In this document: one piece after another, positions 1 to 64,000 of the stretch | Numbering within the stretch: position 1 is the first letter of the stretch | Layout: every line of letters begins with the position of its first letter | Source of the DNA: Granulicella paludicola | GTDB lineage: Bacteria > Acidobacteriota > Terriglobia > Terriglobales > Acidobacteriaceae | Length of the DNA stretch: 64,000 nucleotides | Assembly (NCBI RefSeq): GCF_025685545.1 | Contig: NZ_JAGSYC010000025.1 | Coordinates: forward strand, 62,001 to 126,000 | Direction of reading: 5' to 3' | Position numbers and translations under genes: made by a program | The notes under the pieces: generated by a model | Told to the model about the DNA's origin: nothing | Database searches by the model: none | Seen by the model: the letters and a program-made list of their open reading frames with translations, nothing else

Positions 1-403
1 TCTCGGGTTAGGGTCCGCGCTGCGTAGTGGCTTAGGCATTCAGGTCAAATATCCTTCTCGTGTGTCAGTAAAAAGCCCCAAACTAAGGTGCTACCCGGTT
101 TGGACAAAAAATGTTGCAGATCGCCACAACTGTGTCTAACGCTGTTAACGTCATCGGCAACGCTGTGGATTTCCAACATGCCTGGCCGGATTTCTATTTC
201 AACTTATTTGTATTAGGCGTCCGCTTCGAACCCTGATCGCCGCTCGACCTCTGTAATGCTGGAGGAGCGTCTCAACGATAAGCATGGCACGAAATTGTGG
301 AAACTCAATGGTTCGTTTCTACACTAAGTATCTAAGTCTGAACCATATGACTAAAGTGACCCGAATTTACCCCTATAGAACGATGGTACTGGAGACACAT
401 TTC
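1..403. other. left-edge region without a confident gene
   Basis: This stretch is visibly richer in A+T than the rest of the window. Two short frames are open on the + strand: one enters from the left edge and stops with TAA at 137-139, and another runs from about 87 to a TGA at 234-236 and ends in the residues FVLGVRFEP. Either could be the C-terminus of a truncated gene. The second ends like an outer-membrane beta-strand, but it has no good ribosome binding site and I cannot name it. The remainder up to 403 carries the leader of the DUF421 gene. Confidence 0.2.
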
Positions 404-994
404 ATGCATACTATGTCGCACGTCTGGCAGGATATGGTTCACCTGCCGATCCCTCTTTTGGAGAAGATTCTCCGGCCGATCATTGTGTACCTGTGCCTGG
501 TCGGATTTCTGCGAATCTTTGGGAAGAGGGAGCTGGCCCAGCTGAATCCGTTCGACCTTGTGGTGCTGCTGTCGTTGTCGAATACGGTGCAGAACGCGAT
601 CATCGGAGACGATAACTCGGTGAGTGGAGGGCTTGTGGGAGCGTTCACGCTGCTGGCGGTCAACTGGTTGCTGGCAAAGGTGTTGTTCAAGTCACCGAAG
701 CTGACGAGGGTGCTTGAGGGAAGCTCGACGACGCTGATCAAAGACGGCGTGGTGAACAAGAAAGAGATGGAGCGGCAGATTCTGTCCCATGAGGATCTGA
801 TCTCGGTGCTGAACAAGAATGGCTTCAACGATCCGTCCCAGGTGGAATCGTGCGTGCTGGAGCCGAATGGAACGTTTTATGTGCAGGGCAAGCTGCCATC
901 GATGGATAGCGTCGAGCGGCACGAGATGATGGACGTCCTGAACCGGCTGAGCAACGAAGTGGCGGCGTTGCGGCGGGAGATCGAGCAGCGTTAA
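404..994 (+). CDS. DUF421 / YetF-family inner-membrane protein
   Basis: The product (196 aa from this start) is an integral membrane protein of the DUF421 family, which includes YetF and YcaP. Their biochemical role is not firmly known. About three hydrophobic segments occupy the first 90 residues, and the family signature GKRELAQLNPFDLVVLLSLS lies early, followed by a cytoplasmic alpha/beta domain with IKDGVVNKKEMERQILS. I chose ATG 404 because GGAG at 391-394 sits nine bases upstream and the family begins just before the first membrane helix. The frame stays open upstream to 284, but the extra 40 residues are not family-like. It converges on a small membrane-protein gene 11 bp downstream. 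Family assignment is secure; function is not. Confidence 0.85.
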   Translation: MHTMSHVWQDMVHLPIPLLEKILRPIIVYLCLVGFLRIFGKRELAQLNPFDLVVLLSLSNTVQNAIIGDDNSVSGGLVGAFTLLAVNWLLAKVLFKSPKLTRVLEGSSTTLIKDGVVNKKEMERQILSHEDLISVLNKNGFNDPSQVESCVLEPNGTFYVQGKLPSMDSVERHEMMDVLNRLSNEVAALRREIEQR

Positions 995-1005
995 CTCGAG
1001 CAGCG

Positions 1006-1203
1006 TTAATTTTTGGTGACTGGGAAGCGTCCGCGGGCTTTTGCGAGGGCTTTGGTGAGTTGCTCGGGTGGATCCGGAAGGAGCGAGTCGCGGACGGCGG
1101 CGCGATAACCCCCCGCGTAGATGGAGTACATGACAGCGAGAGCGCAGCCGACGCCGAAGGCGAAGCCAAGGAAGAAGCCGATCAGGGTTGCGCCGAGGGT
1201 CAC
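1006..1203 (-). CDS. small single-pass membrane protein
   Basis: This 65-aa protein has an N-terminal hydrophobic helix rich in Gly and Ala (residues 3-30), followed by a basic tail ending in KARGRFPVTKN, so it is probably a small inner-membrane protein with a cytoplasmic tail. The start is GTG at 1203-1201. It lies divergently from acs and converges with the DUF421 gene. I do not recognise a named family. The clean hydrophobic/basic layout and the neat fit between neighbours suggest a real gene rather than a shadow. Confidence 0.6.
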   Translation of the reverse strand: MTLGATLIGFFLGFAFGVGCALAVMYSIYAGGYRAAVRDSLLPDPPEQLTKALAKARGRFPVTKN

Positions 1204-1399
1204 GTTCTCATCATGTCACGTGTCGCATTTGGGAACAGTGCTCTAAGGACCATATTGCCTGTCCTCTTCCGAATAACGTACCGTGCTTGTGCGGGCTGTT
1301 ATCGGACAGTCCGGGTTGTGTACCGAAATGGGACACGAAACCCCAGTGAGAACCCAACCGATAGCCACGTCCGCTATTCAGAAGGAGCCTTGAAGCCTC

Positions 1400-3388
1400 A
1401 TGTCGCATGGAACTGCCACGCCCGAAAACGCCAACTTTCAATCGCTGATGCGGGAAGACCGCCTGTTTCCACCGCCATCGGCGTTCAGCGAGAAGGCCTG
1501 GATCAAGAGCGAGGCTGAGTACGATGCGATGTACAAGCGCAGTGTCGAGGAACCAGAGACGTTCTGGGCCGAGGCTGCGAGCGAGCTGGAGTGGTTCGCT
1601 CCCTGGGACAAGGTGATGGACGGCAGCGGTGCTCATGCGAAGTGGTTTACGGGTGGCAAGCTGAACCTTTCGCATAACTGTGTGGACCGTCATGCGCTGG
1701 GCTCGCGCAAGGATAAGGTGGCGCTGATCTGGGAGGGCGAGCCGCATGTGGACGGGAAGACGGAGGTCCGCAAGCTGACGTTTGCCCAGTTGCATGTGGA
1801 GGTGCAGAAGTTTGCCAATGTGCTGAAGGGGCTGGGTGTAAAGAAGGGCGACCGCGTGGCCGTCTATATGGGCATGAGCCCGGAGCTGGCGATTGCGGTG
1901 CTGGCGTGTGCGCGGATCGGTGCGGTGCATTCGGTGATCTTTGGCGGGTTTGCGGCGCATGCGATTGCGGACCGCGTGGCGGATTCGGACTGCCAGATCG
2001 TGGTGACGCAGGACATCAGCTACCGCCGGGGTGGCGAGATAAAGCTGAAGGCGATTGTGGACGAGGCGATGGAGCGCTGTCCGGGTGTGCGGAATGTGGT
2101 GGTGTACCAACGCCAGCCTAAGACCACTGTGGCGATGAAGGATGGCCGCGATCTCTGGTGGCATGAGCTGATGGCGAAGGTTTTGGCTGAGTGTGCTGCG
2201 GAGCCGATGGATGCGGAAGATCCTCTGTTCATCCTGTATACGAGCGGGACGACAGGGAAGCCGAAAGGCCTGGTGCATACGACCGGTGGGTATTCGGTGG
2301 GGACGTACCTGACGTCGAAGTACATTTTCGATCTGCATGACGAAGATGTGTACTGGTGCACCGCGGACATCGGCTGGATCACCGGGCACAGCTATGTGGT
2401 GTACGGGCCGCTGCAGAACGGTGCGACCGTGCTGATGTATGAGGGAGCTCCGAACTTCCCGGAGAACGACCGGTTCTGGCAGATTGTGGATGACCACAAG
2501 GTGAGTGTGTTTTACACGGCGCCGACGGCGATCCGCGCGTTCATCAAGTGGGGCAACGACTGGGTGACGAAGCATGATTTGAGCTCGCTGCGGCTGCTCG
2601 GCACGGTGGGTGAACCGATCAATCCAGAGGCGTGGATGTGGTATCACCGGGAGATTGGCAAGGAACGTTGCCCGATCGTGGACACGTGGTGGCAGACGGA
2701 GACGGGCGCGATCCTGATCTCGCCTATACCGGGAGCGGTGGCGACGAAGCCTGGATCAGCGACGAAGCCGTTCTTCGGGATTGTGCCGAAGGTGGTGACG
2801 AAGGAAGGCGATGAGGTGCCGCTAGGGCAGGGCGGTCTGCTAATCATCGACAAGCCGTGGCCTTCGATTGCACGTACGATCTGGGGCGATGCGGAGCGGT
2901 ATGAGCAGGCGTATTTCTCAGAGATTCCGGGCAAGTACTTTACGGGCGATGGAGCGAGGCGTGATGCGGACGGCTATTTCTGGCTGATGGGCCGCGTGGA
3001 CGATGTGATCAACGTCAGCGGGCATCGTTTGGGGACCGCTGAGATCGAGTCGGCACTGGTGGCGCATGGCAAAGTGGCCGAGGCTGCCGTGGTGGGGCGA
3101 CCGGACGATCTGAAGGGCCAAGCGATCGCTGCGTTCGTGACGCTCGAAGAAGGCCATGAGCCGACAGACGAGTTGAAGCAGGAGCTGCGGCAGTGGGTGG
3201 CGAAGGAGATCGGCTCGCTGGCTCGACCGGACGACCTGCGCTTTACGCAGATGCTGCCGAAGACGCGGTCGGGCAAGATCATGCGGCGGCTGCTGCGGGA
3301 GCTGGCGTCGACTGGGACGGTGACGGGCGATACGACGACGCTGGAGGACTTCAGCATTGTGGCGAAGCTGAAGGAGACGGACGAGTAG
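1400..3388 (+). CDS. acs: acetyl-CoA synthetase (acetate-CoA ligase)
   Basis: This AMP-forming enzyme activates acetate to acetyl-AMP and then to acetyl-CoA in the cytoplasm, which lets the cell use acetate. The 662 residues match the usual length (about 650). Visible motifs are the N-terminal ACAS domain ([19 protein letters not shown]), the P-loop-like signature [12 protein letters not shown], the adenine-binding [25 protein letters not shown] in the hinge, and the C-terminal TRSGKIMRR carrying the catalytic Lys that is reversibly acetylated in this family. GGAG at 1384-1387 precedes ATG 1400 at a slightly long spacing of 12. It sits alone between divergent and convergent neighbours, so it is probably monocistronic. 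Confidence 0.97.
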
Positions 3389-3393
3389 CAGCG

Positions 3394-3774
3394 TTATGCT
3401 GGTTGCAGTTTTTTCGAAGGCCTTCGCGCGGCTGCGGAGGCCTTCATCGTTAGCCCTGGCTTTGCAATTCTGGGTGAAGAGATTTCGATCCTGGCGTCGA
3501 GGTCTAGCCGTCCTGCGAACTGCAATAGCCGCGTGATGCTGAACTTAGAAAATCTCCCCTGCAATAGGTTGCTTATGTCCGGCTGATGGGCTTTGAGCAA
3601 CACCGCCGCTTCGATTTGGGTCAAGCTTCGCTGTTCTATACAACGAACGATTGCCTGCCAGATGTCTGCTTTGATTTTGGCTTCGAGGGTATCCGCAGGC
3701 GAGAAGCCGAGATCGTCAAAGATATCGCCAGAGGTGACGTGGCTTGGCTTGTTATTTGCTGCTGAGTTTTTCAT
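3394..3774 (-). CDS. XRE-family antitoxin (HigA-like)
   Basis: The 126-aa protein carries a helix-turn-helix in the middle (SLTQIEAAVLLKAHQPDISN, then LLQGRFSKFS) and a basic C-terminal tail (AARRPSKKLQPA). This is the layout of the XRE-type antitoxins (HTH_37 group) that pair with Gp49-like toxins. It should neutralise the upstream toxin and repress the operon. Its start ATG at 3774-3772 lies 23 bp inside the end of the toxin gene, implying translational coupling. Only six bases separate its stop from the convergent acs stop. The reading frame is open much further upstream, but that part is the shadow of the toxin gene. Confidence 0.82.
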   Translation of the reverse strand: MKNSAANNKPSHVTSGDIFDDLGFSPADTLEAKIKADIWQAIVRCIEQRSLTQIEAAVLLKAHQPDISNLLQGRFSKFSITRLLQFAGRLDLDARIEISSPRIAKPGLTMKASAAARRPSKKLQPA

Positions 3775-4138
3775 GGCGGCGTTGCTCCTGGAGGCGCTGG
3801 CGTACAACGGAGAGGCGGGTGCGAGCAGTATTAAGGTCCTTGCGTTCTGTCTTCGCGGTGTCCTTCTCGAAGCAGTCAAGGATGTAGATCGTGTTGTGAA
3901 TCCGCGCAAGATAGACCATGCGATACCAGGTCTTTTCGTCAGAGTCCTTGAGCTCGAAGACTCCTTGATCAATGGACTGCATAGGGCGGACGTTGAGACG
4001 CGCGGGACGACCAAACTGCATCTCGCGCAGGGAGTTGCCGAAGTCCCATTGGATGGTCTTTGGCCAGGATTTGAGCACCTTCCAGGAATCACCTTCCCAG
4101 GAGATGGATGCGGGCTTTGGAAGCTCTGCGGTAGCCAC
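3752..4138 (-). CDS. RelE/HigB-type toxin (phage Gp49-like)
   Basis: This protein resembles the Gp49-like/HigB branch of RelE-fold ribosome-dependent mRNA interferases: WPKTIQWDFGNSLREMQFG, then MQSIDQGVFELKDSDEKTWYRMVYLAR and IYILDCFEKDTAKT, with the family's basic C-terminal helix. Gene order is toxin then antitoxin, as in higBA. I start it at GTG 4138 (128 aa) rather than at the earlier ATG at 4186. The extra 16 codons of the longer version are encoded mostly by the operator palindrome, and the conserved family sequence begins near AELPKP. A promoter with -10 TACATT at 4150-4145 would then give an almost leaderless message. The start remains inference. Confidence 0.78.
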   Translation of the reverse strand: MATAELPKPASISWEGDSWKVLKSWPKTIQWDFGNSLREMQFGRPARLNVRPMQSIDQGVFELKDSDEKTWYRMVYLARIHNTIYILDCFEKDTAKTERKDLNTARTRLSVVRQRLQEQRRHEKLSSK

Positions 4139-4144
4139 AGCCTG

Positions 4145-4173
4145 AATGTATAGCAATTTTGCTATACAGGCAA
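4145..4173 (-). promoter_or_regulatory. operator/promoter of the higBA-like pair
   Basis: A perfect inverted repeat with 10-bp arms, TGTATAGCAA and TTGCTATACA separated by TT, spans 4147-4168. Read on the minus strand it lies between a plausible -35 (TTGCCT, 4173-4168) and a -10 (TACATT, 4150-4145) with a 17-bp spacer. A dimeric XRE antitoxin bound here would block transcription of its own operon. The palindrome also lies upstream of the divergent VWFA gene and might influence it. Confidence 0.75.
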
Positions 4174-4217
4174 GAAGGTGGCGCAACCTCGGCTTAGGGG
4201 TTCCCGTCTACACTCGT

Positions 4218-5501
4218 ATGCGTGAGGTGAGTGTGCGTTCGTCATTGCTGTCCTTGTTGCTGGTTGCCGGTGTTGCGTTTGCGCAGGACAAGCCTGTTCT
4301 GGAGAAGCGTCCTGATCCTCCGCCGGCGCAGGCGGAGGGAAAGATCTCGGTCAGCGCGAAGCTGGTGGTGCTTTCGGTTGTCGTGCATGACAACAAGGGC
4401 AAGCTTGTCAACGACCTGACGAAGGACGATTTTGTGCTGAAGGCCGGTGGGCGGTCGATCAAGGACAAGCCCGAGAGCGCGCATGTGCAGACAATCAAGT
4501 ACTTCGATCACGACACGGATGTTCCGCTGACGCTGGGGCTGCTGGTGGATGTGAGCCGATCGCAGCGCGATGCCCTCGAAGACGAGAAGCGTGGCAGCCA
4601 GGCGTTTTTGGAGAAGACGCTGATGCCGGCGGTTGGGGAGTCGGAGAAGGACAAGGGGTATCGACCGGCGGACAAGGCGTTTGTGATTCAGTTCGCCAAG
4701 CCGATCGAGTTGTTGCAGGATGTGACGGAGAAGCGGGCGCGGCTGGAGAAGGCTCTCGACGAACTGGGCACGGAGAGCCCGACGTTTCACAACACGGATA
4801 CGGACACCATCGACAGCGAGGGGCGGCGCGAGCGTCGCGGAGGGACATCGCTGTATGACGCTGTGTATCTGGCGGTGACCGAGGTGCAGGCGAAGGAGAA
4901 GGGACGGCGGGCTCTGGTGTTGCTGACTGATGGGGTAGACCAAGGCAGCAAGGAGTCGCTGACGGATGCGGTAGAGGCGGCTCAGAAGTCGGACACGGTG
5001 GTGTATGCGGTGTACTACAAGGGCAAGGAACAGCCGCAGCAGGACAATGGCAACCGAGGACATCGCGGGATTGGATTTCCGGGCGGCGGCGGAGGTGGCT
5101 ATCCAGGCGGTGGCGGGTATCCAGGCGGTGGCGGCTATCCCGGGGGAGGTGGGTATCCGGGGGGCGGCGGCAATGGAGGAGGAAACGGCGGCGGGAATAC
5201 TCCCAATGGGCGTACAGAGCCCAGCCGCAAGCCGCGTGTCGATGGCAAACAGGTGCTGGAGCGGCTTTGTGGCGAGACCGGCGGAACGGTCTTCGAGGTA
5301 AGCAAGAAGCTGACTGTCGATGACATCTTGGCGCAGATTGGCGAAGAGTTACGGCAGCAGTACCGGATCGGGTTTACGCCGGACGCCGATGGGGCAAAGT
5401 ACGGGTATCACCAGATTGATCTGGAGCTGAAGAACGCGGATGCGAACAAGAAGAACCGCATCCAGACGCGCGATGGGTATTACGCGTCGGACGATCAGTA
5501 A
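4218..5501 (+). CDS. secreted VWFA-related domain protein
   Basis: The product (427 aa from ATG 4218) has an N-terminal signal peptide (VRSSLLSLLLVAGVAFAQ), a beta-sandwich-like segment (ISVSAKLVVLSVVVHDNKGK), and a von Willebrand factor A domain. MIDAS residues are visible as DVSRS, the Thr in GGTSLYDAV and the Asp in LTDGVDQ. It belongs to the VWFA-related group that is strongly expanded in Acidobacteria; its ligand is unknown. A loop inside the domain is filled with GGGGYP repeats (about 5088-5190), an unusual low-complexity insertion. ATG 4218 is not preceded by a strong Shine-Dalgarno, and GTG codons at 4227 and 4233 are alternatives. It diverges from the toxin operon. Confidence 0.85.
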   Translation: MREVSVRSSLLSLLLVAGVAFAQDKPVLEKRPDPPPAQAEGKISVSAKLVVLSVVVHDNKGKLVNDLTKDDFVLKAGGRSIKDKPESAHVQTIKYFDHDTDVPLTLGLLVDVSRSQRDALEDEKRGSQAFLEKTLMPAVGESEKDKGYRPADKAFVIQFAKPIELLQDVTEKRARLEKALDELGTESPTFHNTDTDTIDSEGRRERRGGTSLYDAVYLAVTEVQAKEKGRRALVLLTDGVDQGSKESLTDAVEAAQKSDTVVYAVYYKGKEQPQQDNGNRGHRGIGFPGGGGGGYPGGGGYPGGGGYPGGGGYPGGGGNGGGNGGGNTPNGRTEPSRKPRVDGKQVLERLCGETGGTVFEVSKKLTVDDILAQIGEELRQQYRIGFTPDADGAKYGYHQIDLELKNADANKKNRIQTRDGYYASDDQ

Positions 5502-5506
5502 GGCGA

Positions 5507-5734
5507 TCAGGCCAGGCGAGTAGGCGGGACTTGACGAAGACCGACGGGGGCAAGAGGCGTCAGGCTTGAGGTTGGATGGCTGTAGTGGTGGCGGAAGGTC
5601 AGGTGGCTGCCGTCGAAGTGAAGGAAGATCAAGGCGAGCACAAAGAAGACGAGGATCGCTGCGCCAGCGAGGCCGAAGACGAGACCGAAGTTGGGTTTAT
5701 TGGGGAGTGTCTGTTCTACGTCATCAAGTTTCAT
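5507..5734 (-). CDS. small single-pass membrane protein
   Basis: This 75-aa protein has a short polar N-terminus (MKLDDVEQTLPNKPN), one long hydrophobic helix (residues 17-43), and a His- and Pro-rich tail. It ends 6 bp from the convergent VWFA gene and starts 45 bp from the stop of the hydrolase gene on the same strand, so it may be co-transcribed with it. No family is recognised. Similar short membrane proteins of about 65-75 aa occur at 1006-1203 in this window, without obvious sequence identity. Confidence 0.6.
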   Translation of the reverse strand: MKLDDVEQTLPNKPNFGLVFGLAGAAILVFFVLALIFLHFDGSHLTFRHHYSHPTSSLTPLAPVGLRQVPPTRLA

Positions 5735-5778
5735 ACTTCGGTTGGATGCCGAATCTTATCGTGACGCGAGGGGGAGTT

Positions 5779-6747
5779 TTATTCCTGTGCTGGCATCCAG
5801 CCGTGGAGTTCGAGCCAGTGCTGAAGCAGTAGCGGGTAGACGGCGAGTTCGGGAGATTTGGGCATGGGTTTGCCGTCGGGGGTGAGCCCCATGTGGGTGC
5901 CGTGGGGGCCGAGTTCGAAGATGTGGAGTTCGGTGGGGACGTTGGCCTGCTGCAAGGCGTTGAAGAAGTGGGTGGCGTTGAGGGAGTTGACTTTCTCATC
6001 GTGCTCGGTGGCGTAGATGAAGGTGGGCGAGGTGCTGGCGGTGACGTGCAGGATCGGATTCACGGTGTCGACCAGGGACTGCGGGGCATCGGGGCCAACG
6101 AGGGTGGCCATGCCAAAGGTGCCGGGTACCTTGGGATCGAGGTCGAGGCGACCGTAGTTGATGATGGCGAAGTCGGGGTGGGCGGATAGCTTGTCGATCG
6201 CGTCGTGGGTGCCTGAAGCATCTTCAGGTGCTGGGTTGGCGGCGGTAGCGAGGTATCCGGCCATGTGGCCTCCGGCGGAGAAGCCCCAGACGCCAACGGC
6301 GTTGGGATCGATGTTCCATTCCTTGGCGTGGGCGCGCACCATGCGGACGGCGCGGAGGCCATCGAGCAGCGGGTAGGGATACTTGTAGCGTGGCCAGAGA
6401 CGGTACTGGAGGACGAGGGCGGAGATGCCGTGGTCGCGGAGCCAGCGGGCCTCCTGCCCACCTTCGCCTTCCATCACCAGATGGGTATAGCCTCCGCCGG
6501 GAAGGACGATGACGGCGGGATGCGGGCCTTTGCCTGCGGCAGGGAAGGCGTAAAGGCGAGGTGCGTCGGCTTCAAAGGTGCCGACGGCGCCGGGAACCGA
6601 GCCTTCCGGCCAAAGGTTCGTGATGACCTCATAGCCCTGGGGCGGGGGATCGACCTTGGGGGCTTCGGAGGCTTTCTGGGCGAAGGCGGCGGGGACGAGG
6701 AGAGTCAGAGCGAGGAGGAGATGGGCGCGCGACATGTCAGACAGCAT
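5779..6747 (-). CDS. secreted alpha/beta hydrolase, acetyl-xylan-esterase-like
   Basis: The 322-aa protein starts with a signal peptide (RAHLLLALTLLVPAAFAQ) and has the layout of the BD-FAE/dienelactone-hydrolase-like esterases often annotated as endo-xylanase or xylan esterase: an oxyanion strand with LPGGGYTHL, the nucleophile elbow GFSAGGH, an acid in ATEHDEKVN and the catalytic His in ELGPHGTHMG. It probably removes acetyl or other ester groups from plant polysaccharide fragments in the periplasm. ATG 6735 (MSRAHLL) is an equally good start. A small membrane-protein gene follows on the same strand. The exact substrate cannot be read from the sequence. Confidence 0.83.
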   Translation of the reverse strand: MLSDMSRAHLLLALTLLVPAAFAQKASEAPKVDPPPQGYEVITNLWPEGSVPGAVGTFEADAPRLYAFPAAGKGPHPAVIVLPGGGYTHLVMEGEGGQEARWLRDHGISALVLQYRLWPRYKYPYPLLDGLRAVRMVRAHAKEWNIDPNAVGVWGFSAGGHMAGYLATAANPAPEDASGTHDAIDKLSAHPDFAIINYGRLDLDPKVPGTFGMATLVGPDAPQSLVDTVNPILHVTASTSPTFIYATEHDEKVNSLNATHFFNALQQANVPTELHIFELGPHGTHMGLTPDGKPMPKSPELAVYPLLLQHWLELHGWMPAQE

Positions 6748-6879
6748 ATGCCGGTTAAGGTAGTTTCGTCGCGGTCAGCGATGAAGTAGTCGATATTCAT
6801 CTGCGATCGCCGCTGTAGTGGGCACCCATGATGTTGTTGCGGACATCCTACCTGTCAGACGAAAACAACAGGAGAGATC

Positions 6880-7902
6880 ATGCAACTAGCGATGGTAGGA
6901 CTCGGCCGCATGGGCGCCAACATGGTGAAACGACTTGCTGCCCATGGGCATGAGTGCGTGGTGTTCGATGTGTCGCCGAAGGCTGTTGAGGCGCTGGCTG
7001 CCGAGAAGGGCGTGACCGGTTCCGATTCGATGGAAGACATGATTGGGAAGCTGTCCAAGCCACGGGCGATCTGGATGATGGTGCCTGCCGGGGTGGTGGA
7101 GAAGACGATCGCGGAGATAGAGCCGCATCTTGAGGCTGGGGACATCCTGATCGATGGCGGTAACTCGTATTACATCGACGACATCAGCCGCGCGAAGAAG
7201 CTGGCTGAGAAGAAGATCGAATATGTAGACGTCGGGACGAGCGGCGGTGTGTGGGGGCTGGATCGCGGCTACTGCATGATGATCGGTGGGTCGAAGGAGA
7301 CGGTGCAGCATCTCGATCCGATCTTCAAGACGATCGCTCCGGGGATTGGCGATATTGACCGTACACCGAACCGTAAGGAAGGTCAGGGGACCTCCGAAGA
7401 AGGCTATCTGCACTGCGGGACGAACGGTGCGGGGCACTTCGTGAAGATGGTGCATAACGGCATCGAGTACGGCATGATGGCGGCGTATGCAGAGGGGCTG
7501 AATGTGCTGAAGGGAGCGAACATCGGTAAGCATGTGGACGAGATCGATGCGGAGACGACGCCGCTGCGGAGTCCGGAGCTGTATCAGTATGACTTCGATC
7601 TGCCGGAGGTGGCTGAGGTGTGGCGCCGGGGCAGCGTGATCGCTTCGTGGCTGCTCGATCTGACGGCGGCTGCGCTGATTGAAGATCCGCAGCTATCGAA
7701 GTTTGGCGGCCGGGTTTCGGACTCCGGCGAAGGCCGCTGGACGATCAAGGCGGGTATCGATGAAGGCGTGCCAACGCCGGTCCTGACGGCGGCTCTGTAT
7801 GAACGATTCAGCTCGCGGAATGAGGCGGAGTTCGCGAACAAGCTGCTATCGGCGATGCGGTATGAGTTTGGCGGACATCTGGAGAAGCCTGCGGGGAAGT
7901 AG
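6880..7902 (+). CDS. gnd: 6-phosphogluconate dehydrogenase, decarboxylating (short form)
   Basis: The enzyme oxidatively decarboxylates 6-phosphogluconate to ribulose 5-phosphate in the pentose phosphate pathway. It has the Rossmann motif GLGRMGANM at the N-terminus, GGNSYYIDD, the substrate-binding GTSGGVWGLDRGY and the catalytic KMVHNGIEYGMM. At 340 aa it belongs to the short class (about 300-340 aa, often NAD-linked) rather than the 470-aa NADP class. A Shine-Dalgarno (AGGAGAG) precedes ATG 6880. A strong hairpin 19 bp after the stop suggests a single-gene transcript. Confidence 0.94.
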   Translation: MQLAMVGLGRMGANMVKRLAAHGHECVVFDVSPKAVEALAAEKGVTGSDSMEDMIGKLSKPRAIWMMVPAGVVEKTIAEIEPHLEAGDILIDGGNSYYIDDISRAKKLAEKKIEYVDVGTSGGVWGLDRGYCMMIGGSKETVQHLDPIFKTIAPGIGDIDRTPNRKEGQGTSEEGYLHCGTNGAGHFVKMVHNGIEYGMMAAYAEGLNVLKGANIGKHVDEIDAETTPLRSPELYQYDFDLPEVAEVWRRGSVIASWLLDLTAAALIEDPQLSKFGGRVSDSGEGRWTIKAGIDEGVPTPVLTAALYERFSSRNEAEFANKLLSAMRYEFGGHLEKPAGK

Positions 7903-7920
7903 GGATTACAAGAGGGGAGA

Positions 7921-7961
7921 CAACGAAACGCCTACAGGCCTTGCTGTCAGGCGTTTCGTTG
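7921..7961 (+). terminator. hairpin terminator after gnd
   Basis: A 13-bp perfect stem (CAACGAAACGCCT paired with AGGCGTTTCGTTG) encloses a loop that itself contains ACAG/CTGT. It begins 19 bp after the gnd stop. There is no long T tract, so termination strength is uncertain. Confidence 0.7.
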
Positions 7962-8091
7962 TCGGTGTCGAAGTTGCCAAAGTCCGACTTTCGAGAACGA
8001 GCTAACGTTGAAGGGCGTTTATGAGGATTTAACCATCAAATTCCGAATATCAGACTCTCGCCGTACTGCTCGATACTACTAAACTGGCGTC

Positions 8092-8631
8092 ATGGTTCGT
8101 TCGATTATGATGAGGGTCTCAGAGAACCCGATCTTGTTGCTCTGCGTGTTCGCGCTGCTGCCCAACGCCGAGCACACATTCGCACAAAGCGAAACATCAG
8201 GCCCTCTTGATTTGTTTCCTAAGTATCAAGTAAGAAGCACCTTCACAGGTAGACCGTCACCACCGATCCTATCCTCCCACGACGCACATGAGTTCCGAAC
8301 GAGGATCCGCGAAGGCGTCGCGAAGGGTGTTGTCTTCGCAGGTCACTACGAAGTGGCGGTGTGGGGGTGTGGTTCCGGATGCCTATCGTTTGCCGTGATC
8401 GACGCGTTCACGGGCAGGGTGACGTTCTTTCCAGCAACGGTGTCGCAGAACCGAGAGGTTGGCGAACGTCTGACATATAAACGAAACAGCGAAGCCATCC
8501 ACATCATCGGGAGTTTAAACGAAGAAGACTCGGCTGACCGTTGGTATGTCTGGGATGGGAATTCGTTTAATCTGATCTCTAAGCGACCTGCCATCTTGGT
8601 GGATGACAACGGACACCCGTTGAAACCGTAG
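8092..8631 (+). CDS. secreted protein of unknown function
   Basis: The 179-aa protein has a signal peptide (NPILLLCVFALLPNAEHTFAQ) followed by a small domain with the motif GHYEVAVWGCGSGCLSFAVID, which holds two close cysteines that could form a disulfide, and a C-terminal WYVWDGNSFNL segment. I have a sense that such exported proteins are common hypotheticals, but I cannot name the family. Codon use is less G/C-biased than its neighbours and the flanks are long and non-coding, so it may be a recent arrival. In-frame ATG codons at 8107 and 8110 are alternative starts. Confidence 0.65.
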   Translation: MVRSIMMRVSENPILLLCVFALLPNAEHTFAQSETSGPLDLFPKYQVRSTFTGRPSPPILSSHDAHEFRTRIREGVAKGVVFAGHYEVAVWGCGSGCLSFAVIDAFTGRVTFFPATVSQNREVGERLTYKRNSEAIHIIGSLNEEDSADRWYVWDGNSFNLISKRPAILVDDNGHPLKP

Positions 8632-9134
8632 AGAGCTAAGCCACGCCAGCAAGCTTACTAAGATCAGTACCGATATGTCGGCTTATCGTCAGGAGTCGTA
8701 TCGCTGTCTTGCAGAAATCCTTGCGAACGAAAAATGCAGATTCCTCCGCTTCGCTGCGGAATGACAACTCAGAAAGTGTTTGTGTGGGTGTGGGGTGTCG
8801 GTTCTATGCCTGAAGGCGTTTGCTCAGGGATAGAGATTCATAGGTCAGCTTGTCTTCGACAAGCCGCTTGATAGGGTGAAGCACCGTTTTGGAAGCACGG
8901 GATTTGACCGAATCGTTACGTCTTGTGGCGCGGAATGAGCCTAATTTTGCATCGTTGCAGCCGATTCGCGCGTCCTAAGTAGCTCAGGATAAACTGGATG
9001 TTGTCAGTTGCCGAGAGAGGCGGATCTTCCGATGGACACGATGAATGTAGTGCGATGTTGTCGGGTCTGAGTTGACGCATGCAAGCAGTCAGGCGGAAAC
9101 AACAAGACACGCGCAACATTCCAGGGAGATCACG
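8632..9134. other. 500-bp intergenic region with a palindromic repeat
   Basis: No reading frame here has a convincing start or composition. It contains a short interspersed repeat (8734-8768), whose palindromic core ends in GGAATGACA, and a small hairpin near 8848-8866 (GCTTGTC-TTC-GACAAGC). The 3' part carries the leader of the thioredoxin-like gene. Confidence 0.5.
8734..8768. repeat. REP-like palindromic element ending in ATGACA
   Basis: The element reads GCAGATTCCTCCGCTTCGC and then TGCGGAATGACA, an imperfect palindrome. Related elements with a GCAG start and an ATGACA end occur at 9662, 19225, 39301 and 56712, always between genes. Confidence 0.6.
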
Positions 9135-9656
9135 ATGAATCAGGTAACGAAGTTTGTATGGGTAGTGGTGGCAGTGGCGGGGACGGCGGTGGCCGGGGCA
9201 CAGATGACACAGCCGGGTGTGGATGCGGCGGCGAAGGCTTCCAAGACGCCGGTGATTCCGTATGTGGCGGGCAAGCACATTTATCCGGAGATCGCGGCTG
9301 CACCGGGCGATGTGGCGGCGGCGCTGAAGCAGGCCAGGAAGGAACATAAGCGAGTCATCCTCGACTTCGGTGCGGACTGGTGCGGTGACTGCCAGGTGCT
9401 GGACATCTACTTTCACCAGAGCCCGAATAAAGAGATTGTCGATAAACACTTCATCGAGGTGAAGGTGAATATCGGTCGCGAGGATGCGAACTTGGACATC
9501 GCGCACAAGTACGGCGTTCCGGTCCATGGCGTTCCGGCGCTGGCGGTGATCAACGGCTACGGCAAGGTGATCGTGGCGCAGGACAATGAGTTTTCGGATA
9601 TGCGGTACATGCAGTCGAGCTCGCTGACGGCGTTTTTGAACAAGTGGAAGAAGTAG
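9135..9656 (+). CDS. exported thioredoxin-like protein (WCGDC)
   Basis: The 173-aa product has a signal peptide (FVWVVVAVAGTAVAGAQ) and a thioredoxin fold with LDFGADWCGDCQVLDIYF, where the redox motif is WCGDC rather than the classical WCGPC, plus the cis-Pro segment HGVPALAVI. It probably works in periplasmic disulfide handling or oxidative stress, in the style of DsbD-gamma/YbbN-like proteins. ATG 9135 has GGGAGA nine to ten bases upstream; the frame is open to 9072 but lacks a signal sequence there. It is followed by a repeat and a terminator, so it is probably monocistronic. Confidence 0.85.
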   Translation: MNQVTKFVWVVVAVAGTAVAGAQMTQPGVDAAAKASKTPVIPYVAGKHIYPEIAAAPGDVAAALKQARKEHKRVILDFGADWCGDCQVLDIYFHQSPNKEIVDKHFIEVKVNIGREDANLDIAHKYGVPVHGVPALAVINGYGKVIVAQDNEFSDMRYMQSSSLTAFLNKWKK

Positions 9657-9661
9657 GCCGA

Positions 9662-9695
9662 GAAGCAGGTCCTTCGCCTTCGGCTCAGGATGACA
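9662..9695. repeat. REP-like element, GAAGCAGGTCCTTC type
   Basis: The element begins GAAGCAGGTCCTTCGCC and ends CTCAGGATGACA. It is almost identical in its outer parts to the copy at 19225-19256, with the middle differing (GCCTTCGG versus ACTGCG). It lies just after the thioredoxin-like gene. Confidence 0.75.
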
Positions 9696-9705
9696 TGGTA
9701 GCGAG

Positions 9706-9741
9706 ATGGCCCGGGCTAATGCTTCGGGCCATTTTGTTTGG
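9706..9741 (+). terminator. rho-independent terminator
   Basis: An 8-bp stem (ATGGCCCG / CGGGCCAT) with an 11-nt loop is followed by TTTGTTTGG. It should end the transcript of the thioredoxin-like gene. Confidence 0.8.
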
Positions 9742-9775
9742 TGGCACGGGGAAGAAGACGAACTATGCTGGTTAG

Positions 9776-10810
9776 GTGCGAGTAGCTGAAGCGAGCAAAG
9801 GGGTGACGCAGGCGGGCGGGGCTTGCCTGCGGACGACTGTGCATGTAACGCAGACGCTAAGGCGGGCGGCGGCTGCGGCGGTGGAGCACGATGCTTTGAA
9901 TGTGGCGCAGGCCACGGCGTACTCGGCGATGTTTGCGTTGTTTCCGGCGCTGATTGTGGCGGCGGCTCTGGTGAGTCTGCTGCCGGATTCGGCGCCGTTC
10001 CGTTCGCAGATGTCGTTTTTCTTTGGCAGGGTGCTGCCTTCGAATGTGAGTCCGCTGCTGGAGGTGTATTTTGTGCAGTCGGGGCACACACAGCATGCGG
10101 GGACGGCGCTACTGGGTTCGATCGTGGTGAGCCTGACGGGCGCAACGAGTGTGATGGCGACGCTGATGGAAGGGTTTCGGCGGGCGTACAAGCTACCGCT
10201 GCTGCGGAAGAGCTTCTGGCCGATGCGGTGGCGGGCGTTGATGCTGGTGCCGCTGAGCCTGCTGCCGATGACGGCGGCGAGTGCTCTGGTGGTGTTCGGG
10301 CACATTATGACTCGATGGCTGGCCGGGCTGGTGGCACCGGAGCTGCAGCCGACGGTATTTGTGGTGGCGTTTCTGGTGCGATGGACGGTCGCGCTGGCGG
10401 GAAGTGTGGGGCTGATCGCCGTGATCTATCACCTCGGGACGGATATGACACGGGGGATGCGCGAGTACTTTGAGCCGCTGGTGAGCGATGTGCTGACGAA
10501 CGGGCCGCTGCAGCTGCTGCGCAGGGACTGGAGCTGGAGTGCGAGCCTGCCGGGGGCGATGGTGGCGACGGTGCTGTGGTTCGTGTCGACGCTGGTGTTC
10601 GGGATCTATGTGACGCGGTTTGCGAACTACTCGCGGGTATATGGGTCGCTGGGAGCTGCCATCGCTTTGATGTCGTGGCTGTATTTGATCGCGCTGAGCA
10701 TTTTGATCGGGGCGGAGTTTAATGCGCAGCGGGCGGTGGAGCAGCGCGATCCGGCGTTGAGCGAGCTGCTGTGGAAGCTGCCTGGTCGGCTTTGGCGGTG
10801 GGACAGGTAG
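9776..10810 (+). CDS. YihY/UPF0761-family inner-membrane protein
   Basis: This 344-aa protein has about six transmembrane segments and the family landmarks: ALNVAQATAYSAMFALFPALIVAAAL near the first helix and a late YGSLGAAIALMSWLYLIALSILIGAEFNAQRA. The family was once called ribonuclease BN, an assignment now regarded as wrong; its function is unknown, though several members affect the envelope. The start is GTG 9776 with only a weak upstream Shine-Dalgarno, so the N-terminal 20 residues are uncertain. The next gene (pyk) is on the same strand after 225 bp, so the two are probably separate units. Confidence 0.85.
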   Translation: MRVAEASKGVTQAGGACLRTTVHVTQTLRRAAAAAVEHDALNVAQATAYSAMFALFPALIVAAALVSLLPDSAPFRSQMSFFFGRVLPSNVSPLLEVYFVQSGHTQHAGTALLGSIVVSLTGATSVMATLMEGFRRAYKLPLLRKSFWPMRWRALMLVPLSLLPMTAASALVVFGHIMTRWLAGLVAPELQPTVFVVAFLVRWTVALAGSVGLIAVIYHLGTDMTRGMREYFEPLVSDVLTNGPLQLLRRDWSWSASLPGAMVATVLWFVSTLVFGIYVTRFANYSRVYGSLGAAIALMSWLYLIALSILIGAEFNAQRAVEQRDPALSELLWKLPGRLWRWDR

Positions 10811-11035
10811 ACTAGAGAGACAGAGATTAGGGAGTAGGGATCAGGGATTAGAAACGCGGTATGAGCCGCTGTTGCACTCCCTGCTTACTCTGCGATCGTT
10901 GGGAACCCTGACGTTTCCAGTAGCGGTCGAGTGTGAAAATCGTTTGAGTAAGATGACAGACGTATGTGGGTTGGGGCAGTATGCTGCCAGCCCTTTGGGT
11001 GTGTGTTTACCGTGTGGGAAGGAAGAAGCGAGTAC

Positions 11036-12502
11036 ATGGAAGCCGTTGAAAAGGGAAAGATCGAAGTTCTGCGTCGCGCAAAGATTGTGGCCACACTGGG
11101 GCCTGCTACGAGCACGGAGGCAATGTTTCGGCAACTGGTGCGTGCCGGGCTGGACGTGGCGAGGCTGAACTTCTCGCATGGATCGCACGAGCAGAAGGCC
11201 GAGCTGATCGCGATGGTTCGCAAGGTTTCGGCCGAGGAAGGCAAGCCGATCTGCATTCTTGCGGACCTGCAGGGGCCGAAGATCCGTACAGGCATACTGG
11301 TGGACCACAAGCCGGTGATGCTAGAGGCAGGCAAGCGCCTGACGATTACTCCTGAGCAGATTGAAGGCACGGTCGAACGCGTGAGCACGGTGTTTACGAC
11401 GCTGGCAGAGAACGTCGTGCCGGGGACGCAGATTCTGTTGTCGGACGGTCTGATCGAGCTGCGTGTGGTTGAGGTGCAGGGCCAGGACGTGGTGACGGAG
11501 ATCATCAACGGCGGCCTGCTGGGCGAGAAGAAGGGCATCAACCTGCCGGGTGTGGCAATCAAGGTGCCTTCGCTGACGGAGAAGGATGAGGAAGACCTGG
11601 AGTTTGCGATCAAGCAGGGCTGCGAGACGATCGCTGTGAGCTTTGTTCAGACTGCGGACGATGTTCGCTACGTGAAGAGCCGCATTGCGCAGCTTGGTTC
11701 GGATGCGTGGGTGATCTCGAAGCTGGAGAAGCCGCAGGCGATCGACCACCTGGACTCGATTCTTGAGGCTTCAGACGGCATCATGGTGGCTCGTGGCGAT
11801 CTGGGTGTGGAGGTTCCGCCGGAGAAGGTGCCGGCGATCCAGAAGCACATCATTCGCCGCGCGGTGGAGTATCGCAAGCCAGTCATTACGGCGACGCAGA
11901 TGCTGGAGTCGATGATCGAGAATCCGCGACCGACGCGCGCCGAGGCGAGCGATGTTGCGAATGCGATCTATGACGGCACGGATGCGGTGATGTTGTCGGC
12001 TGAGTCTGCGGCGGGCAAGTATCCCGTGGAGTCGGTCGCGATGATGGCGAAGATCGTGGTGGAGAGCGAAGCAGCGATGCGGGCCCAGCCTGCTTTGAAG
12101 CTGGCGCTGAAGCCGCATGGGACGCGCGTGCTGATGACGATCCCGGAGACGATCTGCGAATGTATGGCGCACTCGGCGCAGGATCTGGATCTGGCGGCTG
12201 TCGCGATCTTTACGGAGACGGGCAATACGGCCCGGCTGCTGAGCAAGTACCGACCGGACGCGCCGATCTATGCGTTCAGCCCGGATGAGAGCGTGGTGCA
12301 GCGCACGATGATGTTGTGGGGTACGTGGCCGATTCTGTGCCCGCGTTTCAGCGGCACGGACAAGCTGGTGGAGACGGCGGAGGACATGCTCGAAGCGCGT
12401 GGCTACGTGAAGTCGAAGCAGGTTGTGGGCATCGTGGCCGGTACGGCTACGAAAACCGGAGCTACGAATTTCATGCGGCTACACGTGATTGGGGATCGAT
12501 AG
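11036..12502 (+). CDS. pyk: pyruvate kinase
   Basis: The enzyme transfers phosphate from phosphoenolpyruvate to ADP, the last step of glycolysis. From ATG 11036 (GGAAGGAAG nine bases upstream) it is 488 aa, the usual size. Visible motifs are RRAKIVATLGPAT at the N-terminus, LNFSHGSHEQ, DLQGPKIRTG, the active-site block ISKLEKPQAIDHLD, MVARGDLGVEVP and the metal/substrate signature ITATQMLESMIENPRPTRAE. The C-terminal allosteric domain is complete. The frame is open upstream to 10964, but that extension is not family-like. An alpha/beta hydrolase gene follows 77 bp later on the same strand. Confidence 0.96.
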   Translation: MEAVEKGKIEVLRRAKIVATLGPATSTEAMFRQLVRAGLDVARLNFSHGSHEQKAELIAMVRKVSAEEGKPICILADLQGPKIRTGILVDHKPVMLEAGKRLTITPEQIEGTVERVSTVFTTLAENVVPGTQILLSDGLIELRVVEVQGQDVVTEIINGGLLGEKKGINLPGVAIKVPSLTEKDEEDLEFAIKQGCETIAVSFVQTADDVRYVKSRIAQLGSDAWVISKLEKPQAIDHLDSILEASDGIMVARGDLGVEVPPEKVPAIQKHIIRRAVEYRKPVITATQMLESMIENPRPTRAEASDVANAIYDGTDAVMLSAESAAGKYPVESVAMMAKIVVESEAAMRAQPALKLALKPHGTRVLMTIPETICECMAHSAQDLDLAAVAIFTETGNTARLLSKYRPDAPIYAFSPDESVVQRTMMLWGTWPILCPRFSGTDKLVETAEDMLEARGYVKSKQVVGIVAGTATKTGATNFMRLHVIGDR

Positions 12503-12579
12503 AAGCAGGGCTGCTTTGCAGGGCATCTCAGCAACTGGACGAGTCAGCGAAGACACTGCTGACAGTTGGGAGATGCTCT

Positions 12580-13479
12580 ATGAAGATGCTAAAGGTGCGT
12601 TCGAGTTCGCTTGAGATCGCAGTAGAACAGACAGGACCGGCTGATGGGGAGCCGGTCCTGTTGTTGCATGGTTTTCCGTATGACCCGCGCTCGTTCGATG
12701 GTGTGAGGAACGGAATTGCGGACGGCAAGCGGCGGATTCTAGTGCCATACCTGCGCGGTTTTGGGGCTACGCGCTACATCTCTGAGAAGACATTTCGGAC
12801 GGGCCAGCAGGCGGCGCTGGGGAACGACGTTCGCGAACTGCTGGATGGACTTGAGATCGAGAAAGCAACGCTGGTTGGCTACGACTGGGGTGGGCGCGCT
12901 GCGTGCGTGGTGGCGGCGCTCTGGCCGGAACGAGTCCGAGGACTGGTGAGCCAAGGCGGGTATTCCATTCAGGATATTGCGAAGTCGATGGACACGCCCG
13001 CTGATCCGGAGCTGGAGCACCAGCAGTGGTATCAGTGGTACTTCAATATGGAGCGGGGCCGGTGTGGGCTGGAGGCTTGTCGCAAGGAGATTGCAGAGAA
13101 GCTGTGGCGGATGTGGTCGCCGACGTGGGAGTTCGATAAAGCTCTGTTCAAACAGACGGCGCGGTCGTTTGTGAATGGGGATTTCGTGGCGACGGTGATT
13201 CATTCATACCGGCATCGCTACGGAAATGCCGCGGGTGATCCGAAGCTGGAGGCACTGGAGAAGAAGCTCGCGGAGCAGCCAAAGATCAAGGTGCCGACCA
13301 TCGGATTTCAGGGGGAAGAGGATCGGATAAACCCGCCGTCGTCTTCGAAGGGCATGCACAAGATGTTCACGGGGCACTATGAGCTGCGGAAGTTGGCGGG
13401 GGGCGGCCATTGTCCGCCGCAGGAGCAGCCGGAGACTGTGGTGAAGATGATCGAGGACATACTAAAGCTGACAGCGTGA
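12580..13479 (+). CDS. alpha/beta hydrolase, epoxide-hydrolase/dehalogenase-like
   Basis: The 299-aa cytoplasmic protein has LLLHGFPYDPRSFDGV (oxyanion hole) and VGYDWGGRAACVVAALWPERV, where the nucleophile position is Asp rather than Ser. Asp at this elbow is typical of epoxide hydrolases and haloalkane dehalogenases. The catalytic His is in AGGGHCPPQEQPE. GGGAG at 12568-12572 supports ATG 12580. The gene lies between pyk and mutL on the same strand without an obvious pathway link. The actual substrate is unknown. Confidence 0.8.
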   Translation: MKMLKVRSSSLEIAVEQTGPADGEPVLLLHGFPYDPRSFDGVRNGIADGKRRILVPYLRGFGATRYISEKTFRTGQQAALGNDVRELLDGLEIEKATLVGYDWGGRAACVVAALWPERVRGLVSQGGYSIQDIAKSMDTPADPELEHQQWYQWYFNMERGRCGLEACRKEIAEKLWRMWSPTWEFDKALFKQTARSFVNGDFVATVIHSYRHRYGNAAGDPKLEALEKKLAEQPKIKVPTIGFQGEEDRINPPSSSKGMHKMFTGHYELRKLAGGGHCPPQEQPETVVKMIEDILKLTA

Positions 13480-13535
13480 GACAAGAGGCGGTTAGGACCC
13501 GGTTTGCCACAGGTGAGGGTGGCTAGAATCAGGGC

Positions 13536-15533
13536 ATGGGCAAGATCCGCGTCCTCTCCGATCAAGTTGCGAACCAGATTGCTGCCGGTGAGGTGGTCGA
13601 GAGACCTGCGTCGGTGGTGAAGGAGCTGTTGGAGAACTCGCTCGATGCCGGGGCTACGCGGATCAGGGTGGAGATCGAGGGTGGCGGGAGGAAGCTGATT
13701 CGCATCGTCGACAACGGGCATGGCATGGGGCGCGATGATGCGCTGCTGGCGTTCGAACGTCATGCTACTTCGAAGCTGCGCAGCTCGGATGATCTGCTGT
13801 CGATTGCTACGCTGGGGTTTCGCGGCGAGGCGCTGCCTTCGATCGCGTCCGTGGCGCGGGTGACGCTGGAGACGCGCGCCGCTGAGGATGACGCGGGTAC
13901 GGTGATCGAGATTGCCGGTGGGAACATGCTGCGCGTCGAGGACGCAGGTTTGCCCGTGGGGACCACGTTTGCTGTGCGGGATTTGTTCTTCAATACACCG
14001 GCACGGCGGAAGTTTCTGCGCGCGGAGCAGACGGAGCTGGGGCATGTGGCGGCGCTGGTGACGCACTATGCGCTGGCGCATCCGGACAAGCACTTTGAGC
14101 TGCACTCGGCGACGCAGGCTTTGCTCGTGGCGCCTGCGGTGGCGAATGCAGGGGAGCGGCTCTTTCAGATCTTTGGGCGCGAGACCTTCGAGCGTCTGAT
14201 TCCGGTGGCTGCGGAGATGGACTTTGCGCGGGCCGGAATTCCTGAGCCTCCGCCTTGGAAGCGGCCTGAGGACTATGAGCCGCCGACGCCGGGATTTGTG
14301 CGGCTGAGTGGGTTTGTGAGCAAACCGGAGCTGCAGAAGCTGAATCGGAATTCGATCTACGTGTTTGTGAACGGACGGCTGATTCGCGACCGCTTGGTGC
14401 TGCACGCGTTTACCGAGGCGTATCGGAACATCATCCCGCCGACGTCGTATCCGGTGGTGCTGCTGTTTCTGGAGATGCCGCCGCAGGAGATTGACGTAAA
14501 TGTGCATCCGGCGAAGACCGAGGTGCGGTTTCGGCAAGGTAGCTTTGTGCATGATTTTGTGCGCGACAGTGTGAGGACGGCGTTGATGAAGGCGCGGCCT
14601 GCGGCGGAGTTTCTACAGGCGTTACATTCGGCGCCTACGGCGAGCTCGTCGCTGATGGTGGATGTGTCGCCACTGCCGGGCGTGGATCAGGCGACGTATG
14701 AGCCCAGTGCGTTTCTGCAGGAGCAGATGGTAGCGCAGAGCGAGGGAGCCATCGAGCCGGGCGATGTGGCGGCGTTCGAATTGCGTGAGCGGATGATGCC
14801 GATGTCGCCGGGGCGGCTGGGGTTTGAGGGAGCGGGGATGGCGGTGGGGTATGACCCAGTTGGGGACGAAGATTCTGCAAACCCACGTCCCAAAGACGGG
14901 ACATGGGGCACCCAGAGTGGTGACGGTGCCGAAGAGCAGCCGACGCTGAATGCGCTGGCTTCGTTGAAGCCGCTGGGACAGCTGCGAGATTCGTTCATCC
15001 TGGCGACGAATGAAGAGGGCTTATGGATCGTCGATCAACATGTCGCGCATGAGCGCGTGCTGTTTGAGAAGATTTTGCGGGAACGCAAGGTGGAGGCGGT
15101 GCAACGGCAGAGGCTGTTGATGCCGGTGCTGATTGAGTTGCTGCCGGAGCAGATGGTGATCTTTGCGGACATTGCTGAAGAGCTGGAGCGGAACGGATTT
15201 GAGGCGGAGCCGTTCGGGCCGCGCACGCTGGCGGTGAAGGCGGCTCCGGTGGGGCTGGAGGGCAGGGAACTGGAGCGGGTGCTCGATGAACTGCTGGGCG
15301 CGACGGAGAAGTCGGCGCAGGTGGAGAACGAGGAGCTGCGGCGGACGCGGATTGCGGCTTCGATCGCCTGCCATGCTGCGATTAAGGTGAATATGCCTCT
15401 GGAGCCGGCGAAGATGGACTGGCTGCTGCGCGAACTTGGGAAAACTGCACATCCTACGAGCTGTCCGCATGGCAGACCCATTGCATTGCGGTATTCTTTA
15501 AGAGACATCCAGCGGGCGTTTCAGCGCATATAG
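13536..15533 (+). CDS. mutL: DNA mismatch repair endonuclease MutL
   Basis: MutL links mismatch recognition by MutS to strand incision. The 665-aa protein has the GHKL ATPase at the N-terminus (NQIAAGEVVERPASVVKELL, DNGHGMG, LGFRGEALPSI) and a C-terminal dimerisation/endonuclease domain with DQHVAHERVLFE. That matches the DQHA(X)2E(X)4E metal-binding motif with Val in place of Ala. ACHAAIKVNMPL and SCPHGRPI complete the zinc/metal site. Such nicking MutL proteins are the rule in bacteria without MutH. The linker at about residues 370-470 is acidic and variable. Start ATG 13536 follows a short leader. Confidence 0.96.
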   Translation: MGKIRVLSDQVANQIAAGEVVERPASVVKELLENSLDAGATRIRVEIEGGGRKLIRIVDNGHGMGRDDALLAFERHATSKLRSSDDLLSIATLGFRGEALPSIASVARVTLETRAAEDDAGTVIEIAGGNMLRVEDAGLPVGTTFAVRDLFFNTPARRKFLRAEQTELGHVAALVTHYALAHPDKHFELHSATQALLVAPAVANAGERLFQIFGRETFERLIPVAAEMDFARAGIPEPPPWKRPEDYEPPTPGFVRLSGFVSKPELQKLNRNSIYVFVNGRLIRDRLVLHAFTEAYRNIIPPTSYPVVLLFLEMPPQEIDVNVHPAKTEVRFRQGSFVHDFVRDSVRTALMKARPAAEFLQALHSAPTASSSLMVDVSPLPGVDQATYEPSAFLQEQMVAQSEGAIEPGDVAAFELRERMMPMSPGRLGFEGAGMAVGYDPVGDEDSANPRPKDGTWGTQSGDGAEEQPTLNALASLKPLGQLRDSFILATNEEGLWIVDQHVAHERVLFEKILRERKVEAVQRQRLLMPVLIELLPEQMVIFADIAEELERNGFEAEPFGPRTLAVKAAPVGLEGRELERVLDELLGATEKSAQVENEELRRTRIAASIACHAAIKVNMPLEPAKMDWLLRELGKTAHPTSCPHGRPIALRYSLRDIQRAFQRI

Positions 15534-15636
15534 GTTGCGCATCGCTCTACCCGCACATTCGAGGATCTCCAAGTGCCTTCGCTACGGCGAGGGCTAGTGT
15601 CGCGTTTTGAAGCGCAGGCAAGTGAAGAGGAAAATT

Positions 15637-17847
15637 TTGAGTTCAATACAAGAGTTTGATACGACGCAGTTAGCGGCTGCACGGGCCACAGCATGGCACC
15701 AGAGTGGGGATGCGATTCTGACCCTCGAGACAGCGCGCACATGGATTGCGGAGCGCGGTATCGTGCTGTTCGCTCCACGTTCAGCGCAGCTGCCGACGCC
15801 CGCGCCTTCGCTGGTGGAAGCCACGTTGGGAGCGGCGAACGATGCTCCGACGGCGGCCCAGACAGCGGCTGCGCGGAACCTGCTGGCCCGTATGGTGGCG
15901 GATGGCGTGGCGATTCCGTTGAACCTGCTGGGTGGACCCGGCGACATTGCGGACTTCGTGGTGTCGGCACAGGTGTTCAGCTACGTGTTCACGCTGCGCG
16001 GCGATAAGAACTGGAAGCAGCCACCTTCGCTGACGGGAGCGATTTCGGTGTCACCGCTGAGCCTTCATATCTATGAGGTGCTGGCAGCGGCTGAAAAGGG
16101 CAAGGGCGCGATGTCGGCTGCAGAGCTGGCTAACGAGCTGGGCCGCGAAGTGACGGAGACGGCTATCCAGCGTGGACTGATCGAGCTTTGGGGCCAGCTG
16201 CGCGTACTGCCGCTGCTGGATCAGGGTTCCGGCACGACGCTGTGGGAGCTGACGACGCGCCGGTTTACGAAGGCGATCAAGGCGGGAGCGAATGCCGGTG
16301 TGCCTTCGGCGCTGTCGGCGTTGATCTCGCTATATCTGCAGCAGGCGATCACGGCGACTGAAGAAGAGATCGCAACGTATCTTTCGCCGCTGACGGCTCG
16401 CTCGCGCGTGCGCGAGGTGCTGCGTGCGCTGACCTCGGGCCGGCAGCTGGAGACGGTGACGGTGGAGGGCAAGACGCTGATCGTCATTCCTGGCTCACTG
16501 CCGGAGTTTGCGGCGACGGTGGTTGCTGAAGGCGAAGAGGGTGTCGAGGTTGAGGGTGATGCCCTGCCGAAGCCGAAGAAGATTGGTACGGGCCGCATCA
16601 GCAGCTTTGCCAGCGATAAGATTTCGCCGAATGAGTTCCGCGGCAAGGCGGTGAAGGCGAAGAGCTTTGGCGAGCGCCCTGCGACGGCAGGAGCTCGTGG
16701 GCGCAAGCCTGCGGGAACGTTTGGAGATCGTCCAACTCCGCGACCGGATCGCGAGCGTCGTCCCTTCAAGAAGGACGGCGAGGGCTCGTTGAAGTCGCGC
16801 TCTGCAAATCCGAACTCGGCGAAAGCTGGATTTACGAAGCCGTGGGACGAAGATCGCAAGCCGCGCGCCGCGAAGGCTCCTGCTGATTCGTTCACGAAGT
16901 TCCGCCGCCCCGAGAAGGAAGACCGAGAGCCGCTGGGTACGCGCGAACAGAAGGGTCTGCCTGAGGAGCGTCGTACGCCGCCGCGCAAGGCCACGGAGTC
17001 GTTCCAGAAGCGGACGTTCGATGGCAAGCCGGTTGCTCGGAAGCCGTTCGGTGCGAAGCCTGCGTATGGTTCCAAGCCCGCCTTTGGCTCGAAGCCGGCG
17101 TATGGTTCAAAGCCTGCTTTCGGATCCAAGCCGAGCTTTGGCGCGAAGAAGCCTTATGCGCCGCGCACCACCGAGGATGGTGAGCGTCCGGCGTTCAAGC
17201 CTCGTTCATATGAGGGTGCTGGCAAAACGTTTGAGAAAAAGCCGTATGAGCGCAAGCCGTATGAGCGCAAGGCGAATGCTGGAGCGACGAGCTTCCCGGG
17301 CAGCAAGCCCGCGTTCGGCGCGAAGCGTCCTTATACGCCGCGTACCAGCGAGGATGGTGAGCGTCCGGCGTTCAAGCCACGCACATTTGACGGACCGAGC
17401 CGTGGATTTGAGAAGAAGCCGTACGAGAAGAAGCCGTTCGAGCGGAAGCCGTTTGCGAGCAAGACGGATTCGGGCGAGAAGCGCCCCTACAGCCCTCGAA
17501 AGACGGAGGGTGGTGGCTTTGGGGAAAAGCGTCCGTTTACGCCGCGAGAAAGCGGTGGCCGTTCGTTCTCCAAGCCAGGATTCGCGAAGCGTCCGTTTGT
17601 GAAGCGCACTCCTGATGCGAACCTGCTGCCTGAGGGCGCGCCGGTCGAACGAACTCTGGCAAAGCGGCCGCATAAGCCGAGAGCCGCGGATGCGGACAAG
17701 CGCAAGTTCACGAAGGACCCTTGGGTTCCTCCGACGGATAGCGGCGAAGGCAAGCGTCCGTTCAAGGCACGCAGCGGTGGCGGCTTCAAGAAGCCGTTCG
17801 GTGGAAAGAAGCCCGGCGGATTCTCTTCGCGCAAGCGGCCTGAGTAG
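15637..17847 (+). CDS. winged-helix-like protein with a long basic repeat tail
   Basis: I do not recognise the family. The first 300 residues are helical, with segments that look like winged helices (SAAELANELGREVTETAIQR; ATEEEIATYLSPLTARSRVREVLRALTS). From about residue 330 the protein becomes a Lys/Arg/Pro/Gly-rich disordered tail of almost 400 residues with repeats such as KPAFGSKPAYGSKP, EDGERPAFKPR and KKPYERKPYERK, like the tails of RNA-binding DEAD-box helicases. The strong positive charge suggests nucleic-acid binding. TTG 15637 has AGAGG six bases upstream; TTG 15607 and GTG 15622 are other candidates. It follows mutL by 100 bp on the same strand and precedes cmk. Confidence 0.7.
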   Translation: MSSIQEFDTTQLAAARATAWHQSGDAILTLETARTWIAERGIVLFAPRSAQLPTPAPSLVEATLGAANDAPTAAQTAAARNLLARMVADGVAIPLNLLGGPGDIADFVVSAQVFSYVFTLRGDKNWKQPPSLTGAISVSPLSLHIYEVLAAAEKGKGAMSAAELANELGREVTETAIQRGLIELWGQLRVLPLLDQGSGTTLWELTTRRFTKAIKAGANAGVPSALSALISLYLQQAITATEEEIATYLSPLTARSRVREVLRALTSGRQLETVTVEGKTLIVIPGSLPEFAATVVAEGEEGVEVEGDALPKPKKIGTGRISSFASDKISPNEFRGKAVKAKSFGERPATAGARGRKPAGTFGDRPTPRPDRERRPFKKDGEGSLKSRSANPNSAKAGFTKPWDEDRKPRAAKAPADSFTKFRRPEKEDREPLGTREQKGLPEERRTPPRKATESFQKRTFDGKPVARKPFGAKPAYGSKPAFGSKPAYGSKPAFGSKPSFGAKKPYAPRTTEDGERPAFKPRSYEGAGKTFEKKPYERKPYERKANAGATSFPGSKPAFGAKRPYTPRTSEDGERPAFKPRTFDGPSRGFEKKPYEKKPFERKPFASKTDSGEKRPYSPRKTEGGGFGEKRPFTPRESGGRSFSKPGFAKRPFVKRTPDANLLPEGAPVERTLAKRPHKPRAADADKRKFTKDPWVPPTDSGEGKRPFKARSGGGFKKPFGGKKPGGFSSRKRPE

Positions 17848-17920
17848 CTAAATAAGGAGTAGAGTGGTGCCGGCGTTCGACGTCGGCACCCTCACACGTT
17901 AGCAGGAGTCGTTTTCAAGC

Positions 17921-18640
17921 ATGAGCAGTGCAGCAACAGAGATTAAGCGGCGAGAGAAGCCGGTGATCGCGATCGATGGACCCGCAGGTGCAGGTAAAAG
18001 CACCATGGCGGCTCATCTTGCGAGGCGGTTCGGGTTTTTGAATCTGGAGACGGGAGCCATGTATCGAGCGCTTGCGTTGAAAGCGATCGAGCACGACCTT
18101 GGCTTTGAGGACGAAGCGGCTCTGCTGGACCTTGCGGATCAGACGAAGATCACGTTGCAACCACAGCGTGAGGGCAACATCGTGCTGCTGGACGGTTTCG
18201 ATGTATCGCGGCGCGTGCGCGAAAAGGATGTGACTTCGGCGGCTTCGCAGGTGTCTGTGCATCCGAAGCTGCGGGTATGGATGGTGGAGCAGCAGCGCAA
18301 GATGGGTGAGGCTGGCGGTGTGGTGATGGAAGGCCGCGACATTGGCACGGTGGTGTTTCCCGATGCTGAGGTAAAGATCTTTCTCGATGCGGCACCTGAG
18401 GTGCGAGGGAATCGGCGCTATCGGCAGGTGATGCCGGGCAGTGAGCCGGAGCATGTCGCGACTGAGGCGGCGATTGTCGCTGAGTTGAAGGAGCGCGATA
18501 CCCGCGACCGGAATCGCGAAGATTCTCCTTTGAAGCCGGCAGAGGATGCAGTGATCCTCGATTCAACGGGGTTGACGCTGGAGCAGGTGCTGACGAAGGC
18601 AGAGGATATCGTCCACGCGCACCTTGGTTCGCAGGTGTAG
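17921..18640 (+). CDS. cmk: cytidylate kinase
   Basis: The enzyme phosphorylates CMP and dCMP in pyrimidine nucleotide salvage and synthesis. The 239 aa include the P-loop GPAGAGKST, FLNLETGAMYRALAL for the acceptor site, and the characteristic VVMEGRDIGTVVFPDAEVKIFLDA and RDTRDRNREDSPLKPAEDA. AGGAG lies about fifteen bases before ATG 17921, a somewhat long spacing. A strong terminator follows at once. Confidence 0.95.
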   Translation: MSSAATEIKRREKPVIAIDGPAGAGKSTMAAHLARRFGFLNLETGAMYRALALKAIEHDLGFEDEAALLDLADQTKITLQPQREGNIVLLDGFDVSRRVREKDVTSAASQVSVHPKLRVWMVEQQRKMGEAGGVVMEGRDIGTVVFPDAEVKIFLDAAPEVRGNRRYRQVMPGSEPEHVATEAAIVAELKERDTRDRNREDSPLKPAEDAVILDSTGLTLEQVLTKAEDIVHAHLGSQV

Positions 18641-18663
18641 TCCTGTAACAACAAGTTCAAATG

Positions 18664-18697
18664 AAACCGGCGATCCTTGGGGATCGCCGGTTTTCTT
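18664..18697 (+). terminator. rho-independent terminator after cmk
   Basis: A perfect 13-bp G+C-rich stem (arms AACCGGCGATCC / GGATCGCCGGTT plus a flanking A-T pair) with loop TTGG is followed by TCTTTG. Confidence 0.9.
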
Positions 18698-18911
18698 TGC
18701 GTATTTCCGAAAGTCTCAGGTGTTCTTCTGGCCCTTGAAATGGACGAGATAGGGGTTACGAATCCATGTAAAAAAAAAGAGTGGAAAAATGGGCCTTCGT
18801 GCTAACATCTCGACATCGTTTGAAACAGATTGGTTTTCTGCAACTGCTGGTAGCCGAAACCCGTATTTGAATCAGCGTCAAAAAAGTCAATCACACAAGG
18901 ATTTGCGAGAC

Positions 18912-19112
18912 ATGGAACAGGGAACAGTGAAGTGGTTTAACGACGCCAAGGGTTTTGGCTTCATCAGCAGACAGAACGGTGAGGATGTGTTCGTTCACTA
19001 CTCGGCAATCAACTCGAACGGCTTCAAGAGCCTTCAAGAGGGTCAGGCCGTTCAGTTCAACGTGGTGAAGGGACCCAAGGGCTGGCAGGCCTCCGACGTT
19101 CAGCCTCTCTAA
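18912..19112 (+). CDS. cold-shock protein, CspA family
   Basis: This 66-aa single-domain protein carries RNP1 (KGFGFISRQ) and RNP2 (DVFVHYSAI) and has the exact length of CspA-type RNA chaperones. It binds single-stranded RNA or DNA and helps translation in the cold or in stationary phase. The frame is open upstream to 18789, but the family starts at [11 protein letters not shown]. The preceding 130 bp, A-rich and without coding signal, are probably a long leader like those that regulate csp genes. A terminator follows. Confidence 0.96.
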
Positions 19113-19166
19113 GCTCTCGCTTTGTGGGTTGTACGGCCGGGTGGGTCAGCAAGTTCATCTCCAACA

Positions 19167-19200
19167 ACAGAAGGGAACGGCTTCGGTCGTTCCCTTCTGT
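19167..19200 (+). terminator. hairpin terminator after the csp gene
   Basis: A perfect 13-bp stem (ACAGAAGGGAACG / CGTTCCCTTCTGT) with loop GCTTCGGT lies 54 bp after the stop. The T-rich part lies inside the 3' arm. Confidence 0.85.
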
Positions 19201-19224
19201 GCGTTGAAGCGGTGGCGATCCCAT

Positions 19225-19256
19225 GAAGCAGGTCCTTCACTGCGCTCAGGATGACA
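19225..19256. repeat. REP-like element, second GAAGCAGGTCCTTC copy
   Basis: The element begins GAAGCAGGTCCTTCACTG and ends CTCAGGATGACA. It matches the 9662-9695 copy at both ends and lies between the csp terminator and the stop of the next, convergent gene. Confidence 0.75.
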
Positions 19257-19266
19257 AGTCTGAGAA

Positions 19267-20208
19267 TCAGGGGTGGGGCTCGGTCTGCGGTGGGGCCGGT
19301 GGAATCGGCTGGTCGTCGGGGCCGAGAGCGTCGCTGCTGCCTACGATCGTGCTCTTGGCGCGGAACTTGCGGTAGTCCGACGTGGTGAGGTGGATATGAC
19401 CGTTGACCCCGCCGAAAAGAAGAATACGTGCACTGCCGCGGGCATCGACGACGGCGGGCAGCCATACTTCGTTATTGATTTTGTTGGTCTGGAAGGTGAA
19501 GCTGAAGCCTTTGTGGACGTCGAGAACGAGACCTCCGCCCACCTTGAAGTCGTTCAGCATATGGCCTTCACCGCGAACGAGCGTGTGATCCTGTTCGTCA
19601 ACCCAGACGGTGCCAACGAGGTCGCGGATGGCGGTTTCGGCGGGGCTGTGTGTCTTGGCGCTGGGGTCTCCGGCGTAGTCCGCCTCGATGGTGGGTCGGC
19701 CTTCGAGCAGAACCCTTCGCGGGTTGCTGAAGGTGCCTAGCTCCAGGATGCGAGAGGCGGTGACGACCTCATCGCCGCGGGTATCGGACGGTCTGCCTTT
19801 GCTGTCGAGCTTGGCGCGCCGGTCTTTCGCCTTGGCGACCTCTTTATCGATGCGCTCGCTTTCCTTTTTCTGTTCTTCGGGCGAGAGGGGCTGGCCGTCT
19901 CGAGCAACGGTGCGATCCACCCGGACACCGCTGATGGTGAGGCTCTCTGAGTCAGTGACCTTTGACTTCTTGAGACCGCCATTATTATCGAAGTCTTCTT
20001 CGACGAGGTGGACGCGATAGGTGTAGTCGCGGCGGGCGTCTTCGGCGGCGCGCTGGTTACGTTCGACATCAAGCAGAAGCTGGCGGATGTCGGGAAGTGG
20101 TGCGTCCATCGCGATAGCAGGCGGGGTTGGTGCGGCCTGTGGCGGCGCGGCTTCCTGGGCTTGCGTGATAGTTGCAGCTGCGAAGAGGAGGAGAAGAGCT
20201 CGGCCCAT
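19267..20208 (-). CDS. secreted protein of unknown function, Pro-rich termini
   Basis: The 313-aa protein has a signal peptide (GRALLLLFAAATITQA), a charged coiled-coil-like segment (residues 45-150, with EEQKKESERIDKEVAKAKDRR) and a C-terminal beta-rich half with TIEADYAGDP, GTVWVDEQDHTLVRGEGHM and NEVWLPAVVDARGSARI. The second half reminds me of the LolA/outer-membrane lipoprotein-sorting fold, in which such strands sit around a concave sheet, but the match is by appearance only. It lies downstream of odhA on the same strand but is separated from it by a strong terminator. Confidence 0.7.
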   Translation of the reverse strand: MGRALLLLFAAATITQAQEAAPPQAAPTPPAIAMDAPLPDIRQLLLDVERNQRAAEDARRDYTYRVHLVEEDFDNNGGLKKSKVTDSESLTISGVRVDRTVARDGQPLSPEEQKKESERIDKEVAKAKDRRAKLDSKGRPSDTRGDEVVTASRILELGTFSNPRRVLLEGRPTIEADYAGDPSAKTHSPAETAIRDLVGTVWVDEQDHTLVRGEGHMLNDFKVGGGLVLDVHKGFSFTFQTNKINNEVWLPAVVDARGSARILLFGGVNGHIHLTTSDYRKFRAKSTIVGSSDALGPDDQPIPPAPPQTEPHP

Positions 20209-20227
20209 GCTGCGATTTTACGTGCAA

Positions 20228-20265
20228 CAAAACGCCGTTGCGATTTGAGTCGCAACGGCGTTTTG
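20228..20265 (-). terminator. terminator after odhA
   Basis: A perfect 16-bp stem (CAAAACGCCGTTGCGA / TCGCAACGGCGTTTTG) with a 6-nt loop begins 19 bp beyond the odhA stop on the minus strand. T-rich bases lie in the 3' arm, so it is functional in either direction. Confidence 0.88.
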
Positions 20266-20283
20266 CCCTGATGGATTGTTTGA

Positions 20284-22803
20284 CTAGTTGTGGCCGAGCG
20301 CGAGATCGATGAGGGTCTTTTCTTCCATCTCATGTGCCTTGGCAGAGCCGGTCGCGGGGCTGGCCGAAGCGGTGCGCTTGACGCTTAGTACCGTGCGGTC
20401 GCTGGCGAGGCGGTCGAGCAGCGGCTTCACGTAAGAGTAGGCACCCATGTTGGCCGGCTCTTCCTGCACCCAGACGATCTCTTTCGCGGAGGGGTGCATG
20501 GCGAGTGCGGCGGAGAGTTCAGCCTCAGGCCAGGGATAGAGCTGTTCGACGAAGATGATGCCGACCGACATGTCCTTACGCTTGGCACGCTCTACGCGGA
20601 GATTGTGGCCGATCTTGCCGCTGCAGACAAGCAGGCGGCGCGGATTGACGACGTCTTCGTCCGGAAGAACGTTCTGGAAGAACGGGCGAGCAAAGTCTGA
20701 AACCGGTGAGAGCGCATCGGGATGACGCAGCATCGACTTCGGGGTGAAGACGATGAGCGGCTTGCGCCACTTGCGCAGCGCCTGGCGACGCAGCAGATGG
20801 AAGTACTGCGATGCGTTTGAGGGTTGAGCGATCTGGATGTTGTCCTGTGCGGCGAGCTGTAGGTAGCGCTCCATGCGTGCGCTGGAGTGCTCCGGCCCCT
20901 GGCCTTCATAGCCATGTGGCAGCAGCATGACGACGCCGGAGAGCAGGCCCCACTTGGCTTCGCTGGCGGAGATGAACTGGTCGATGATGATCTGTGCGCC
21001 GTTGGCGAAGTCGCCGAACTGGGCCTCCCAGAGCGTCAGAGCCTCAGGGAAGTCGCGCGAGAAACCGTACTCGTAGCCAAGGCAGGCAGCCTCGGAGAGC
21101 ATCGAGTTGTAGACCTCCCATTTGCCTTGTTCGGGAGCGATATTGGCGAGCGGGGAGTAGCGGAACTCGGTTTCGATATCGATGAAAACCGAGTGGCGCT
21201 GATTGAAGGTGCCGCGCTGCGAGTCCTGACCGCTCAGGCGAACGGGCACGCCAGCCTTCAACAGCGAAGCGTAGGCCATGAGTTCCGCCATGCCGTAGTC
21301 GAAGGGCTTCTTTCCGTTGCCCATGTCCACGCGCTGTTCGAGCAGCTTCGCGACCTTGGGATGGATGTGGAAGCCTTCGGGTGCGGTGGTCAGCTTCGTA
21401 GCGAGCGCGGTGACCTCAGCAGCGTCAATACCCGTGTGCGGGTTGTCGTCGGGGCGAAGATGCGCGCCGTAGTAGGGGTCCCAATACTTGGGTAGCGAGT
21501 GCATCTTCGGCTTGTGATCTGCGGTGGTCGCGGTCTTCTGGTCTTCGAAGAACTTGTTCTGGATCTCGGCGATCTCGGCTGTGGGGTCCACACCGATCTG
21601 CTCGGCGAAGAGCTTGTAGAGCGGCGGATGGTCCTTGATGCGCGCGTAGCGACGCGGCTGCGTGACGGTCGGGTCATCGACCTCGGAGTGACCGTGGCGA
21701 CGGTAGCCGATGATATCAACGACGACGTCGGCGTGGAAGGTAGCGCGGAACTCCGCTGCCAGTGCGGCGATGCGTATCACGGCGATGGGGTCTTCAGCGT
21801 TGACGTGGAAGATGGGGATCGGCAGGCGCTTGGCGAGATCGGTGGCGAAGCGCGAGCTATTGCTCTCAGATGGCAGCGCGGTGAAGCCGAGCAGGTTGTT
21901 GGTGATGACCTGGATAGTGCCGCCAAGGTTGTAGCCCTCGAGCGTGGCGAGGTTCAGTGTTTCGGCGGTGACACCCTGGCCTGCGAAGGCAGCGTCGCCG
22001 TGGATGACGATCGGGAGGACCTGCTTGGGACCTTCTGCTCCTATGCGTGTCTGGTAGGCGCGCGTGCGGCCCATAACGACGGGATTCACGGCCTCAAGGT
22101 GTGAAGGGTTCGAGGCGAGGTGCAGCTCGACGGATTTGCCGGTGGGGGTGACGAGTGTGCCGGTCGCGCCCATGTGGTACTTCACATCGCCACCACCCAT
22201 GGTGCTGCGAGGATCGACATCTTCAAACTTCGCGAAGATCTCATAGGAGCTGCGGCCGACGGTGTTGACCATCACGTTCAAGCGGCCGCGATGGGCCATG
22301 CCAAAGAGACCGTAGGTTACGCCGTGCTCGGCTGAGGTCGAGAAGAGCTGATCCATGAAGGGGATCAGGACGGTGAGGCCTTCGAGGGAAAAGCGCTTCG
22401 TCCCTAGGTAGCGCTGCTGGATGACGGACTCGAAGATATCTGCCCGGATGAGGCCGGAGAGAATGCGCTCCTTCGTCAGCAGATCGTTGGGCACCGGAGC
22501 TTCGAGGCGCTGCTGAATCCAGCTGCGAATCTCGGGTGAAGGGATGTGCATGTACTCGGCTCCGATGGAGCCGCAGTAGTAGCGGCGGGCCTCTTCGGCG
22601 TCGGGACCGTCAGGGGCCGGTGTGGGGAAGGGCTCAGGGGGCAAGAACTGCCCGAGTGGGTCGAGCGAGGCCTGGAGATAGCCCCAGCGGCGGAAGATGT
22701 CGAAGGTGGCTTCTCTTGAGGAGCTACCGGCTTCGTGCGCAGGAGCGGGGGTGGTTTGCGGGGTAGATTTCGGTTTGGGCTTTATCGCGGTGGAGGACGC
22801 CAT
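20284..22803 (-). CDS. sucA: 2-oxoglutarate dehydrogenase E1 component
   Basis: This thiamine-diphosphate enzyme decarboxylates 2-oxoglutarate and passes the succinyl group to the E2 lipoyl domain in the TCA cycle. At 839 aa it is shorter than the enterobacterial enzyme (about 930) because its N-terminal region is reduced to a Pro/Ala-rich tail. Motifs seen are GMAHRGRLNVMVN, HGDAAFAGQGVTAETLNL, the cofactor segment YRRHGHSEVDDPTVTQP and SGQDSQRGTFNQRH. The E2 and E3 genes are not adjacent. It diverges from the cytochrome oxidase gene across a 460-bp regulatory interval. Confidence 0.96.
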   Translation of the reverse strand: MASSTAIKPKPKSTPQTTPAPAHEAGSSSREATFDIFRRWGYLQASLDPLGQFLPPEPFPTPAPDGPDAEEARRYYCGSIGAEYMHIPSPEIRSWIQQRLEAPVPNDLLTKERILSGLIRADIFESVIQQRYLGTKRFSLEGLTVLIPFMDQLFSTSAEHGVTYGLFGMAHRGRLNVMVNTVGRSSYEIFAKFEDVDPRSTMGGGDVKYHMGATGTLVTPTGKSVELHLASNPSHLEAVNPVVMGRTRAYQTRIGAEGPKQVLPIVIHGDAAFAGQGVTAETLNLATLEGYNLGGTIQVITNNLLGFTALPSESNSSRFATDLAKRLPIPIFHVNAEDPIAVIRIAALAAEFRATFHADVVVDIIGYRRHGHSEVDDPTVTQPRRYARIKDHPPLYKLFAEQIGVDPTAEIAEIQNKFFEDQKTATTADHKPKMHSLPKYWDPYYGAHLRPDDNPHTGIDAAEVTALATKLTTAPEGFHIHPKVAKLLEQRVDMGNGKKPFDYGMAELMAYASLLKAGVPVRLSGQDSQRGTFNQRHSVFIDIETEFRYSPLANIAPEQGKWEVYNSMLSEAACLGYEYGFSRDFPEALTLWEAQFGDFANGAQIIIDQFISASEAKWGLLSGVVMLLPHGYEGQGPEHSSARMERYLQLAAQDNIQIAQPSNASQYFHLLRRQALRKWRKPLIVFTPKSMLRHPDALSPVSDFARPFFQNVLPDEDVVNPRRLLVCSGKIGHNLRVERAKRKDMSVGIIFVEQLYPWPEAELSAALAMHPSAKEIVWVQEEPANMGAYSYVKPLLDRLASDRTVLSVKRTASASPATGSAKAHEMEEKTLIDLALGHN

Positions 22804-23017
22804 GGCTTAACTATGCTAGTCCGTTCGGGGGATGGTTGGCAGCGAAAGTTCGGTATTCGCCCATAGAGTTCGATGATGGGAACCTTGTATGGGACTCAAA
22901 GGTAATGCGCGACTCTATCGGTGAAATATCGGCCAAATCGTTTCCATTGTGAACCCCCAGGCGCATTTTGTTGCTTCATTCGCTTCTCCAGGAGATTGGG
23001 AAAAAAGACTGTGGGAA

Positions 23018-23033
23018 TGTGACGGCCGTCACA
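23018..23033. promoter_or_regulatory. CRP/FNR-family binding site 1
   Basis: TGTGACGGCCGTCACA is a perfect palindrome fitting TGTGA-N6-TCACA, the CRP-type consensus. About 42 bp downstream of its centre a start point would fall near 23067, with a -10-like GATGAT at 23055-23060. That is the geometry of class II activation. Confidence 0.72.
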
Positions 23034-23136
23034 TGAGTTCAGAGGCGAGTTGGAGATGATCTGTATCGGGAGTCAGGGATTTCTGTCACGCACGTTGTTG
23101 ACGGATGTTCGGCCCGGATTTTCTCGAAAGAATGCG

Positions 23137-23173
23137 CCCGTCGCTTGCACGTTAAGCGGCGGGATTTTCTTTT
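23137..23173 (+). terminator. intrinsic-terminator-like hairpin in the ctaD leader
   Basis: The arms CCCGTCGCTT and AAGCGGCGGG pair over ten positions with one G-U, around a 7-nt loop, and are followed by ATTTTCTTTT. It lies 300 bp before ctaD and between the two CRP-type sites, so it could end a short RNA of roughly 105 nt or act as an attenuator. Confidence 0.75.
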
Positions 23174-23204
23174 GAGCCTCCGAAAGTACCCCGTTGTCAG
23201 CCGT

Positions 23205-23220
23205 TGTGATGACTGTCACA
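23205..23220. promoter_or_regulatory. CRP/FNR-family binding site 2
   Basis: TGTGATGACTGTCACA fits TGTGA-N6-TCACA exactly. It lies 48 bp before the small Cys-rich ORF and 248 bp before ctaD. Confidence 0.72.
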
Positions 23221-23267
23221 GACGGATTCCTAAATGCAACCGAGGATGGTCGTGGAGGTGGTTTTTC

Positions 23268-23471
23268 ATGTCTATGGTCTCCAGGTCCGGGAGTGAGTGT
23301 GCCAACAGCGGTGCCGATGGCAGGTGCAGATGCGAGGGGAAGTGCACGGGGTATGCAACGCGGAGCGATTGTCCCCCGCTGATTGTTCTGGCTGTTGTGG
23401 CTGTGACGCAAACAGCCGTGATGCATTGTGTGGCCGCAGCCTCCGCTGCGTTGAAGGCGGGTGCACGATGA
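23268..23471 (+). CDS. small Cys-rich membrane ORF coupled to ctaD
   Basis: This 67-codon frame has one of the clearest Shine-Dalgarno sequences in the window (GGAGGTG, 7 bases before ATG 23268). Its stop overlaps the ctaD start as ATGA, the classical arrangement for coupled translation. The peptide has five Cys in its first 35 residues ([18 protein letters not shown], then SDC) and then one hydrophobic helix ([21 protein letters not shown]). I know no named family. It could be a metal- or haem-handling accessory peptide of the oxidase, or only a leader ORF whose translation opens the ctaD start. Composition alone does not settle whether the protein is kept. Confidence 0.5.
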
Positions 23472-25138
23472 GCGCAGCCATTGCACCGATACAACCGCGT
23501 GTTGAAGAGAAGCAGCAGCGTAAGGTCTACAACTACCTGAACGTTGAAGGCAGCATCAAGAGCTGGCTGCTTACGCAGGACCATAAGCGCATCGCGATCC
23601 TTTACCTGGTGGGCGTCACCTTCTTCTTCATGGTAGGTGGGTTACTAGCGATGGCTCTGCGCATGGAGCTGCTGACACCGGGCAGCGACATGATGGCGAT
23701 GGATACGTACAACAAGGTCTTTACCATGCATGGCGTGGTGATGATCTTCTTCGTCTTGATTCCAGCAATCCCCGCTGTGCTTGGCAACTTCCTGCTGCCG
23801 CTGATGCTCGGTGCAAGAGACCTCGCGTTTCCGAAGATCAACCTGCTCAGCTGGTATTGCTACATGATCGGCGCGGCCCTGCTGCTTTATACCGTGATCG
23901 CTGGCGGGATCGATACGGGCTGGACGTTCACGACACCTCTAAGCACACGTTTTGTGAATACCAATGTGATCTCTGGCGGCCTGGCCGCGTTCTTCGCGGG
24001 GTTCAGTTCGATCTTCACCGGCCTGAACTTTATCGTGACGACGCATCGTATGCGTGCACCTGGTATGACCTGGTTCAGAATGCCGCTCTTTGTGTGGGCG
24101 CACTATGCGACATCGGTCATCATGATTCTTGGCACGCCGGTGGTCTCGATTACGATTGTGCTGGTTGCGTTGGAGCGCTTGATAGGCATCGGTGTGTTCG
24201 ACCCGAGGCTGGGGGGCGATCCGCTCTTGTTCCAGCACCTGTTCTGGTTCTACTCGCATCCAGCGGTGTACGTGATGCTTCTGCCGTCGATGGGAGTGAT
24301 CAGCGAGGTCATCGCGTGCTTCTGCCGCAAGCGTATCTTCGGCTATACGGCGGTCGCGTTCAGTTCTGTGGCGATCGCAGTGTTCGGTTTCTTTGTGTGG
24401 GAACACCACATGTTCATCATGGGCGTCAGTCAGTATTCGGCACTGGTGTTCAGCTTGCTGACGATGCTGGTGGCGGTGCCTTCGGCGATCAAAGTGTTCA
24501 ACTGGACTTCGACACTTTACAAGGGCTCAATCACCTTTGAAGCGCCGATGGTCTATGCCTTCTGCTTCCTCGGGCTGTTCGTAATTGGCGGCTGCACAGG
24601 CGTTTTTCTCGGTTCTCTGGGGATGGACGTGCATCTCACGGAGACCTATTTTGTCGTGGCACACTTTCACTTTGTGATGGTGGGCTCGGTCATCATGGGT
24701 TTCATGGCGGGACTGCACTTTTGGTGGCCGAAGATTACGGGTCGCATGTATCCAGAAGCACCTGCGAAGGTCGCTGCCATCACGACGTTCATCGGCTTCT
24801 TCTTTACCTTTGGACCGCAGTTCATTCTGGGCTACCTTGGAATGCCGAGACGGTATGCAATGTATCCGCCGGAGTGGCAGATGCTGAACGTGATGTCTAC
24901 CGCCGGAGCGACGATCATGGGCTTTGGTTATCTCCTCACGATGCTCTATCTGGCCTGGAGCCTGCGTTACGGAGTCAAAGCGACAACCAATCCCTGGAGG
25001 GCCTACGGATTGGAGTGGACCGTCAGCAGCCCACCGCCGACGGAAAACTTTGCCCGGGTCCCGCTGGTAACGCACGAGGCCTATGACTATGAGTGGATGG
25101 ATGCGCAGCCGGAGGCATCAAGATCCGCGTCGTATTGA
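23468..25138 (+). CDS. ctaD: haem-copper oxidase subunit I (type A2)
   Basis: This 556-aa protein is the catalytic subunit of an O2-reducing terminal oxidase with twelve or more membrane helices. Haem and copper ligands are visible: [19 protein letters not shown] (CuB His and the cross-linked Tyr), WEHHMF and [10 protein letters not shown]. The motif YSHPAVY instead of GHPEVY marks the A2 subtype, in which Tyr-Ser replaces the D-channel Glu. The K-channel Lys is in [11 protein letters not shown] 23468 overlaps the preceding small ORF. Subunits II and III are not adjacent, so this is an isolated subunit I gene. Two CRP-type sites lie in its leader and an FNR-like regulator is convergent just behind it. 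Confidence 0.93.
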
Positions 25139-25152
25139 AAACGCAGCGGGTA

Positions 25153-25851
25153 TCAGCAGTAGAGCGATTGCAGCTGCTCCGGTTTGAGGAGTGTCATGCG
25201 GTCGCCCTGCTGCCGAACCAGGCCTTCTGCGCGGAAGCGAGTGAGCAGGCGGGTTACGGTTTCGCGCGAGAGGCCTGCCATGCATCCTAGCTCTTCATGC
25301 GTGAGCGGCATGCCAAACTCCAGGGCCTCGTTGTTATGTGTGTGATCGATGCGGGCCCAGTCGAGAAGAGTGCTGGCTAACTTACCGGCAGCGGAGGTGG
25401 ACAGAGCAAGGCGGCGCGCGCTCAGAAGGGCAGCTTCGTATTCGCGAGCTACGGCAACGGCAGTATTTTCGCCCACGTCGGGCGAACTGCGCATAAATTT
25501 CAGAAAGTTGTCGCGCGGTATAGACTTCAGTTCGCAGGCTTCGAGAGCTTCGGCGGTCACCTTATAGTTCGAGGCGCGAAGCACTGAGGCGAGGCCGAGA
25601 ACGTCGCCGGGGCCTGCAATGCGGACGAGCAGGAGGCGTCCATCTTCAGAGGCGGCGGAGACTTTGATCCGGCCTTTGCAGACGATGTAGACGTGATTTG
25701 CGGTAAAGCCTTCGCGAAGAATGGTGCTGTGTGCTTCGAAGTGATGCGAAGATCCGATGGCCTGGAGATCGAGCAGGTCGAGTGCGGGCAGCGTGCAGAA
25801 GCACTGCGGCCCTCGCACGGCACAGGTAACGCAGCTGTGAGTTGCCGGCAT
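25153..25851 (-). CDS. Crp/Fnr-family regulator with FNR-like cysteines
   Basis: The 232-aa protein has a cyclic-nucleotide-binding-type beta-barrel, a long dimer helix and a C-terminal HTH. N-terminal Cys7, Cys10, Cys17 and Cys19, together with Cys106 in EACELKSIP (which aligns with FNR Cys122 in MVCEIPF), suggest an oxygen-sensing 4Fe-4S cluster as in FNR. The recognition helix, however, is SRETVTR (195-201), matching CRP SRETVGR at the residues that read TGTGA, rather than the FNR version. It converges on ctaD with 14 bp between stops, and two TGTGA-N6-TCACA sites lie upstream of that gene. It is therefore the obvious candidate regulator of the oxidase; this is inference. Confidence 0.9.
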   Translation of the reverse strand: MPATHSCVTCAVRGPQCFCTLPALDLLDLQAIGSSHHFEAHSTILREGFTANHVYIVCKGRIKVSAASEDGRLLLVRIAGPGDVLGLASVLRASNYKVTAEALEACELKSIPRDNFLKFMRSSPDVGENTAVAVAREYEAALLSARRLALSTSAAGKLASTLLDWARIDHTHNNEALEFGMPLTHEELGCMAGLSRETVTRLLTRFRAEGLVRQQGDRMTLLKPEQLQSLYC

Positions 25852-25984
25852 AGAATCGACTCCTTCTTGGCGCTGCCCTCATGGTACGCCGAAAGGGATG
25901 CTAAAGTGCGATCTTTTGGTGGCCCCTGGGTGACCGGTAGTCCCATTAAGACGAGGTTGAGTGGACCGTGGTAGTCTGCGGGGC

Positions 25985-27664
25985 ATGTTTGGATCGAAGC
26001 AGCAATCTCTGAAGCAGCATAGGCAACAGCGGGACTGGCAACATCAGGCGCAAGCTCATATAACCCAACAGCCGCATTCGGGGGCACAAAGCCCACAGGC
26101 GCAGCAGCGTGGCGGAGCCCATGAGGGCGCGCACGGGCGCCCGTTTGACCTTGCGCAGATCGCGCTGGACGAGATGCACGCCGTCGGGTTCAAGCCAGAG
26201 TTTGGCGACGGGGTCGCCGAACAGCTGGCAGAGATCGAAGGGCGCTTTGCAGAGTTAAAGCCACCTACTGGAGTAGAGGACCTGCGGGCGTTGGGGTGGT
26301 CTTCGATCGACAATGACACGTCCAGGGACCTCGATCAGATCGAGGTCGCAGATCGCGTTGCGGGGGGGATTCGTCTGCGCGTCGCGATCGGCGACGTCGC
26401 GGCGGCGGTCGCAAAGGATTCACCTATCGACAAACATGCGAAAGACCAGACGCAGACGATCTATACGGCGGTGAAGAACTTCCCGATGCTGCCGCTGGAG
26501 CTTTCTGCCGGGCTGACCAGCCTCAACGAGAATGCAGACCGACTCGGGGTCATGATGACGTTTGTTGTTGGCCCGGACGGCGAGATTGTTGAGGAGGGTG
26601 TATCGCTGGCGATGGTGCGCAACCGGGCGCAGCTGGCATATTCGCGCGTGGGGCCGTGGCTGGAAAAGACGGCGGCGGGCGTGATCGACAACGATGGGTT
26701 ATCGCTGCGGTCGGACAGCGCACGAGAGCACGAAGAGGCGCAACTGGACTCCGGCACGCTGCCCGAGAACTGGCTGATCGATCAATTAAGACTTCAGGAT
26801 GAGGCTGCGCAACTGCTTCACGCGGCGCGCGTGAAGAAGGGCGCGCTGGAGTTTCACAAGTCCGAAGCCGACCCCGTGGTGATGGACGGTCGCGTCGTCG
26901 ATGTCCGCGAAGCGGTGCAAAACCGCGCGATGAACCTGATTGAGGATTTGATGGTTGCAGCGAACGGCGTGATGGCCCGCGCGTTGCGCAAGGGCGGTCG
27001 CAGCGGATTGCAGCGCGTGGTGGTGGTGCCTGCTCGCTGGGACCGCATCGTGGCGCTGGCACAGGCGCATGGCACGGAGCTGCCCGTAAACCCTGATTCG
27101 GTGGCCTTGAACAACTTCTTAGAGGTGCAGCGTCTCAAGGATGAGGACCACTATCCTGATCTGGCTGTCGCGGTCATCAAGCTGATGGGGCCCGGACAAT
27201 ACCTGCTGATGAAGCCCGACGATGATCCGACGGGACACTTCGGACTGGCAGCGCGTGACTATACGCACTCTACGGCGCCGAACCGCAGGTTCCCTGATCT
27301 TGTGACGCAGCGAGTGCTTCATGCGATGTCGCACAAGGAGGCTGCGCCCTACAGCGATGCTGAGCTGACCGAGATCGCGATGCACTGCAACGATGCCGAT
27401 AAGGCGCTGCGGAAGATCGAGCGCGATATGCAGAAGCGCATGGCTGCGGTCGCCATGTCCAGCCGCATCGGCCAGGTGTTTGCGGGCGTCGTGACTGGCT
27501 CCAGCGAGAAGGGCGTGTATGTGCGTGTTCTCAATCCTCCATTTGAGGGCCGCGTGGTGCAGAACGGAGAAGGTCTGGATGTTGGCGACAAGGTGAACGT
27601 GAAGCTGATCCATACCGATCCACTGCGGGCGTTCATCGACTTTGCGAAGGTGAGCAGCCGCTAA
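25985..27664 (+). CDS. RNB-domain exoribonuclease (RNase II/R superfamily)
   Basis: The 559-aa protein begins with a Gln/His-rich disordered segment (about 50 residues), followed by an RNB catalytic domain and a short C-terminal S1-like barrel (FAGVVTGSSEKGVYVRVLNPPFEGRVV). The catalytic block is SIDNDTSRDLDQIE. Three of the four RNase II aspartates are kept and the fourth is Gln, as I recall for a compact Deinococcus-like branch. The substrate-binding DYTHSTAPNRRFPDLVTQR is intact. It should degrade RNA 3' to 5'. It lacks cold-shock domains, so it is smaller than RNase R. ATG 25985 is the preferred start; GTG 25961 is the alternative. Confidence 0.88.
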   Translation: MFGSKQQSLKQHRQQRDWQHQAQAHITQQPHSGAQSPQAQQRGGAHEGAHGRPFDLAQIALDEMHAVGFKPEFGDGVAEQLAEIEGRFAELKPPTGVEDLRALGWSSIDNDTSRDLDQIEVADRVAGGIRLRVAIGDVAAAVAKDSPIDKHAKDQTQTIYTAVKNFPMLPLELSAGLTSLNENADRLGVMMTFVVGPDGEIVEEGVSLAMVRNRAQLAYSRVGPWLEKTAAGVIDNDGLSLRSDSAREHEEAQLDSGTLPENWLIDQLRLQDEAAQLLHAARVKKGALEFHKSEADPVVMDGRVVDVREAVQNRAMNLIEDLMVAANGVMARALRKGGRSGLQRVVVVPARWDRIVALAQAHGTELPVNPDSVALNNFLEVQRLKDEDHYPDLAVAVIKLMGPGQYLLMKPDDDPTGHFGLAARDYTHSTAPNRRFPDLVTQRVLHAMSHKEAAPYSDAELTEIAMHCNDADKALRKIERDMQKRMAAVAMSSRIGQVFAGVVTGSSEKGVYVRVLNPPFEGRVVQNGEGLDVGDKVNVKLIHTDPLRAFIDFAKVSSR

Positions 27665-27751
27665 GACAAATTGCTCGCGACCCTTGCGCTCTTGACACGC
27701 ATCGTAGGATGAAAGTGCGCGTGAGTTCTGCCGCGCCTGCTAGGGGCCTCG

Positions 27752-29464
27752 ATGAGCGAAGAACAGAATAATCCAGTCATTCCTGCGCCGATGGCGACGT
27801 ACCGCGCGGAGATGGCGTTTCCTTCACTGACGGACGAGATGCTCGTCCGGCTGCAGAGCTATGGTCGTCCGGATACCTTTGAAGCGAATGTTTCGTTGTG
27901 GTCGCGCGGGCAGCGAGAGGTGGACATGTTTGTTCTGCTCGAAGGCTCGATTGAAGTCTTCGTACGCGATGAGCAGGACGATACACAGGTCTATGTGACG
28001 ATCCACGAGAAGCAGTTTTCAGGTGAGCTCGACATGCTGAGTTCGCGCCCGACGCTGGTGAACGGACGCACGGCGACCGCGTGCAGGATACTGCGCATCC
28101 CACGCCCTGAGTTGCAGCGGTTGATGCGGTCCGAAGGCGACATAGCGAACCTCATCATGCAGGCCATTATCTGGCGTCGGCTCGGGATTCTGGAGAACGC
28201 GACGGCGGGCATTGTGCTGCTGGGCAGCAGTACGGCGGCGGAGACGATCCAGCTGCAACGCTTTCTCACGCGCAACTCCTATCCGCACCGACTGCTGGAG
28301 CCAACGGCAGAGCAGAGCGCCTGTTCTGAGGCGCGTGATCTAGCGGGCGGCGAAAAGTTTTTGCCAGCGATCCTGTTTACGGACGGCACGATTCTGCATC
28401 GACCGACGATTGCGGAGCTCGCCGACCAACTCGGTTTGACCGAGCAGCTCGACCCGGAGACCACGTACGACATCACCGTCGTAGGTGCCGGTCCCGCGGG
28501 GCTGGCGGCGGCGGTGTATGGTGCTTCAGAAGGGCTCTGCACGCTGGTGGTCGAAGGTACCGCGCCCGGTGGACAGGCCGGCACGAGCTCGAAGATCGAA
28601 AATTATCTCGGTTTTCCGACTGGTGTTTCAGGTCAGGAGCTGGCGAACCGAGCTCTGGTGCAGGCGCAGAAGTTTGGAGCGCGCCTGGCGATCTCGCGCG
28701 ATGTGGTGGGCATCGATCAAGTGGAGGGAATGCACCATGTGCGTCTTTCGGATGGGACGACACTGCATTCGCGGTCGATCGTGATTGCCACCGGCGCGGC
28801 TTACCGCAAGCTATCGGTACCAAACTACGAAAGGTTCGAAGGTCAGGGCATCCAGTATGCAGCCACCGCGATGGAGGCTGTGTTGTGTCGACATCAGGAG
28901 GTCGCTGTTGTCGGCGGCGGCAACTCTGCGGGCCAGGCTGCGATCTTCCTCTCTGGCATTGCAAAGCATGTACACCTGATCATCCGGGGACGCGCTCTTG
29001 CGGCGACGATGTCGCAATATCTGATCTCGCGCATCGAGAACTCTTCTCGCATCACTCTGCATGTATGCACGGAGATCGAAAGGCTGGATGGCGAGAAGAG
29101 TTTGAGCAGCGCGACCTGGATCAACCAGGGAACAGGCCAGCGAGAGACGCGAGACATCGGAAGCCTGTTTGTGATGATCGGTGCGGAGCCGAATACCGGC
29201 TGGCTCTACGGCACACTGGCGCTTGATAAGAAGGGCTTTGTAATTACTGGCACAGAGAAGGCGTTCGAGAACACGCGCTATGCAACCAGTGTTCCCGGCA
29301 TCTATGCAGTGGGCGATGCTCGCTCGGATTCTGTGAAGCGTGTTGCGTCGGCGGTTGGCGAGGGTTCTGTGGTCGTATCGGATATCCATCGTTACCTTGC
29401 ACGCCAAATCGAAGTAGGAGCGGATGCCAACTCAACGCTGGCGGCAATGCAGGCTTCGCACTAA
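27752..29464 (+). CDS. cNMP-binding / Trx-fold / thioredoxin-reductase-like fusion
   Basis: This 570-aa protein has three parts. Residues 20-140 form a cyclic-nucleotide-binding-type barrel (SLWSRGQREVDMFVLLEGSIEVF). Residues 150-230 look like a thioredoxin/glutaredoxin fold without redox Cys (FLPAILFTDGTILHRPT). Residues 238-555 are a thioredoxin-reductase-like flavoprotein with the FAD motif VVGAGPAGLAAAVYGA, the NADPH motif VVGGGNSAGQAA and the C-terminal IYAVGDAR. The CATC redox pair of true thioredoxin reductases is replaced by AATA at about residue 370, so it cannot reduce thioredoxin through that site. It may be a sensor-controlled NAD(P)H oxidoreductase. It follows the RNB gene on the same strand after 87 bp. 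Confidence 0.88.
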   Translation: MSEEQNNPVIPAPMATYRAEMAFPSLTDEMLVRLQSYGRPDTFEANVSLWSRGQREVDMFVLLEGSIEVFVRDEQDDTQVYVTIHEKQFSGELDMLSSRPTLVNGRTATACRILRIPRPELQRLMRSEGDIANLIMQAIIWRRLGILENATAGIVLLGSSTAAETIQLQRFLTRNSYPHRLLEPTAEQSACSEARDLAGGEKFLPAILFTDGTILHRPTIAELADQLGLTEQLDPETTYDITVVGAGPAGLAAAVYGASEGLCTLVVEGTAPGGQAGTSSKIENYLGFPTGVSGQELANRALVQAQKFGARLAISRDVVGIDQVEGMHHVRLSDGTTLHSRSIVIATGAAYRKLSVPNYERFEGQGIQYAATAMEAVLCRHQEVAVVGGGNSAGQAAIFLSGIAKHVHLIIRGRALAATMSQYLISRIENSSRITLHVCTEIERLDGEKSLSSATWINQGTGQRETRDIGSLFVMIGAEPNTGWLYGTLALDKKGFVITGTEKAFENTRYATSVPGIYAVGDARSDSVKRVASAVGEGSVVVSDIHRYLARQIEVGADANSTLAAMQASH

Positions 29465-29470
29465 GTTTTA

Positions 29471-29521
29471 GCTTAAAGACGAACCCCTCATGCACAGCGC
29501 ATGAGGGGTTCGTCTTTAAGC
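29471..29521. terminator. bidirectional terminator
   Basis: A perfect 23-bp stem with a 5-nt loop (29494-29498) lies between convergent genes. The arms begin GCTTAAAGACGAACCCC and end GGGGTTCGTCTTTAAGC, with A/T-rich outer ends on both sides. Confidence 0.92.
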
Positions 29522-29531
29522 GCAGGGCGGC

Positions 29532-30182
29532 TCATTTGCCGGATACGGTTGCGAGCGTGGTGTAAGGCGAGCGCGAAGCGGTCGCAGCATTCTGCGAGGG
29601 CTGCAACATGGGCGTCTGATTGACAAGACCGCTGACGATGCCGACGAGTGCGGTAGGGATCGAAGGTTTCTCCATAATGACGATGCGAGCCTGGCCGTTG
29701 ATGTCGTACGTGTGCAGGCCGACGTGGAAGGCGGTTTCGATCTGCGCGGCCGTGCCGGAGAAGTCGATGACCATGCCCGTGGGCGAGACTGAATTGAGTG
29801 TGAGCCCATGTGTGCCGAGCCAGATGGCGACCTCGGTGATGTCCGCGTGCGAGGGGCCGTAGAGCTGACCGATCTGCTGCGCCGAGAGCCACTGGTGATA
29901 GTTGGGCGAGTCGCTGTCATCCACGGTGGTAATGTAAGCCGCCATAGCGGCCTCGTGTGCCGGAGAACGCTGCAGCTGCAGCAGCATGTGTTCTATGGGT
30001 GTCGAGCGAGCCACAGGGCCGCGGTCGCTGGAAGGATCAAGAGCAACGGTGTGGACGTTGCCAGGTAGAGCGGAGCGCTGCGTGTCGTTGATGCGCGTGC
30101 GAAGAAAGGAGGTTCCCTGGGCGTTGGCTACTGCGGAGAGAGTGAGCCCGGTGACGATAGCAAGTGCGAGAGTGAACTTCAT
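29532..30182 (-). CDS. free-standing pro-kumamolisin activation domain protein
   Basis: The 216-aa exported protein (signal peptide FTLALAIVTGLTLSAVANAQ) consists of the activation prodomain of S53 peptidases and nothing else: NYHQWLSAQQIGQLYGPS, VAIWLGTHGLTLNSVSPTGMVIDFSG and the prodomain C-terminus IPTALVGIVSGL. It ends soon after this point with no Glu-Asp-Ser catalytic domain. AGGAG precedes ATG 30182. Its neighbour 337 bp upstream on the same strand is a full S53 peptidase whose prodomain is clearly similar. It may be a remnant, or a foldase or inhibitor acting in trans. Confidence 0.85.
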   Translation of the reverse strand: MKFTLALAIVTGLTLSAVANAQGTSFLRTRINDTQRSALPGNVHTVALDPSSDRGPVARSTPIEHMLLQLQRSPAHEAAMAAYITTVDDSDSPNYHQWLSAQQIGQLYGPSHADITEVAIWLGTHGLTLNSVSPTGMVIDFSGTAAQIETAFHVGLHTYDINGQARIVIMEKPSIPTALVGIVSGLVNQTPMLQPSQNAATASRSPYTTLATVSGK

Positions 30183-30519
30183 GGTGTGCTCCTTTGTCGG
30201 TTGAACTCGATTGAACGGGCCGCGTTGGCCGTGTAGGCGACGACAGAGCTGCAAAGAGACAACAGTGTTACAGGGGTAACCCTTAAGAGGTATGTACTTT
30301 CGAAATCAGATGCGTTGGCGCGATAGTATGTCGCGCTCCTGTTGATAACAAGGCTACGAAAGCATGTAGACCGGAAGATTACCTGAGATCCGTCGCAGCC
30401 AAGGTCTTCAGAGCGTTCTTCGGTACTCAAGAATCAATGCATTAGCGCAAAAAGAAGAGGAGCCTTGGCGGCTCCCCTTTTGGAATTAGTGCAAAAGAAA
30501 GTCTTGGAACAGGATTTCG
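30183..30519. other. intergenic region between prodomain gene and S53 peptidase
   Basis: No gene is visible here. Next to the free prodomain gene lies its Shine-Dalgarno and presumably its promoter, and at the other end is the terminator of the S53 peptidase at 30446-30475. The middle is rather A+T-rich and shows no repeat. Confidence 0.5.
30446..30475 (-). terminator. terminator after the S53 peptidase gene
   Basis: On the minus strand GGAGCC-GCCAA-GGCTCC is followed by TCTTCTTTTTG, a compact stem with a T-rich tail 44 bp past the stop. Confidence 0.85.
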
Positions 30520-32697
30520 TCAATGACTGACCGTACCCCAGTTGTTGACGAGGTTGTAGGCGTTGATGGTGCCGATGCCAGTAGCAAAGTCCCAGCCAGT
30601 AGTGGTTTTGTAGGCGGGCAGATAGCTGGTGGTGGAGGTAGAGAGCACGCCGTTGGTGCCGGAGGGGATATAGCAGTTGACTTTGCCCGTGCAGTTTACG
30701 TCCATGTCGCCGGAGGTGACGTCATAGAACGTACAGCTGCTACCGATAGCGTTGCCGTTCGAGGAGTTGCAAGTGGTGCTGCCCGCTGAGCCGTATTCAG
30801 CCTTGGCGAGGTTGTAGTAGGTGGGTGTCGGCAGTCCCCAGGAGGACGCCGTCTTCTGATTCACCAGTGCCTGGATCGCCGCCATGATCGGAGACGCGAA
30901 GCTGGTGCCACCTGCTCCGGACCACGCGCTGGGAGCGCCTTTACAGGCAACGCCGCCCTCGCGGGTATCGGACCAGCAGTAGACGTAGTAATGTCCCCAG
31001 ACACCGTTCGCAGCAAACAGCGAAACGTCGGGGATGTCACGGACGCCATCTGCGGGAACGCCGACGAGCGCCTGCCAGGTTGGTTTTGCATAGCCTTTGC
31101 AGGTGCCTGTGACTTCCCCTGAGGTTGAGGCCGTGCCGGTCGCGCAGCCCGAAGGGCCGCCACTGCCTGACGCTGTGGTGAGGTAGTCTGCCTTGCCGGT
31201 GGTGGAGTTGCAGAAGCCACTGGTACCATACGTGGCGCTATAGCCCTGAGCCTTGGCGAGCAGGGTGCTGGCGCAGGAGTCGTTCCAAGGAATCTCGGGG
31301 ATGTACGACTTCGCCGAGGCGTAGGTGCTGGTGTTGGTAGTGTTCCAGTAGCTGCTGTTGGTGGCCGTTGCCGTGTCACCGAAGTCGGTGCCACCAACGG
31401 CCACGTTGTAAGGCGTCGAAGCGAAGCCGGAGACCGTGATGCCATGCGTGGCTTTCGTGAGATCGGCATCGCTGCTGGCTGCGCCTTCATCGCCAGAGGA
31501 GACGAAGACCGAAATACCCTCGGCGGCTGCCGACTTGTAGGTTGAGTTGTAGGCAGCGTTGGCGGTGGCGCCGTTTTCACTCTCGCTTTCGCCATAGCTA
31601 ATGCTAACGATCTTCGGAGGCGCGGTGCCGCTGACGATGTTCTCAAGCGCGATCAGGCCGCCGAAGGTGGTGCTGGTGTCCTTGCAGGAGGCCAGCACGA
31701 TCGCCGCAGAAGGCGCGGCTGCGGAGGCCCACTCGGCATCGAGGATGGCTTCCCCATCATCGGCGTTCGTGCCCGGGTTGGTGCAGTTGCTTCCCGGATG
31801 CTCCTGCGTGAAGCTGCCTGCTGTGTAGGTGGACAGACCGAAGGTAGAGCGGAAGGTCGTCCAGTCCGTAGTGGAGTAGACGTTGGTGTCTTCAATGACA
31901 ACGATCGTCTGTCCCTGCCCGGAGAAGCCTGCTGTGAACAACGGTGTCAGGTTGTAGATAGTCGCCAGGTCACCGGGTACGACCGCCTGGTAGGTGCTGC
32001 TGCCGGAGGTGTAGGTGTAATCGGCGTTCGGTCCCTTGCTGGTCTGCGTGCCGCTGTGGACATCGATGTGCGCGGTCTTCACATTCTTGTGCATGGCGTG
32101 CGGCCGGAAGTCGTTGAGACTGACGACGCCACCAACAACACCCACGAGGGCAGTGGGGATCGAAGGATTCTGCGTATTGGCGATGTGCGCAACGCCGTTG
32201 ACGGAGAGGTTATGCAACGCTGGATGGAAGGCCTCTTCGACTTGCGAGGCATTACCGGAGAAGTCGATGACCATGCCTGTAGCGTCTACTGAGTTGACGG
32301 TGAGGCCGTTTGACTTCAGCCAGCTTTCGACGGACGCAATGTCTTCGGGAGCCGGGCCATAGGTCGTGCCGAGCTGTGCCGCAGTGAGCCACTTGTGATA
32401 GTTCGGACCGGATGGGTCATTCAAGGTGGCGATGTAGCTGGTGAGGGCCGCCTCGCTTTCGGGCGAGCGCTGTAACTGCAGCAGCATGTGATCGAGCGGC
32501 AGCGATGAGGAGACGGCGCCGCGATCGTTAAGCGGGTCGAGAGCGGCGGAGCGAACGTTGCCGAACAGCGATGTCCGTTGCGCATCGTTGATGGGCGAAT
32601 GGATGCGAGCGGCAGACTGTGCTTGCACGAGTGGCGTGAGGGCGAGAGCTGCTACGAGAGACAGCTCTGTAAGGTAGGAAACCGGTGACTGCTTCAT
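30520..32697 (-). CDS. S53 family serine-carboxyl peptidase (sedolisin/kumamolisin)
   Basis: This secreted acid protease is 725 aa long: a signal peptide, a pro-kumamolisin prodomain (about residues 30-200), then the catalytic domain. The triad is Glu316 and Asp320 in DDGEAILDAEW and Ser599 in GGTSFASP, with the oxyanion Asp403 in SSGDEGA; the Glu-Asp spacing of four is that of sedolisin. The calcium site is suggested by DVTSGDMD and the late TTGWDFATGIG. Several Cys pairs in the Ser/Thr-rich middle probably form disulfides. It degrades proteins at low pH, fitting an acidic soil habitat. The neighbouring free prodomain gene is a likely partial duplicate. Confidence 0.94.
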   Translation of the reverse strand: MKQSPVSYLTELSLVAALALTPLVQAQSAARIHSPINDAQRTSLFGNVRSAALDPLNDRGAVSSSLPLDHMLLQLQRSPESEAALTSYIATLNDPSGPNYHKWLTAAQLGTTYGPAPEDIASVESWLKSNGLTVNSVDATGMVIDFSGNASQVEEAFHPALHNLSVNGVAHIANTQNPSIPTALVGVVGGVVSLNDFRPHAMHKNVKTAHIDVHSGTQTSKGPNADYTYTSGSSTYQAVVPGDLATIYNLTPLFTAGFSGQGQTIVVIEDTNVYSTTDWTTFRSTFGLSTYTAGSFTQEHPGSNCTNPGTNADDGEAILDAEWASAAAPSAAIVLASCKDTSTTFGGLIALENIVSGTAPPKIVSISYGESESENGATANAAYNSTYKSAAAEGISVFVSSGDEGAASSDADLTKATHGITVSGFASTPYNVAVGGTDFGDTATATNSSYWNTTNTSTYASAKSYIPEIPWNDSCASTLLAKAQGYSATYGTSGFCNSTTGKADYLTTASGSGGPSGCATGTASTSGEVTGTCKGYAKPTWQALVGVPADGVRDIPDVSLFAANGVWGHYYVYCWSDTREGGVACKGAPSAWSGAGGTSFASPIMAAIQALVNQKTASSWGLPTPTYYNLAKAEYGSAGSTTCNSSNGNAIGSSCTFYDVTSGDMDVNCTGKVNCYIPSGTNGVLSTSTTSYLPAYKTTTGWDFATGIGTINAYNLVNNWGTVSH

Positions 32698-32944
32698 AAG
32701 GACGCTCCTGAATCGAAATACTCGGCAGGGGAATACAAGGGCGCTGATTGCCGCTCATGGAGACAAGGGTGCATGACTCTACGGCTTTGAAGCTTGAAGC
32801 ATGAGTTCTCTGGTTCTGACTCGTTGCGCGATGGTAGGAGGTAGACGAGAAATGTTACAACCTAACGGAAGCATGTAGACCTCCGTTCCTCGCGTTGTGG
32901 CGAAATGAGGCTGCGCAATTTACCGGGAAAAGAGCAAAGCATAG

Positions 32945-34429
32945 ATGATTCGAACCTACGGAATGGCAGCGTTGTTGTTGATGGGATACACAACGAGCGT
33001 GGTGGCACACGCGCAGGGAGACCCTGCGCGCGCCTTCGATGCCGCGACGGCCGCCGTACGCAAACCCGGAACGAAGGTGCGTGTGGACCTTATCGGCGAC
33101 TCCACGCAGACCTTGAATGCTGGCTATGGACGCGGCTTCTGCGCCAATATGAAGGCGGATGTGGACTGCCTCGACATGGCGAAGGGCGGCGCTAGTACGC
33201 GAACCTATCGTGAGCAGGGTCTGTGGGATCGAGCCCTGCAGACGAAGCCGGATTACATGGTGATCCAGTTCGGACATAACGACCTGGTGACAAAGGAGCA
33301 TCTTGATCGACAGGTCGAGCTGCCGGATTACATCGCAAACCTGAAGCGATTTGTTATGGAGGCGCGCTCTGCGGGGATTACGCCTGTGCTGGTGACGCCG
33401 TTGACGCGCCGGTACTTTGAGGCGGACGGCAAGATTCATTCTGACCTGACGCAGTACAGCCAGGCGATGACGGGTGTGGCTATGGAGATGAAGGTGCCGC
33501 TGATCGATCTGCAAGCAGAGAGCATCGCCTATCTCGATAAGGTGGGTGAAGCTGAAGGCAACAAGCTCGCGATTACAAAGAAGGACAGCGACGGCAAAAC
33601 GATCTTCGATAAGACGCACTTGAACTGGGCCGGGTCGTATGTCTTCGGGCGCATGGTTGCGGTGGGCTTGCGGGATGCCGTGCCGAAGCTGCGGTTCGAT
33701 GTGAAGAGTGAAGCTGCGACCTTACCGCCAGAAGGCGTGAAGGCGATGAAGGTGCTCAACGGCGGACCGGTAAAGATCGTGCTGGTGGGGGATTCGACGA
33801 CAGCGCCGGAAGGTGGCTGGGGGCCGGGTTTCTGCGCGCTGATGACGAAGAACGTGACGTGCATCGACGATGCGCTGAACGGACGGAGCACAAAGAGCTT
33901 CATCGACGAAGGCGCGTGGGCAAAGGCGCTGGCAAAGAAGGGCGATTACTACACGATCCAGTTCGGGCACAACGACCAGAAGCCGAACCCCGATCGCCAC
34001 ACCGATCCAGGCTCGACCTTCGACGACAACCTGCGCAGGTTCATTCATGACGTGCAGGCGATCGGCGGAGTTCCGATTATCATCACACCGCTGAGTCGCA
34101 GAACGTTCATCGATGGCAAGGTGAAGGAAGACCTGAATGAATATGCGGCTGCAGCGAAGCATGTGGCAGCAGAAGAGGGCGTGACGTGTGTCGATCTCAA
34201 TGCGATGTCAACGAAGCTATTGAACACAATGACGCAGGAGCAGGCGGACGAGTTCGATATGACAGGCCATGCCGACGCCAAGGCGGAGAACGGCGCAGCT
34301 GCGAAGCTCGATCGCACTCATCTGAACGACAAGGGCAAAGCGGTTTTTGGGCGCATGGTCGCGGACGATCTTATCCGCACTCAAGTGGAGCTCGGGCCGG
34401 ATGTGATCGGCGCCCCTGCCAAGCCGTAG
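32945..34429 (+). CDS. tandem SGNH acetylesterase, rhamnogalacturonan-acetylesterase-like
   Basis: This exported 494-aa protein contains two complete SGNH-hydrolase domains in tandem. Domain 1 has GDST with Ser53, GHND with Asn112, and DKTHLN with Asp222 and His225. Domain 2 has GDST with Ser284, GHND with Asn343, and DRTHLN with Asp456 and His459. Both triads are intact, so both halves may be active. Each resembles rhamnogalacturonan acetylesterases of carbohydrate esterase family 12, which deacetylate pectin backbones, and each has a similar C-terminal FGRMVA helix. The gene stands alone and converges on the next gene with only 3 bp between stops. A GH105 pectin enzyme lies 18 kb away. Confidence 0.88.
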   Translation: MIRTYGMAALLLMGYTTSVVAHAQGDPARAFDAATAAVRKPGTKVRVDLIGDSTQTLNAGYGRGFCANMKADVDCLDMAKGGASTRTYREQGLWDRALQTKPDYMVIQFGHNDLVTKEHLDRQVELPDYIANLKRFVMEARSAGITPVLVTPLTRRYFEADGKIHSDLTQYSQAMTGVAMEMKVPLIDLQAESIAYLDKVGEAEGNKLAITKKDSDGKTIFDKTHLNWAGSYVFGRMVAVGLRDAVPKLRFDVKSEAATLPPEGVKAMKVLNGGPVKIVLVGDSTTAPEGGWGPGFCALMTKNVTCIDDALNGRSTKSFIDEGAWAKALAKKGDYYTIQFGHNDQKPNPDRHTDPGSTFDDNLRRFIHDVQAIGGVPIIITPLSRRTFIDGKVKEDLNEYAAAAKHVAAEEGVTCVDLNAMSTKLLNTMTQEQADEFDMTGHADAKAENGAAAKLDRTHLNDKGKAVFGRMVADDLIRTQVELGPDVIGAPAKP

Positions 34430-34432
34430 CGG

Positions 34433-35650
34433 CTACTGCTGGGGCTGGACAGGCACCGTAGCGTTTACGCCGTAAAGGTCGCCTGTGAGCAGCAGCGGCT
34501 GGTCGACGCCTCCGTATTTGGCAGTGATACGTTCCTTGTCCTGCGGCGGAAAGGGACTGCCGTTCTGCGGTGCGGACGCTTCCCAGATAACGTCACGCGC
34601 ATTGCTGACGCGCAGGATGTAATCGCCATCGGGAACGAACTCGAAATGGAAGAGGCCATCTTCGCGCTCGATGTCGGTCGTTGCAACTTCCTTGTTCGTA
34701 TCGCGGTCGACGAGCGCAACGGTGGCCGCGTTCACGGGATGGCTGTCCGCACCTGCGAGGACGCGACCGGTAAGTTTGTGGAGCTTCGCGATCGGCAGCG
34801 TCATATCTTGCCCCGTTCGTGACTGTCCTGCGCCGAGCTTGAGGCTCGCGGCCTGGTCGATGCGCGGCGTTCCACCGCCGAAGAAAGTGAGCGCGAAGCC
34901 GAAGGTCTGCATTACAAACTGCATCTGATTGCCGCCCATGTTGGCGGTGACGTTCTTTGCTCCGACGAGCTGTAGCGTGGCTTCAACCATGTACTCGTCT
35001 GGAAGCAGCGAGGCGACGCGGTAATAACCGCGGTCATCAGTCTCTGTGTCGGGTGTGAAAGACGCGCCGCGTGGCAGATCGATCCACTGGCCGTCGTGAT
35101 TTTTGTGCTGCACCTTGACGCGCACGCCAGCGGCTGGACTGCCATCGTCGTAGAGGATGAGTCCGCTGATGGCAGCGCCGCGTTCGAGTTGGACCTGTGC
35201 GACCTCGGTCTGGTTCTGCTCGACGACGACGCGGGTGAGTTTGCGGGCAAGCTGATCGCGAATCTCAGGCGTGGGCTTGGTGAGCTGTTCTTCCGTGAAA
35301 AGGTTGCGGGGATTGATGTAGCCAGGCTCGTCGACGATCACGTAATACGCGCCAGCGTGGACTTTGGTGAGGGTGAAGCTGCCGTCAAGCGTTGTGGTGA
35401 CGGTGTCGCTGCGCTGGGCTGTGTTTGTCTTCGCGGGAGCGCCGTTGATGGAGGCCGCATCGGTGGAACCCAGCTTCGCTTCCTGTGGAACGGGTTCGAG
35501 AAAGACCTTGGCAAAGCGCGCTGGCTCATTGGTGTCGGAGCAGTAGACGTGACCTGTGACGGTTCCTGTTGGTTCGGTGCGCGCGTTGGCCGTGGCCGTC
35601 TGCGCGGAGGCAGCGGTGGTGATGAGGAGCAGCAGAGGCCAAAGGCGCAT
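34433..35650 (-). CDS. secreted carboxypeptidase-regulatory-like domain protein
   Basis: The 405-aa protein has a signal peptide (RLWPLLLLITTAASAQ) and three beta-sandwich repeats of the carboxypeptidase-regulatory/Cna-B type: GTVTGHVYCSDTNEPARFAKV, AAISGLILYDDGSPAAGVRV and HKLTGRVLAGADSHPVNAATV. Each ends in a segment such as DDRGYYRVASLLPDEYMVEA. Such domains are abundant in Acidobacteria and usually serve as cell-surface or binding modules without enzymatic activity. It ends 3 bp from the convergent SGNH gene and is followed upstream by the alditol-oxidase-like gene on the same strand (60-bp gap), so the two may be one transcript. Confidence 0.85.
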   Translation of the reverse strand: MRLWPLLLLITTAASAQTATANARTEPTGTVTGHVYCSDTNEPARFAKVFLEPVPQEAKLGSTDAASINGAPAKTNTAQRSDTVTTTLDGSFTLTKVHAGAYYVIVDEPGYINPRNLFTEEQLTKPTPEIRDQLARKLTRVVVEQNQTEVAQVQLERGAAISGLILYDDGSPAAGVRVKVQHKNHDGQWIDLPRGASFTPDTETDDRGYYRVASLLPDEYMVEATLQLVGAKNVTANMGGNQMQFVMQTFGFALTFFGGGTPRIDQAASLKLGAGQSRTGQDMTLPIAKLHKLTGRVLAGADSHPVNAATVALVDRDTNKEVATTDIEREDGLFHFEFVPDGDYILRVSNARDVIWEASAPQNGSPFPPQDKERITAKYGGVDQPLLLTGDLYGVNATVPVQPQQ

Positions 35651-35709
35651 GAGGAGATTATCTCCGATGGAGTGGAGTTCTCCGATGTGACGCGTGCGTT
35701 GATGCAGCG

Positions 35710-37065
35710 TTAGCCGAAGATGTTGGTGTCGAGAAATTGGTTGCGGAACCTACCCTGCGGGTCGTGCTGCCTCGTCAGGGCTTTGTAGGAGTCCATCTTC
35801 GGATAACGCGCGGCAAGCTGAGCAGGCGGAACGCGGAAGACCTTAGCCCAGTGCGGTCGCGCATCGAAGGGAGCGAGCTTTTCTTCGATGTAGGGAACGA
35901 GCGCGTTGATGGCATCTGTTTCCGGTTTGAAGGTGAAGTGAATTGCGAGTGAGTCGCGCTGGTACGCCATGCTGGTCCAGAGCTCGTCGGCGGCGATGGA
36001 GCGAATTTCGGTGATGAACAGATGCGGCGTGATTTTGTCGCGCAGGCTTTCGACGGCTCGGATGGCTTCGTAGCCGCGGTTGCGGGGGACGAAGTATTCA
36101 GTTTGAATCTCGGCGCCACTGGAAGGCGTGAAGTTCATCTTGAAGTGCGGGAGCCGTTCGTACCAGGGACCGACGACGCCGAGTTGCGGTGTGCAGCTTT
36201 CGGCGGAATGATCGTCGATCGGATGCATGTCGCGCGTTGCGGCTTTGGCTCCGTAGAACTCGGGTGCGATGGCGCGGTGTTCGCCGGGAGCGACACGGTA
36301 CTTGAGCCAGACCTGGTTGACGTTGTCGTTCTGCCAGTTAGTGAAGAGGCTGACGCTGTAGTCGTGGGACATGATGTCTTCGAGGTTGTGCTCGAGCTGA
36401 TCCATCGACATGTTTCGGTAGACGAGCTGCGCCATGTCGTAGCGCGGTTGCAGGTCGAGCGTGACCTTGGTGACAATGCCGAGAGCTCCCAGCGCGACGA
36501 CGGTGCCGAGGAAGTTGTCGCCGTCTTTGGCGCGCGAGAGATGGACGAGTTTGCCGTCGGCGTTGACGAGTTCGAGTGAGGAGACGGCGCTGGAGAGGTT
36601 CTTGTTGTGGACTCCGGAACCGTGCGTTGCGGTGGCTATCGCTCCAGCGACGGTGATGTGCGGAAGTGAGGCGAGGTTGTGGAGCGCGAAGCCCTGCTTG
36701 TCGATGACCGGAGCGAGCGTGCCGTAACGAACGCCTGCGCCGACAGTGACAGTTCGCGCGGCGGCGTCGACTGCGATGGAGTCGAAGTGCTCGAGCGAGA
36801 CCTGATTGGTGAGGCTGTCGGCGATGGCATTGAAGGAGTGGCGCGAGCCGAGGGCGCGTAGCTTCGGGCACTTCACCACGATCTGCTGCAGCTCTTCTAT
36901 CGAGGTTGGCTTATAGAGATGATCTGCGTGATAGGTGAGATTTCCGGCCCAGTTGGTGCGAGGTGTCGATGATGTCTGCATAAGGTCTTCAGCGGAGGCG
37001 AAACGAGAGAGCAGAGCTCCGGTGGCGATGGTTGCGGATGTCTTGAGGAACTCTCGCTTGTTCAT
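35710..37065 (-). CDS. FAD-linked alditol-oxidase-like oxidoreductase
   Basis: The 451-aa protein is a vanillyl-alcohol-oxidase-family flavoenzyme. LRALGSRHSFNAIAD carries His76, the residue that binds FAD covalently in Streptomyces alditol oxidase (AldO). Then come HITVAGAIATATHGSG and ALGALGIVTKV for the FAD domain, and the C-terminal HWAKVF and DPQGRFRNQFL. It probably oxidises a sugar alcohol or sugar with O2, making H2O2. The N-terminus (KREFLKTSATIATGALLS) is Tat-like, suggesting export with the flavin already bound. The substrate cannot be fixed from sequence; L-gulonolactone-type substrates are an alternative. Confidence 0.87.
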   Translation of the reverse strand: MNKREFLKTSATIATGALLSRFASAEDLMQTSSTPRTNWAGNLTYHADHLYKPTSIEELQQIVVKCPKLRALGSRHSFNAIADSLTNQVSLEHFDSIAVDAAARTVTVGAGVRYGTLAPVIDKQGFALHNLASLPHITVAGAIATATHGSGVHNKNLSSAVSSLELVNADGKLVHLSRAKDGDNFLGTVVALGALGIVTKVTLDLQPRYDMAQLVYRNMSMDQLEHNLEDIMSHDYSVSLFTNWQNDNVNQVWLKYRVAPGEHRAIAPEFYGAKAATRDMHPIDDHSAESCTPQLGVVGPWYERLPHFKMNFTPSSGAEIQTEYFVPRNRGYEAIRAVESLRDKITPHLFITEIRSIAADELWTSMAYQRDSLAIHFTFKPETDAINALVPYIEEKLAPFDARPHWAKVFRVPPAQLAARYPKMDSYKALTRQHDPQGRFRNQFLDTNIFG

Positions 37066-37127
37066 AGTGTCCGATTTCTCCGGTGATGAAGTCGAGACAT
37101 TCTATGCGTTGCGAGGCGGGCCTGGCA

Positions 37128-37260
37128 GGTATCCCCCTCCCCCCCATACTTTTGAGGCAAAGTCTTGCGATGAAAGTGGATAGCTCTGGACTTACGTGTT
37201 GCAGGTCTGCGGTGAGGGTAAAAGCAAAGGCCACCTGCGGTTTGCGGGTGGCCTTTCTTG
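37128..37260 (+). ncRNA. candidate small RNA or dispersed element with its own terminator
   Basis: In the 420-bp gap between divergent genes a run CCCCCTCCCCCCC (37134-37146) is followed by about 80 bp of non-coding sequence and then a strong terminator: AAAGGCCACC pairing with GGTGGCCTTT, then CTTG. No reading frame explains the terminator, since the upstream gene points the other way. A short transcribed RNA or a mobile repeat carrying one would explain it. The boundaries are approximate. Confidence 0.4.
37226..37260 (+). terminator. orphan rho-independent terminator
   Basis: A 10-bp perfect stem (AAAGGCCACC / GGTGGCCTTT) with an 11-nt loop and a T-rich end. It has no upstream coding gene on its strand. 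Confidence 0.8.
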
Positions 37261-37487
37261 ATTTCTGAATTAAGGATAGCAGGTTGGAGGTAGTGAACAT
37301 GCAAAAAGTTTTAGGGGTGAATCGCCAGTGTTTATAGGGGTTTTGGAGTGATGAAGGTCGATAAGGGGGTTGACAGGATTTGTGGTGAAAAGTCGGTAGC
37401 TGTGCGGGTATCCGTTGGGAGACTTGTGACGAGGGTTGGAGCGCGGCTAGGGTTAAGGGACGCGGTTTCTCGCGCAGGAGTGGATGG

Positions 37488-38009
37488 ATGATGCGTTTGT
37501 CGGGCTTGCGGTGCTTGTTGGTTGTGGGGCTGGGTTTGCTGGGTGCAGGTGTCTCGAAGGCCCAGGTTGGGGTGTACGGGGCGTTTTCTACGGCACAGTT
37601 GACGGCGGCGAATACGCCTCGGATCTATGGGGGGATGTTCGGTGTGTACTACGACGCGAAGCACTATCCGGGGATTTCGTTGGGGTTAGATGGGCGATTC
37701 ACGGCGCTGCCGTCGAACAGCAGTACTTCGACGAAGAGTGTGCTGGTAGGGCCGCGTGCTGTGGTGCATATTCCGCTGGTGCCACTGCGGGTGTTTGGCG
37801 AGGCGCTGATCGGTGGCGCTCATACGACGACCGGGCAGGGAACGGCCCACTATGACGGCGGCGGGATGGAGACGGCGTGGAATATTGGCGTCGATGCGAC
37901 GATCTTTCCGCATCTCGACTGGCGGGTGCTCGAGTTCGACGATGGGCACATCATTGGGGTGGCTTCGGGAATCAAGACGGTGTCGAGCGGCGTGGTGGTG
38001 AGGTTTTGA
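37488..38009 (+). CDS. outer-membrane beta-barrel protein
   Basis: This 173-aa protein has a signal peptide (LRCLLVVGLGLLGAGVSKAQ) and alternating amphipathic strands (GVYGAFSTAQL, YGGMFGVYYDA, ISLGLDGRFTA, LVGPRAVVHIP, FGEALIGGAH, WNIGVDATIF). It ends in GVVVRF, the terminal Phe signal for BAM-dependent insertion. It is probably an eight-stranded opacity-like barrel of unknown role. GGAG in GCAGGAGTGG precedes ATG 37488. It is followed 42 bp later by an HTH gene on the same strand. Confidence 0.78.
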   Translation: MMRLSGLRCLLVVGLGLLGAGVSKAQVGVYGAFSTAQLTAANTPRIYGGMFGVYYDAKHYPGISLGLDGRFTALPSNSSTSTKSVLVGPRAVVHIPLVPLRVFGEALIGGAHTTTGQGTAHYDGGGMETAWNIGVDATIFPHLDWRVLEFDDGHIIGVASGIKTVSSGVVVRF

Positions 38010-38050
38010 GGGCAGGGGCTAGGAAACGGGGAGTAGGAGTGGAGGTGAAT

Positions 38051-38443
38051 ATGACAAGTACCGTTATCGGGATTCGGCCGATTAAGACAGAAGAAGATTA
38101 TGACGCTGCGGTGAAGCGGATTGAGACGCTCATGAGCGCAGCCCCGGGCAGCCCAGAGGAAGACGAACTGGATATGCTGGCCACGCTGGTGTGCGCATAT
38201 GAAGAGAAGCACTTCCCCATGGACCCGCCCGAGCCGATAGCGGCGATCCAGTTCCAGATGGAGCAGCAGGGGCTGACGCGGAAAGACCTGGAACCGATGA
38301 TCGGAAGCCGCGCACGGGTGTCGGAGGTTTTGGCTGGGAAGCGGCGGTTGACGCTGCCGATGATCCGGCGGGTAAGAGATGGGTTGGGGATCTCGGCGGA
38401 TGTGTTGGTGGGGACGGGGAAGGTGGCGGGGCGGAAGCGGTAG
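38051..38443 (+). CDS. orphan HigA-like antitoxin/regulator
   Basis: The 130-aa protein matches the HigA-type antitoxins of COG5499: an N-terminal helical part (IRPIKTEEDYDAAVKRIETLMSA, then EEDELDMLATLVCAYEEKHFP), and a C-terminal XRE HTH (LTRKDLEPMIGSRARVSEVLAGKRRLTLPMIRRV). In complete systems it pairs with a HigB/HicA-like toxin encoded just before it. Here the preceding gene is an outer-membrane protein, so the antitoxin is an orphan, or now regulates neighbours such as the glycosylase-like gene 77 bp downstream. GGAGGTG lies just before ATG 38051. Confidence 0.82.
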   Translation: MTSTVIGIRPIKTEEDYDAAVKRIETLMSAAPGSPEEDELDMLATLVCAYEEKHFPMDPPEPIAAIQFQMEQQGLTRKDLEPMIGSRARVSEVLAGKRRLTLPMIRRVRDGLGISADVLVGTGKVAGRKR

Positions 38444-38478
38444 GTGCACCAAAAATAAAACTCCGCAATGGGCTTGTA

Positions 38479-38520
38479 TTGAGAAAATTCGTGCCTCAGG
38501 CTATATGAGGAGGGCACGAA
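38479..38520 (+). promoter_or_regulatory. promoter with a dyad covering the RBS
   Basis: TTGAGA (38479-38484) and TATATG (38502-38507) are spaced 17 bp as in a sigma-70 promoter. An inverted repeat TTCGTGCC (38488-38495) / GGCACGAA (38513-38520) overlaps the -10 and the Shine-Dalgarno AGGAGGG (38508-38514). As DNA it could be an operator; as RNA, transcribed from further upstream, it would hide the ribosome binding site right before ATG 38521. Confidence 0.6.
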
Positions 38521-39183
38521 ATGGACAACAACACTCGGACGGTAGAAGTCGCACAATTATGGGAACGCCTTGAAGCCATGGAAAATGATCTTCGTTTCGA
38601 CGGTAAGCACTATCCGAGGGGTATGTGTCGGTTTCCATTTCGGTTAGCGGGACAGGGGTTCTTTCCGGGCGGTGATGGAATGTGGAGAGATGACGGTGAG
38701 CTTGCTTCTCAAAAAGCGGGCAAAATCCAGCAAGGTGGTGTGCTTTTTCTAGGAAATGATTTTGGCGTTCTTGATAGCTACAAAAAGCTGGAAAAGAAGG
38801 GTTTTGAAAATGTGCCAACATGGCGTCACATCAAATTGCGCGCAGCATCTGCCGGCATTCCGTCCGAACTGACATTCTTTACTAACGCGATCATGGGCCT
38901 CCGTATAGACGGTAAAGCACTATCCCCGCGCAGTTGGCAGACTATGGCGGGCGTTCCCAAATTTTGCGAGGAGTTTCTTGACTTTCAATTGACGACAGTA
39001 AAGCCTCGCTTGACCGTCGTCATGGGGCCGCACGCTAAAGACGCTTTCGATGCTCTTGCGACCAAATCAAAAGCTGGCAAAGTGCTATACACAACACATC
39101 CATATGCAGACTTCAATTTTCCTCCTGCGAGACGCGCAGCTGACATAGCGGAGCTCAAGGCATCCTGGCAGCTGGTATCTTAG
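38521..39183 (+). CDS. uracil-DNA-glycosylase-superfamily-like protein
   Basis: This 220-aa protein is tentatively placed in the UDG superfamily: GGVLFLGNDFG resembles motif A, TNAIMGLR and FLDFQLTTVKPRLTVVMGPHA resemble the central core (KPRLIVALG-like strand), and TTHPYADFNFP resembles the His-Pro motif B. The key residues differ from well-studied families, so substrate specificity is open. Codon use and base composition are clearly more A+T-rich than the surroundings, suggesting acquisition by transfer. It sits behind an orphan HigA-like gene and an RBS-covering dyad, and before a cluster of palindromic repeats. Confidence 0.5.
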   Translation: MDNNTRTVEVAQLWERLEAMENDLRFDGKHYPRGMCRFPFRLAGQGFFPGGDGMWRDDGELASQKAGKIQQGGVLFLGNDFGVLDSYKKLEKKGFENVPTWRHIKLRAASAGIPSELTFFTNAIMGLRIDGKALSPRSWQTMAGVPKFCEEFLDFQLTTVKPRLTVVMGPHAKDAFDALATKSKAGKVLYTTHPYADFNFPPARRAADIAELKASWQLVS

Positions 39184-39420
39184 CCCGCATATGATGTCGG
39201 GCATTCAGCCCTCTGGGTCTTGGTTGGCTGTTTACCTGGGGCGTTGCCCCAGGCTGGTATGAAGCGCGCCTTTGGCGCTGAAGGCGCTGGCAGTACTGAT
39301 GGAACAGCAGATTCCCTTCGGGAATGACAGTAAGAAAAGCAAGTGCAAGAGCCACTGCGGGTCTCTCCACTGCGCGTCACAAAGACAAGGGCGTGATGCT
39401 CCGGTCGAGATGACAAAGTT
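39183..39420. repeat. cluster of palindromic intergenic repeats
   Basis: The 245-bp gap contains several palindromes in series: GCCCG..CGGGC (39183-39202), CCTGGGGCGTTGCCCCAGG (39235-39253), a GCGCCTTTGGCGC core (39265-39278), and then a REP-like piece GCAGATTCCCTTCGGGAATGACA at about 39307-39328. Near 39413 another GAGATGACA end appears. No reading frame is supported. The arrangement looks like a composite of dispersed elements. Confidence 0.65.
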
Positions 39421-39428
39421 GTGGAAGG

Positions 39429-41117
39429 TTAGGCGATGGCTTTGGCTACCAAGGCTTTGGCTTCGGTTTGGATTTGGGTGAGGTGGTCGGGGCCGAGGAA
39501 GCTTTCGGCGTAGATTTTGTAGACGTCTTCGGTGCCGGAGGGGCGGGCGGCGAACCAGCCGTTTTCGGTGGTGACCTTCAGGCCTCCGATGCTGGCGTGG
39601 TTGCCGGGGGCTTCGGTGAGGATGGCGGTGATGGGCTCTCCGGCGAGTTCTTTGGCGGTGACCTGTGAGGGCGAGAGCTTGCTTAGCTTGGCCTTCTCTT
39701 CCTTGGTGGCTGCGGCGTCGATGCGTTGGTAAACGGGGTCGCCGTATTTGTGGGTGAGCTCGGTGTAGAGCTGGCCGGGGTCTTTGGCGGTGCGGGCGGT
39801 CATCTCGGCGGCGAGGAGGCCGAGGATGAGGCCGTCCTTGTCGGTGGTCCAGACCTTGCCGTTGGTGCGGAGGAAGGTGGCGCCGGCGGACTCTTCGCCG
39901 ACGAAGCCCAGGGTGCCGTCGATCAAGCCGTCGACGAACCACTTGAAGCCGACGGGGACTTCGAGCATGGGGCGGTTGAGGCCCTTGGCGACGCGGTCGA
40001 TGATGCTGGAGGAGACGAGGGTCTTGCCGATGCCGACCTTTTCAGACCACTGCGGGCGATTGGTGAAGAGGTACTGAATGCAGACGGCGAGGTAGTGGTT
40101 GGGGTTGAGCAGGCCGACGGATTTGCAGACGATGCCGTGGCGATCGTGGTCGGTGTCGCAGCCCCAGGCGACGTCGAAGGAATCTTTGTTGGCGATCATG
40201 CTGGCCATCGCGTTGGGCGAGGAGCAGTCCATGCGGATCTTCTTGTCCCAGTCGAGGGTCATGAAGCGGAAGGTGGGGTCGACGTAGGGATTGAGGATGG
40301 TGAGGGGAAGCTTGTAGAGCTCGGCGATGCGAGGCCAGTAGTGGACGCCGGCTCCACCGAGGGGGTCGACGGCGAGCTTGAGGCCGGTGCCGGCGAGGAC
40401 GGAGAAGTCGATGATGTTGCCGAGGTCGCCGACGTAGGCGGAGATGTAGTCGTGGCGGTGGGTGGTGTCGGATTTGATGGCCTTACCGTAGTTGAGGCGC
40501 TTGACGCCCTGGAGCTTGGCCGCGATGAGTTCGTTGGCGCGATCCTGAATCCACTTGGTGGCAGTCGTGTCGGCGGGGCCGCCGTTGGGCGGGTTGTACT
40601 TGAAGCCGCCGTCCTCGGGGGGATTGTGCGACGGGGTGATGACGATGCCGTCGGCGAGCCCGAGCGTGCGGCCATTGTTGTATTGCAGAATGGCGTGCGA
40701 GAGCGCGGGGGTGGGGGTGTAGCCGGGGGCGCCGTTGGTTTCGGGGCAGCCTGCGTCGATGTAGACGTTGACGTCGTTGGCGGCGAGGACTTCGAGCGCG
40801 GTGCAGAAGGCGGGCTCGGAGAGGGCGTGGGTGTCCTGTGCGAGGAAGAGTGGGCCGTTGGTGCCCTGGGTGGCGCGGAACTCGACGATGGCCTGCGTGA
40901 TGGCGAGGATGTGCGCGTAGTTGAAGCTGGTGTGGAGCGAGGAGCCGCGATGGCCGGAGGTGCCGAAGGAGACCTTTTGCGAGGGCTCGTTGGGGTCGGG
41001 ATGGTTCGCGTAGAAGGCGGTGACGAGGCGCGGAAGGTTCACGAGCTTGTCAGGGGATGCGAGGTGGCCGGGCGTGTTGAGAGCGGTGTCGTTCGGTGCG
41101 GGCATGGTGGAAAGCAT
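39429..41117 (-). CDS. pgm: phosphoglucomutase (alpha-D-glucose phosphate-specific)
   Basis: The enzyme interconverts glucose 1-phosphate and glucose 6-phosphate. The 562 aa match the usual size (about 546-560). Visible are VSFGTSGHRGSSLHTSFN at the N-terminus, the phosphoserine loop VITPSHNPPEDGGFKYNPPNGG, the metal-binding loop WGCDTDHDRHGIV, the sugar-binding GEESAGATFLR and the C-terminal phosphate loop ARPSGTEDVYKIYAES. An internal ATG (MPAPND, 41105) could be the true start. It is followed by the repeat cluster and preceded by an unrelated transporter operon. Confidence 0.96.
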   Translation of the reverse strand: MLSTMPAPNDTALNTPGHLASPDKLVNLPRLVTAFYANHPDPNEPSQKVSFGTSGHRGSSLHTSFNYAHILAITQAIVEFRATQGTNGPLFLAQDTHALSEPAFCTALEVLAANDVNVYIDAGCPETNGAPGYTPTPALSHAILQYNNGRTLGLADGIVITPSHNPPEDGGFKYNPPNGGPADTTATKWIQDRANELIAAKLQGVKRLNYGKAIKSDTTHRHDYISAYVGDLGNIIDFSVLAGTGLKLAVDPLGGAGVHYWPRIAELYKLPLTILNPYVDPTFRFMTLDWDKKIRMDCSSPNAMASMIANKDSFDVAWGCDTDHDRHGIVCKSVGLLNPNHYLAVCIQYLFTNRPQWSEKVGIGKTLVSSSIIDRVAKGLNRPMLEVPVGFKWFVDGLIDGTLGFVGEESAGATFLRTNGKVWTTDKDGLILGLLAAEMTARTAKDPGQLYTELTHKYGDPVYQRIDAAATKEEKAKLSKLSPSQVTAKELAGEPITAILTEAPGNHASIGGLKVTTENGWFAARPSGTEDVYKIYAESFLGPDHLTQIQTEAKALVAKAIA

Positions 41118-41166
41118 ACCGCTTTGGATGCGGATTGGCGAAGTCGGGATGGTGAAGCGCGTAACT

Positions 41167-42396
41167 CTAGACGGACACCATTTCTGCCGCTGCAGCTTTC
41201 TTCACGCGGGATTGATAGAGGAGGCCGACCAGGAGGGCGGCGAAGCCTGAGGCGGCTCCGATGGCGAGCGACCAGCGGGGGCCGAAGTGATCGGCGGTCC
41301 AGCCGACGATGGGGGCTCCAAGGGGAGTGGTGCCCATGGCGATGGCAAGCATGATGGCCATGACGCGGCCGCGCATGGCGGGTTCGGTGGAGAGTTGGAC
41401 GAGGCTATTGGTGGAGGTGGTGAAGGTCTGGGCGGCGACTCCGATGAGGACGAGGACGCAGCCGAAGAGCCAGTAGTTGGGCATGATGGCGGCGAGCGAG
41501 CAGCCGACGCCGAAGATGGCTGCGCCGATGAGGAGAAGCGAGAGGCGAGGCTTCTCGCGGCGGGCGGCAAGCAGAGCTCCGCAGACGGAGCCGACGGCCA
41601 TGGTGGAGGAGAGGATGCCGTACTCGCCCGCACCGGCGTGGAAGACGGTGACGGACATGGTCGAGATGAAGATGGGGAAGTTCAGGCCGAAGGTGCCGAC
41701 CAGAAAGATCATGAAGAGGACGACCTTGAGGTCGGGGCGCGCCCAGACGTAACGGAAGCCGTCGATGAGCGAACCGCGGGCCTTGGAGGCGCGCTCGTTG
41801 ACGTAGAGCTCGTCGAGGCGCAGCAGGCTGAGCGAGATGAGTACGGCGATGAAGGAGACTCCGTTGAGGAGGAAGACCCAGCCGGTGCCGATGGCGGCGA
41901 TAAGCAGACCGGCGATGGCGGGGCCAATCATGCGGCCACTGTTGAAGGATGTGGAATTGAGCGAGATGGCATTGGAGAGATGTGCTTCGTCGACGAGCTC
42001 GGAGACGAAGGTCTGGCGTGCAGGGGCATCAAAGGCAGCAGCGCAGCCGAGGAGGCCGGCGAAGATGTAGACCTCCCAGAGCGTGACGAGGTGGGTGACG
42101 GTTAGCAGACCGAGGCCGATGGCGAGGATGCCCATCGTCGCCTGCGTGGCGAAGAGCAGCTTGCGGCGGTCCATGTGGTCCGCGGCAAAGCCGGTGAGAG
42201 GGAGCAGCAGGACCTGTGGACCGAACTGGAGGCCCATGACGATGCCGACGGAGGTGGCGTTGTGGTGAGTGAGCTCGGTGAGAACGAGCCAGTCCTGGCC
42301 GACTCGCTGCATCCAGGTGCCGATGTTGGAGATGAGCGCGCCAGCTGCCCAGAGGCGGTAGTTGCGGATGGCGAGCGAGCGGAAGGTGCCGGTCAT
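41167..42396 (-). CDS. MFS transporter, enterobactin-exporter-like
   Basis: This 409-aa protein has twelve predicted helices and resembles the DHA3/EntS-type MFS group: FRSLAIRNYRLWAAGALISNIGTWMQRVGQDWLVL at the N-terminus, GFAADHMDRRKLL in the first cytoplasmic loop, DAPARQTFVSELV and PAMRGRVMAI later. These often export small molecules such as siderophores or drugs. It begins at ATG 42396 and overlaps the stop of the preceding small membrane gene by 4 bp (ATGA), so translation is coupled. The frame is open far upstream, but that part shadows the neighbour. Confidence 0.88.
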   Translation of the reverse strand: MTGTFRSLAIRNYRLWAAGALISNIGTWMQRVGQDWLVLTELTHHNATSVGIVMGLQFGPQVLLLPLTGFAADHMDRRKLLFATQATMGILAIGLGLLTVTHLVTLWEVYIFAGLLGCAAAFDAPARQTFVSELVDEAHLSNAISLNSTSFNSGRMIGPAIAGLLIAAIGTGWVFLLNGVSFIAVLISLSLLRLDELYVNERASKARGSLIDGFRYVWARPDLKVVLFMIFLVGTFGLNFPIFISTMSVTVFHAGAGEYGILSSTMAVGSVCGALLAARREKPRLSLLLIGAAIFGVGCSLAAIMPNYWLFGCVLVLIGVAAQTFTTSTNSLVQLSTEPAMRGRVMAIMLAIAMGTTPLGAPIVGWTADHFGPRWSLAIGAASGFAALLVGLLYQSRVKKAAAAEMVSV

Positions 42397-42728
42397 GGGC
42401 GCTGCGATTCTGTGGGGTTGTTGCCGCCGTGGAGCTTGCCGAAGTTGTGGGCGGTGAAGATGCCGAAGAGCAGGATGCCGAGACCGAAGGCTGCGATCTG
42501 GAAGGTGTTGCGGACGTCGAAGGTGCCGACGCGGAAGAGCAGGAAGTAGAAGGCGATGAGGTTTGCGAAGCCCCAGATGACGTTCACCGTGGAGGATGAG
42601 AGGCCCTTGCCGGGAGGTTTGGCGAAGGGACTCTGAAAGGGCTGGCCCATGACACCGCGAACGAAGTGCGGGATCGCATTGGTGAGGAAGGCTCCGGCGA
42701 AGAAGTAGGCGATGGGATGGTTGGGCAT
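42393..42728 (-). CDS. small membrane protein coupled to the MFS gene
   Basis: This 111-aa protein has four hydrophobic segments: AYFFAGAFLTNAIPHFV, a central VIWGFANLIAFYFLLF, and FQIAAFGLGILLFGIF. It carries a conserved-looking GVMGQPFQSPFAKPPGKG loop. No named family is recalled. Its TGA overlaps the ATG of the MFS gene, which points to a joint function such as an accessory subunit. The Met-Pro-Asn start at 42728 has no strong Shine-Dalgarno. The upstream 100 bp hold palindromic repeats. Confidence 0.75.
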   Translation of the reverse strand: MPNHPIAYFFAGAFLTNAIPHFVRGVMGQPFQSPFAKPPGKGLSSSTVNVIWGFANLIAFYFLLFRVGTFDVRNTFQIAAFGLGILLFGIFTAHNFGKLHGGNNPTESQRP

Positions 42729-42756
42729 AGTGTCCTCTAAGTGGGGCGGGGTTCCC

Positions 42757-42825
42757 TCCGGGGCTAAAGCCCCGATATCTAGGATGGAGTTTGATGGACG
42801 GGCTGAAGCCCGTCCCCTTCAAAAC
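42757..42825. repeat. paired palindromes of a dispersed repeat
   Basis: Two palindromes follow each other: CGGGGCTAAAGCCCCG (42759-42774) and GACGGGCTGAAGCCCGTC (42797-42814), then CCTTCAAAACGATTC. I recall a repeat of this general design (GGGCTxAAGCCC pairs followed by CCTTCAAAAC) as common between genes in Acidobacteria. It lies between the isochorismatase and the small membrane gene and may act as an RNA-stabilising or terminating hairpin. Confidence 0.7.
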
Positions 42826-42828
42826 GAT

Positions 42829-43392
42829 TCAGGCGCGGGTGGAGTCGAGCAGGTCGATGATCTGTTCGGTGGTGCCGGTCTCGGACATGCGCGGGAAGAT
42901 GCGGGCGATGCTGTTGTCGTGGGCTTCGAGGCTCATGTCGGTCATGGCGTCGATGGCCATGGTGACGTGGAAGCCGAGGCCGTGGGCGTCGCGCGCGGTG
43001 GACTCGACGCCTGCAGTCGTGGCGACTCCGCAGACGACGACCTGCGTGACGTTCTGCGACTTGAGGTAGGTGTAGAGGTCGGTGTTGGTGAAGGCTCCCC
43101 AGGACTTCTTGGTGACGAGGTGATCACTGGGCTGCTGGTTGAGCTCGGGGATGAGGTCGGACCAGCCTGCGGGGAATTCGCGGACGCGGGGTGGAGCTTC
43201 GGTGCGGCCGGGTGCGGGGGCGTCGACGTTGACGAGCACGATGGGAAGATGGTGGCGACGGAAGGCGTCGAGGAGCTGTACGGAGTTATGGATTACCTCG
43301 GCGACGGGGTGCGCTGTGGGCATGGCGACGATGCCTTGTTGAAGGTCGATGACGATGAGGGCGGTCTTTGGATCGAGCTGAGTGATGGGCAT
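42829..43392 (-). CDS. isochorismatase-family hydrolase
   Basis: The 187-aa cytoplasmic protein has the cysteine-hydrolase/isochorismatase fold: the N-terminal Asp in ALIVIDLQQGIV, Lys in LVTKKSWGAFTNT, and the loop CGVATTAGVESTARDA. At the position where nicotinamidase-type members have Cys this loop has Gly, as in true isochorismatases (EntB, PhzD) and many uncharacterised members. The substrate is unknown. Its start lies 26 bp after the MarR-type gene, so the two form an operon, and the regulator may sense a substrate of this enzyme. The longer open frame upstream is a shadow of the marR gene. Confidence 0.85.
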   Translation of the reverse strand: MPITQLDPKTALIVIDLQQGIVAMPTAHPVAEVIHNSVQLLDAFRRHHLPIVLVNVDAPAPGRTEAPPRVREFPAGWSDLIPELNQQPSDHLVTKKSWGAFTNTDLYTYLKSQNVTQVVVCGVATTAGVESTARDAHGLGFHVTMAIDAMTDMSLEAHDNSIARIFPRMSETGTTEQIIDLLDSTRA

Positions 43393-43418
43393 GGTGGCTC
43401 CTGTATTGATGAGAAGGA

Positions 43419-43850
43419 TTAGGAATTGACGAGGCGTCGGAGGACTTCGACGGCGGTGAGAAGGTCTTCGAGGTCGGTGGGTTTGAAGTTTTTTTCGATA
43501 GAGCGGACGAGCCAGTCTTCCTTGGCGCTGCGCAGGGTGCGCAGCATCTCGCGGCACTTGGGCGAGAGGCTGAGGATCGTCTGGCGGCCATCGGCTGGGT
43601 TGGGTGCGCCGTCGATCATGCCTGCGGTCTGCAGGGTGGCGACGGTGGCTCCCATGGACTGCTGACGGACGCCTTCGGCGTTGGCGAGAGCCGTGACGGT
43701 GGAAGGGCCGTCGCGATCGAGGCGGAGGATGACGTTGCGCTGCGAGTGGGTGAAGTCGGCGTGCTGGGACTGCTCGCGGAGCTTGCGCTGGAGATCGCCA
43801 AGGGCGATGCGAAGGTCGGTGGCGAGGGCGGAGAGTTGTTGCTTACCCAT
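43419..43850 (-). CDS. MarR-family transcriptional regulator
   Basis: The 143-aa protein has the winged-helix MarR layout: a dimerisation helix (LATDLRIALGDLQRKLREQ), HTH with FTHSQRNVILRLDRDGPSTVTALANAEGVRQQSMGATVATLQTAG, and wing APNPADGRQTILSLS with the conserved DGR. It should repress its own promoter and the isochorismatase gene that follows after 26 bp. A heptamer tandem repeat starts 57 bp upstream of its start codon, inside the expected promoter region, and may tune expression. Confidence 0.9.
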   Translation of the reverse strand: MGKQQLSALATDLRIALGDLQRKLREQSQHADFTHSQRNVILRLDRDGPSTVTALANAEGVRQQSMGATVATLQTAGMIDGAPNPADGRQTILSLSPKCREMLRTLRSAKEDWLVRSIEKNFKPTDLEDLLTAVEVLRRLVNS

Positions 43851-43906
43851 GAAGAGAGGCTAGCAGGTAGGAAGGAAAACTGCAAAGTTTAGCTTTGTAT
43901 TTTTGA

Positions 43907-43980
43907 GTGGGAAGTGGGAAGTGGGAAGTGGGAAGTGGGAAGTGGGAAGTGGGAAGTGAGAAGTGAGAAGTGAAGAGTGA
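43907..43980. repeat. heptanucleotide tandem repeat (VNTR)
   Basis: Seven perfect copies of GTGGGAA run from 43907 to 43955, followed by two GTGAGAA copies and a decayed GTGAAGAGTGA. It lies between the marR start and the end of the APC permease gene. Confidence 0.95.
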
Positions 43981-44015
43981 AGAGGTCGCGCGTGTTAACG
44001 TGCGATGCCGACGTT

Positions 44016-44045
44016 CCCCCCGCGAGCAAAGAACGCTCGCCGGGG
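44016..44045. terminator. G+C-rich hairpin after the APC permease
   Basis: GCGAGC-AAAGAAC-GCTCGC forms the inner stem, extended by CCCC/GGGG beyond a C-C mismatch. It lies 19 bp past the permease stop on the minus strand. There is no T tract, so its role as a terminator is uncertain. Confidence 0.5.
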
Positions 44046-44063
44046 CTCCCGGCGGAAGAATTT

Positions 44064-45485
44064 TTATGCGGGTTTGTTGCGGAGGCGGTAGAAGGTGTAG
44101 CCGAGGAGGTTGACGAGCAGGGTGGCGCCGAGGATTTTTAAGGCGAAGGGGATGGGTTTGGTGGTGTCGTCGAAGGGGTATGCGTTGAGGCCGAAGGTGA
44201 GGAGGGTGGAAAGGAAGCCGACGGAGCAGAGGACGATGACCCAGAGGGGGACTTGGTTGGTGAAGAGAGGTCTCTTCAGGAGGCCAGCGCCGAGGATGGG
44301 GATGGCGAACATGGCGAGGTAGGCGAGGACGTAGAACTCGTTGGAGGCGTTGTTGAGGACGTTGAAGGTCTGGGCGGCGCGCTCGCCTGCGCTGCCGAGG
44401 ACGATGAGCGCGGCGATGATGGCGGTGGCGAAGAGGATGGAGTTGTGCGGGGTGCGGTAGCGCGGGTGGAGGCGGGAGAACCAGGCTGGGATGAGGTGGT
44501 CCCAGCCTGCGGCCATGGGCAGGCGAGCGACTCCGGCAAAGATGTAGCTGGCTGCGCCGAGGATGCGGATCTGCAGCAGAAGGATGACGAAGCGTGCGAG
44601 AAGGGTGCCGAGGGAAGAGTCGCCGAAGGCGAGGCGGAGCGTCTGCGGGATGGGCGCGATGTAGTTGAGGGTGGAGTTCGTGAGCTCGTGGAAGGCGAGG
44701 ACGGACGCGGTACCGAGCGTGAACATGAGGATGATGATGGGGCTGGCGATGATGACGGAGAGACCGATGTTGCGCGAGGGGGATTTGGCTTCTCCGGCCA
44801 TGATGGCGATGTACTCGAGGCCGGAGGCGGCGAAGATGATCTGGCCGATGAGGGCGAGCGAGGTGGGATCGGTTTTGGGGAGGTGGAGTTCGAAGGGTGT
44901 GAAGTGGATAGGGAGATGGTGGGCCATCGCCCAAAACGGAGAGAGGATGAGCAGAGCGAATGCGGTCATCATGGCCGCGCCGGAGACGTTGTGAATCCAT
45001 TTGCCGAGAGCGAGGCCGCGCAGTGCGGAGAGGGTGAGCAGCGTGAGCAGGATGGCTAGGGAGGTGAGGACGACGGGGTGGCTGTCGGGAATCCAGGCGG
45101 CGGACGGGCCGACCATGAAGGCGAACTCGCTGGGGAGCTGGAAGAGAAGGAAGGCGATGACGAAGAGTCCGTAGGCCCAGATGTTCCAGGCGGTGAGGAA
45201 GCCAAGGGTGTCGCCGAAGGAGCGGCGGGCCCAGACGTAGAGGCCGCCTTCGAGGGGCATCTCGCGATTGAGGTAGAAGACGGCGACGGCCATGGGCGCG
45301 TAGAAGACGGCGAAGGCGAAGAGCCAGACGAGGGTCTGCGCGTGGCCGAGACCTGCGGCTAGACCGACCCAGGAGGAGCCGACGACGGTGAGTACCTGCG
45401 AGAGAACGAGGTCACGCAGGGAGAGCTGGCGTGAGAGATGGTGCTCGGAAGAAGAAGATGGGCTGGCGTGCGGGGCGTCAGGCAT
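44064..45485 (-). CDS. APC-superfamily amino-acid/polyamine permease
   Basis: This 473-aa protein has about twelve helices with the APC signature at the N-terminus (LSLRDLVLSQVLTVVGSSWVGLAAGLG), GLYVWARRSFGDTLGFLTAWNIWAYGL in the helix 2-3 loop, GLEYIAIMAGEAKSPSRNIGLSVI around helix 6, and PMAAGWDHLIPAWFSRLHPRYRTPHNSIL after helix 8. It probably imports an amino acid or a related amine by proton symport. The start ATG 45485 is internal to a longer open frame that has no transporter character upstream. A simple GGGAGTA-type repeat lies just upstream (about 45505-45530). Confidence 0.9.
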   Translation of the reverse strand: MPDAPHASPSSSSEHHLSRQLSLRDLVLSQVLTVVGSSWVGLAAGLGHAQTLVWLFAFAVFYAPMAVAVFYLNREMPLEGGLYVWARRSFGDTLGFLTAWNIWAYGLFVIAFLLFQLPSEFAFMVGPSAAWIPDSHPVVLTSLAILLTLLTLSALRGLALGKWIHNVSGAAMMTAFALLILSPFWAMAHHLPIHFTPFELHLPKTDPTSLALIGQIIFAASGLEYIAIMAGEAKSPSRNIGLSVIIASPIIILMFTLGTASVLAFHELTNSTLNYIAPIPQTLRLAFGDSSLGTLLARFVILLLQIRILGAASYIFAGVARLPMAAGWDHLIPAWFSRLHPRYRTPHNSILFATAIIAALIVLGSAGERAAQTFNVLNNASNEFYVLAYLAMFAIPILGAGLLKRPLFTNQVPLWVIVLCSVGFLSTLLTFGLNAYPFDDTTKPIPFALKILGATLLVNLLGYTFYRLRNKPA

Positions 45486-45618
45486 TGAGGGAATGATAAG
45501 GCAGGGAGTAAGGAGTAGGGAGTGGGGAGTAGAAAGACGGATTGGTGGTTGATTTTTAGGAGGGGACGGGATAGAACGGTGACATCCTCCGGGTCCCAGA
45601 TTTGATGATGTGTTTCGC

Positions 45619-45662
45619 AGCCCGCCTGAGTCTCTGAAGAAGAGGCCAGGCGGCAACGGGCT
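45619..45662 (+). promoter_or_regulatory. leader hairpin of the collagen-like gene
   Basis: In the leader, AGCCC GCCTG (45619-45628) pairs with CAGGC and GGGCT (to 45662), leaving GGCAAC as a bulge and an inner CTCT/AGAG. It lies just before the likely start of the giant gene. It does not match a riboswitch consensus that I know. Confidence 0.4.
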
Positions 45663-45679
45663 ATACAGAGCAGTCAACG

Positions 45680-48600
45680 TTGTTGAAGGCGGCGAACTTG
45701 AACGGCAAGCTCCGGCTATGGGGTAAGTGGGTCTGCGTGTTGCGGGCGGCGGGTTTGTGGCTGCTGCTGGTGATGTGCGTGTGGGGTCGTGGGTGGGCGC
45801 AGCAGGCGACGCTGGTGGGCGACGCGCATGTGTCGAGTGCGCAGCCGACGGTAAATGCGGGAGCGCTGAGCAATCTTGACGTCGGGAGCGGGTATACGGC
45901 GCTGGTGCAGTTCGATCTGAGCAGTCTATCGACGGGGACGACCTCAGCGCAGATTGCGAAGGCGACGCTGCGGGTGTACTGCAATCGTGCGGATGCGGGC
46001 GGCGCGGTGAGCGTGCAGCCGGTGAATGGAGCGTGGTCGGAGATGGGGGTGACGTATGCAACGTTGCCAGGGTTGGGCGCGAGCATGGGGTCGCAGACGG
46101 TAGGGACGGCGGGGACGTTTGTGGTCTTCGATGTGACACAGATGGTGCAGGGGTGGGTGAGCGGGGCGGTTGTTAACAATGGGCTGGCGTTGACGGCGGG
46201 GTCGGGCGTGTCGGTGCAATTCGACAGCAAGGAGAATGACGAGACGAGCCACGCTGCGGAGTTGAATGTGGATCTGGTGGGGAGCAGCGTGATTGGGGCT
46301 GCAGGAGCGACCGGGGCTACCGGTGCGGTGGGACCGACGGGGGCGATGGGGGTCGCGGGAGTTACAGGTGTGACGGGAGCGCAGGGGCTGCCTGGAGTGG
46401 CGGGTGCTGCTGGGGTTACCGGCGCGGCTGGCCTTATAGGAGTGACAGGAGCTACGGGTGCGGCTGGAGTTCAAGGCGTGGCGGGTGTTAAAGGGGCTGC
46501 GGGAGCTACTGGTGCGGCTGGCACTACGGGAGCGACGGGAACGGGGTTGATGGGGGTTACGGGAGCGACGGGTAGTCAGGGACTCCCGGGTGTGACGGGA
46601 GCGACCGGGGCGCAGGGGCTCGTGGGGGCTACGGGAGCGGCTGGGGCGGCTGGTGGGGCGGGGCTGAATTTTGTTGGGGCGTACGACTCGATGGTGAACT
46701 ATGGCCTGGGGGATGGGGTATTGTGGCAGGGCTCGGGGTGGGTGTCGCTGGTGGATGGAAATCATGGGAATACGCCGAGTCTGAGTCCGGGGCAGTGGAC
46801 GATCTTTGCGGCGGGTGGAGTGGCGGGGGGAACGGGAGCGACGGGACCGCAGGGGCTTGTGGGGGCGACCGGAGCGAATGGGGTGAATGGGGTCGCGGGA
46901 GCGACGGGAGTTGCAGGAGTTACGGGGGCGACGGGAGCGGCGGGCCTGGTGTATCGCGGGAGCTATGAGTCGACGGTGAACTATGGGGTGGGGGATGTGG
47001 TGGTGTGGGCGGGGTCGAGCTGGGCTTCGCTGGTGAGCTTCAATGTGGGGCATACGCCGGGGCTGGTAGCTGGGTATTGGGGACTGCTCTCGGCGCAGGG
47101 AGTGCAGGGAGTTCAGGGAGCAATTGGTTTGGGTGGACCAACAGGAGCTACCGGGGCCGTGGGGCCTGTCGGGCCTGCGGGACAGCAGGGATCGCAGGGG
47201 TCGCAAGGGGTGGCTGGGCAGGCGGGAGCTCAGGGGATTCAGGGGGTGATGGGAGCTACGGGGCCGCAAGGGGTGGTGGGTGTTACGGGTGCTCAGGGAG
47301 CGGTGGGACTGAACTTTGTGGGCGTGTATGACTCGACGCGGAACTATGGGCTGGGCGATGGGGTGACGTGGCAGGGGGCGGCGTGGGTGTCGTTGGTGGC
47401 GGGGAATCATGGGCAGACTCCGAGTTTGAGTCCGGCGGATTGGGCGATGTTTGCGCAGGATGGAGCGGTGGGTGCTGCCGGGGCGACGGGTGCTGCCGGG
47501 GCGACGGGAGCGACCGGAGTGATGGGGCTGAGTGGAACTGCGGGTGCGACGGGTGCGACTGGAGGAACAGGGGCGAACGGATTGCCGGGCATGGTGTTTC
47601 GTGGGGCGTATGTGTCCGGGGCGAACTATACCGTGGGGGATGTGGTGACGTGGGCCGGGGAGAGCTGGGTGTCGCTGGCGGGATTCAATGCAGGGCAGAC
47701 GCCGGATGCTTCTCCGACGTATTGGGGAGTGCTGACGACGCAGGGTGCCCAAGGCTTGCAGGGGGTTCAAGGTAGCGTGGGCGCGACGGGGTCTACTGGC
47801 GGAGTGGGGCCGCAGGGTATCCAGGGAGTCTCTGGAGTGCAGGGGCCGACGGGGCCGCAGGGGCCGGTGGGAGCACAAGGGCTGTTGGGGGCGACGGGAG
47901 CGAAGGGAGATGTGGGCGCTGCGGGAGTACAAGGCGTTGCGGGACAGGCGGGAGCGCAAGGGATTCCGGGAGTGACAGGAGCGACGGGGCCGCAGGGTGT
48001 GGTCGGAGCTACGGGCTTGCAGGGTGCCGTGGGGTTGAACTTTACGGGCGCGTATAGCTCGACCGTGAACTATGGGCTGGGCGATGGAGTGACCTGGCAG
48101 GGAGCGGCGTGGGTGTCGCTGGTCTCGGGGAATCATGGGCAGACGCCGGGGGTGAGTCCGGCTTACTGGGCGATGTTTGCGCAGGATGGCGCGGCGGGAG
48201 CTGTGGGGGCGACGGGGGTTGCAGGGGCGACGGGAGCGACGGGCGTTGCCGGGTTGAGTGGGGCTGTGGGGATGACCGGGGCGACTGGAGATACGGGGGC
48301 GAATGGGTTGCCGGGCATGGTGTTCCGTGGGGCGTATGCATCGGGTACGAACTATGTCTTGGGGGATGTGGTGACGTGGGCTGGGGAGAGCTGGGTGTCG
48401 CTCGTGGGGTTCAATGTGGGGCAGACGCCGGATGTGTCGCCCGCGTATTGGGGCGTGCTGACGACGCAGGGGGCTCAAGGTGTGCAGGGTGTGCAGGGTA
48501 CCGCGGGTGTGACGGGCGCGACCGGCGGGTTGGGGCCGCAGGGTGTGCAGGGAGTGGCGGGTGTGCAAGGGGTGGCAGGGCCTCAGGGGCCGGTGGGGGC

Positions 48601-51406
48601 TCAGGGAGTGACCGGGGCGCAGGGGGCTAAAGGGGATGTGGGCGCGCAGGGCTTGCAGGGTGTGGCGGGGCAGGCGGGAGCGCAAGGGATTCAGGGGGTG
48701 ACAGGAGCGACGGGGGCTCAGGGAGTGGTCGGGGCGACGGGAGCTGTCGGGGCTGTGGGCATGAACTTTGTGGGGGCGTATGACTCGACGGTGAACTATG
48801 GATTGGGCGACGGGGTGCTATGGCAGGGTGCGGGTTGGGTTTCGCTGGTGGCGGGAAACCATGGGAATACGCCAAGCCTGAGTCCGGGGCAGTGGGCGAT
48901 GTTTGCGGCGAGTGGTGTGGCCGGTGTGAACGGCGCGGTGGGAGCGACGGGTGCAACCGGGGCGAATGGTCAGATGGGAGCGATGGGTTTGACCGGGGCG
49001 ACGGGGCCTCAGGGAGTCGTGGGGCCGGGTGGAGCGAATGGGGCTACGGGAGCGCAAGGATTCCAAGGCGTGGCGGGGCCGGTGGGAGCTACGGGCGCGA
49101 TGGGAGCTACGGGAGTGAATGGGCTGGTAGGAGCGACGGGAGCAACCGGGGCGGGACTGCAAGGGGTTGCGGGCGCGACGGGTGTCGCGGGGGCAACGGG
49201 AGCGACTGGAGCGGATGGGTTGCCGGGGTTGGTGTATCGCGGGGCCTATGGCTCGGGAACGAACTATGCGATGGGCGATGTGGTGACGTGGCAGGGGGCG
49301 AGTTGGGTGTCGGTGGCGGGGTTCAATGTGGGGCAGGCACCGGATGCGTCGCCGACGTACTGGTCGCTGCTGGCGGCGGAGGGATCACAGGGGTTGCAAG
49401 GGGTGCAGGGACTGATCGGTATGACGGGCGCGACGGGTGGGGTGGGGCCGCAAGGTGTGCAGGGCGTGCAAGGTGTGCAGGGAGCGACGGGGCCTCAGGG
49501 ACTGGTGGGCGCTCAGGGATTGGTTGGGGCGACGGGAGCGCAGGGAGATGTTGGTGCGGCGGGAGCTCAGGGTATCGCGGGGCAGGCGGGGGCACAAGGG
49601 ATTCCGGGAGTGACGGGAGCAACGGGTTTGCAGGGATTGGTGGGGGCGACTGGGGTTGCTGGGGCTACTGGAGCGAGTGGCGTTGCTGGAGTGACGGGAG
49701 CTACTGGATCGGCGGGGATGGTGTATCAGGGGGCGTATAGCTCAGGCACGAACTATGCGTTGGGAGATGTTGTGACGTGGCAGGGGGCGAGCTGGGTGTC
49801 GGTGGTGGCGGGGAATGCTGGGCAGGCACCGGATGTGTCGCCGACGTATTGGGCGCTGGTGGCGGCGCAGGGGGCTCAGGGCGTGCAGGGATTGACGGGG
49901 GCTGCGGGCGTTACGGGAGCTACGGGTGGTGTGGGGCCGCAGGGCGTACAGGGATTGCAAGGAGTTCAGGGGGCGACGGGACCTCAGGGGCCGGTGGGGG
50001 CTCAGGGACTGGTGGGGGCGACGGGAATGCAGGGGGATGTGGGTGCGACGGGATCGCAGGGCGTGGCGGGGCAGGCTGGGGCGCAGGGGATTCCGGGCGT
50101 GACGGGAGCGACAGGGTTGCAGGGACTGGTTGGGGCGACAGGGGTTGCTGGTGCGACTGGTGCGAGTGGCGTTGCTGGAGTGACGGGAGTTACCGGGTCG
50201 GCGGGGCTGGTGTATCAGGGGGCCTATAGCTCGGCGGCGAATTATGCGGTAGGAGATGTTGTGACGTGGCAGGGAGCGAGCTGGGTGTCGCTGGCGGCTG
50301 GGAATGGTGGGCAGGCGCCGGATGTGTCGCCGACGTATTGGTCGCTGGTGGCAGCGCAGGGGGCTCAGGGCGTGCAGGGATTGACGGGGGCTGCGGGCGT
50401 TACGGGAGTGACGGGTGGAGTGGGGCCTCAGGGCGTGCAGGGTGTGGCGGGTGTGCAGGGAGCTACGGGGCCGCAGGGGCCGGTGGGTGCTCAGGGCTTG
50501 CAGGGGCTGCAGGGTGCGGTGGGAGCGGTTGGGGCCACGGGGGCGCAGGGTGTCGCGGGGCAGGCAGGTGCGCAAGGGGTGGCGGGCGCGGTGGGTGCGA
50601 CGGGAGCGCAGGGGATTCAGGGAACAGCAGGTGCGAATGGGGCGACGGGCGCGACCGGGGGTGTAGGCGCGACGGGCGCGACCGGGGCGGTGGGGATAAA
50701 CTTTCGCAGCGCGTGGTCGCCAGGGACGAACTATGCGGTGAACGATGCGGTGACGTATGACGGAGGGACTTACCTGGCGTTGGCGGCGAATCAGAATGCG
50801 GAGCCGGATGTGAGCTTGTCTGCTTGGACGGTGGTGGCGCAGGCGGGTGGGCTTGGCCCAACTGGCGCAAATGGGGCAGCGGCGACGGTGCAGGTGGGGA
50901 CGGTGATGACGCTGGCGGCGGGGGCAGCGGCTACGGTCATGAATGCGGGCACGGCGAATGCTGCGGTGCTGAACTTTGGGATTCCGCAGGGGGCTACAGG
51001 AGCGGCGGGAAGTGGTGGAGGGACGAGTGTCGGAAGTGGGAGCTTTGCGGCGATTGTTCACTCCGTGAGTTACAACGCAACGTACTATGCAGTGAATTCG
51101 ACGAATGCGAACACAGTGGAGACGGGAACGACGGCGACGGGAGCTGTGCTGGCCTGGGTGCCTTTGGGGTGTACGGCGACCCAACTGAATGTGTATTCGC
51201 AGCAGTCGAACACGGTTACGGTGACGCTGCGGACCGGGGTTCCGGGGTCGATGCAGAGCTCGGCGCTAAGCTGTGCCGCGGCGACGAACGGGAGTTGCAC
51301 GGCGACGGGGTCGGTGGTGGTGGCTCCGGGGCAGTTTGTGGACTACACGATTACGGGACCTTCGGGGACGGCGGCGGGGGTGTGGACTGCGTTGCAGTGC
51401 CAGTAG
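45680..51406 (+). CDS. giant collagen-like surface protein with carbohydrate-binding-like modules
   Basis: The 1908-aa product begins with a signal peptide ([21 protein letters not shown]), then a DNRLRE-type domain (residues about 42-200, [21 protein letters not shown]). Gly-X-Y collagen repeats rich in GAT, GPQ and GVQ fill most of residues 205-1760. They are interrupted by eleven 50-residue modules such as [18 protein letters not shown] followed by [10 protein letters not shown], the pattern of chitin/cellulose-binding CBM5/12 domains. The last 140 residues form a non-repetitive C-terminal domain with two Cys. It is probably a fibrous adhesin or matrix protein binding polysaccharide. The start (TTG 45680) is uncertain, since no strong Shine-Dalgarno is visible. 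Confidence 0.88.
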
Positions 51407-51438
51407 CGACTGAAGGGTGAGATGCAGGTCATAGTTCT

Positions 51439-52473
51439 TTATTGCGGTGGGTGGGTCGTGTCGGGTTTTGGGGTGAGGTGGAGAGCTTTGCCTACGTGTC
51501 TGGCGGAGGTGCCTAGTGCGTGTTTCGTGTTGTTGTAGCTCTTGCCAAGAGCGTTGCCGGTGGAGGTGCCTGCAACCGAGATCGCGACGTCGGTGTTGTC
51601 GCTGGCGGTGGAGAGTGCCGAAGTTGTGTTGTGGGTGCTGGTGGCGAGTGACTGTTCGGTGGTGCTGCTGACGGCGATAATTTGCTGGGTGGGGTGGCGA
51701 CCGGGGTTGAACCAGGCGATGTCGCTGTCGGGCAGGGTTTCGAGGCGAGCGAGCGGGGCAGGTGGGAAGTTAGTGTTCTCCATCTTAGCGAGAAGCGGCC
51801 ACTGCGTGGAGGTGATGAAGGCGGAGCCGTTCATGGGGTGAGCGGACTCGCCGAGGTTGATGATGCGGTTTGTTTTGAGGGCGACCATGTCGAGGCATCG
51901 GTCGGCGCCGCAGCCGCGGTTGCAGAGGGTCTCGTTGAGGTAGGAGGCGTGCTTGCCGGGGGAGATCCAGACCTTGGCGCCGTGGTCTTCGGCGTGCAGG
52001 GTGGAGGCGCGGGTGATCTGGCTGACGTCGCAGACGGTGTTCTCGTGCGCTGCGGCGTACCAGTATTCAGCGTGCCATTTGGCGTCGTCGCTGGCATCGG
52101 AGGCGCGGACGAGGACGGCGACGTGTTCGGTGTCGAGGTGATGTCCGTGGGGGCCGCAGTCGGTCTTCCAGAGGTGATAGAAGTGCAGCTCGGCGGCGGG
52201 GTGATCGGGAGTGGAGAGCTTCGACGGGAAAGCCTGGCCGTAGATGGTGCCGTTCTCATCGAGCACATGGGGAATGGCGAGGTCGGGCGCGAACTCGGCG
52301 GGGACGTTGGAGCAATCGTGGCGAGCGACCATGAAGGTGGGAGCGAACTGGTCGAGGAGATACTGCTCGGCTTCGTCGTTAAGGCCGTCGTGATCGGTAT
52401 CGACGGTCTGGGCGATGGCGGGGTGAAGGCTGATGGCGCAGAGGATGAAGAGAGGGGCCCAGATCAGTCGCAT
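51439..52473 (-). CDS. secreted Vps62-like protein of unknown function
   Basis: The 344-aa protein has a signal peptide (IWAPLFILCAISLHPAIAQ), a calcium-loop-like start of the mature chain (DTDHDGLNDEAEQYLLDQFAP), and a central domain with AELHFYHLW, DTEHVAVLVRA, KWHAEYWYAAAHE and WISPGKHASYLNETLCNRGCGADRC. The combination of DxEH, H-E and GKHASY is like the Vps62/DUF946 group seen in fungi and some bacteria, whose function is unknown. The C-terminal 90 residues are Ser/Thr-rich and probably disordered. It converges on the collagen-like gene, 32 bp from its stop. Confidence 0.7.
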   Translation of the reverse strand: MRLIWAPLFILCAISLHPAIAQTVDTDHDGLNDEAEQYLLDQFAPTFMVARHDCSNVPAEFAPDLAIPHVLDENGTIYGQAFPSKLSTPDHPAAELHFYHLWKTDCGPHGHHLDTEHVAVLVRASDASDDAKWHAEYWYAAAHENTVCDVSQITRASTLHAEDHGAKVWISPGKHASYLNETLCNRGCGADRCLDMVALKTNRIINLGESAHPMNGSAFITSTQWPLLAKMENTNFPPAPLARLETLPDSDIAWFNPGRHPTQQIIAVSSTTEQSLATSTHNTTSALSTASDNTDVAISVAGTSTGNALGKSYNNTKHALGTSARHVGKALHLTPKPDTTHPPQ

Positions 52474-52479
52474 GGTGGT

Positions 52480-52522
52480 TGGATGCAGTTTCGATGGTGG
52501 CTGGATGCAGTTTCGATGGTGG
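52480..52522. repeat. two-copy 22-bp tandem repeat
   Basis: TGGATGCAGTTTCGATGG followed by TGG occurs twice in direct succession (52480-52500 and 52502-52522). It lies in the short divergent region between the Vps62-like gene and the GH105 gene, so a slip here could alter either promoter. Confidence 0.85.
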
Positions 52523-52602
52523 CTCCGATATTCCTGGAGCAGGAAAAGGGCAAGGCGTGAGGTCGTGGCGCTCCGGTATGCTGTTTTCGTCGAGGTGTGT
52601 TC

Positions 52603-54582
52603 ATGCGTGGAGTAGTGGCAGCGGGCGTTTGGCTGGCGATCGGGCTGGGATGTGCGACGGCGGTGGGGCAGGAGAAGCCTGAGGGATCTGCGGGCGATAG
52701 CGGGATGGACCCGGTGCTGCAGCGCGTGATGACGGCGTGGCCGGACGGGCGCATCGATACGGTGAAGAAGCCGGGCGAGTGGAACTATGAGCTGGGGACG
52801 CTACTGGATGGCGTGATCGCGGAGTGGCGCGTGACAGGCGATGGGCGTCTATTTGCGTATGCGAAGGCGGCGGTGGACCGTTCGGTGGATAAAGACGGGG
52901 TGATCCATGTGTATGAAGACACCCCGTACCCAGTGGATGGGCACTCGATGGATAACGTGGAGATGGGACGCACGGTGTTGACGATGTACCGGGTGACTCT
53001 TGATGAGCGTTACTACAAGGCGGCGAAGTTTCTGCACGACCAGATGCTGGTACAGCCGAAGAACGCGGCTGGGGGGTACTGGCACAAACAGATTTATCCG
53101 AACCAGATGTGGCTTGATGGGGCGTATATGTCCGAGCCCTTTATGGAGGGGTACGGGAAGTCGTTTGAGAAGACGAAGGATACGGACGAGGCGGTGACGC
53201 AGCTGCTGCTGATGGACGAGCACATGCGCGACCGGCGGACGGGGTTGCTGCACCATGGCTGGGACCAATCAAAGCAGATGGAGTGGGCGGACAAGCAGAC
53301 GGGGTTGAGTCCGGAAATATGGTCGCGGGCGATGGGCTGGTATGCGATGGCTTTGGTGGATGTGCTGGAGCGGATGCCGACGACGGACCCGCAGCGCCTG
53401 GCGTTGGAAGAGGTGACGCGACGGACGCTGATGGCCGTGGCGCGGTATCAGGACTCAGGCAGCGGGCTGTGGTGGCAGGTGATGGACAAGGGCTCGCAGA
53501 AGGGGAACTACCTGGAGGCCTCGGCGAGCTGCATGTTTGTGTATGCGATGGCGAAGGGGGTGCGGATGGGCGTTGCGCCGATGTCGCTGGAGCAAAATGT
53601 GACGAAGGGGTGGGCGGGGATTCAGCAGCGGTTCGTGAAGCCGGACGGTACGCTGTCTGGAACGGTGAAGGTGGCGGGGCTGGGTGGTAAGCCGTATCGC
53701 AGCGGAACCTATGACTACTACGTGGGCGAGGCTGTCGGCGATAACGATGCGAAGGGTGTGGGTGCGTATCTGCTGGCGTTGAGCGAGATCACGCAGCGTC
53801 AGCGTGCGGGAGATCTGATGCGCAAGGCCCGCGGCAAGACGGTGTTGATTGACGGGTGGTTCAACTCACAGATGCGGAAGACGCCTGAGGGGAACTCGCT
53901 GCTATTTCACTACAAGTGGAAGGACACGGCGAACAGCGGCTACTCGGAGTGGGCGCACATGTTTGAGGAGTATGGGATGCAGGCTGAGATGCTGGACCAT
54001 GCTCCACGAGCGGAGGACTTGAAAGGAGTTGCGATTTACGTGATCGCATCGCCGGACATACCGGCGTTGAATCCGAATCCGCATTTCATGGATGAGGCGA
54101 GCGCGGCGGCGGTGGAGGCATGGGTGAAGGCGGGCGGTGTGCTGGTGATGATGGAGAACGATTCGGAGCATGCGGACCAGACGCACTTCGATCTGCTCAG
54201 TGACAGGTTCGGAATCCATTTCAATCCGGTAACGCGGAACCGCGAGTTGAACAACGATTATGCGGATACGATGGTGCCGATTGCAGCGGGGACGGGCGGG
54301 ATCTTCAAACATGCGCACAAGGCGTTGATGAAGGAGACCTGCACGATTACGGTGTCGGGTGGAGCGAAGTCGATCCTGGAGAGCGATAACTCAAAGGGCG
54401 GTGGCGACACGATGATGGCGACCGCGCACGCGGGCAAGGGGCTGGTGTATGCGAACGTTGATCCTTGGATCTATAACGAGTACACGGATGGACGAAAGCA
54501 GCCGTTAGGCGAGGACAACTTCGCCGGAGGGCTGGAGCTGACACGGTGGCTGGTGGCGCAGGCAACGGGCAGCAAAGATTAG
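52603..54582 (+). CDS. GH105 unsaturated rhamnogalacturonyl hydrolase with C-terminal domain
   Basis: This exported 659-aa protein contains a glycoside hydrolase 105 (YteR/YesR) alpha-toroid in residues about 40-400. It has HSMDNVEMGRTVLTMYRVT, MWLDGAYMSEPFMEGYGK with the catalytic Asp172, GLLHHGWDQSKQMEWADK, and WSRAMGWYAMALVDVLE. It removes unsaturated uronic acid from pectin-lyase products. Residues 415-655 form an added alpha/beta domain (VLIDGWFNSQMRK, AIYVIASPDIP, VKAGGVLVMMEND, GKGLVYANVDPWIYNEY) like the glutamine-amidotransferase-fold DUF4350 type. GAGG at 52592-52595 supports ATG 52603. It fits with the pectin acetylesterase at 32945. Confidence 0.88.
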   Translation: MRGVVAAGVWLAIGLGCATAVGQEKPEGSAGDSGMDPVLQRVMTAWPDGRIDTVKKPGEWNYELGTLLDGVIAEWRVTGDGRLFAYAKAAVDRSVDKDGVIHVYEDTPYPVDGHSMDNVEMGRTVLTMYRVTLDERYYKAAKFLHDQMLVQPKNAAGGYWHKQIYPNQMWLDGAYMSEPFMEGYGKSFEKTKDTDEAVTQLLLMDEHMRDRRTGLLHHGWDQSKQMEWADKQTGLSPEIWSRAMGWYAMALVDVLERMPTTDPQRLALEEVTRRTLMAVARYQDSGSGLWWQVMDKGSQKGNYLEASASCMFVYAMAKGVRMGVAPMSLEQNVTKGWAGIQQRFVKPDGTLSGTVKVAGLGGKPYRSGTYDYYVGEAVGDNDAKGVGAYLLALSEITQRQRAGDLMRKARGKTVLIDGWFNSQMRKTPEGNSLLFHYKWKDTANSGYSEWAHMFEEYGMQAEMLDHAPRAEDLKGVAIYVIASPDIPALNPNPHFMDEASAAAVEAWVKAGGVLVMMENDSEHADQTHFDLLSDRFGIHFNPVTRNRELNNDYADTMVPIAAGTGGIFKHAHKALMKETCTITVSGGAKSILESDNSKGGGDTMMATAHAGKGLVYANVDPWIYNEYTDGRKQPLGEDNFAGGLELTRWLVAQATGSKD

Positions 54583-54678
54583 AAGGCTTTGTCCGTTCAG
54601 ATAACAGAGAGCAGAAAGAAGGGGGGACAACAGAGGTCAGCTCTGTTGTCCTTCGATGTGTCCCCTACTCCTCGTCTT

Positions 54679-55023
54679 TTATAAGTTGAGGGAGGTATGC
54701 ATCGCGCGGACGATGTCGCTGACGCTCTCAGGGTCTGGGTAAGGCGAGGAGAGCAGAAGCTGTTCGAGTCCCCGGGCGAGCTGACTGCCGGTGGGGTAGC
54801 CGAACATGCCAAGGGAGCCGGTAAATTTCCGGGCGATGGCGATGGCCTCGTTGCGCTGCTGAGGGCTGGCTGTGCCACGGGTGGCGAGGACGGCGGCGAA
54901 GGCATCGAGAAGGGTGAGGCGGTCTCGGATGAGAGGCAGATTGTTCTGCCAGACTGAATCCAACTGCTGCTTGAAACCGAGGCTCATGGTATTTGCGGCA
55001 AGCACTGCGTTGATGGCGGACAT
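54679..55023 (-). CDS. degenerate HPt-domain-like protein
   Basis: The 114-aa protein is all helical. Its core IARKFTGSLGMFGYPTGSQLARGLEQLL looks like the histidine-phosphotransfer (HPt) signature AHKLxGSLGMFG, but the phospho-accepting His is replaced by Arg65. If the relationship is right, it cannot carry phosphate and might instead be a pseudo-HPt that binds a kinase or response regulator. GGAG six bases before ATG 55023 decides the start. The gene is alone, flanked by GH105 (convergent) and a region of repeats. Confidence 0.65.
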   Translation of the reverse strand: MSAINAVLAANTMSLGFKQQLDSVWQNNLPLIRDRLTLLDAFAAVLATRGTASPQQRNEAIAIARKFTGSLGMFGYPTGSQLARGLEQLLLSSPYPDPESVSDIVRAMHTSLNL

Positions 55024-55337
55024 GGGTAACTCCAAGGAAGAGAGTGGGCTGTCTTGAGGACAGCCGGCATTCATGAATTGAGAGTGTTTCAGGGGGATGA
55101 GGATTCGCGCGGGCAAGGCGGGATGGGACAGCGGAATTCCTCTCCTTGAGGAGCGAGTCTACGACGGCTCCGCCCCTCCAGTCAGGAAATTTAATTCCCT
55201 AGACGGAGCTGGGTGAGCCATTTCAGGACACTTTGACCCAAGAGAGAACTTGTTTACGACGGTACGACCCCTCCGGAGCAGGGCAAAAGAGAACCCCGCG
55301 CCGTGGAAGAGGCGCGGGGATGTCAGCTGGCGAAGAC
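55024..55337. other. intergenic region with short repeats and a terminator
   Basis: No gene is visible. Two related 20-bp pieces, TACGACGGCTCCGCCCCTCC (55160-55179) and TACGACGGTACGACCCCTCC (55255-55274), stand 95 bp apart. The terminator of the acyltransferase gene occupies 55280-55319. The promoter of the HPt-like gene presumably lies at the left. Confidence 0.5.
55280..55319 (-). terminator. terminator after the acyltransferase gene
   Basis: On the minus strand CCCCGCGCC-TCTTCCAC-GGCGCGGGG is followed by TTCTCTTTTGCCC, 18 bp past the stop. Confidence 0.88.
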
Positions 55338-56099
55338 TCAGGGAATGGGGTTGAGTGCGAGGCGGGTGACGGCGGCTTCTGCTTCGACGGCGGCGACCTT
55401 ACGGTTGGCGACGGCTTCAGGGCTGAAGGCAATGGGTTCCGGGGCGAACTCGACGGTGGCGTGTAGGCCGTGGAGGTCGACGAAGTTCCAGATGTGTTCC
55501 CAGAGGCCCTGGGGACCCCAGTGGACATCGTTGCGAAGGGTCTTGCCGGCGGCGTCGCGGGGGGTGAGTTGGTAGCGGATGAAGCCGTAGTACATGGGCT
55601 CTTCAGCGGCAATGGTCTGGGCGATGAGGCCGCTGCGGAAAGGGAGTACCGGGACGTCACCGACGCCGGTGGTGCCTTCGGGGAAGTAGGTGACGGGGAG
55701 GCCGTCGGCAAAGCCTGCGGCCATGCCCTGGCCGGCCTTGGCGGCGGAACCGCCGGCCCCGCGGGCGACGTAGACGGTGCCCGCCATATAGCTGATCCAG
55801 CCGAGGACGGGTGTGGAGCGGAGTTCGATCTTGGAGACGAAAACGCAGGGACGGAGCGCGGCGTGCAGCACGATGTCCACGTAGGTGAGGTGGTTGGAGA
55901 TGACGGCTCCGTGCGAGGGGACCTTGCCGATGGTGGAGTAGGTGATGTCTACCGACCAGAGGAGGCGGCGGCCGATCTTGGTGAGCCAGGCGGCACGCTG
56001 GGCGCGCGTCTTGGGGCGCAGGATAAAGACTTCAGCGATGGAATAAGCGAAGACAGCGGCGACGAGAAGGACGCGATAAGCACGGCGGATAGAGGACAA
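55338..56099 (-). CDS. 1-acyl-sn-glycerol-3-phosphate acyltransferase (PlsC family)
   Basis: The 253-aa protein starts with a membrane helix (RRAYRVLLVAAVFAYSIAEVFIL) and has the PlsC motifs: SNHLTYVDIVL (NHxxxxD box with His and Asp), SKIELRSTPVLGWI, and YFPEGTTGVGDVPVLPFRSG. It should acylate lysophosphatidic acid or a related lipid at the inner membrane. I use TTG 56099 as start because CAGGAA stands nine bases before it, and a longer frame upstream lacks family character. It diverges from the DUF2062 gene by about 95 bp. Confidence 0.85.
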   Translation of the reverse strand: MSSIRRAYRVLLVAAVFAYSIAEVFILRPKTRAQRAAWLTKIGRRLLWSVDITYSTIGKVPSHGAVISNHLTYVDIVLHAALRPCVFVSKIELRSTPVLGWISYMAGTVYVARGAGGSAAKAGQGMAAGFADGLPVTYFPEGTTGVGDVPVLPFRSGLIAQTIAAEEPMYYGFIRYQLTPRDAAGKTLRNDVHWGPQGLWEHIWNFVDLHGLHATVEFAPEPIAFSPEAVANRKVAAVEAEAAVTRLALNPIP

Positions 56100-56193
56100 G
56101 ATAAGACGTTCCTGCTTGGAGAATGATCTGCGCTGCCACCGGGATGGGCGATGGCCGACGGTAAGGCTCAAGTGTAACGGGTATTCTTGAGGG

Positions 56194-56679
56194 ATGGGGA
56201 GTCTGTTGCAGCGCGTAGTGGTGGAGCCGTTGATGCGGCTGTTGCGGGTGGGCGCGACGCCGGAGCAGCTGGCGTGGTCGCTGGCACTGGGTGTGGTGGT
56301 GGGGATCAATCCGCTGATTGGGTCGACGACGCTGGCTGCGCTGGCGCTGGCTGGGGTCTTTCGCCTGAACGTGGTGGCCAGCCAGGTGGGCAACCATGTG
56401 GTGTATCCACTGGAGCTACTGCTGTTTCCGGTGTTTCTGAAGCTGGGGTCGAGGGTGTTTGGATCGCAGAAAGTGCCGATGGGTGGCAAGAAGCTGCTGG
56501 AGGCTGTGCGGCATCATCCGTGGGATACGACGCGGATGCTGTGGATGTGGGAGTGGCACGCGCTGGTGGTGTGGGCTGTGCTGGCCGCGGTAATGATGCC
56601 GCTGATTGCGTATTCGCTGCGGCCGGTGTTGCGGAGGATGCTGGCCCAGGCGGAGGTTGAGGTGCCTTCGCCGTCTTAA
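56194..56679 (+). CDS. DUF2062 membrane protein
   Basis: The 161-aa protein has the DUF2062 pattern: a short N-terminal amphipathic helix (LLQRVVVEPLMRLLRVGATPEQLAWSLALGVVVGINPLIGSTT), then ALALAGVFRLNVVASQVGNHVVYPLELLLFPVFLKLG, and a third hydrophobic helix (LVVWAVLAAVMMPLIAYSL). It is an inner-membrane protein of unknown role; DUF2062 proteins are sometimes fused to glycosyltransferases or next to lipid genes. Its neighbour is a divergent PlsC-type acyltransferase, so a role in lipid or envelope biosynthesis is possible. Confidence 0.85.
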   Translation: MGSLLQRVVVEPLMRLLRVGATPEQLAWSLALGVVVGINPLIGSTTLAALALAGVFRLNVVASQVGNHVVYPLELLLFPVFLKLGSRVFGSQKVPMGGKKLLEAVRHHPWDTTRMLWMWEWHALVVWAVLAAVMMPLIAYSLRPVLRRMLAQAEVEVPSPS

Positions 56680-56711
56680 GGGGTGGTTGCGATGGGATAC
56701 ATCCTGCGAAA

Positions 56712-56763
56712 GAAGCAGGTCTCTCCGCTACGGCGATGAACCCGCCTTCGGTCGAGATGACAC
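56712..56763. repeat. REP-like element, GAAGCAGGTCTCTC type
   Basis: It begins GAAGCAGGTCTCTCCGCTAC and ends CGGTCGAGATGACACA, and is longer than the 9662 and 19225 copies but shares their ends. It lies behind the DUF2062 gene. Confidence 0.65.
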
Positions 56764-56800
56764 ATTTTTGCAGGTTGGAAATTTTGAGTTGGAAATGGAG

Positions 56801-56832
56801 AAAGCCGCGCCACTGATGGGGCGCGGCTTTCT
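56801..56832. terminator. bidirectional terminator
   Basis: A perfect 11-bp stem (AAAGCCGCGCC / GGCGCGGCTTT) with an 8-nt loop lies between the convergent DUF2062 and nuclease genes. Confidence 0.9.
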
Positions 56833-56850
56833 ACTGTTCCTATGCTTCCG

Positions 56851-57783
56851 TTAGTTGCCGTGGTACTCCTCGACGGGGTCGGCGGAGTGGATCCAGGCGG
56901 AGTAGATGAGGTCGCGGAGTTCGATGGCACCGGCGGCGAGGCGCTCGGCCGCGAAGGCTTTGCCTTCAGGGGTACCTGCGTCGGTGAAGGCCCCGGCTTT
57001 TTCGAGCTGGTAGGTCTTCTCGACGAAGGTGTTGGTCTTGTGGAGATAGGCGAGGTACTGGGCCCACTCGTCGTCGATGGGAGTGGGTTTGGTGTCGGCT
57101 ACAAGTTTGGAGACGTCGGCGTACTTGATGGCGTTGTGGACGTAGGTGCTTTCAAACTGCGAGTGGATCTTGTGCTCGACCGTGTAGCCGTTCGGGTTGG
57201 GGCCGGTCCAGCCGTTGTACTGGATGGTGGTGTGCAGGGGCATGGAGCCGTCGCCGACATAGTGGCCAAGCCAGCCTGCGTCATAGACGATGGCGAGCTC
57301 TATGGCATGGGTGGGCTTGTGGGCGGCGGCGAGTTCACGGTAGTCGCGAAGATCGACCTTGAGCTTCTGCCAGATCTCTTCGACCTCCCAGGGCTGCATG
57401 CCGACTTTCTCGGGGGTGAGGGTCACGCCAGCGGGAGGAGTCTTCATAGCATTTAGAGCACGGATGAAGTCGTAGCGCTTTTTGGGGAGCGGGCCGACGA
57501 GATCGGCGTACTCGAGATCGATGAAGTGATCGGGCGCCTGTTCGGCGGAGAGTTCGGACTCGGCGCGATTGCGCCAGCGGTCGGGTTCGGGGCCGAGGTA
57601 CTCGATGGTGTCGAGAGCGCTGGCGTCGCGGAGGAAGAGTGGTACGTCGGAAGGTAGCGAGGCGGCAGCGGCGCGGTTAATGATGCTGTGGCCGTCGATG
57701 CCCCAGGCCCAGGCGGGCTGCGTGGCGAAGAGGCTGATGAGCGAGGAGGCGACGGCAACGCGGGCAAGGACGGGGAGACGCAT
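56851..57783 (-). CDS. secreted S1/P1-type zinc nuclease
   Basis: The 310-aa precursor has a signal peptide ending in AWA, so the mature chain begins with Trp27 (WGIDGHSIINRAA). S1/P1 nucleases need such an N-terminal Trp because its amine and carbonyl bind zinc. Further ligands are suggested by APDHFIDLEYAD, WLGHYVGDGSMPLHTT and HKIHSQFE. Family members cut single-stranded DNA and RNA, often for phosphate scavenging. The frame is open upstream to 58020, but ATG 57783 gives the signal peptide directly. It diverges from the methyltransferase gene. Confidence 0.9.
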   Translation of the reverse strand: MRLPVLARVAVASSLISLFATQPAWAWGIDGHSIINRAAAASLPSDVPLFLRDASALDTIEYLGPEPDRWRNRAESELSAEQAPDHFIDLEYADLVGPLPKKRYDFIRALNAMKTPPAGVTLTPEKVGMQPWEVEEIWQKLKVDLRDYRELAAAHKPTHAIELAIVYDAGWLGHYVGDGSMPLHTTIQYNGWTGPNPNGYTVEHKIHSQFESTYVHNAIKYADVSKLVADTKPTPIDDEWAQYLAYLHKTNTFVEKTYQLEKAGAFTDAGTPEGKAFAAERLAAGAIELRDLIYSAWIHSADPVEEYHGN

Positions 57784-57871
57784 GAGGAAAGTATAGCGAG
57801 GTGTGAGATGCGAGGTCCCAGGTGCCGGAGTCTGGGCAGTATCATCACGGTGGATGGAATGAGGACTTGGA

Positions 57872-58693
57872 ATGAGTTTGGAGCACGCGAAGGAGTTGGA
57901 GCGGCGGCTTGGGTGGACGGACAAGCTGCGACCGATGGTGGTGGGTGCGTTTGTGGCGGATGTGCTTGCTCCGCAGCGTCGCACGATTGTGACGGCTGAG
58001 AACGGACTGCAGTACTTCATCGACCCGCTGAGCCAGCTGGGGCGATGCCTGTTGCGCGATGGACATTATGAGTTGGAGACGGAAGAGATTCTGCGCGAGC
58101 ATTTGCGGGAGGGCGACGCGTTTCTCGATGTTGGGGCGAATGAGGGGTACTTCAGCTCGGTGGCTGCTTCGATCGTGGGGCCGACGGGATATGTGGCGGC
58201 GGTGGAGCCGCAGTCACGGCTGGCTGAGGTGATCCAGATCAACCTTGCGCTGAATGGCTGCGTTGTCGGCGTGGATGGCGCCGAGGCGAAGGTATTTCAT
58301 GGCGCGCTGGGTGGGGCGAAGGGCGAGAGCACGAAGCTGTTTCTATCGCCGTCTCTGAATACGGGGTATTCGAGTGTGCTGAAGCGGCCGCGGTTTTCGC
58401 GCCGGTCAGAGACGGTGACGTTTGTCGACCCGGCGGAGTTGTTGCACGGGCGGCAGGAGTTCGCGCTGGTGAAGGTGGACGTAGAAGGGTTCGAAGACCA
58501 GGTGATGCAGAGCCTGCTGCCGATGATCCGCATGGGGCAGATTCGGACGCTGCTGCTGGATTATCACGCTTCGATTCTGGAGGAGCGCGGTGTCGATCCG
58601 GCGGCTCTTCAGCAGACGGTGACAGGGGCGGGGCTGGAGTTGGTGGGTGAGTATGAGGGGTTTGGGGACTATCGGCTGTATCGGCGGAGCTGA
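57872..58693 (+). CDS. FkbM-family methyltransferase
   Basis: The 273-aa protein has the SAM-dependent FkbM fold: EGDAFLDVGANEGYFSSVAASIVGPTGYVAAVEPQ (motif I plus acidic loop), INLALNGC, and FALVKVDVEGFEDQVMQSL with the family signature KxDVEGxE. FkbM members O-methylate sugars or small molecules, often in surface glycans, but the substrate is unknown. GAGG precedes ATG 57872 by about ten bases. It is convergent with the VapC gene, with a 9-bp gap. Confidence 0.88.
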   Translation: MSLEHAKELERRLGWTDKLRPMVVGAFVADVLAPQRRTIVTAENGLQYFIDPLSQLGRCLLRDGHYELETEEILREHLREGDAFLDVGANEGYFSSVAASIVGPTGYVAAVEPQSRLAEVIQINLALNGCVVGVDGAEAKVFHGALGGAKGESTKLFLSPSLNTGYSSVLKRPRFSRRSETVTFVDPAELLHGRQEFALVKVDVEGFEDQVMQSLLPMIRMGQIRTLLLDYHASILEERGVDPAALQQTVTGAGLELVGEYEGFGDYRLYRRS

Positions 58694-58702
58694 GACGATA
58701 CG

Positions 58703-59116
58703 TCAATGCGAGATCAAGGTCAGGCCGGGAACACGATCAAAATGCCTTAGGTTGCGAGTCACAAGGCTGTACTGGAGATGTAGAGCGGTCACTCCGATGA
58801 GGAGATCCGCCGTGGCGATTTGAACGCCTGAGCGCATGAGTTCTCCACTCAGATGTCCGGATCTGAGCGCAATCTCTTCGGTTACAGGTTGAACGTCGAG
58901 AACGGAGATGACCTGATCGAGGAATTGTTTGCGAAGTTCGGCACGGCGAGGTGTATCGGCTCGTTCTACGCCGTGCGAGAGCTCCATGAGCGTAATGGCT
59001 GATATCGCGAGTGGCTGGTCGGGATACTCAACCAGCAGCGGAGCGAGTGTCTGTTTTGCGGTCAAGCCGCGTCTTTCTGCGGAGATGAAGAAGGTGGAAT
59101 CAAAGAGAACGCCCAT
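58703..59116 (-). CDS. vapC: VapC-type PIN-domain toxin
   Basis: The 137-aa protein has the four acidic residues of PIN-domain ribonucleases: Asp in LFDSTFFISAE, Glu in LMELSHGVE, Asp in IATADLLIGVTA and a final Asp in RNLRHFDRVPG. It should cleave a specific RNA when its antitoxin is lost. Its ATG shares one base with the antitoxin stop (TGATG), so synthesis is translationally coupled, with antitoxin first. This is the second complete toxin-antitoxin pair of the window. Confidence 0.92.
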   Translation of the reverse strand: MGVLFDSTFFISAERRGLTAKQTLAPLLVEYPDQPLAISAITLMELSHGVERADTPRRAELRKQFLDQVISVLDVQPVTEEIALRSGHLSGELMRSGVQIATADLLIGVTALHLQYSLVTRNLRHFDRVPGLTLISH

Positions 59117-59385
59117 CAGGCCTTGAATATCTCGACGTCGAGAACGTCTCGATGGGCGGCGATACCGGCTTCTACATCGAGGGCGAAGGCGTCATCCATG
59201 GCCGCTTCGGTGTCGTTACTCAATTGATCGATACGTTCTCGCATGGAGAGCTTTCGAGCGGAGCGAAGCACGGCGACGGGTCCTAAACCGTTTTCAATAA
59301 CAAACGTCGTATTCGTATCCAGCTGCGCGAGCAGCGTGGAGATGTCTCGTTCGGCTTCCTGCTGCGAGATGTGGATCGTCGCCAT
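59116..59385 (-). CDS. Phd/YefM-type antitoxin of VapC
   Basis: The 89-aa protein starts with ATIHISQQEAERDISTLLAQLD and VIENGLGPVAVLRSAR, the Phd/YefM-like DNA-binding fold with the GxPVAVL element. It ends in an acidic tail (TEAAMDDAFALDVEAG) that would thread into the toxin. It should neutralise VapC and repress the operon. Its stop overlaps the VapC start by one base. The genes are followed by pncB upstream, on the same strand. Confidence 0.85.
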   Translation of the reverse strand: MATIHISQQEAERDISTLLAQLDTNTTFVIENGLGPVAVLRSARKLSMRERIDQLSNDTEAAMDDAFALDVEAGIAAHRDVLDVEIFKA

Positions 59386-59422
59386 AGCAGGATTGTACTG
59401 CTGGAGAGGTGGTAGCGAAATG

Positions 59423-60733
59423 TTAAACCAGCACCGGCAGTTCTTCCAGCACGGGGCTGCCGAAGACTCTGCGGTAGCGGTCGATGAGGTTGGCGGGGCC
59501 GGTGGCTTTGCTTGGGTTGTCTGAGAGTTTTACGGTGGGGATGCCGTCGGCGCTGGTGAGCTTGCAGACCAGCGAGATGGGCTGGAACGTGTCCTCGCCG
59601 CGGGGGTGGCAGTCGCGGAAGTCGTTCGTGAGCAGCGTGCCCCAGCCTGCGGAGAAGCGGATGCGGCCGTTGAAGTAGGCGTGGAGATCGACGATGGTGC
59701 TGGCGTCAAGGCCGTCGGAGGCGATGAGGCGTTTGCGCTTGGGGTCCTGGCCGCGGGAGACGAGCCAGGCGATGTACTCGTCGCCGGCGATGAACGGATC
59801 TTTGCTGTCGATGCGCTGTCCGGTCCACTGGGCGACCCAGTCGGGTGCGCCGGCGAGGAACTGCGTGGTGCCGAAGGTGTCGGGCAGTGTGATGAGCAGC
59901 TCATTGTCGTAGCTGCGCGCCCAGAGCTCGAGGACCTTGTACTGCGAGGCGCGAAGGTCTTCGTCGCTGCCCTGGGACGCGAGGGCGGCCATGGCCATGG
60001 GGAGCTCGTGCGCGTTGGTGCCGATGGCTTCGAGATCGAGCTTGTAGGCGAGCGCCGTGTTGGAGGTGCCGGTGAGGTTGGGGCCGAGGGCGCGGCTGAG
60101 CGCCTGAACGCAGTACTCCTGCCAGAGGAAGCTGTGGCGGCGGCGGGTGCCGAAGTCCGAGAGGCGGAGGCCGGGAACGCCGCGGAGGAGTTCGATCTTG
60201 TCCCAGAGGCGGGTCTTGGCGCGGGCGTAGAGGACGTCCAGTTCGAGCTCGTTGAGGGTGGCGAGCGCGGCACGGGTCTTCATCTCGCTGACGATGGCGA
60301 GGGCGTAGACCTCCCACATGGTGACTTCGGACCAGAGGCCGGAGAAGCGGATAACGAGCTGGCCTTCGTGCTCAGTCACTTCGTAGTCGGAGAGCTTGAA
60401 GTCGTGCTCGAGCCAGTGGAGGAAGGCGGGTTCGAAGATCTGCTTGGTGCCGTAGAAGGTGTTGCCGGTGAGCCAGACGAGCTCTGACCGGCGCAGACGC
60501 AGACCGCGTACATGCTCGAGCTGATCGCGCAGAGCGCTGGCCGAGATGCGGTCGGCGAGTCGCACGCTGACAGTGCGGTTGTGGACCTCGCTGGTGACGC
60601 GGGTGGCGGGGAAGTTCTTCCAGATGAACTGAAGCATGAGCAGCTTGTAGAAGTCGGTGTCGAGCAGCGAACGGACGATGGGGTCGAGCTTCCAGTTGTG
60701 GTTGTGGGCGCGCTCGGCGAAGTTGATGTTCAT
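59423..60733 (-). CDS. pncB: nicotinate phosphoribosyltransferase
   Basis: The enzyme makes nicotinate mononucleotide from nicotinate and PRPP in NAD salvage. The 436 aa (from ATG 60733) show SLLDTDFYKLLMLQFIWKNFP near the N-terminus, FGTRRRHSFLWQEY with the family's active-site arrangement, LTGTSNTALAYKLDLEAIGTNAHELPMAM, and SDGLDAS and FSAGWGTLLTNDF for phosphate binding. The length agrees with the bacterial PncB type (about 400-440). It is close to the VapC operon but separately expressed. Confidence 0.95.
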   Translation of the reverse strand: MNINFAERAHNHNWKLDPIVRSLLDTDFYKLLMLQFIWKNFPATRVTSEVHNRTVSVRLADRISASALRDQLEHVRGLRLRRSELVWLTGNTFYGTKQIFEPAFLHWLEHDFKLSDYEVTEHEGQLVIRFSGLWSEVTMWEVYALAIVSEMKTRAALATLNELELDVLYARAKTRLWDKIELLRGVPGLRLSDFGTRRRHSFLWQEYCVQALSRALGPNLTGTSNTALAYKLDLEAIGTNAHELPMAMAALASQGSDEDLRASQYKVLELWARSYDNELLITLPDTFGTTQFLAGAPDWVAQWTGQRIDSKDPFIAGDEYIAWLVSRGQDPKRKRLIASDGLDASTIVDLHAYFNGRIRFSAGWGTLLTNDFRDCHPRGEDTFQPISLVCKLTSADGIPTVKLSDNPSKATGPANLIDRYRRVFGSPVLEELPVLV

Positions 60734-60832
60734 GTTGCTGATGATTGTCTCGCGGGCACAGGTGAAAGACAATCGGGCGGCTGCTGGCATTACCGGCAGT
60801 TCGCCCGACTCCCTGCATTCGGCCCGCTCGGT

Positions 60833-61141
60833 TTAGAGGATGGAAATGATGCGGTTGTCGTCGCCGGTAGCGATCTGAATCTCTTCGTGAAGGGAAAGGT
60901 TTGTGCTGCTGACGACGAGCAGTTTTGCTCCGACGCAAGCATCGATGTCAACGCGGCGACCCAAAGGAAGATCGATGAGCTCTGACTTCAAGCGAATTTG
61001 GCGGTGCTGGCCGGTGAGGTTGACGAGGCTGATGCGTATGGGGCGGATAGCAGTGGCCACGTGGGAGTTGTGGGCGGATGGCACTGTGGCGCGGGCAGCG
61101 CACGGGAGTGAAAGTACGAGTAAAAGGGCAAGGCTTCGCAT
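60833..61141 (-). CDS. small secreted protein of unknown function
   Basis: This 102-aa protein has a signal peptide (RSLALLLVLSLPCAARA) followed by a short beta-rich chain (IRISLVNLTGQHRQIRLKSELIDLPLGRRVDIDACVGAKLLVVSS). The mature part resembles a single small beta-sandwich, with one Cys. No family is recognised. ATG 61141 gives a typical signal peptide, whereas the longer version from 61186 would not. It diverges from the XRE operon. Confidence 0.6.
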   Translation of the reverse strand: MRSLALLLVLSLPCAARATVPSAHNSHVATAIRPIRISLVNLTGQHRQIRLKSELIDLPLGRRVDIDACVGAKLLVVSSTNLSLHEEIQIATGDDNRIISIL

Positions 61142-61295
61142 GGTGAAAGAGCTCCGGATCGGGATGTCCGAAAGACTCTCTGCCATGGTTCAGAGAACCT
61201 TCACGGTGAGCCTCGTATGACTGGACGTGCAGGCGAAAGTTTCAGGATGAAGGTCCGATGTGCAAGGAAGGTGCGGCAAAAATAATGCCAGATTG

Positions 61296-61347
61296 TGACA
61301 AGGAGGCTTGACATGACAAGGAAGCTTTACGTAAAGTTAACTTGTCA
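61296..61347 (+). promoter_or_regulatory. promoter and XRE operator repeats
   Basis: TTGACA (61308-61313) and TAAAGT (61332-61337) stand 18 bp apart as a promoter. A 34-bp dyad with outer arms TGACAAG / CTTGTCA and inner core CTTTACGTAAAG (61314-61347) overlaps it; 14 of 17 positions are symmetric. A direct repeat of the left arm (TGACAAGGAGGCTT, 61296-61309) precedes it. These look like binding sites of the XRE repressor encoded in the operon. Confidence 0.7.
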
Positions 61348-61351
61348 CTAA
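61313..61351 (+). CDS. possible 12-codon leader peptide
   Basis: MTRKLYVKLTCH is encoded behind a very strong AAGGAGG six bases upstream and ends in TAA 17 bp before the real start of the operon. The SD-ATG block (GGAGGCTTGACATG) is nearly the same as that of the main gene (GGAGGTTGACATG). It is real only if transcription begins further upstream than the promoter at 61308. Confidence 0.3.
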   Translation: MTRKLYVKLTCH

Positions 61352-61367
61352 GTAAGGGGAGGTTGAC

Positions 61368-61793
61368 ATGGGTTGGTTGATACGTTGTGAGAGCGCGGCG
61401 GCTAGACGGTACCAGAGGCGCGCAGCGATTTCGATGTTGTTTTACCTGCTGACGCTGTGGCGTTGCGTTGAGCTGTCAAAGCACACTCACCTGACCGGTT
61501 GGGGTTTGTATGCCCTCGCTCTGCTGCCAGCAATCCCGGTGCTGGTGACTCTCGGGGCGATGGGGCGTTATCTACAGGAAGAGACGGACGAGTACCTTCG
61601 CGTGCAGATGGTGAGGTCTCTGCTTGGCGGGACAGCGGCGCTACTGGTGGTGATCGTGGTGAGCGATTTTCTGCAGACGTTGGCGCATGTTGGAGCGTAT
61701 CCGCCGTTCACGCTGTTCCTGGTGTTCATGGTGGTGTTCGGGCTCACGCAATGTGTTCAGAAGCTGATGAACCGGGTGAAGGACGATGAATAA
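61368..61793 (+). CDS. membrane protein of an XRE-regulated operon
   Basis: The 141-aa protein has four hydrophobic helices (SMLFYLLTLWRCVEL; GLYALALLPAIPVLVTLGA; LLGGTAALLVVIVVSDFLQ; FTLFLVFMVVFGLTQ) with a central YLQEETDEYLRVQMVRS loop. A closely related layout appears in the third gene of the operon. GGGGAGG precedes ATG 61368. Its stop overlaps the start of the XRE gene by 8 bp (ATGAATAA). The function is unknown, but the coupling to a tiny repressor suggests a stress- or signal-responsive membrane module. Confidence 0.8.
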   Translation: MGWLIRCESAAARRYQRRAAISMLFYLLTLWRCVELSKHTHLTGWGLYALALLPAIPVLVTLGAMGRYLQEETDEYLRVQMVRSLLGGTAALLVVIVVSDFLQTLAHVGAYPPFTLFLVFMVVFGLTQCVQKLMNRVKDDE

Positions 61794-61980
61794 CCGTTTG
61801 AAGGTGTTGCGGGCTGAGCTGAACTGGTCGCAGGCGTATCTGGCTGAGAAGCTCGAGGTTTCGCGGCAGAGCGTGAATGCGATCGAGACGGGGAAGTACG
61901 ACCCATCTCTGCCGCTGGCGTTCAAGATCGCGAAGCTGTTCGGGAAGCGGATTGAAGAGATTTTCCAAGAATCTGAATGA
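61786..61980 (+). CDS. minimal XRE-family regulator
   Basis: This 64-aa protein is little more than one helix-turn-helix domain: NRLKVLRAELNWSQAYLAEKLEVSRQSVNAIETGKYDPSLPLAFKIAKLFGKRIEEIF. This is the short XRE group often paired with small membrane proteins. It overlaps the first gene by 8 bp and precedes the third by 18 bp, so it is translated with them. It probably represses its own operon through the dyads at 61296-61347. Confidence 0.92.
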   Translation: MNNRLKVLRAELNWSQAYLAEKLEVSRQSVNAIETGKYDPSLPLAFKIAKLFGKRIEEIFQESE

Positions 61981-61998
61981 GATAGGAAGGCACTTGCG

Positions 61999-62418
61999 AT
62001 GAGAAAGCTTCAGCTTATTTTTGCGTGCGGGTACTCGGCAGAGGACAAAGCTGCGGTAGCGAAATATCGCCAATGGCTACTGGTCGTGTGGCTAGTCGGA
62101 GTGATGCCTTTTACGTGGAAGCACTTCCCAGGGCGACTTGGTTTAGCCGCCTCTGTGGTGGAGGGTTCAAGCTTCGCCGCTGTGCTGATACTGGCGTGGA
62201 TGATTGCTCTACGTAGCGGGGATGAATATCGACGGCTGCTCCTGCAGCGGTCGTTGGCACTGGGAACGGCCATGATGACGGTGGCTCTGAGCGTCTGCGG
62301 CTTTGTAGAGTTTCAGATGCACAGATCACTGGAACTGCCGCTGGGACTGATCCCGGTGGGTCTGGCACTTCTGACGGTTGCGGCGAAACTGATCGTCTTT
62401 CGACGAGCCAACGCGTGA
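61999..62418 (+). CDS. second membrane protein of the XRE operon
   Basis: This 139-aa protein has four hydrophobic segments (WLLVVWLVGVMPFTW; FAAVLILAWMIAL; LGTAMMTVALSVCGFVEF; LGLIPVGLALLTVAAKLIVF) and a short GDEYRRLLLQRSLALG loop. That loop corresponds to TDEYLRVQMVRSLLGG of the first gene, so the two membrane proteins may be distant paralogues forming a heteromeric unit. It begins 18 bp after the XRE stop. No named function. Confidence 0.8.
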   Translation: MRKLQLIFACGYSAEDKAAVAKYRQWLLVVWLVGVMPFTWKHFPGRLGLAASVVEGSSFAAVLILAWMIALRSGDEYRRLLLQRSLALGTAMMTVALSVCGFVEFQMHRSLELPLGLIPVGLALLTVAAKLIVFRRANA

Positions 62419-62505
62419 CAAGTGTCATGTGCGATTGCTGACTCGCGACACTGATGTCTGCGGTTATGCCGCGCGAGGATGGAGTGGAAGGTCAAGGAGG
62501 CGGAG

Positions 62506-63420
62506 ATGAAGGCTTTGCAGTGGTTGGCGACGGCGGTGCTAGTGTTGGCGGGAATCGTGCTCGTGAGGCCTGTGTTGTCGCAGACGGCAGCGAAGGCGGC
62601 GTTTGTGCCGACGCGGTTTACGGTGACGGATTCGGGGACAGCGGGTAAGCCGGATGTGCTGCTGATTCCGGGGCTTTCGAGCTCGAAGGCGGTTTGGGAT
62701 CACGAGGCAGAGTTGCTGGGGCCGAATTATCGGCTGCATGTGGTGCAGGTGGATGGGTTTGCAGGGGCGCCAGCGGGTGGCAACGCTGGCGCGTCGAGTG
62801 CAAACCCAATGCTCCCGGCGATTGTGGAGGAGTTGCACCAGTACATTGCGACCGTCGGGATGAAGCCGGTGGTGGTGGGGCATTCACTGGGCGGGTTGCT
62901 GACGCTGATGTTGGCGGACAAGTATCCGGGTGATGCGCGCAAGCTGATCATTGTGGATGCGCTGCCGTTTTACGGGCTGGTATTCAATCCGGCGGCGACG
63001 GTGGAGAACGTGAAGCCGCAGGCAGATGCGATTGCGCAGCAGATGCTGGCGATGCCGGACGACCAGTTCGTTGCGATGCAACCGATGATGGTGGGCGCGA
63101 TGGTGAGGAATGTCGACGCGCAGAAGCTTGTGGCGGCGAGTTCGGTTGCCAGCGACCGTAGGATCTTTGTGGAGGCGATGGCCGAGGACCTGCAGACGGA
63201 CCTGCGCGGCGATATGGCGAAGATTCAGACGCCTACATTGCTGCTGTATCCGTATGACGCAACGTTTCAGAAGGATGAGGCGAAATACGACGCGGTGTAC
63301 AAGACCTCGTACGCGGGGATGCCGCATGTGACGATGATGCGTGTGGATGATTCGCGGCATTTCATCATGTATGACCAGCCGGAGAGGTTCGATGCGGCTG
63401 TGCAAGCTTTCATCAAGTAA
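62506..63420 (+). CDS. exported alpha/beta hydrolase
   Basis: The 304-aa protein has a signal-anchor or signal peptide (LQWLATAVLVLAGIVLVRPVLSQ), then an alpha/beta hydrolase fold: VLLIPGLSSSKAVWD, the nucleophile elbow VVGHSLGGLLTLMLADKYPG, LLLYPYDATFQKDE near the acid position and VDDSRHFIMYDQPERF with the catalytic His. Between strands 6 and 7 is a helical cap. AAGGAGG five bases before ATG 62506 decides the start. Its natural substrate is unknown. Confidence 0.85.
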   Translation: MKALQWLATAVLVLAGIVLVRPVLSQTAAKAAFVPTRFTVTDSGTAGKPDVLLIPGLSSSKAVWDHEAELLGPNYRLHVVQVDGFAGAPAGGNAGASSANPMLPAIVEELHQYIATVGMKPVVVGHSLGGLLTLMLADKYPGDARKLIIVDALPFYGLVFNPAATVENVKPQADAIAQQMLAMPDDQFVAMQPMMVGAMVRNVDAQKLVAASSVASDRRIFVEAMAEDLQTDLRGDMAKIQTPTLLLYPYDATFQKDEAKYDAVYKTSYAGMPHVTMMRVDDSRHFIMYDQPERFDAAVQAFIK

Positions 63421-63511
63421 AAGCCCTGTTCCATGAGGGTGGGAAAGTCTCTGGAAATTCATAAAAATACCGCGTCGTTATTGGGCGAAGCGCGATAAAC
63501 TAGGAGACGAT

Positions 63512-64000
63512 ATGAAGACCAAAAAAGAACTCCTCTCCAACACAATCCAGCCGATCGACATCATGCAGCACAATGTTGTCTCGCTGGTCGATGCCATGGC
63601 CCCCATGGCGTATAGCTCGCGTGACCTTGCCCGCGCTGCCGGCCTTTTCGAGATGATGGTGCGAGATACCGAGTGCGGCGTAATTCTCTGCCTCGCCGGT
63701 TCGCTGATCTCTGCCGGTCTGCAGAAGCTGATCGTCGACCTGGTCCGCAACAATATGGTCGACGCGATTGTTTCGACCGGCGCGAACATCGTCGATCAGG
63801 ACTTCTTCGAGGCCCTCGGCTACCGCCACTACATCGCTCCCGATGAGTACAAGTACGGCGCGCATGACGGCGAACTGCGCGAGATGCAGATCGACCGCAT
63901 CTATGACACGTTTATCGACGAAGATGAGCTGCGTATCTGCGACGAGACGATTCACCAGATCACCAACTCGCTGGAGCCGCGCGCCTACTCATCGCGTGAG
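63512..64000 (+). CDS. deoxyhypusine-synthase-like protein, partial
   Basis: The gene starts at ATG 63512 (AGGAG at 63502-63506) and runs off the right edge; 163 codons are visible. The protein matches the deoxyhypusine synthase family: MQHNVVSLVDAMAPMAYSSRDLARAAGLFEMM, then CGVILCLAGSLISAGLQKLIVDLVRNNMVDAIVSTGANIVDQDFFEALGYRHY. The family transfers an aminobutyl group from spermidine. Bacteria have no eIF5A, so such bacterial members may act in polyamine metabolism or on another target. The visible part lies in the Rossmann-like NAD-binding core; the catalytic Lys region is beyond the window. Confidence 0.85.
   Translation, partial: MKTKKELLSNTIQPIDIMQHNVVSLVDAMAPMAYSSRDLARAAGLFEMMVRDTECGVILCLAGSLISAGLQKLIVDLVRNNMVDAIVSTGANIVDQDFFEALGYRHYIAPDEYKYGAHDGELREMQIDRIYDTFIDEDELRICDETIHQITNSLEPRAYSSRE

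Follow-up and report, generated by a model that had tools for sequence, protein, structure and literature searches.

The window, i.e., the whole analysed stretch of 64,000 nucleotides (64 kb) of DNA from the soil bacterium Granulicella paludicola, contains on its forward strand an orphan gene (23468..25138) for CtaD, the 556-aa subunit I of a heme-copper oxidase. This gene is convergent with a gene on the reverse strand that encodes a CRP/FNR-family regulator of 232 aa (25153..25851). The assignment of CtaD is supported by its match to Pfam COX1 (1.3e-140). The YSHP motif is a mark of A2-type heme-copper oxidase subunit I, and the protein, which carries YSHPAVY at position 262 along with the ligand histidines, is of the A2 type by this motif. 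All copies of CtaD that were compared (21 orphan, 15 from operons) retain H88, H264, H313, H314, H399, and H401, and the orphan proteins form one side of a branch with a support of 100/98. With its ligand residues kept, the orphan CtaD, a paralogue of the operon copy, is catalytically intact. The isolation of this gene, stated in the original prediction, was confirmed, as the 64 kb window yielded no match to the CuA motif of subunit II, whereas the loci of both other COX1 genes of the genome contain one. The ctaD locus, having no adjacent CuA subunit II, is not a complete caa3 oxidase operon.

A gene encoding a small cysteine-rich protein of 67 aa (23268..23471, forward strand), overlooked in the original prediction, lies between the CRP/FNR-type site at 23205-23220 and ctaD, and its stop codon overlaps the ctaD start (ATGA). 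The proposed transcript begins with the small ORF, and the reading in which it begins with ctaD was rejected because the small ORF precedes ctaD. In the original prediction, the sites were placed upstream of the orphan oxidase gene; ctaD indeed lies behind them, but the first target of the site at 23205-23220 is predicted to be the small ORF, with ctaD coupled downstream. The small ORF is coding, with a pN/pS of 0.35 (12 chosen pairs). Altogether, 44 such ORFs sharing the family motif C-x-G-[YF]-x5-C-P were gathered, and a search of the phylum, in which the best 20 candidates were scored in each genome, yielded the family in at least 10 of 297 genomes. The small protein represents a previously unnamed family, so far confined to the same taxonomic family (Acidobacteriaceae). 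Four of five tested members weakly resemble the Cys-rich start of DUF2284 (PF10050), a predicted metal-binding family, at 12.6-15.8 bits against a cut-off of 25, the protein from the window being the only one of the five without any match. With a best score of 15.8 bits, the small proteins are not assigned to DUF2284.

The main CRP/FNR-type operator, TGTGATGACTGTCACA (23205..23220, forward strand), is located 47 bp 5' of the small ORF, and a second one, TGTGACGGCCGTCACA, is found at 23018..23033 on the same strand. As originally claimed, both are exact TGTGA-N6-TCACA matches at these coordinates, and the window has no others with up to one mismatch. The 4.96 Mb genome contains three exact matches, two of them in the window, and a reversed control pattern gave two genome-wide. 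Shuffled versions of the window contained a mean of 1.41 matches with up to one mismatch, and two or more were present in 42 of 100 shuffles; therefore, the number of window sites alone is not unusual. The unusual features are that two of the genome's three exact sites lie within 203 bp of each other and that one of them is found in the same place in relatives. A site with up to one mismatch occurs just 5' of 42 of the 44 small ORFs (exact in 33; none at L086 and L113), and all 21 small ORFs followed by ctaD have it, 19 in the exact form. The distance from the 3' edge of these 42 sites to the chosen start codon is 42-53 bp, with a single exception of 26, and position 6 is Y in every case, giving an extended form TGTGA-Y-N4-R-TCACA. 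The expectation that both sites would persist in relatives was thus borne out for 23205-23220, but not for 23018-23033: among the 60 relatives searched, L066 has the regulator most similar to that of the window (78%), and nothing corresponding to this site is present there. Cooperation of the two sites is therefore unsupported, and the role of the second operator is unsure.

In the 500 bp 5' of ctaD, a site with up to one mismatch was found at 4/4 loci with a regulator homologue and at 0/77 loci without one; the scan covered 80 of 590 relatives and gave three of the four regulator-bearing loci, the fourth (Terriglobus roseus) having been added to the set by hand. This comparison is given little weight, because 72 of the 77 control loci contain the CuA motif, so that their ctaD is probably located within an operon and a promoter is not expected there. 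A better control is the 18 kb region around the operon ctaD copy of the same genome, in which no exact site was found.

In class II CRP/FNR promoters, the site is centred at about -41.5, and hence the -10 element starts 22-23 nt past the 16-mer. A predicted -10 hexamer of the xANNNT type, GAGGAT (23242..23247, forward strand), begins 22 nt past the main operator and is followed by an RBS-like GGAGG (23254..23258, forward strand). Based on the class II spacing, transcription is predicted to start at about 23254. An xANNNT element began 22 or 23 nt past the site in 42/42 promoters, in 33/33 after thinning, and in 24/24 below 50% identity, while in 1000 shuffles it was present at the class II offset in at most 14 of 33. 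The spacing is that predicted for a class II (-41.5/-42.5) CRP/FNR-dependent promoter in all 42 cases. The hexamer GATGAT (23055..23060, forward strand), at an offset of 22 from the second operator, is possibly its -10 element, but it may be there by chance. CRP/FNR proteins can, as is generally known, act as repressors as well, and the site might block the promoter instead of activating it; however, this seems very improbable in view of the -10 element standing at the activating distance in each of the 42 promoters, with the site in the -35 position. The divergent neighbour sucA (2-oxoglutarate dehydrogenase E1; 20284..22803, reverse strand) is a possible secondary target. That the sites chiefly control this TCA cycle gene, leaving ctaD a bystander, would agree with the sucA match in the fetched stretch at 11 of the 44 small-ORF loci, the window among them, and with several loci that keep the regulator, the site, and the small ORF beside sucA without ctaD. 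Such a role is nevertheless highly unlikely, as both sites of the window lack a -10 element at the class II distance toward sucA, and only 2 of the 21 loci combining the small ORF with ctaD have a sucA match.

The site is present at all 21 of these small-ctaD loci, and a regulator homologue lies within 6 kb at 18 of them; together with the uniform class II geometry, this strongly supports the proposed control unit of regulator, site, and oxidase. The three loci without a regulator homologue in this range are L099 (a short contig), L112, and L114, and the homologue at L093 (39%) is paralogue-like. The homologues closest to the regulator come from 13 loci (L066-L078), ten of which have the site. 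Of the remaining three, L076 is truncated at the end of its contig. At L069, both the site and ctaD are missing even though the sequence on the ctaD side is available, and L078 contains sucA but neither the site nor the small ORF. The whole unit is present in T. roseus DSM 18391 (= KBS 63), with the regulator (50%), the small ORF, ctaD (74%), an exact site, and the -10 element. The regulator, the precisely placed site, the tiny cysteine protein, and the spare CtaD form one conserved unit in many relatives.

The regulator belongs to the CRP/FNR superfamily, as indicated by its cNMP-binding fold (PF00027, 73.4 bits) and its Crp-type helix-turn-helix (PF13545, 64.9 bits), both above the cut-off. 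Its N-terminal C-x2-C-x6-C-x-C arrangement (Cys7, Cys10, Cys17, Cys19), Cys106, and the recognition helix SRETVTR are all present, as originally described. The R-E-T-x-x-R helix, along with the TGTGA sites, characterizes a CRP-type DNA reader that is predicted to bind them. Scores against the NCBIfam-type models, all below the cut-offs, were 68.1 bits for CRP (cut-off 266), 64.2 for FnrL (300), and 50.6 for Fnr (228), which places the regulator slightly nearer to CRP than to FnrL or FNR. The cAMP pocket of CRP involves E72, R82, and S83; these residues are lost in the regulator, with a gap at E72 and no R/S at 82-83, and a cAMP-activated CRP identity was rejected. The neighbouring regulator is very likely the activator at 23205-23220, judging from its helix and position. 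The alternative that another DNA-binding protein reads the site, either Rex or a different CRP/FNR member, draws on the binding of Rex to TGTGA-n6-TCACA (PMC2883068) and on the three small-ctaD loci without a nearby regulator homologue. However, Rex is ruled out by the lack of a match to its N-domain (PF06971) in the genome, and its consensus TTGTGAAW4TTCACAA has A at the position that is Y in all 42 sites. Moreover, ten proteins with a cNMP domain were found in the genome, and the RET helix occurs in a single transcription factor of this set, the regulator, whose homologues accompany 18 of 21 loci; another reader is hardly probable.

The original prediction aligned Cys106 with FNR Cys122, which proved to be a misalignment: in an alignment with the CRP and FNR of E. 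coli, residue 109 occupies the Cys122 column, and at the Cys106 column FNR has Ser and CRP has Cys. The regulator does not show the FNR combination of three N-terminal ligand cysteines with a cysteine at the Cys122 position, and its N-terminal cysteines are spaced differently. Of 49 homologues, all from hits of at least 120 residues (the hit at L115, for example, falls below this length), 13 have another residue in place of Cys106. The supposed constancy of the cysteines among orthologues holds for Cys7, Cys10, and Cys19, kept in all 22 ctaD-linked rows (two of them second copies of the same contigs), but not for Cys17 (16/22) and Cys106 (19/22). All 8 rows of a group whose regulator is not accompanied by ctaD show a changed motif. 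The AlphaFold model (mean pLDDT 66) has a CRP-like order of elements, but it speaks neither for nor against a cluster, because the cysteine arm (residues 1-21) is below pLDDT 50.

In T. roseus, the expression of the single ctaD was reported to be higher at 0.001 than at 10 μM O2 and still elevated after a shift to anoxia (PMC8407424). This species carries the unit, and therefore oxygen fits better than nitrosative stress, the other signal originally considered; low O2 is the likely signal. According to the same source, the T. roseus ACIII-A2 superoperon also rises at low O2, so that such induction does not need a site of this kind, and the ctaD genes of KBS 83 and A. capsulatum show mixed patterns (PMC8407424). 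At L111, a regulator homologue with the same CFC motif adjoins cydAB-like genes (named from sequence) preceded by an exact site. Paralogues occur among universal-stress-like genes with TGTGA-type sites; several uspA homologues of Acidobacterium capsulatum are reported to rise at low O2 (PMC11636273). With the same wiring, the signal might instead be NO, thiol oxidation, or a bound metal (zinc), and CtaD a poison-tolerant isoform. The conserved C-x2-C-x8-C spacing, unlike that of E. coli FNR and with no evident fourth ligand, would suit this explanation, and so would the Pseudomonas aeruginosa orphan oxidase subunit CcoN4, which, with a dedicated adjacent regulator, responds to cyanide (PMC10790758). 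Considering the O2 response of the T. roseus gene and the cydAB-like neighbours at L111, we regard such a signal as rather unlikely.

A low-oxygen respiratory switch, in which the regulator acts through the class II operator on the small protein and the orphan CtaD, is the reading that we consider reasonably probable. Falling O2 would be sensed by the regulator via its N-terminal cysteines, probably through an Fe-S cluster; the protein would then bind TGTGA-Y-N4-R-TCACA at 23205-23220 and act as a class II activator of transcription starting near 23254, a position relative to which the site has its centre at about -41.5. A single transcript would yield the small protein and then the translationally coupled A2-type CtaD. 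Since subunits II and III are not encoded nearby, the orphan CtaD probably takes the place of CtaD in the ACIII-A2 caa3 complex, creating a low-oxygen isoform, and the small protein probably aids the metal/heme assembly of CtaD or adapts the complex. The unit probably enables the cell to switch oxidases as oxygen becomes scarce. More tentatively, and with some doubt, it may be a dedicated low-oxygen isoform switch of Acidobacteriaceae in which one class II promoter is read by a protein that combines CRP-like DNA recognition with a distinctive N-terminal metal sensor resembling that of FNR, and which co-produces an alternative catalytic subunit that joins the ACIII-caa3 supercomplex already present, together with a novel small protein that binds metal and serves this exchange alone.

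Abundant soil Acidobacteria have been reported to respire at nanomolar O2 with 'low-affinity' oxidases (Trojan et al., 2021; PMC8407424), and the isoform switch, if true, would explain this ability. The main text of that paper contains no occurrence of CRP, FNR, regulator, transcription factor, or small protein, and a search of open-licence PMC papers for Terriglobus, Fnr, and oxidase matched only nematology meeting abstracts. In T. roseus, a strain of that study, the unit brings together an operator and its promoter geometry with a candidate regulator and a small protein that had been overlooked; because these parts are present there, the question of regulation at nanomolar O2 is directly testable. 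It also adds a small-protein family, so far known from one taxonomic family, and a catalytic-subunit paralogue that keeps company with its own control elements.

Among known systems, E. coli CRP shares the SRET-type recognition helix with the regulator, and its TGTGA half site and class II geometry are as at this promoter; the regulator differs by its added N-terminal cysteines and the lost cAMP-pocket residues. E. coli FNR and alphaproteobacterial FnrL, which act by class II activation, have an N-terminal cysteine cluster, as the regulator does, and the FnrL NCBIfam model matches its residues 4-221, but the regulator has no Cys at the Cys122 column and carries a RET instead of a VET helix. 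The idea that an FNR-kind sensor reading CRP-type DNA is novel was superseded by Bacillus subtilis Fnr, for which TGTGA-N6-TCACA is listed as the FNR consensus of the regulon (PMC8151001, Table 1). The Fnr of B. subtilis and B. cereus is described as having an O2-labile 4Fe-4S cluster with three Cys and one Asp as ligands (PMC3520743). It shares the family and the consensus with the regulator; however, its ligands are C-terminal, whereas the cysteines of the regulator are N-terminal, and the targets differ. P. aeruginosa CcoN4/MpaR likewise combines an orphan catalytic oxidase subunit with a dedicated adjacent regulator and a palindrome, but the subunit is of the cbb3 type, the signal is cyanide, and MpaR is predicted to bind PLP, in contrast to the A2 caa3 type and the CRP/FNR-family regulator described here (PMC5697931, PMC10790758). 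A further parallel is the single A2 ctaD described for acidobacteria (Trojan et al., 2021), whose low-O2-induced copy in T. roseus stands in a genome that carries the unit.

The two operator sites at 23018-23033 (+) and 23205-23220 (+) both fit TGTGA-N6-TCACA exactly, as in the original prediction, and nowhere else in the 64 kb window is there a match when up to one mismatch is allowed. The bare count of two sites is not the telling point, because shuffled windows contained a mean of 1.41 matches at this threshold and 42 of 100 reached two. The 4.96 Mb assembly contains three exact sites, and two matches to the reversed control pattern; two of the three exact sites fall inside the window, within a span of 203 bp. 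The third (C20:565331 on a contig of the same genome, equivalent to L209:6332-6347) is likewise paired with a -10 at class II spacing, facing an uncharacterised ORF of 62 codons. The sites had been assigned to the ctaD gene (23468-25138, +), and they do lie upstream of it, but a 67-codon ORF (23268-23471, +) stands between the nearer site and ctaD. This small ORF is preceded by GGAGG, and its stop codon overlaps the ctaD start as ATGA. Its relatives also adjoin such sites, both where ctaD is present in the locus and where it is absent. Judged by its substitution pattern, the small ORF is coding, since changes at codon positions 1, 2 and 3 numbered 130, 123 and 292 and pN/pS was 0.35 in 12 hand-chosen pairs, some with a shared member.

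The promoter was analysed in 44 small ORFs from the window and the fetched loci, with start codons picked by rule of thumb. Of these, 42 had an upstream site with one mismatch or none, and it was exact in 33; no such site precedes the small ORF in loci L086 and L113. The distance from the 3' edge of the site to the start codon was 42-53 bp, apart from one case of 26 bp, where the start was probably misjudged. Exact sites occurred in 113 of 9600 random 120-bp stretches from the same loci, a count that includes the true sites. Position 6 of the site was a pyrimidine and position 11 a purine in 42/42, while the constancy of the flanking letters is partly by construction, as sites were selected at one mismatch or fewer. 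An xANNNT hexamer started at offset 22 or 23 past the site in all 42 promoters, in 33/33 after removal of near copies and in 24/24 below 50% identity; the best offset pair in 1000 shuffles gave at most 14/33. With an offset of 22, the centre of the site falls at -41.5, from where CRP/FNR proteins activate class II promoters. In the window, the -10 predicted from class II spacing lies at 23242-23247, and transcription would start near 23254. Among the exact sites of the examined loci, those of small ORFs included, 45 of 49 were followed by the hexamer on one side or both. There is good support for a conserved control unit of class II type that serves the small cysteine protein and the orphan CtaD; no description of this promoter was found in the open-licence papers searched.

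The small proteins share the motif C-x-G-[YF]-x5-C-P, usually with an extra cysteine four residues ahead of the first, and in 26 sequences both Cys of the motif are invariant, as are its Gly and Pro and one Val. The family had no NCBIfam match, no Pfam family above its cut-off and no description in the open-licence papers searched. Four of five tested proteins resemble, below the cut-off, the start of DUF2284 (predicted metal-binding), the window's own protein being the exception. The order-level search (model A1) gave a match at E <= 0.01 in 46 of 200 genomes (37 of these at <= 2.8e-8), and the phylum search at E <= 1e-4 in at least 10 of 297; all matches lie within the window's own taxonomic family. 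In loci without ctaD, a noncoding element of about 115 nt with three hairpins was observed 3' of the small ORF (L074:7523-7638, -; also L068, L072, L073, L075, L076, L077, L115, L116 and L117). It occurs in 9 of 61 genomes searched, with 82-100% identity to the query; one of these genomes has two copies and the others a single one. A search of seven sources gave no Rfam match at gathering score, and 6 of 53 predicted pairs had changes on both sides (9 sequences). The element is possibly a new structured RNA.

The window CtaD carries the A2-type YSHP motif, and its ligand residues are invariant. Its isolation was borne out: a search of the window for a CuA motif found none, and the loci of the genome's other two COX1 genes (by motif, one A2 and one A1 type) each have one. 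In a tree of 39 sequences, 21 orphan CtaD (from 20 of the 21 loci with small ORF and ctaD, plus Terriglobus roseus) were split from 18 operon-type copies by a branch with support 100/98, and eleven positions differ consistently between the 21 orphan and 15 operon copies. We infer that the orphan CtaD may be an exchanging subunit.

The regulator (25153-25851, -) is a CRP/FNR protein, and the solved structures that match its sequence best are those of CRP/FNR-family proteins and CRP. It bears the predicted RET-type recognition helix, and of the ten proteins with a cNMP domain detected in the genome no other does. The window also encodes an FAD protein that resembles thioredoxin reductase and has a cyclic-nucleotide-binding domain at its N-terminus (27752-29464, +), and sequence reading points to two further such proteins in the genome (L005, L009). 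The window's genome and those of 60 relatives were searched for regulator homologues, and 45 of the 61 have one at E <= 1e-20. The sites expected in relatives were present in the loci of 10 of the 13 closest homologues (L066-L078), but none were found in L069, L076 and L078.

Among 49 homologues, Cys7 was kept in 49, Cys10 in 48 and Cys19 in 46, and Cys106 was replaced in 13. Conservation of the proposed cysteine set held in part: in the 22 ctaD-linked rows, which include two second copies of the same contigs and one 39% paralogue, Cys7, Cys10 and Cys19 were present in 22/22, but Cys17 in 16 and Cys106 in 19. The motif was altered, by cysteine loss or changed spacing, in all eight rows in which the regulator has no adjacent ctaD (L068, L072-L078; sucA is on the stretch in seven, and L076 is cut); these look like one clade and so perhaps represent few events. 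The alignment of Cys106 with FNR Cys122 proved wrong, as the column of Cys106 holds cysteine in CRP and Ser in FNR, and residue 109 occupies the FNR Cys122 column. The cysteine arm is not resolved in the AlphaFold model. An Fe-S cluster in the regulator is plausible.

Regulators of this type also adjoin other genes, named here from sequence. In L111:2479-5796, a homologue with the CFC motif faces an exact site followed by cydA/cydB-like genes, so regulators of this type may also control a bd oxidase. Paralogues in L079, L081 and L085 adjoin several TGTGA sites and genes of universal-stress type; in L079 there are, in addition, phosphoketolase-like, acetate-kinase-like and nitroreductase-like genes. 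In A. capsulatum, low O2 raises several uspA genes, according to a passage of PMC11636273. The genome of T. roseus DSM 18391, which is strain KBS 63 (PMC8407424), encodes a homologue of the regulator (50%) together with the small ORF and a ctaD (74%); the site there is exact, and its -10 has the correct spacing. A separate second ctaD lies in a locus that contains CuA (L161). Passages of Trojan et al. (PMC8407424) describe two A2 homologues in T. roseus, one in an ACIII superoperon and one single, both more highly expressed at 0.001 µM O2, their 'apparent anoxia', than at 10 µM; after the shift to anoxia, expression of the single gene persists and is increased. This single gene is presumably the ctaD of the T. 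roseus locus L203, because CuA is missing there. Low O2 is the likely signal of the control unit. The superoperon is likewise induced, so control by O2 is not unique to the promoter of the small ORF and ctaD. FNR-type sensors at TGTGA sites are already known in Bacillus, and an orphan oxidase subunit with its own regulator is already known in P. aeruginosa; therefore, the control unit is a variant on known themes.
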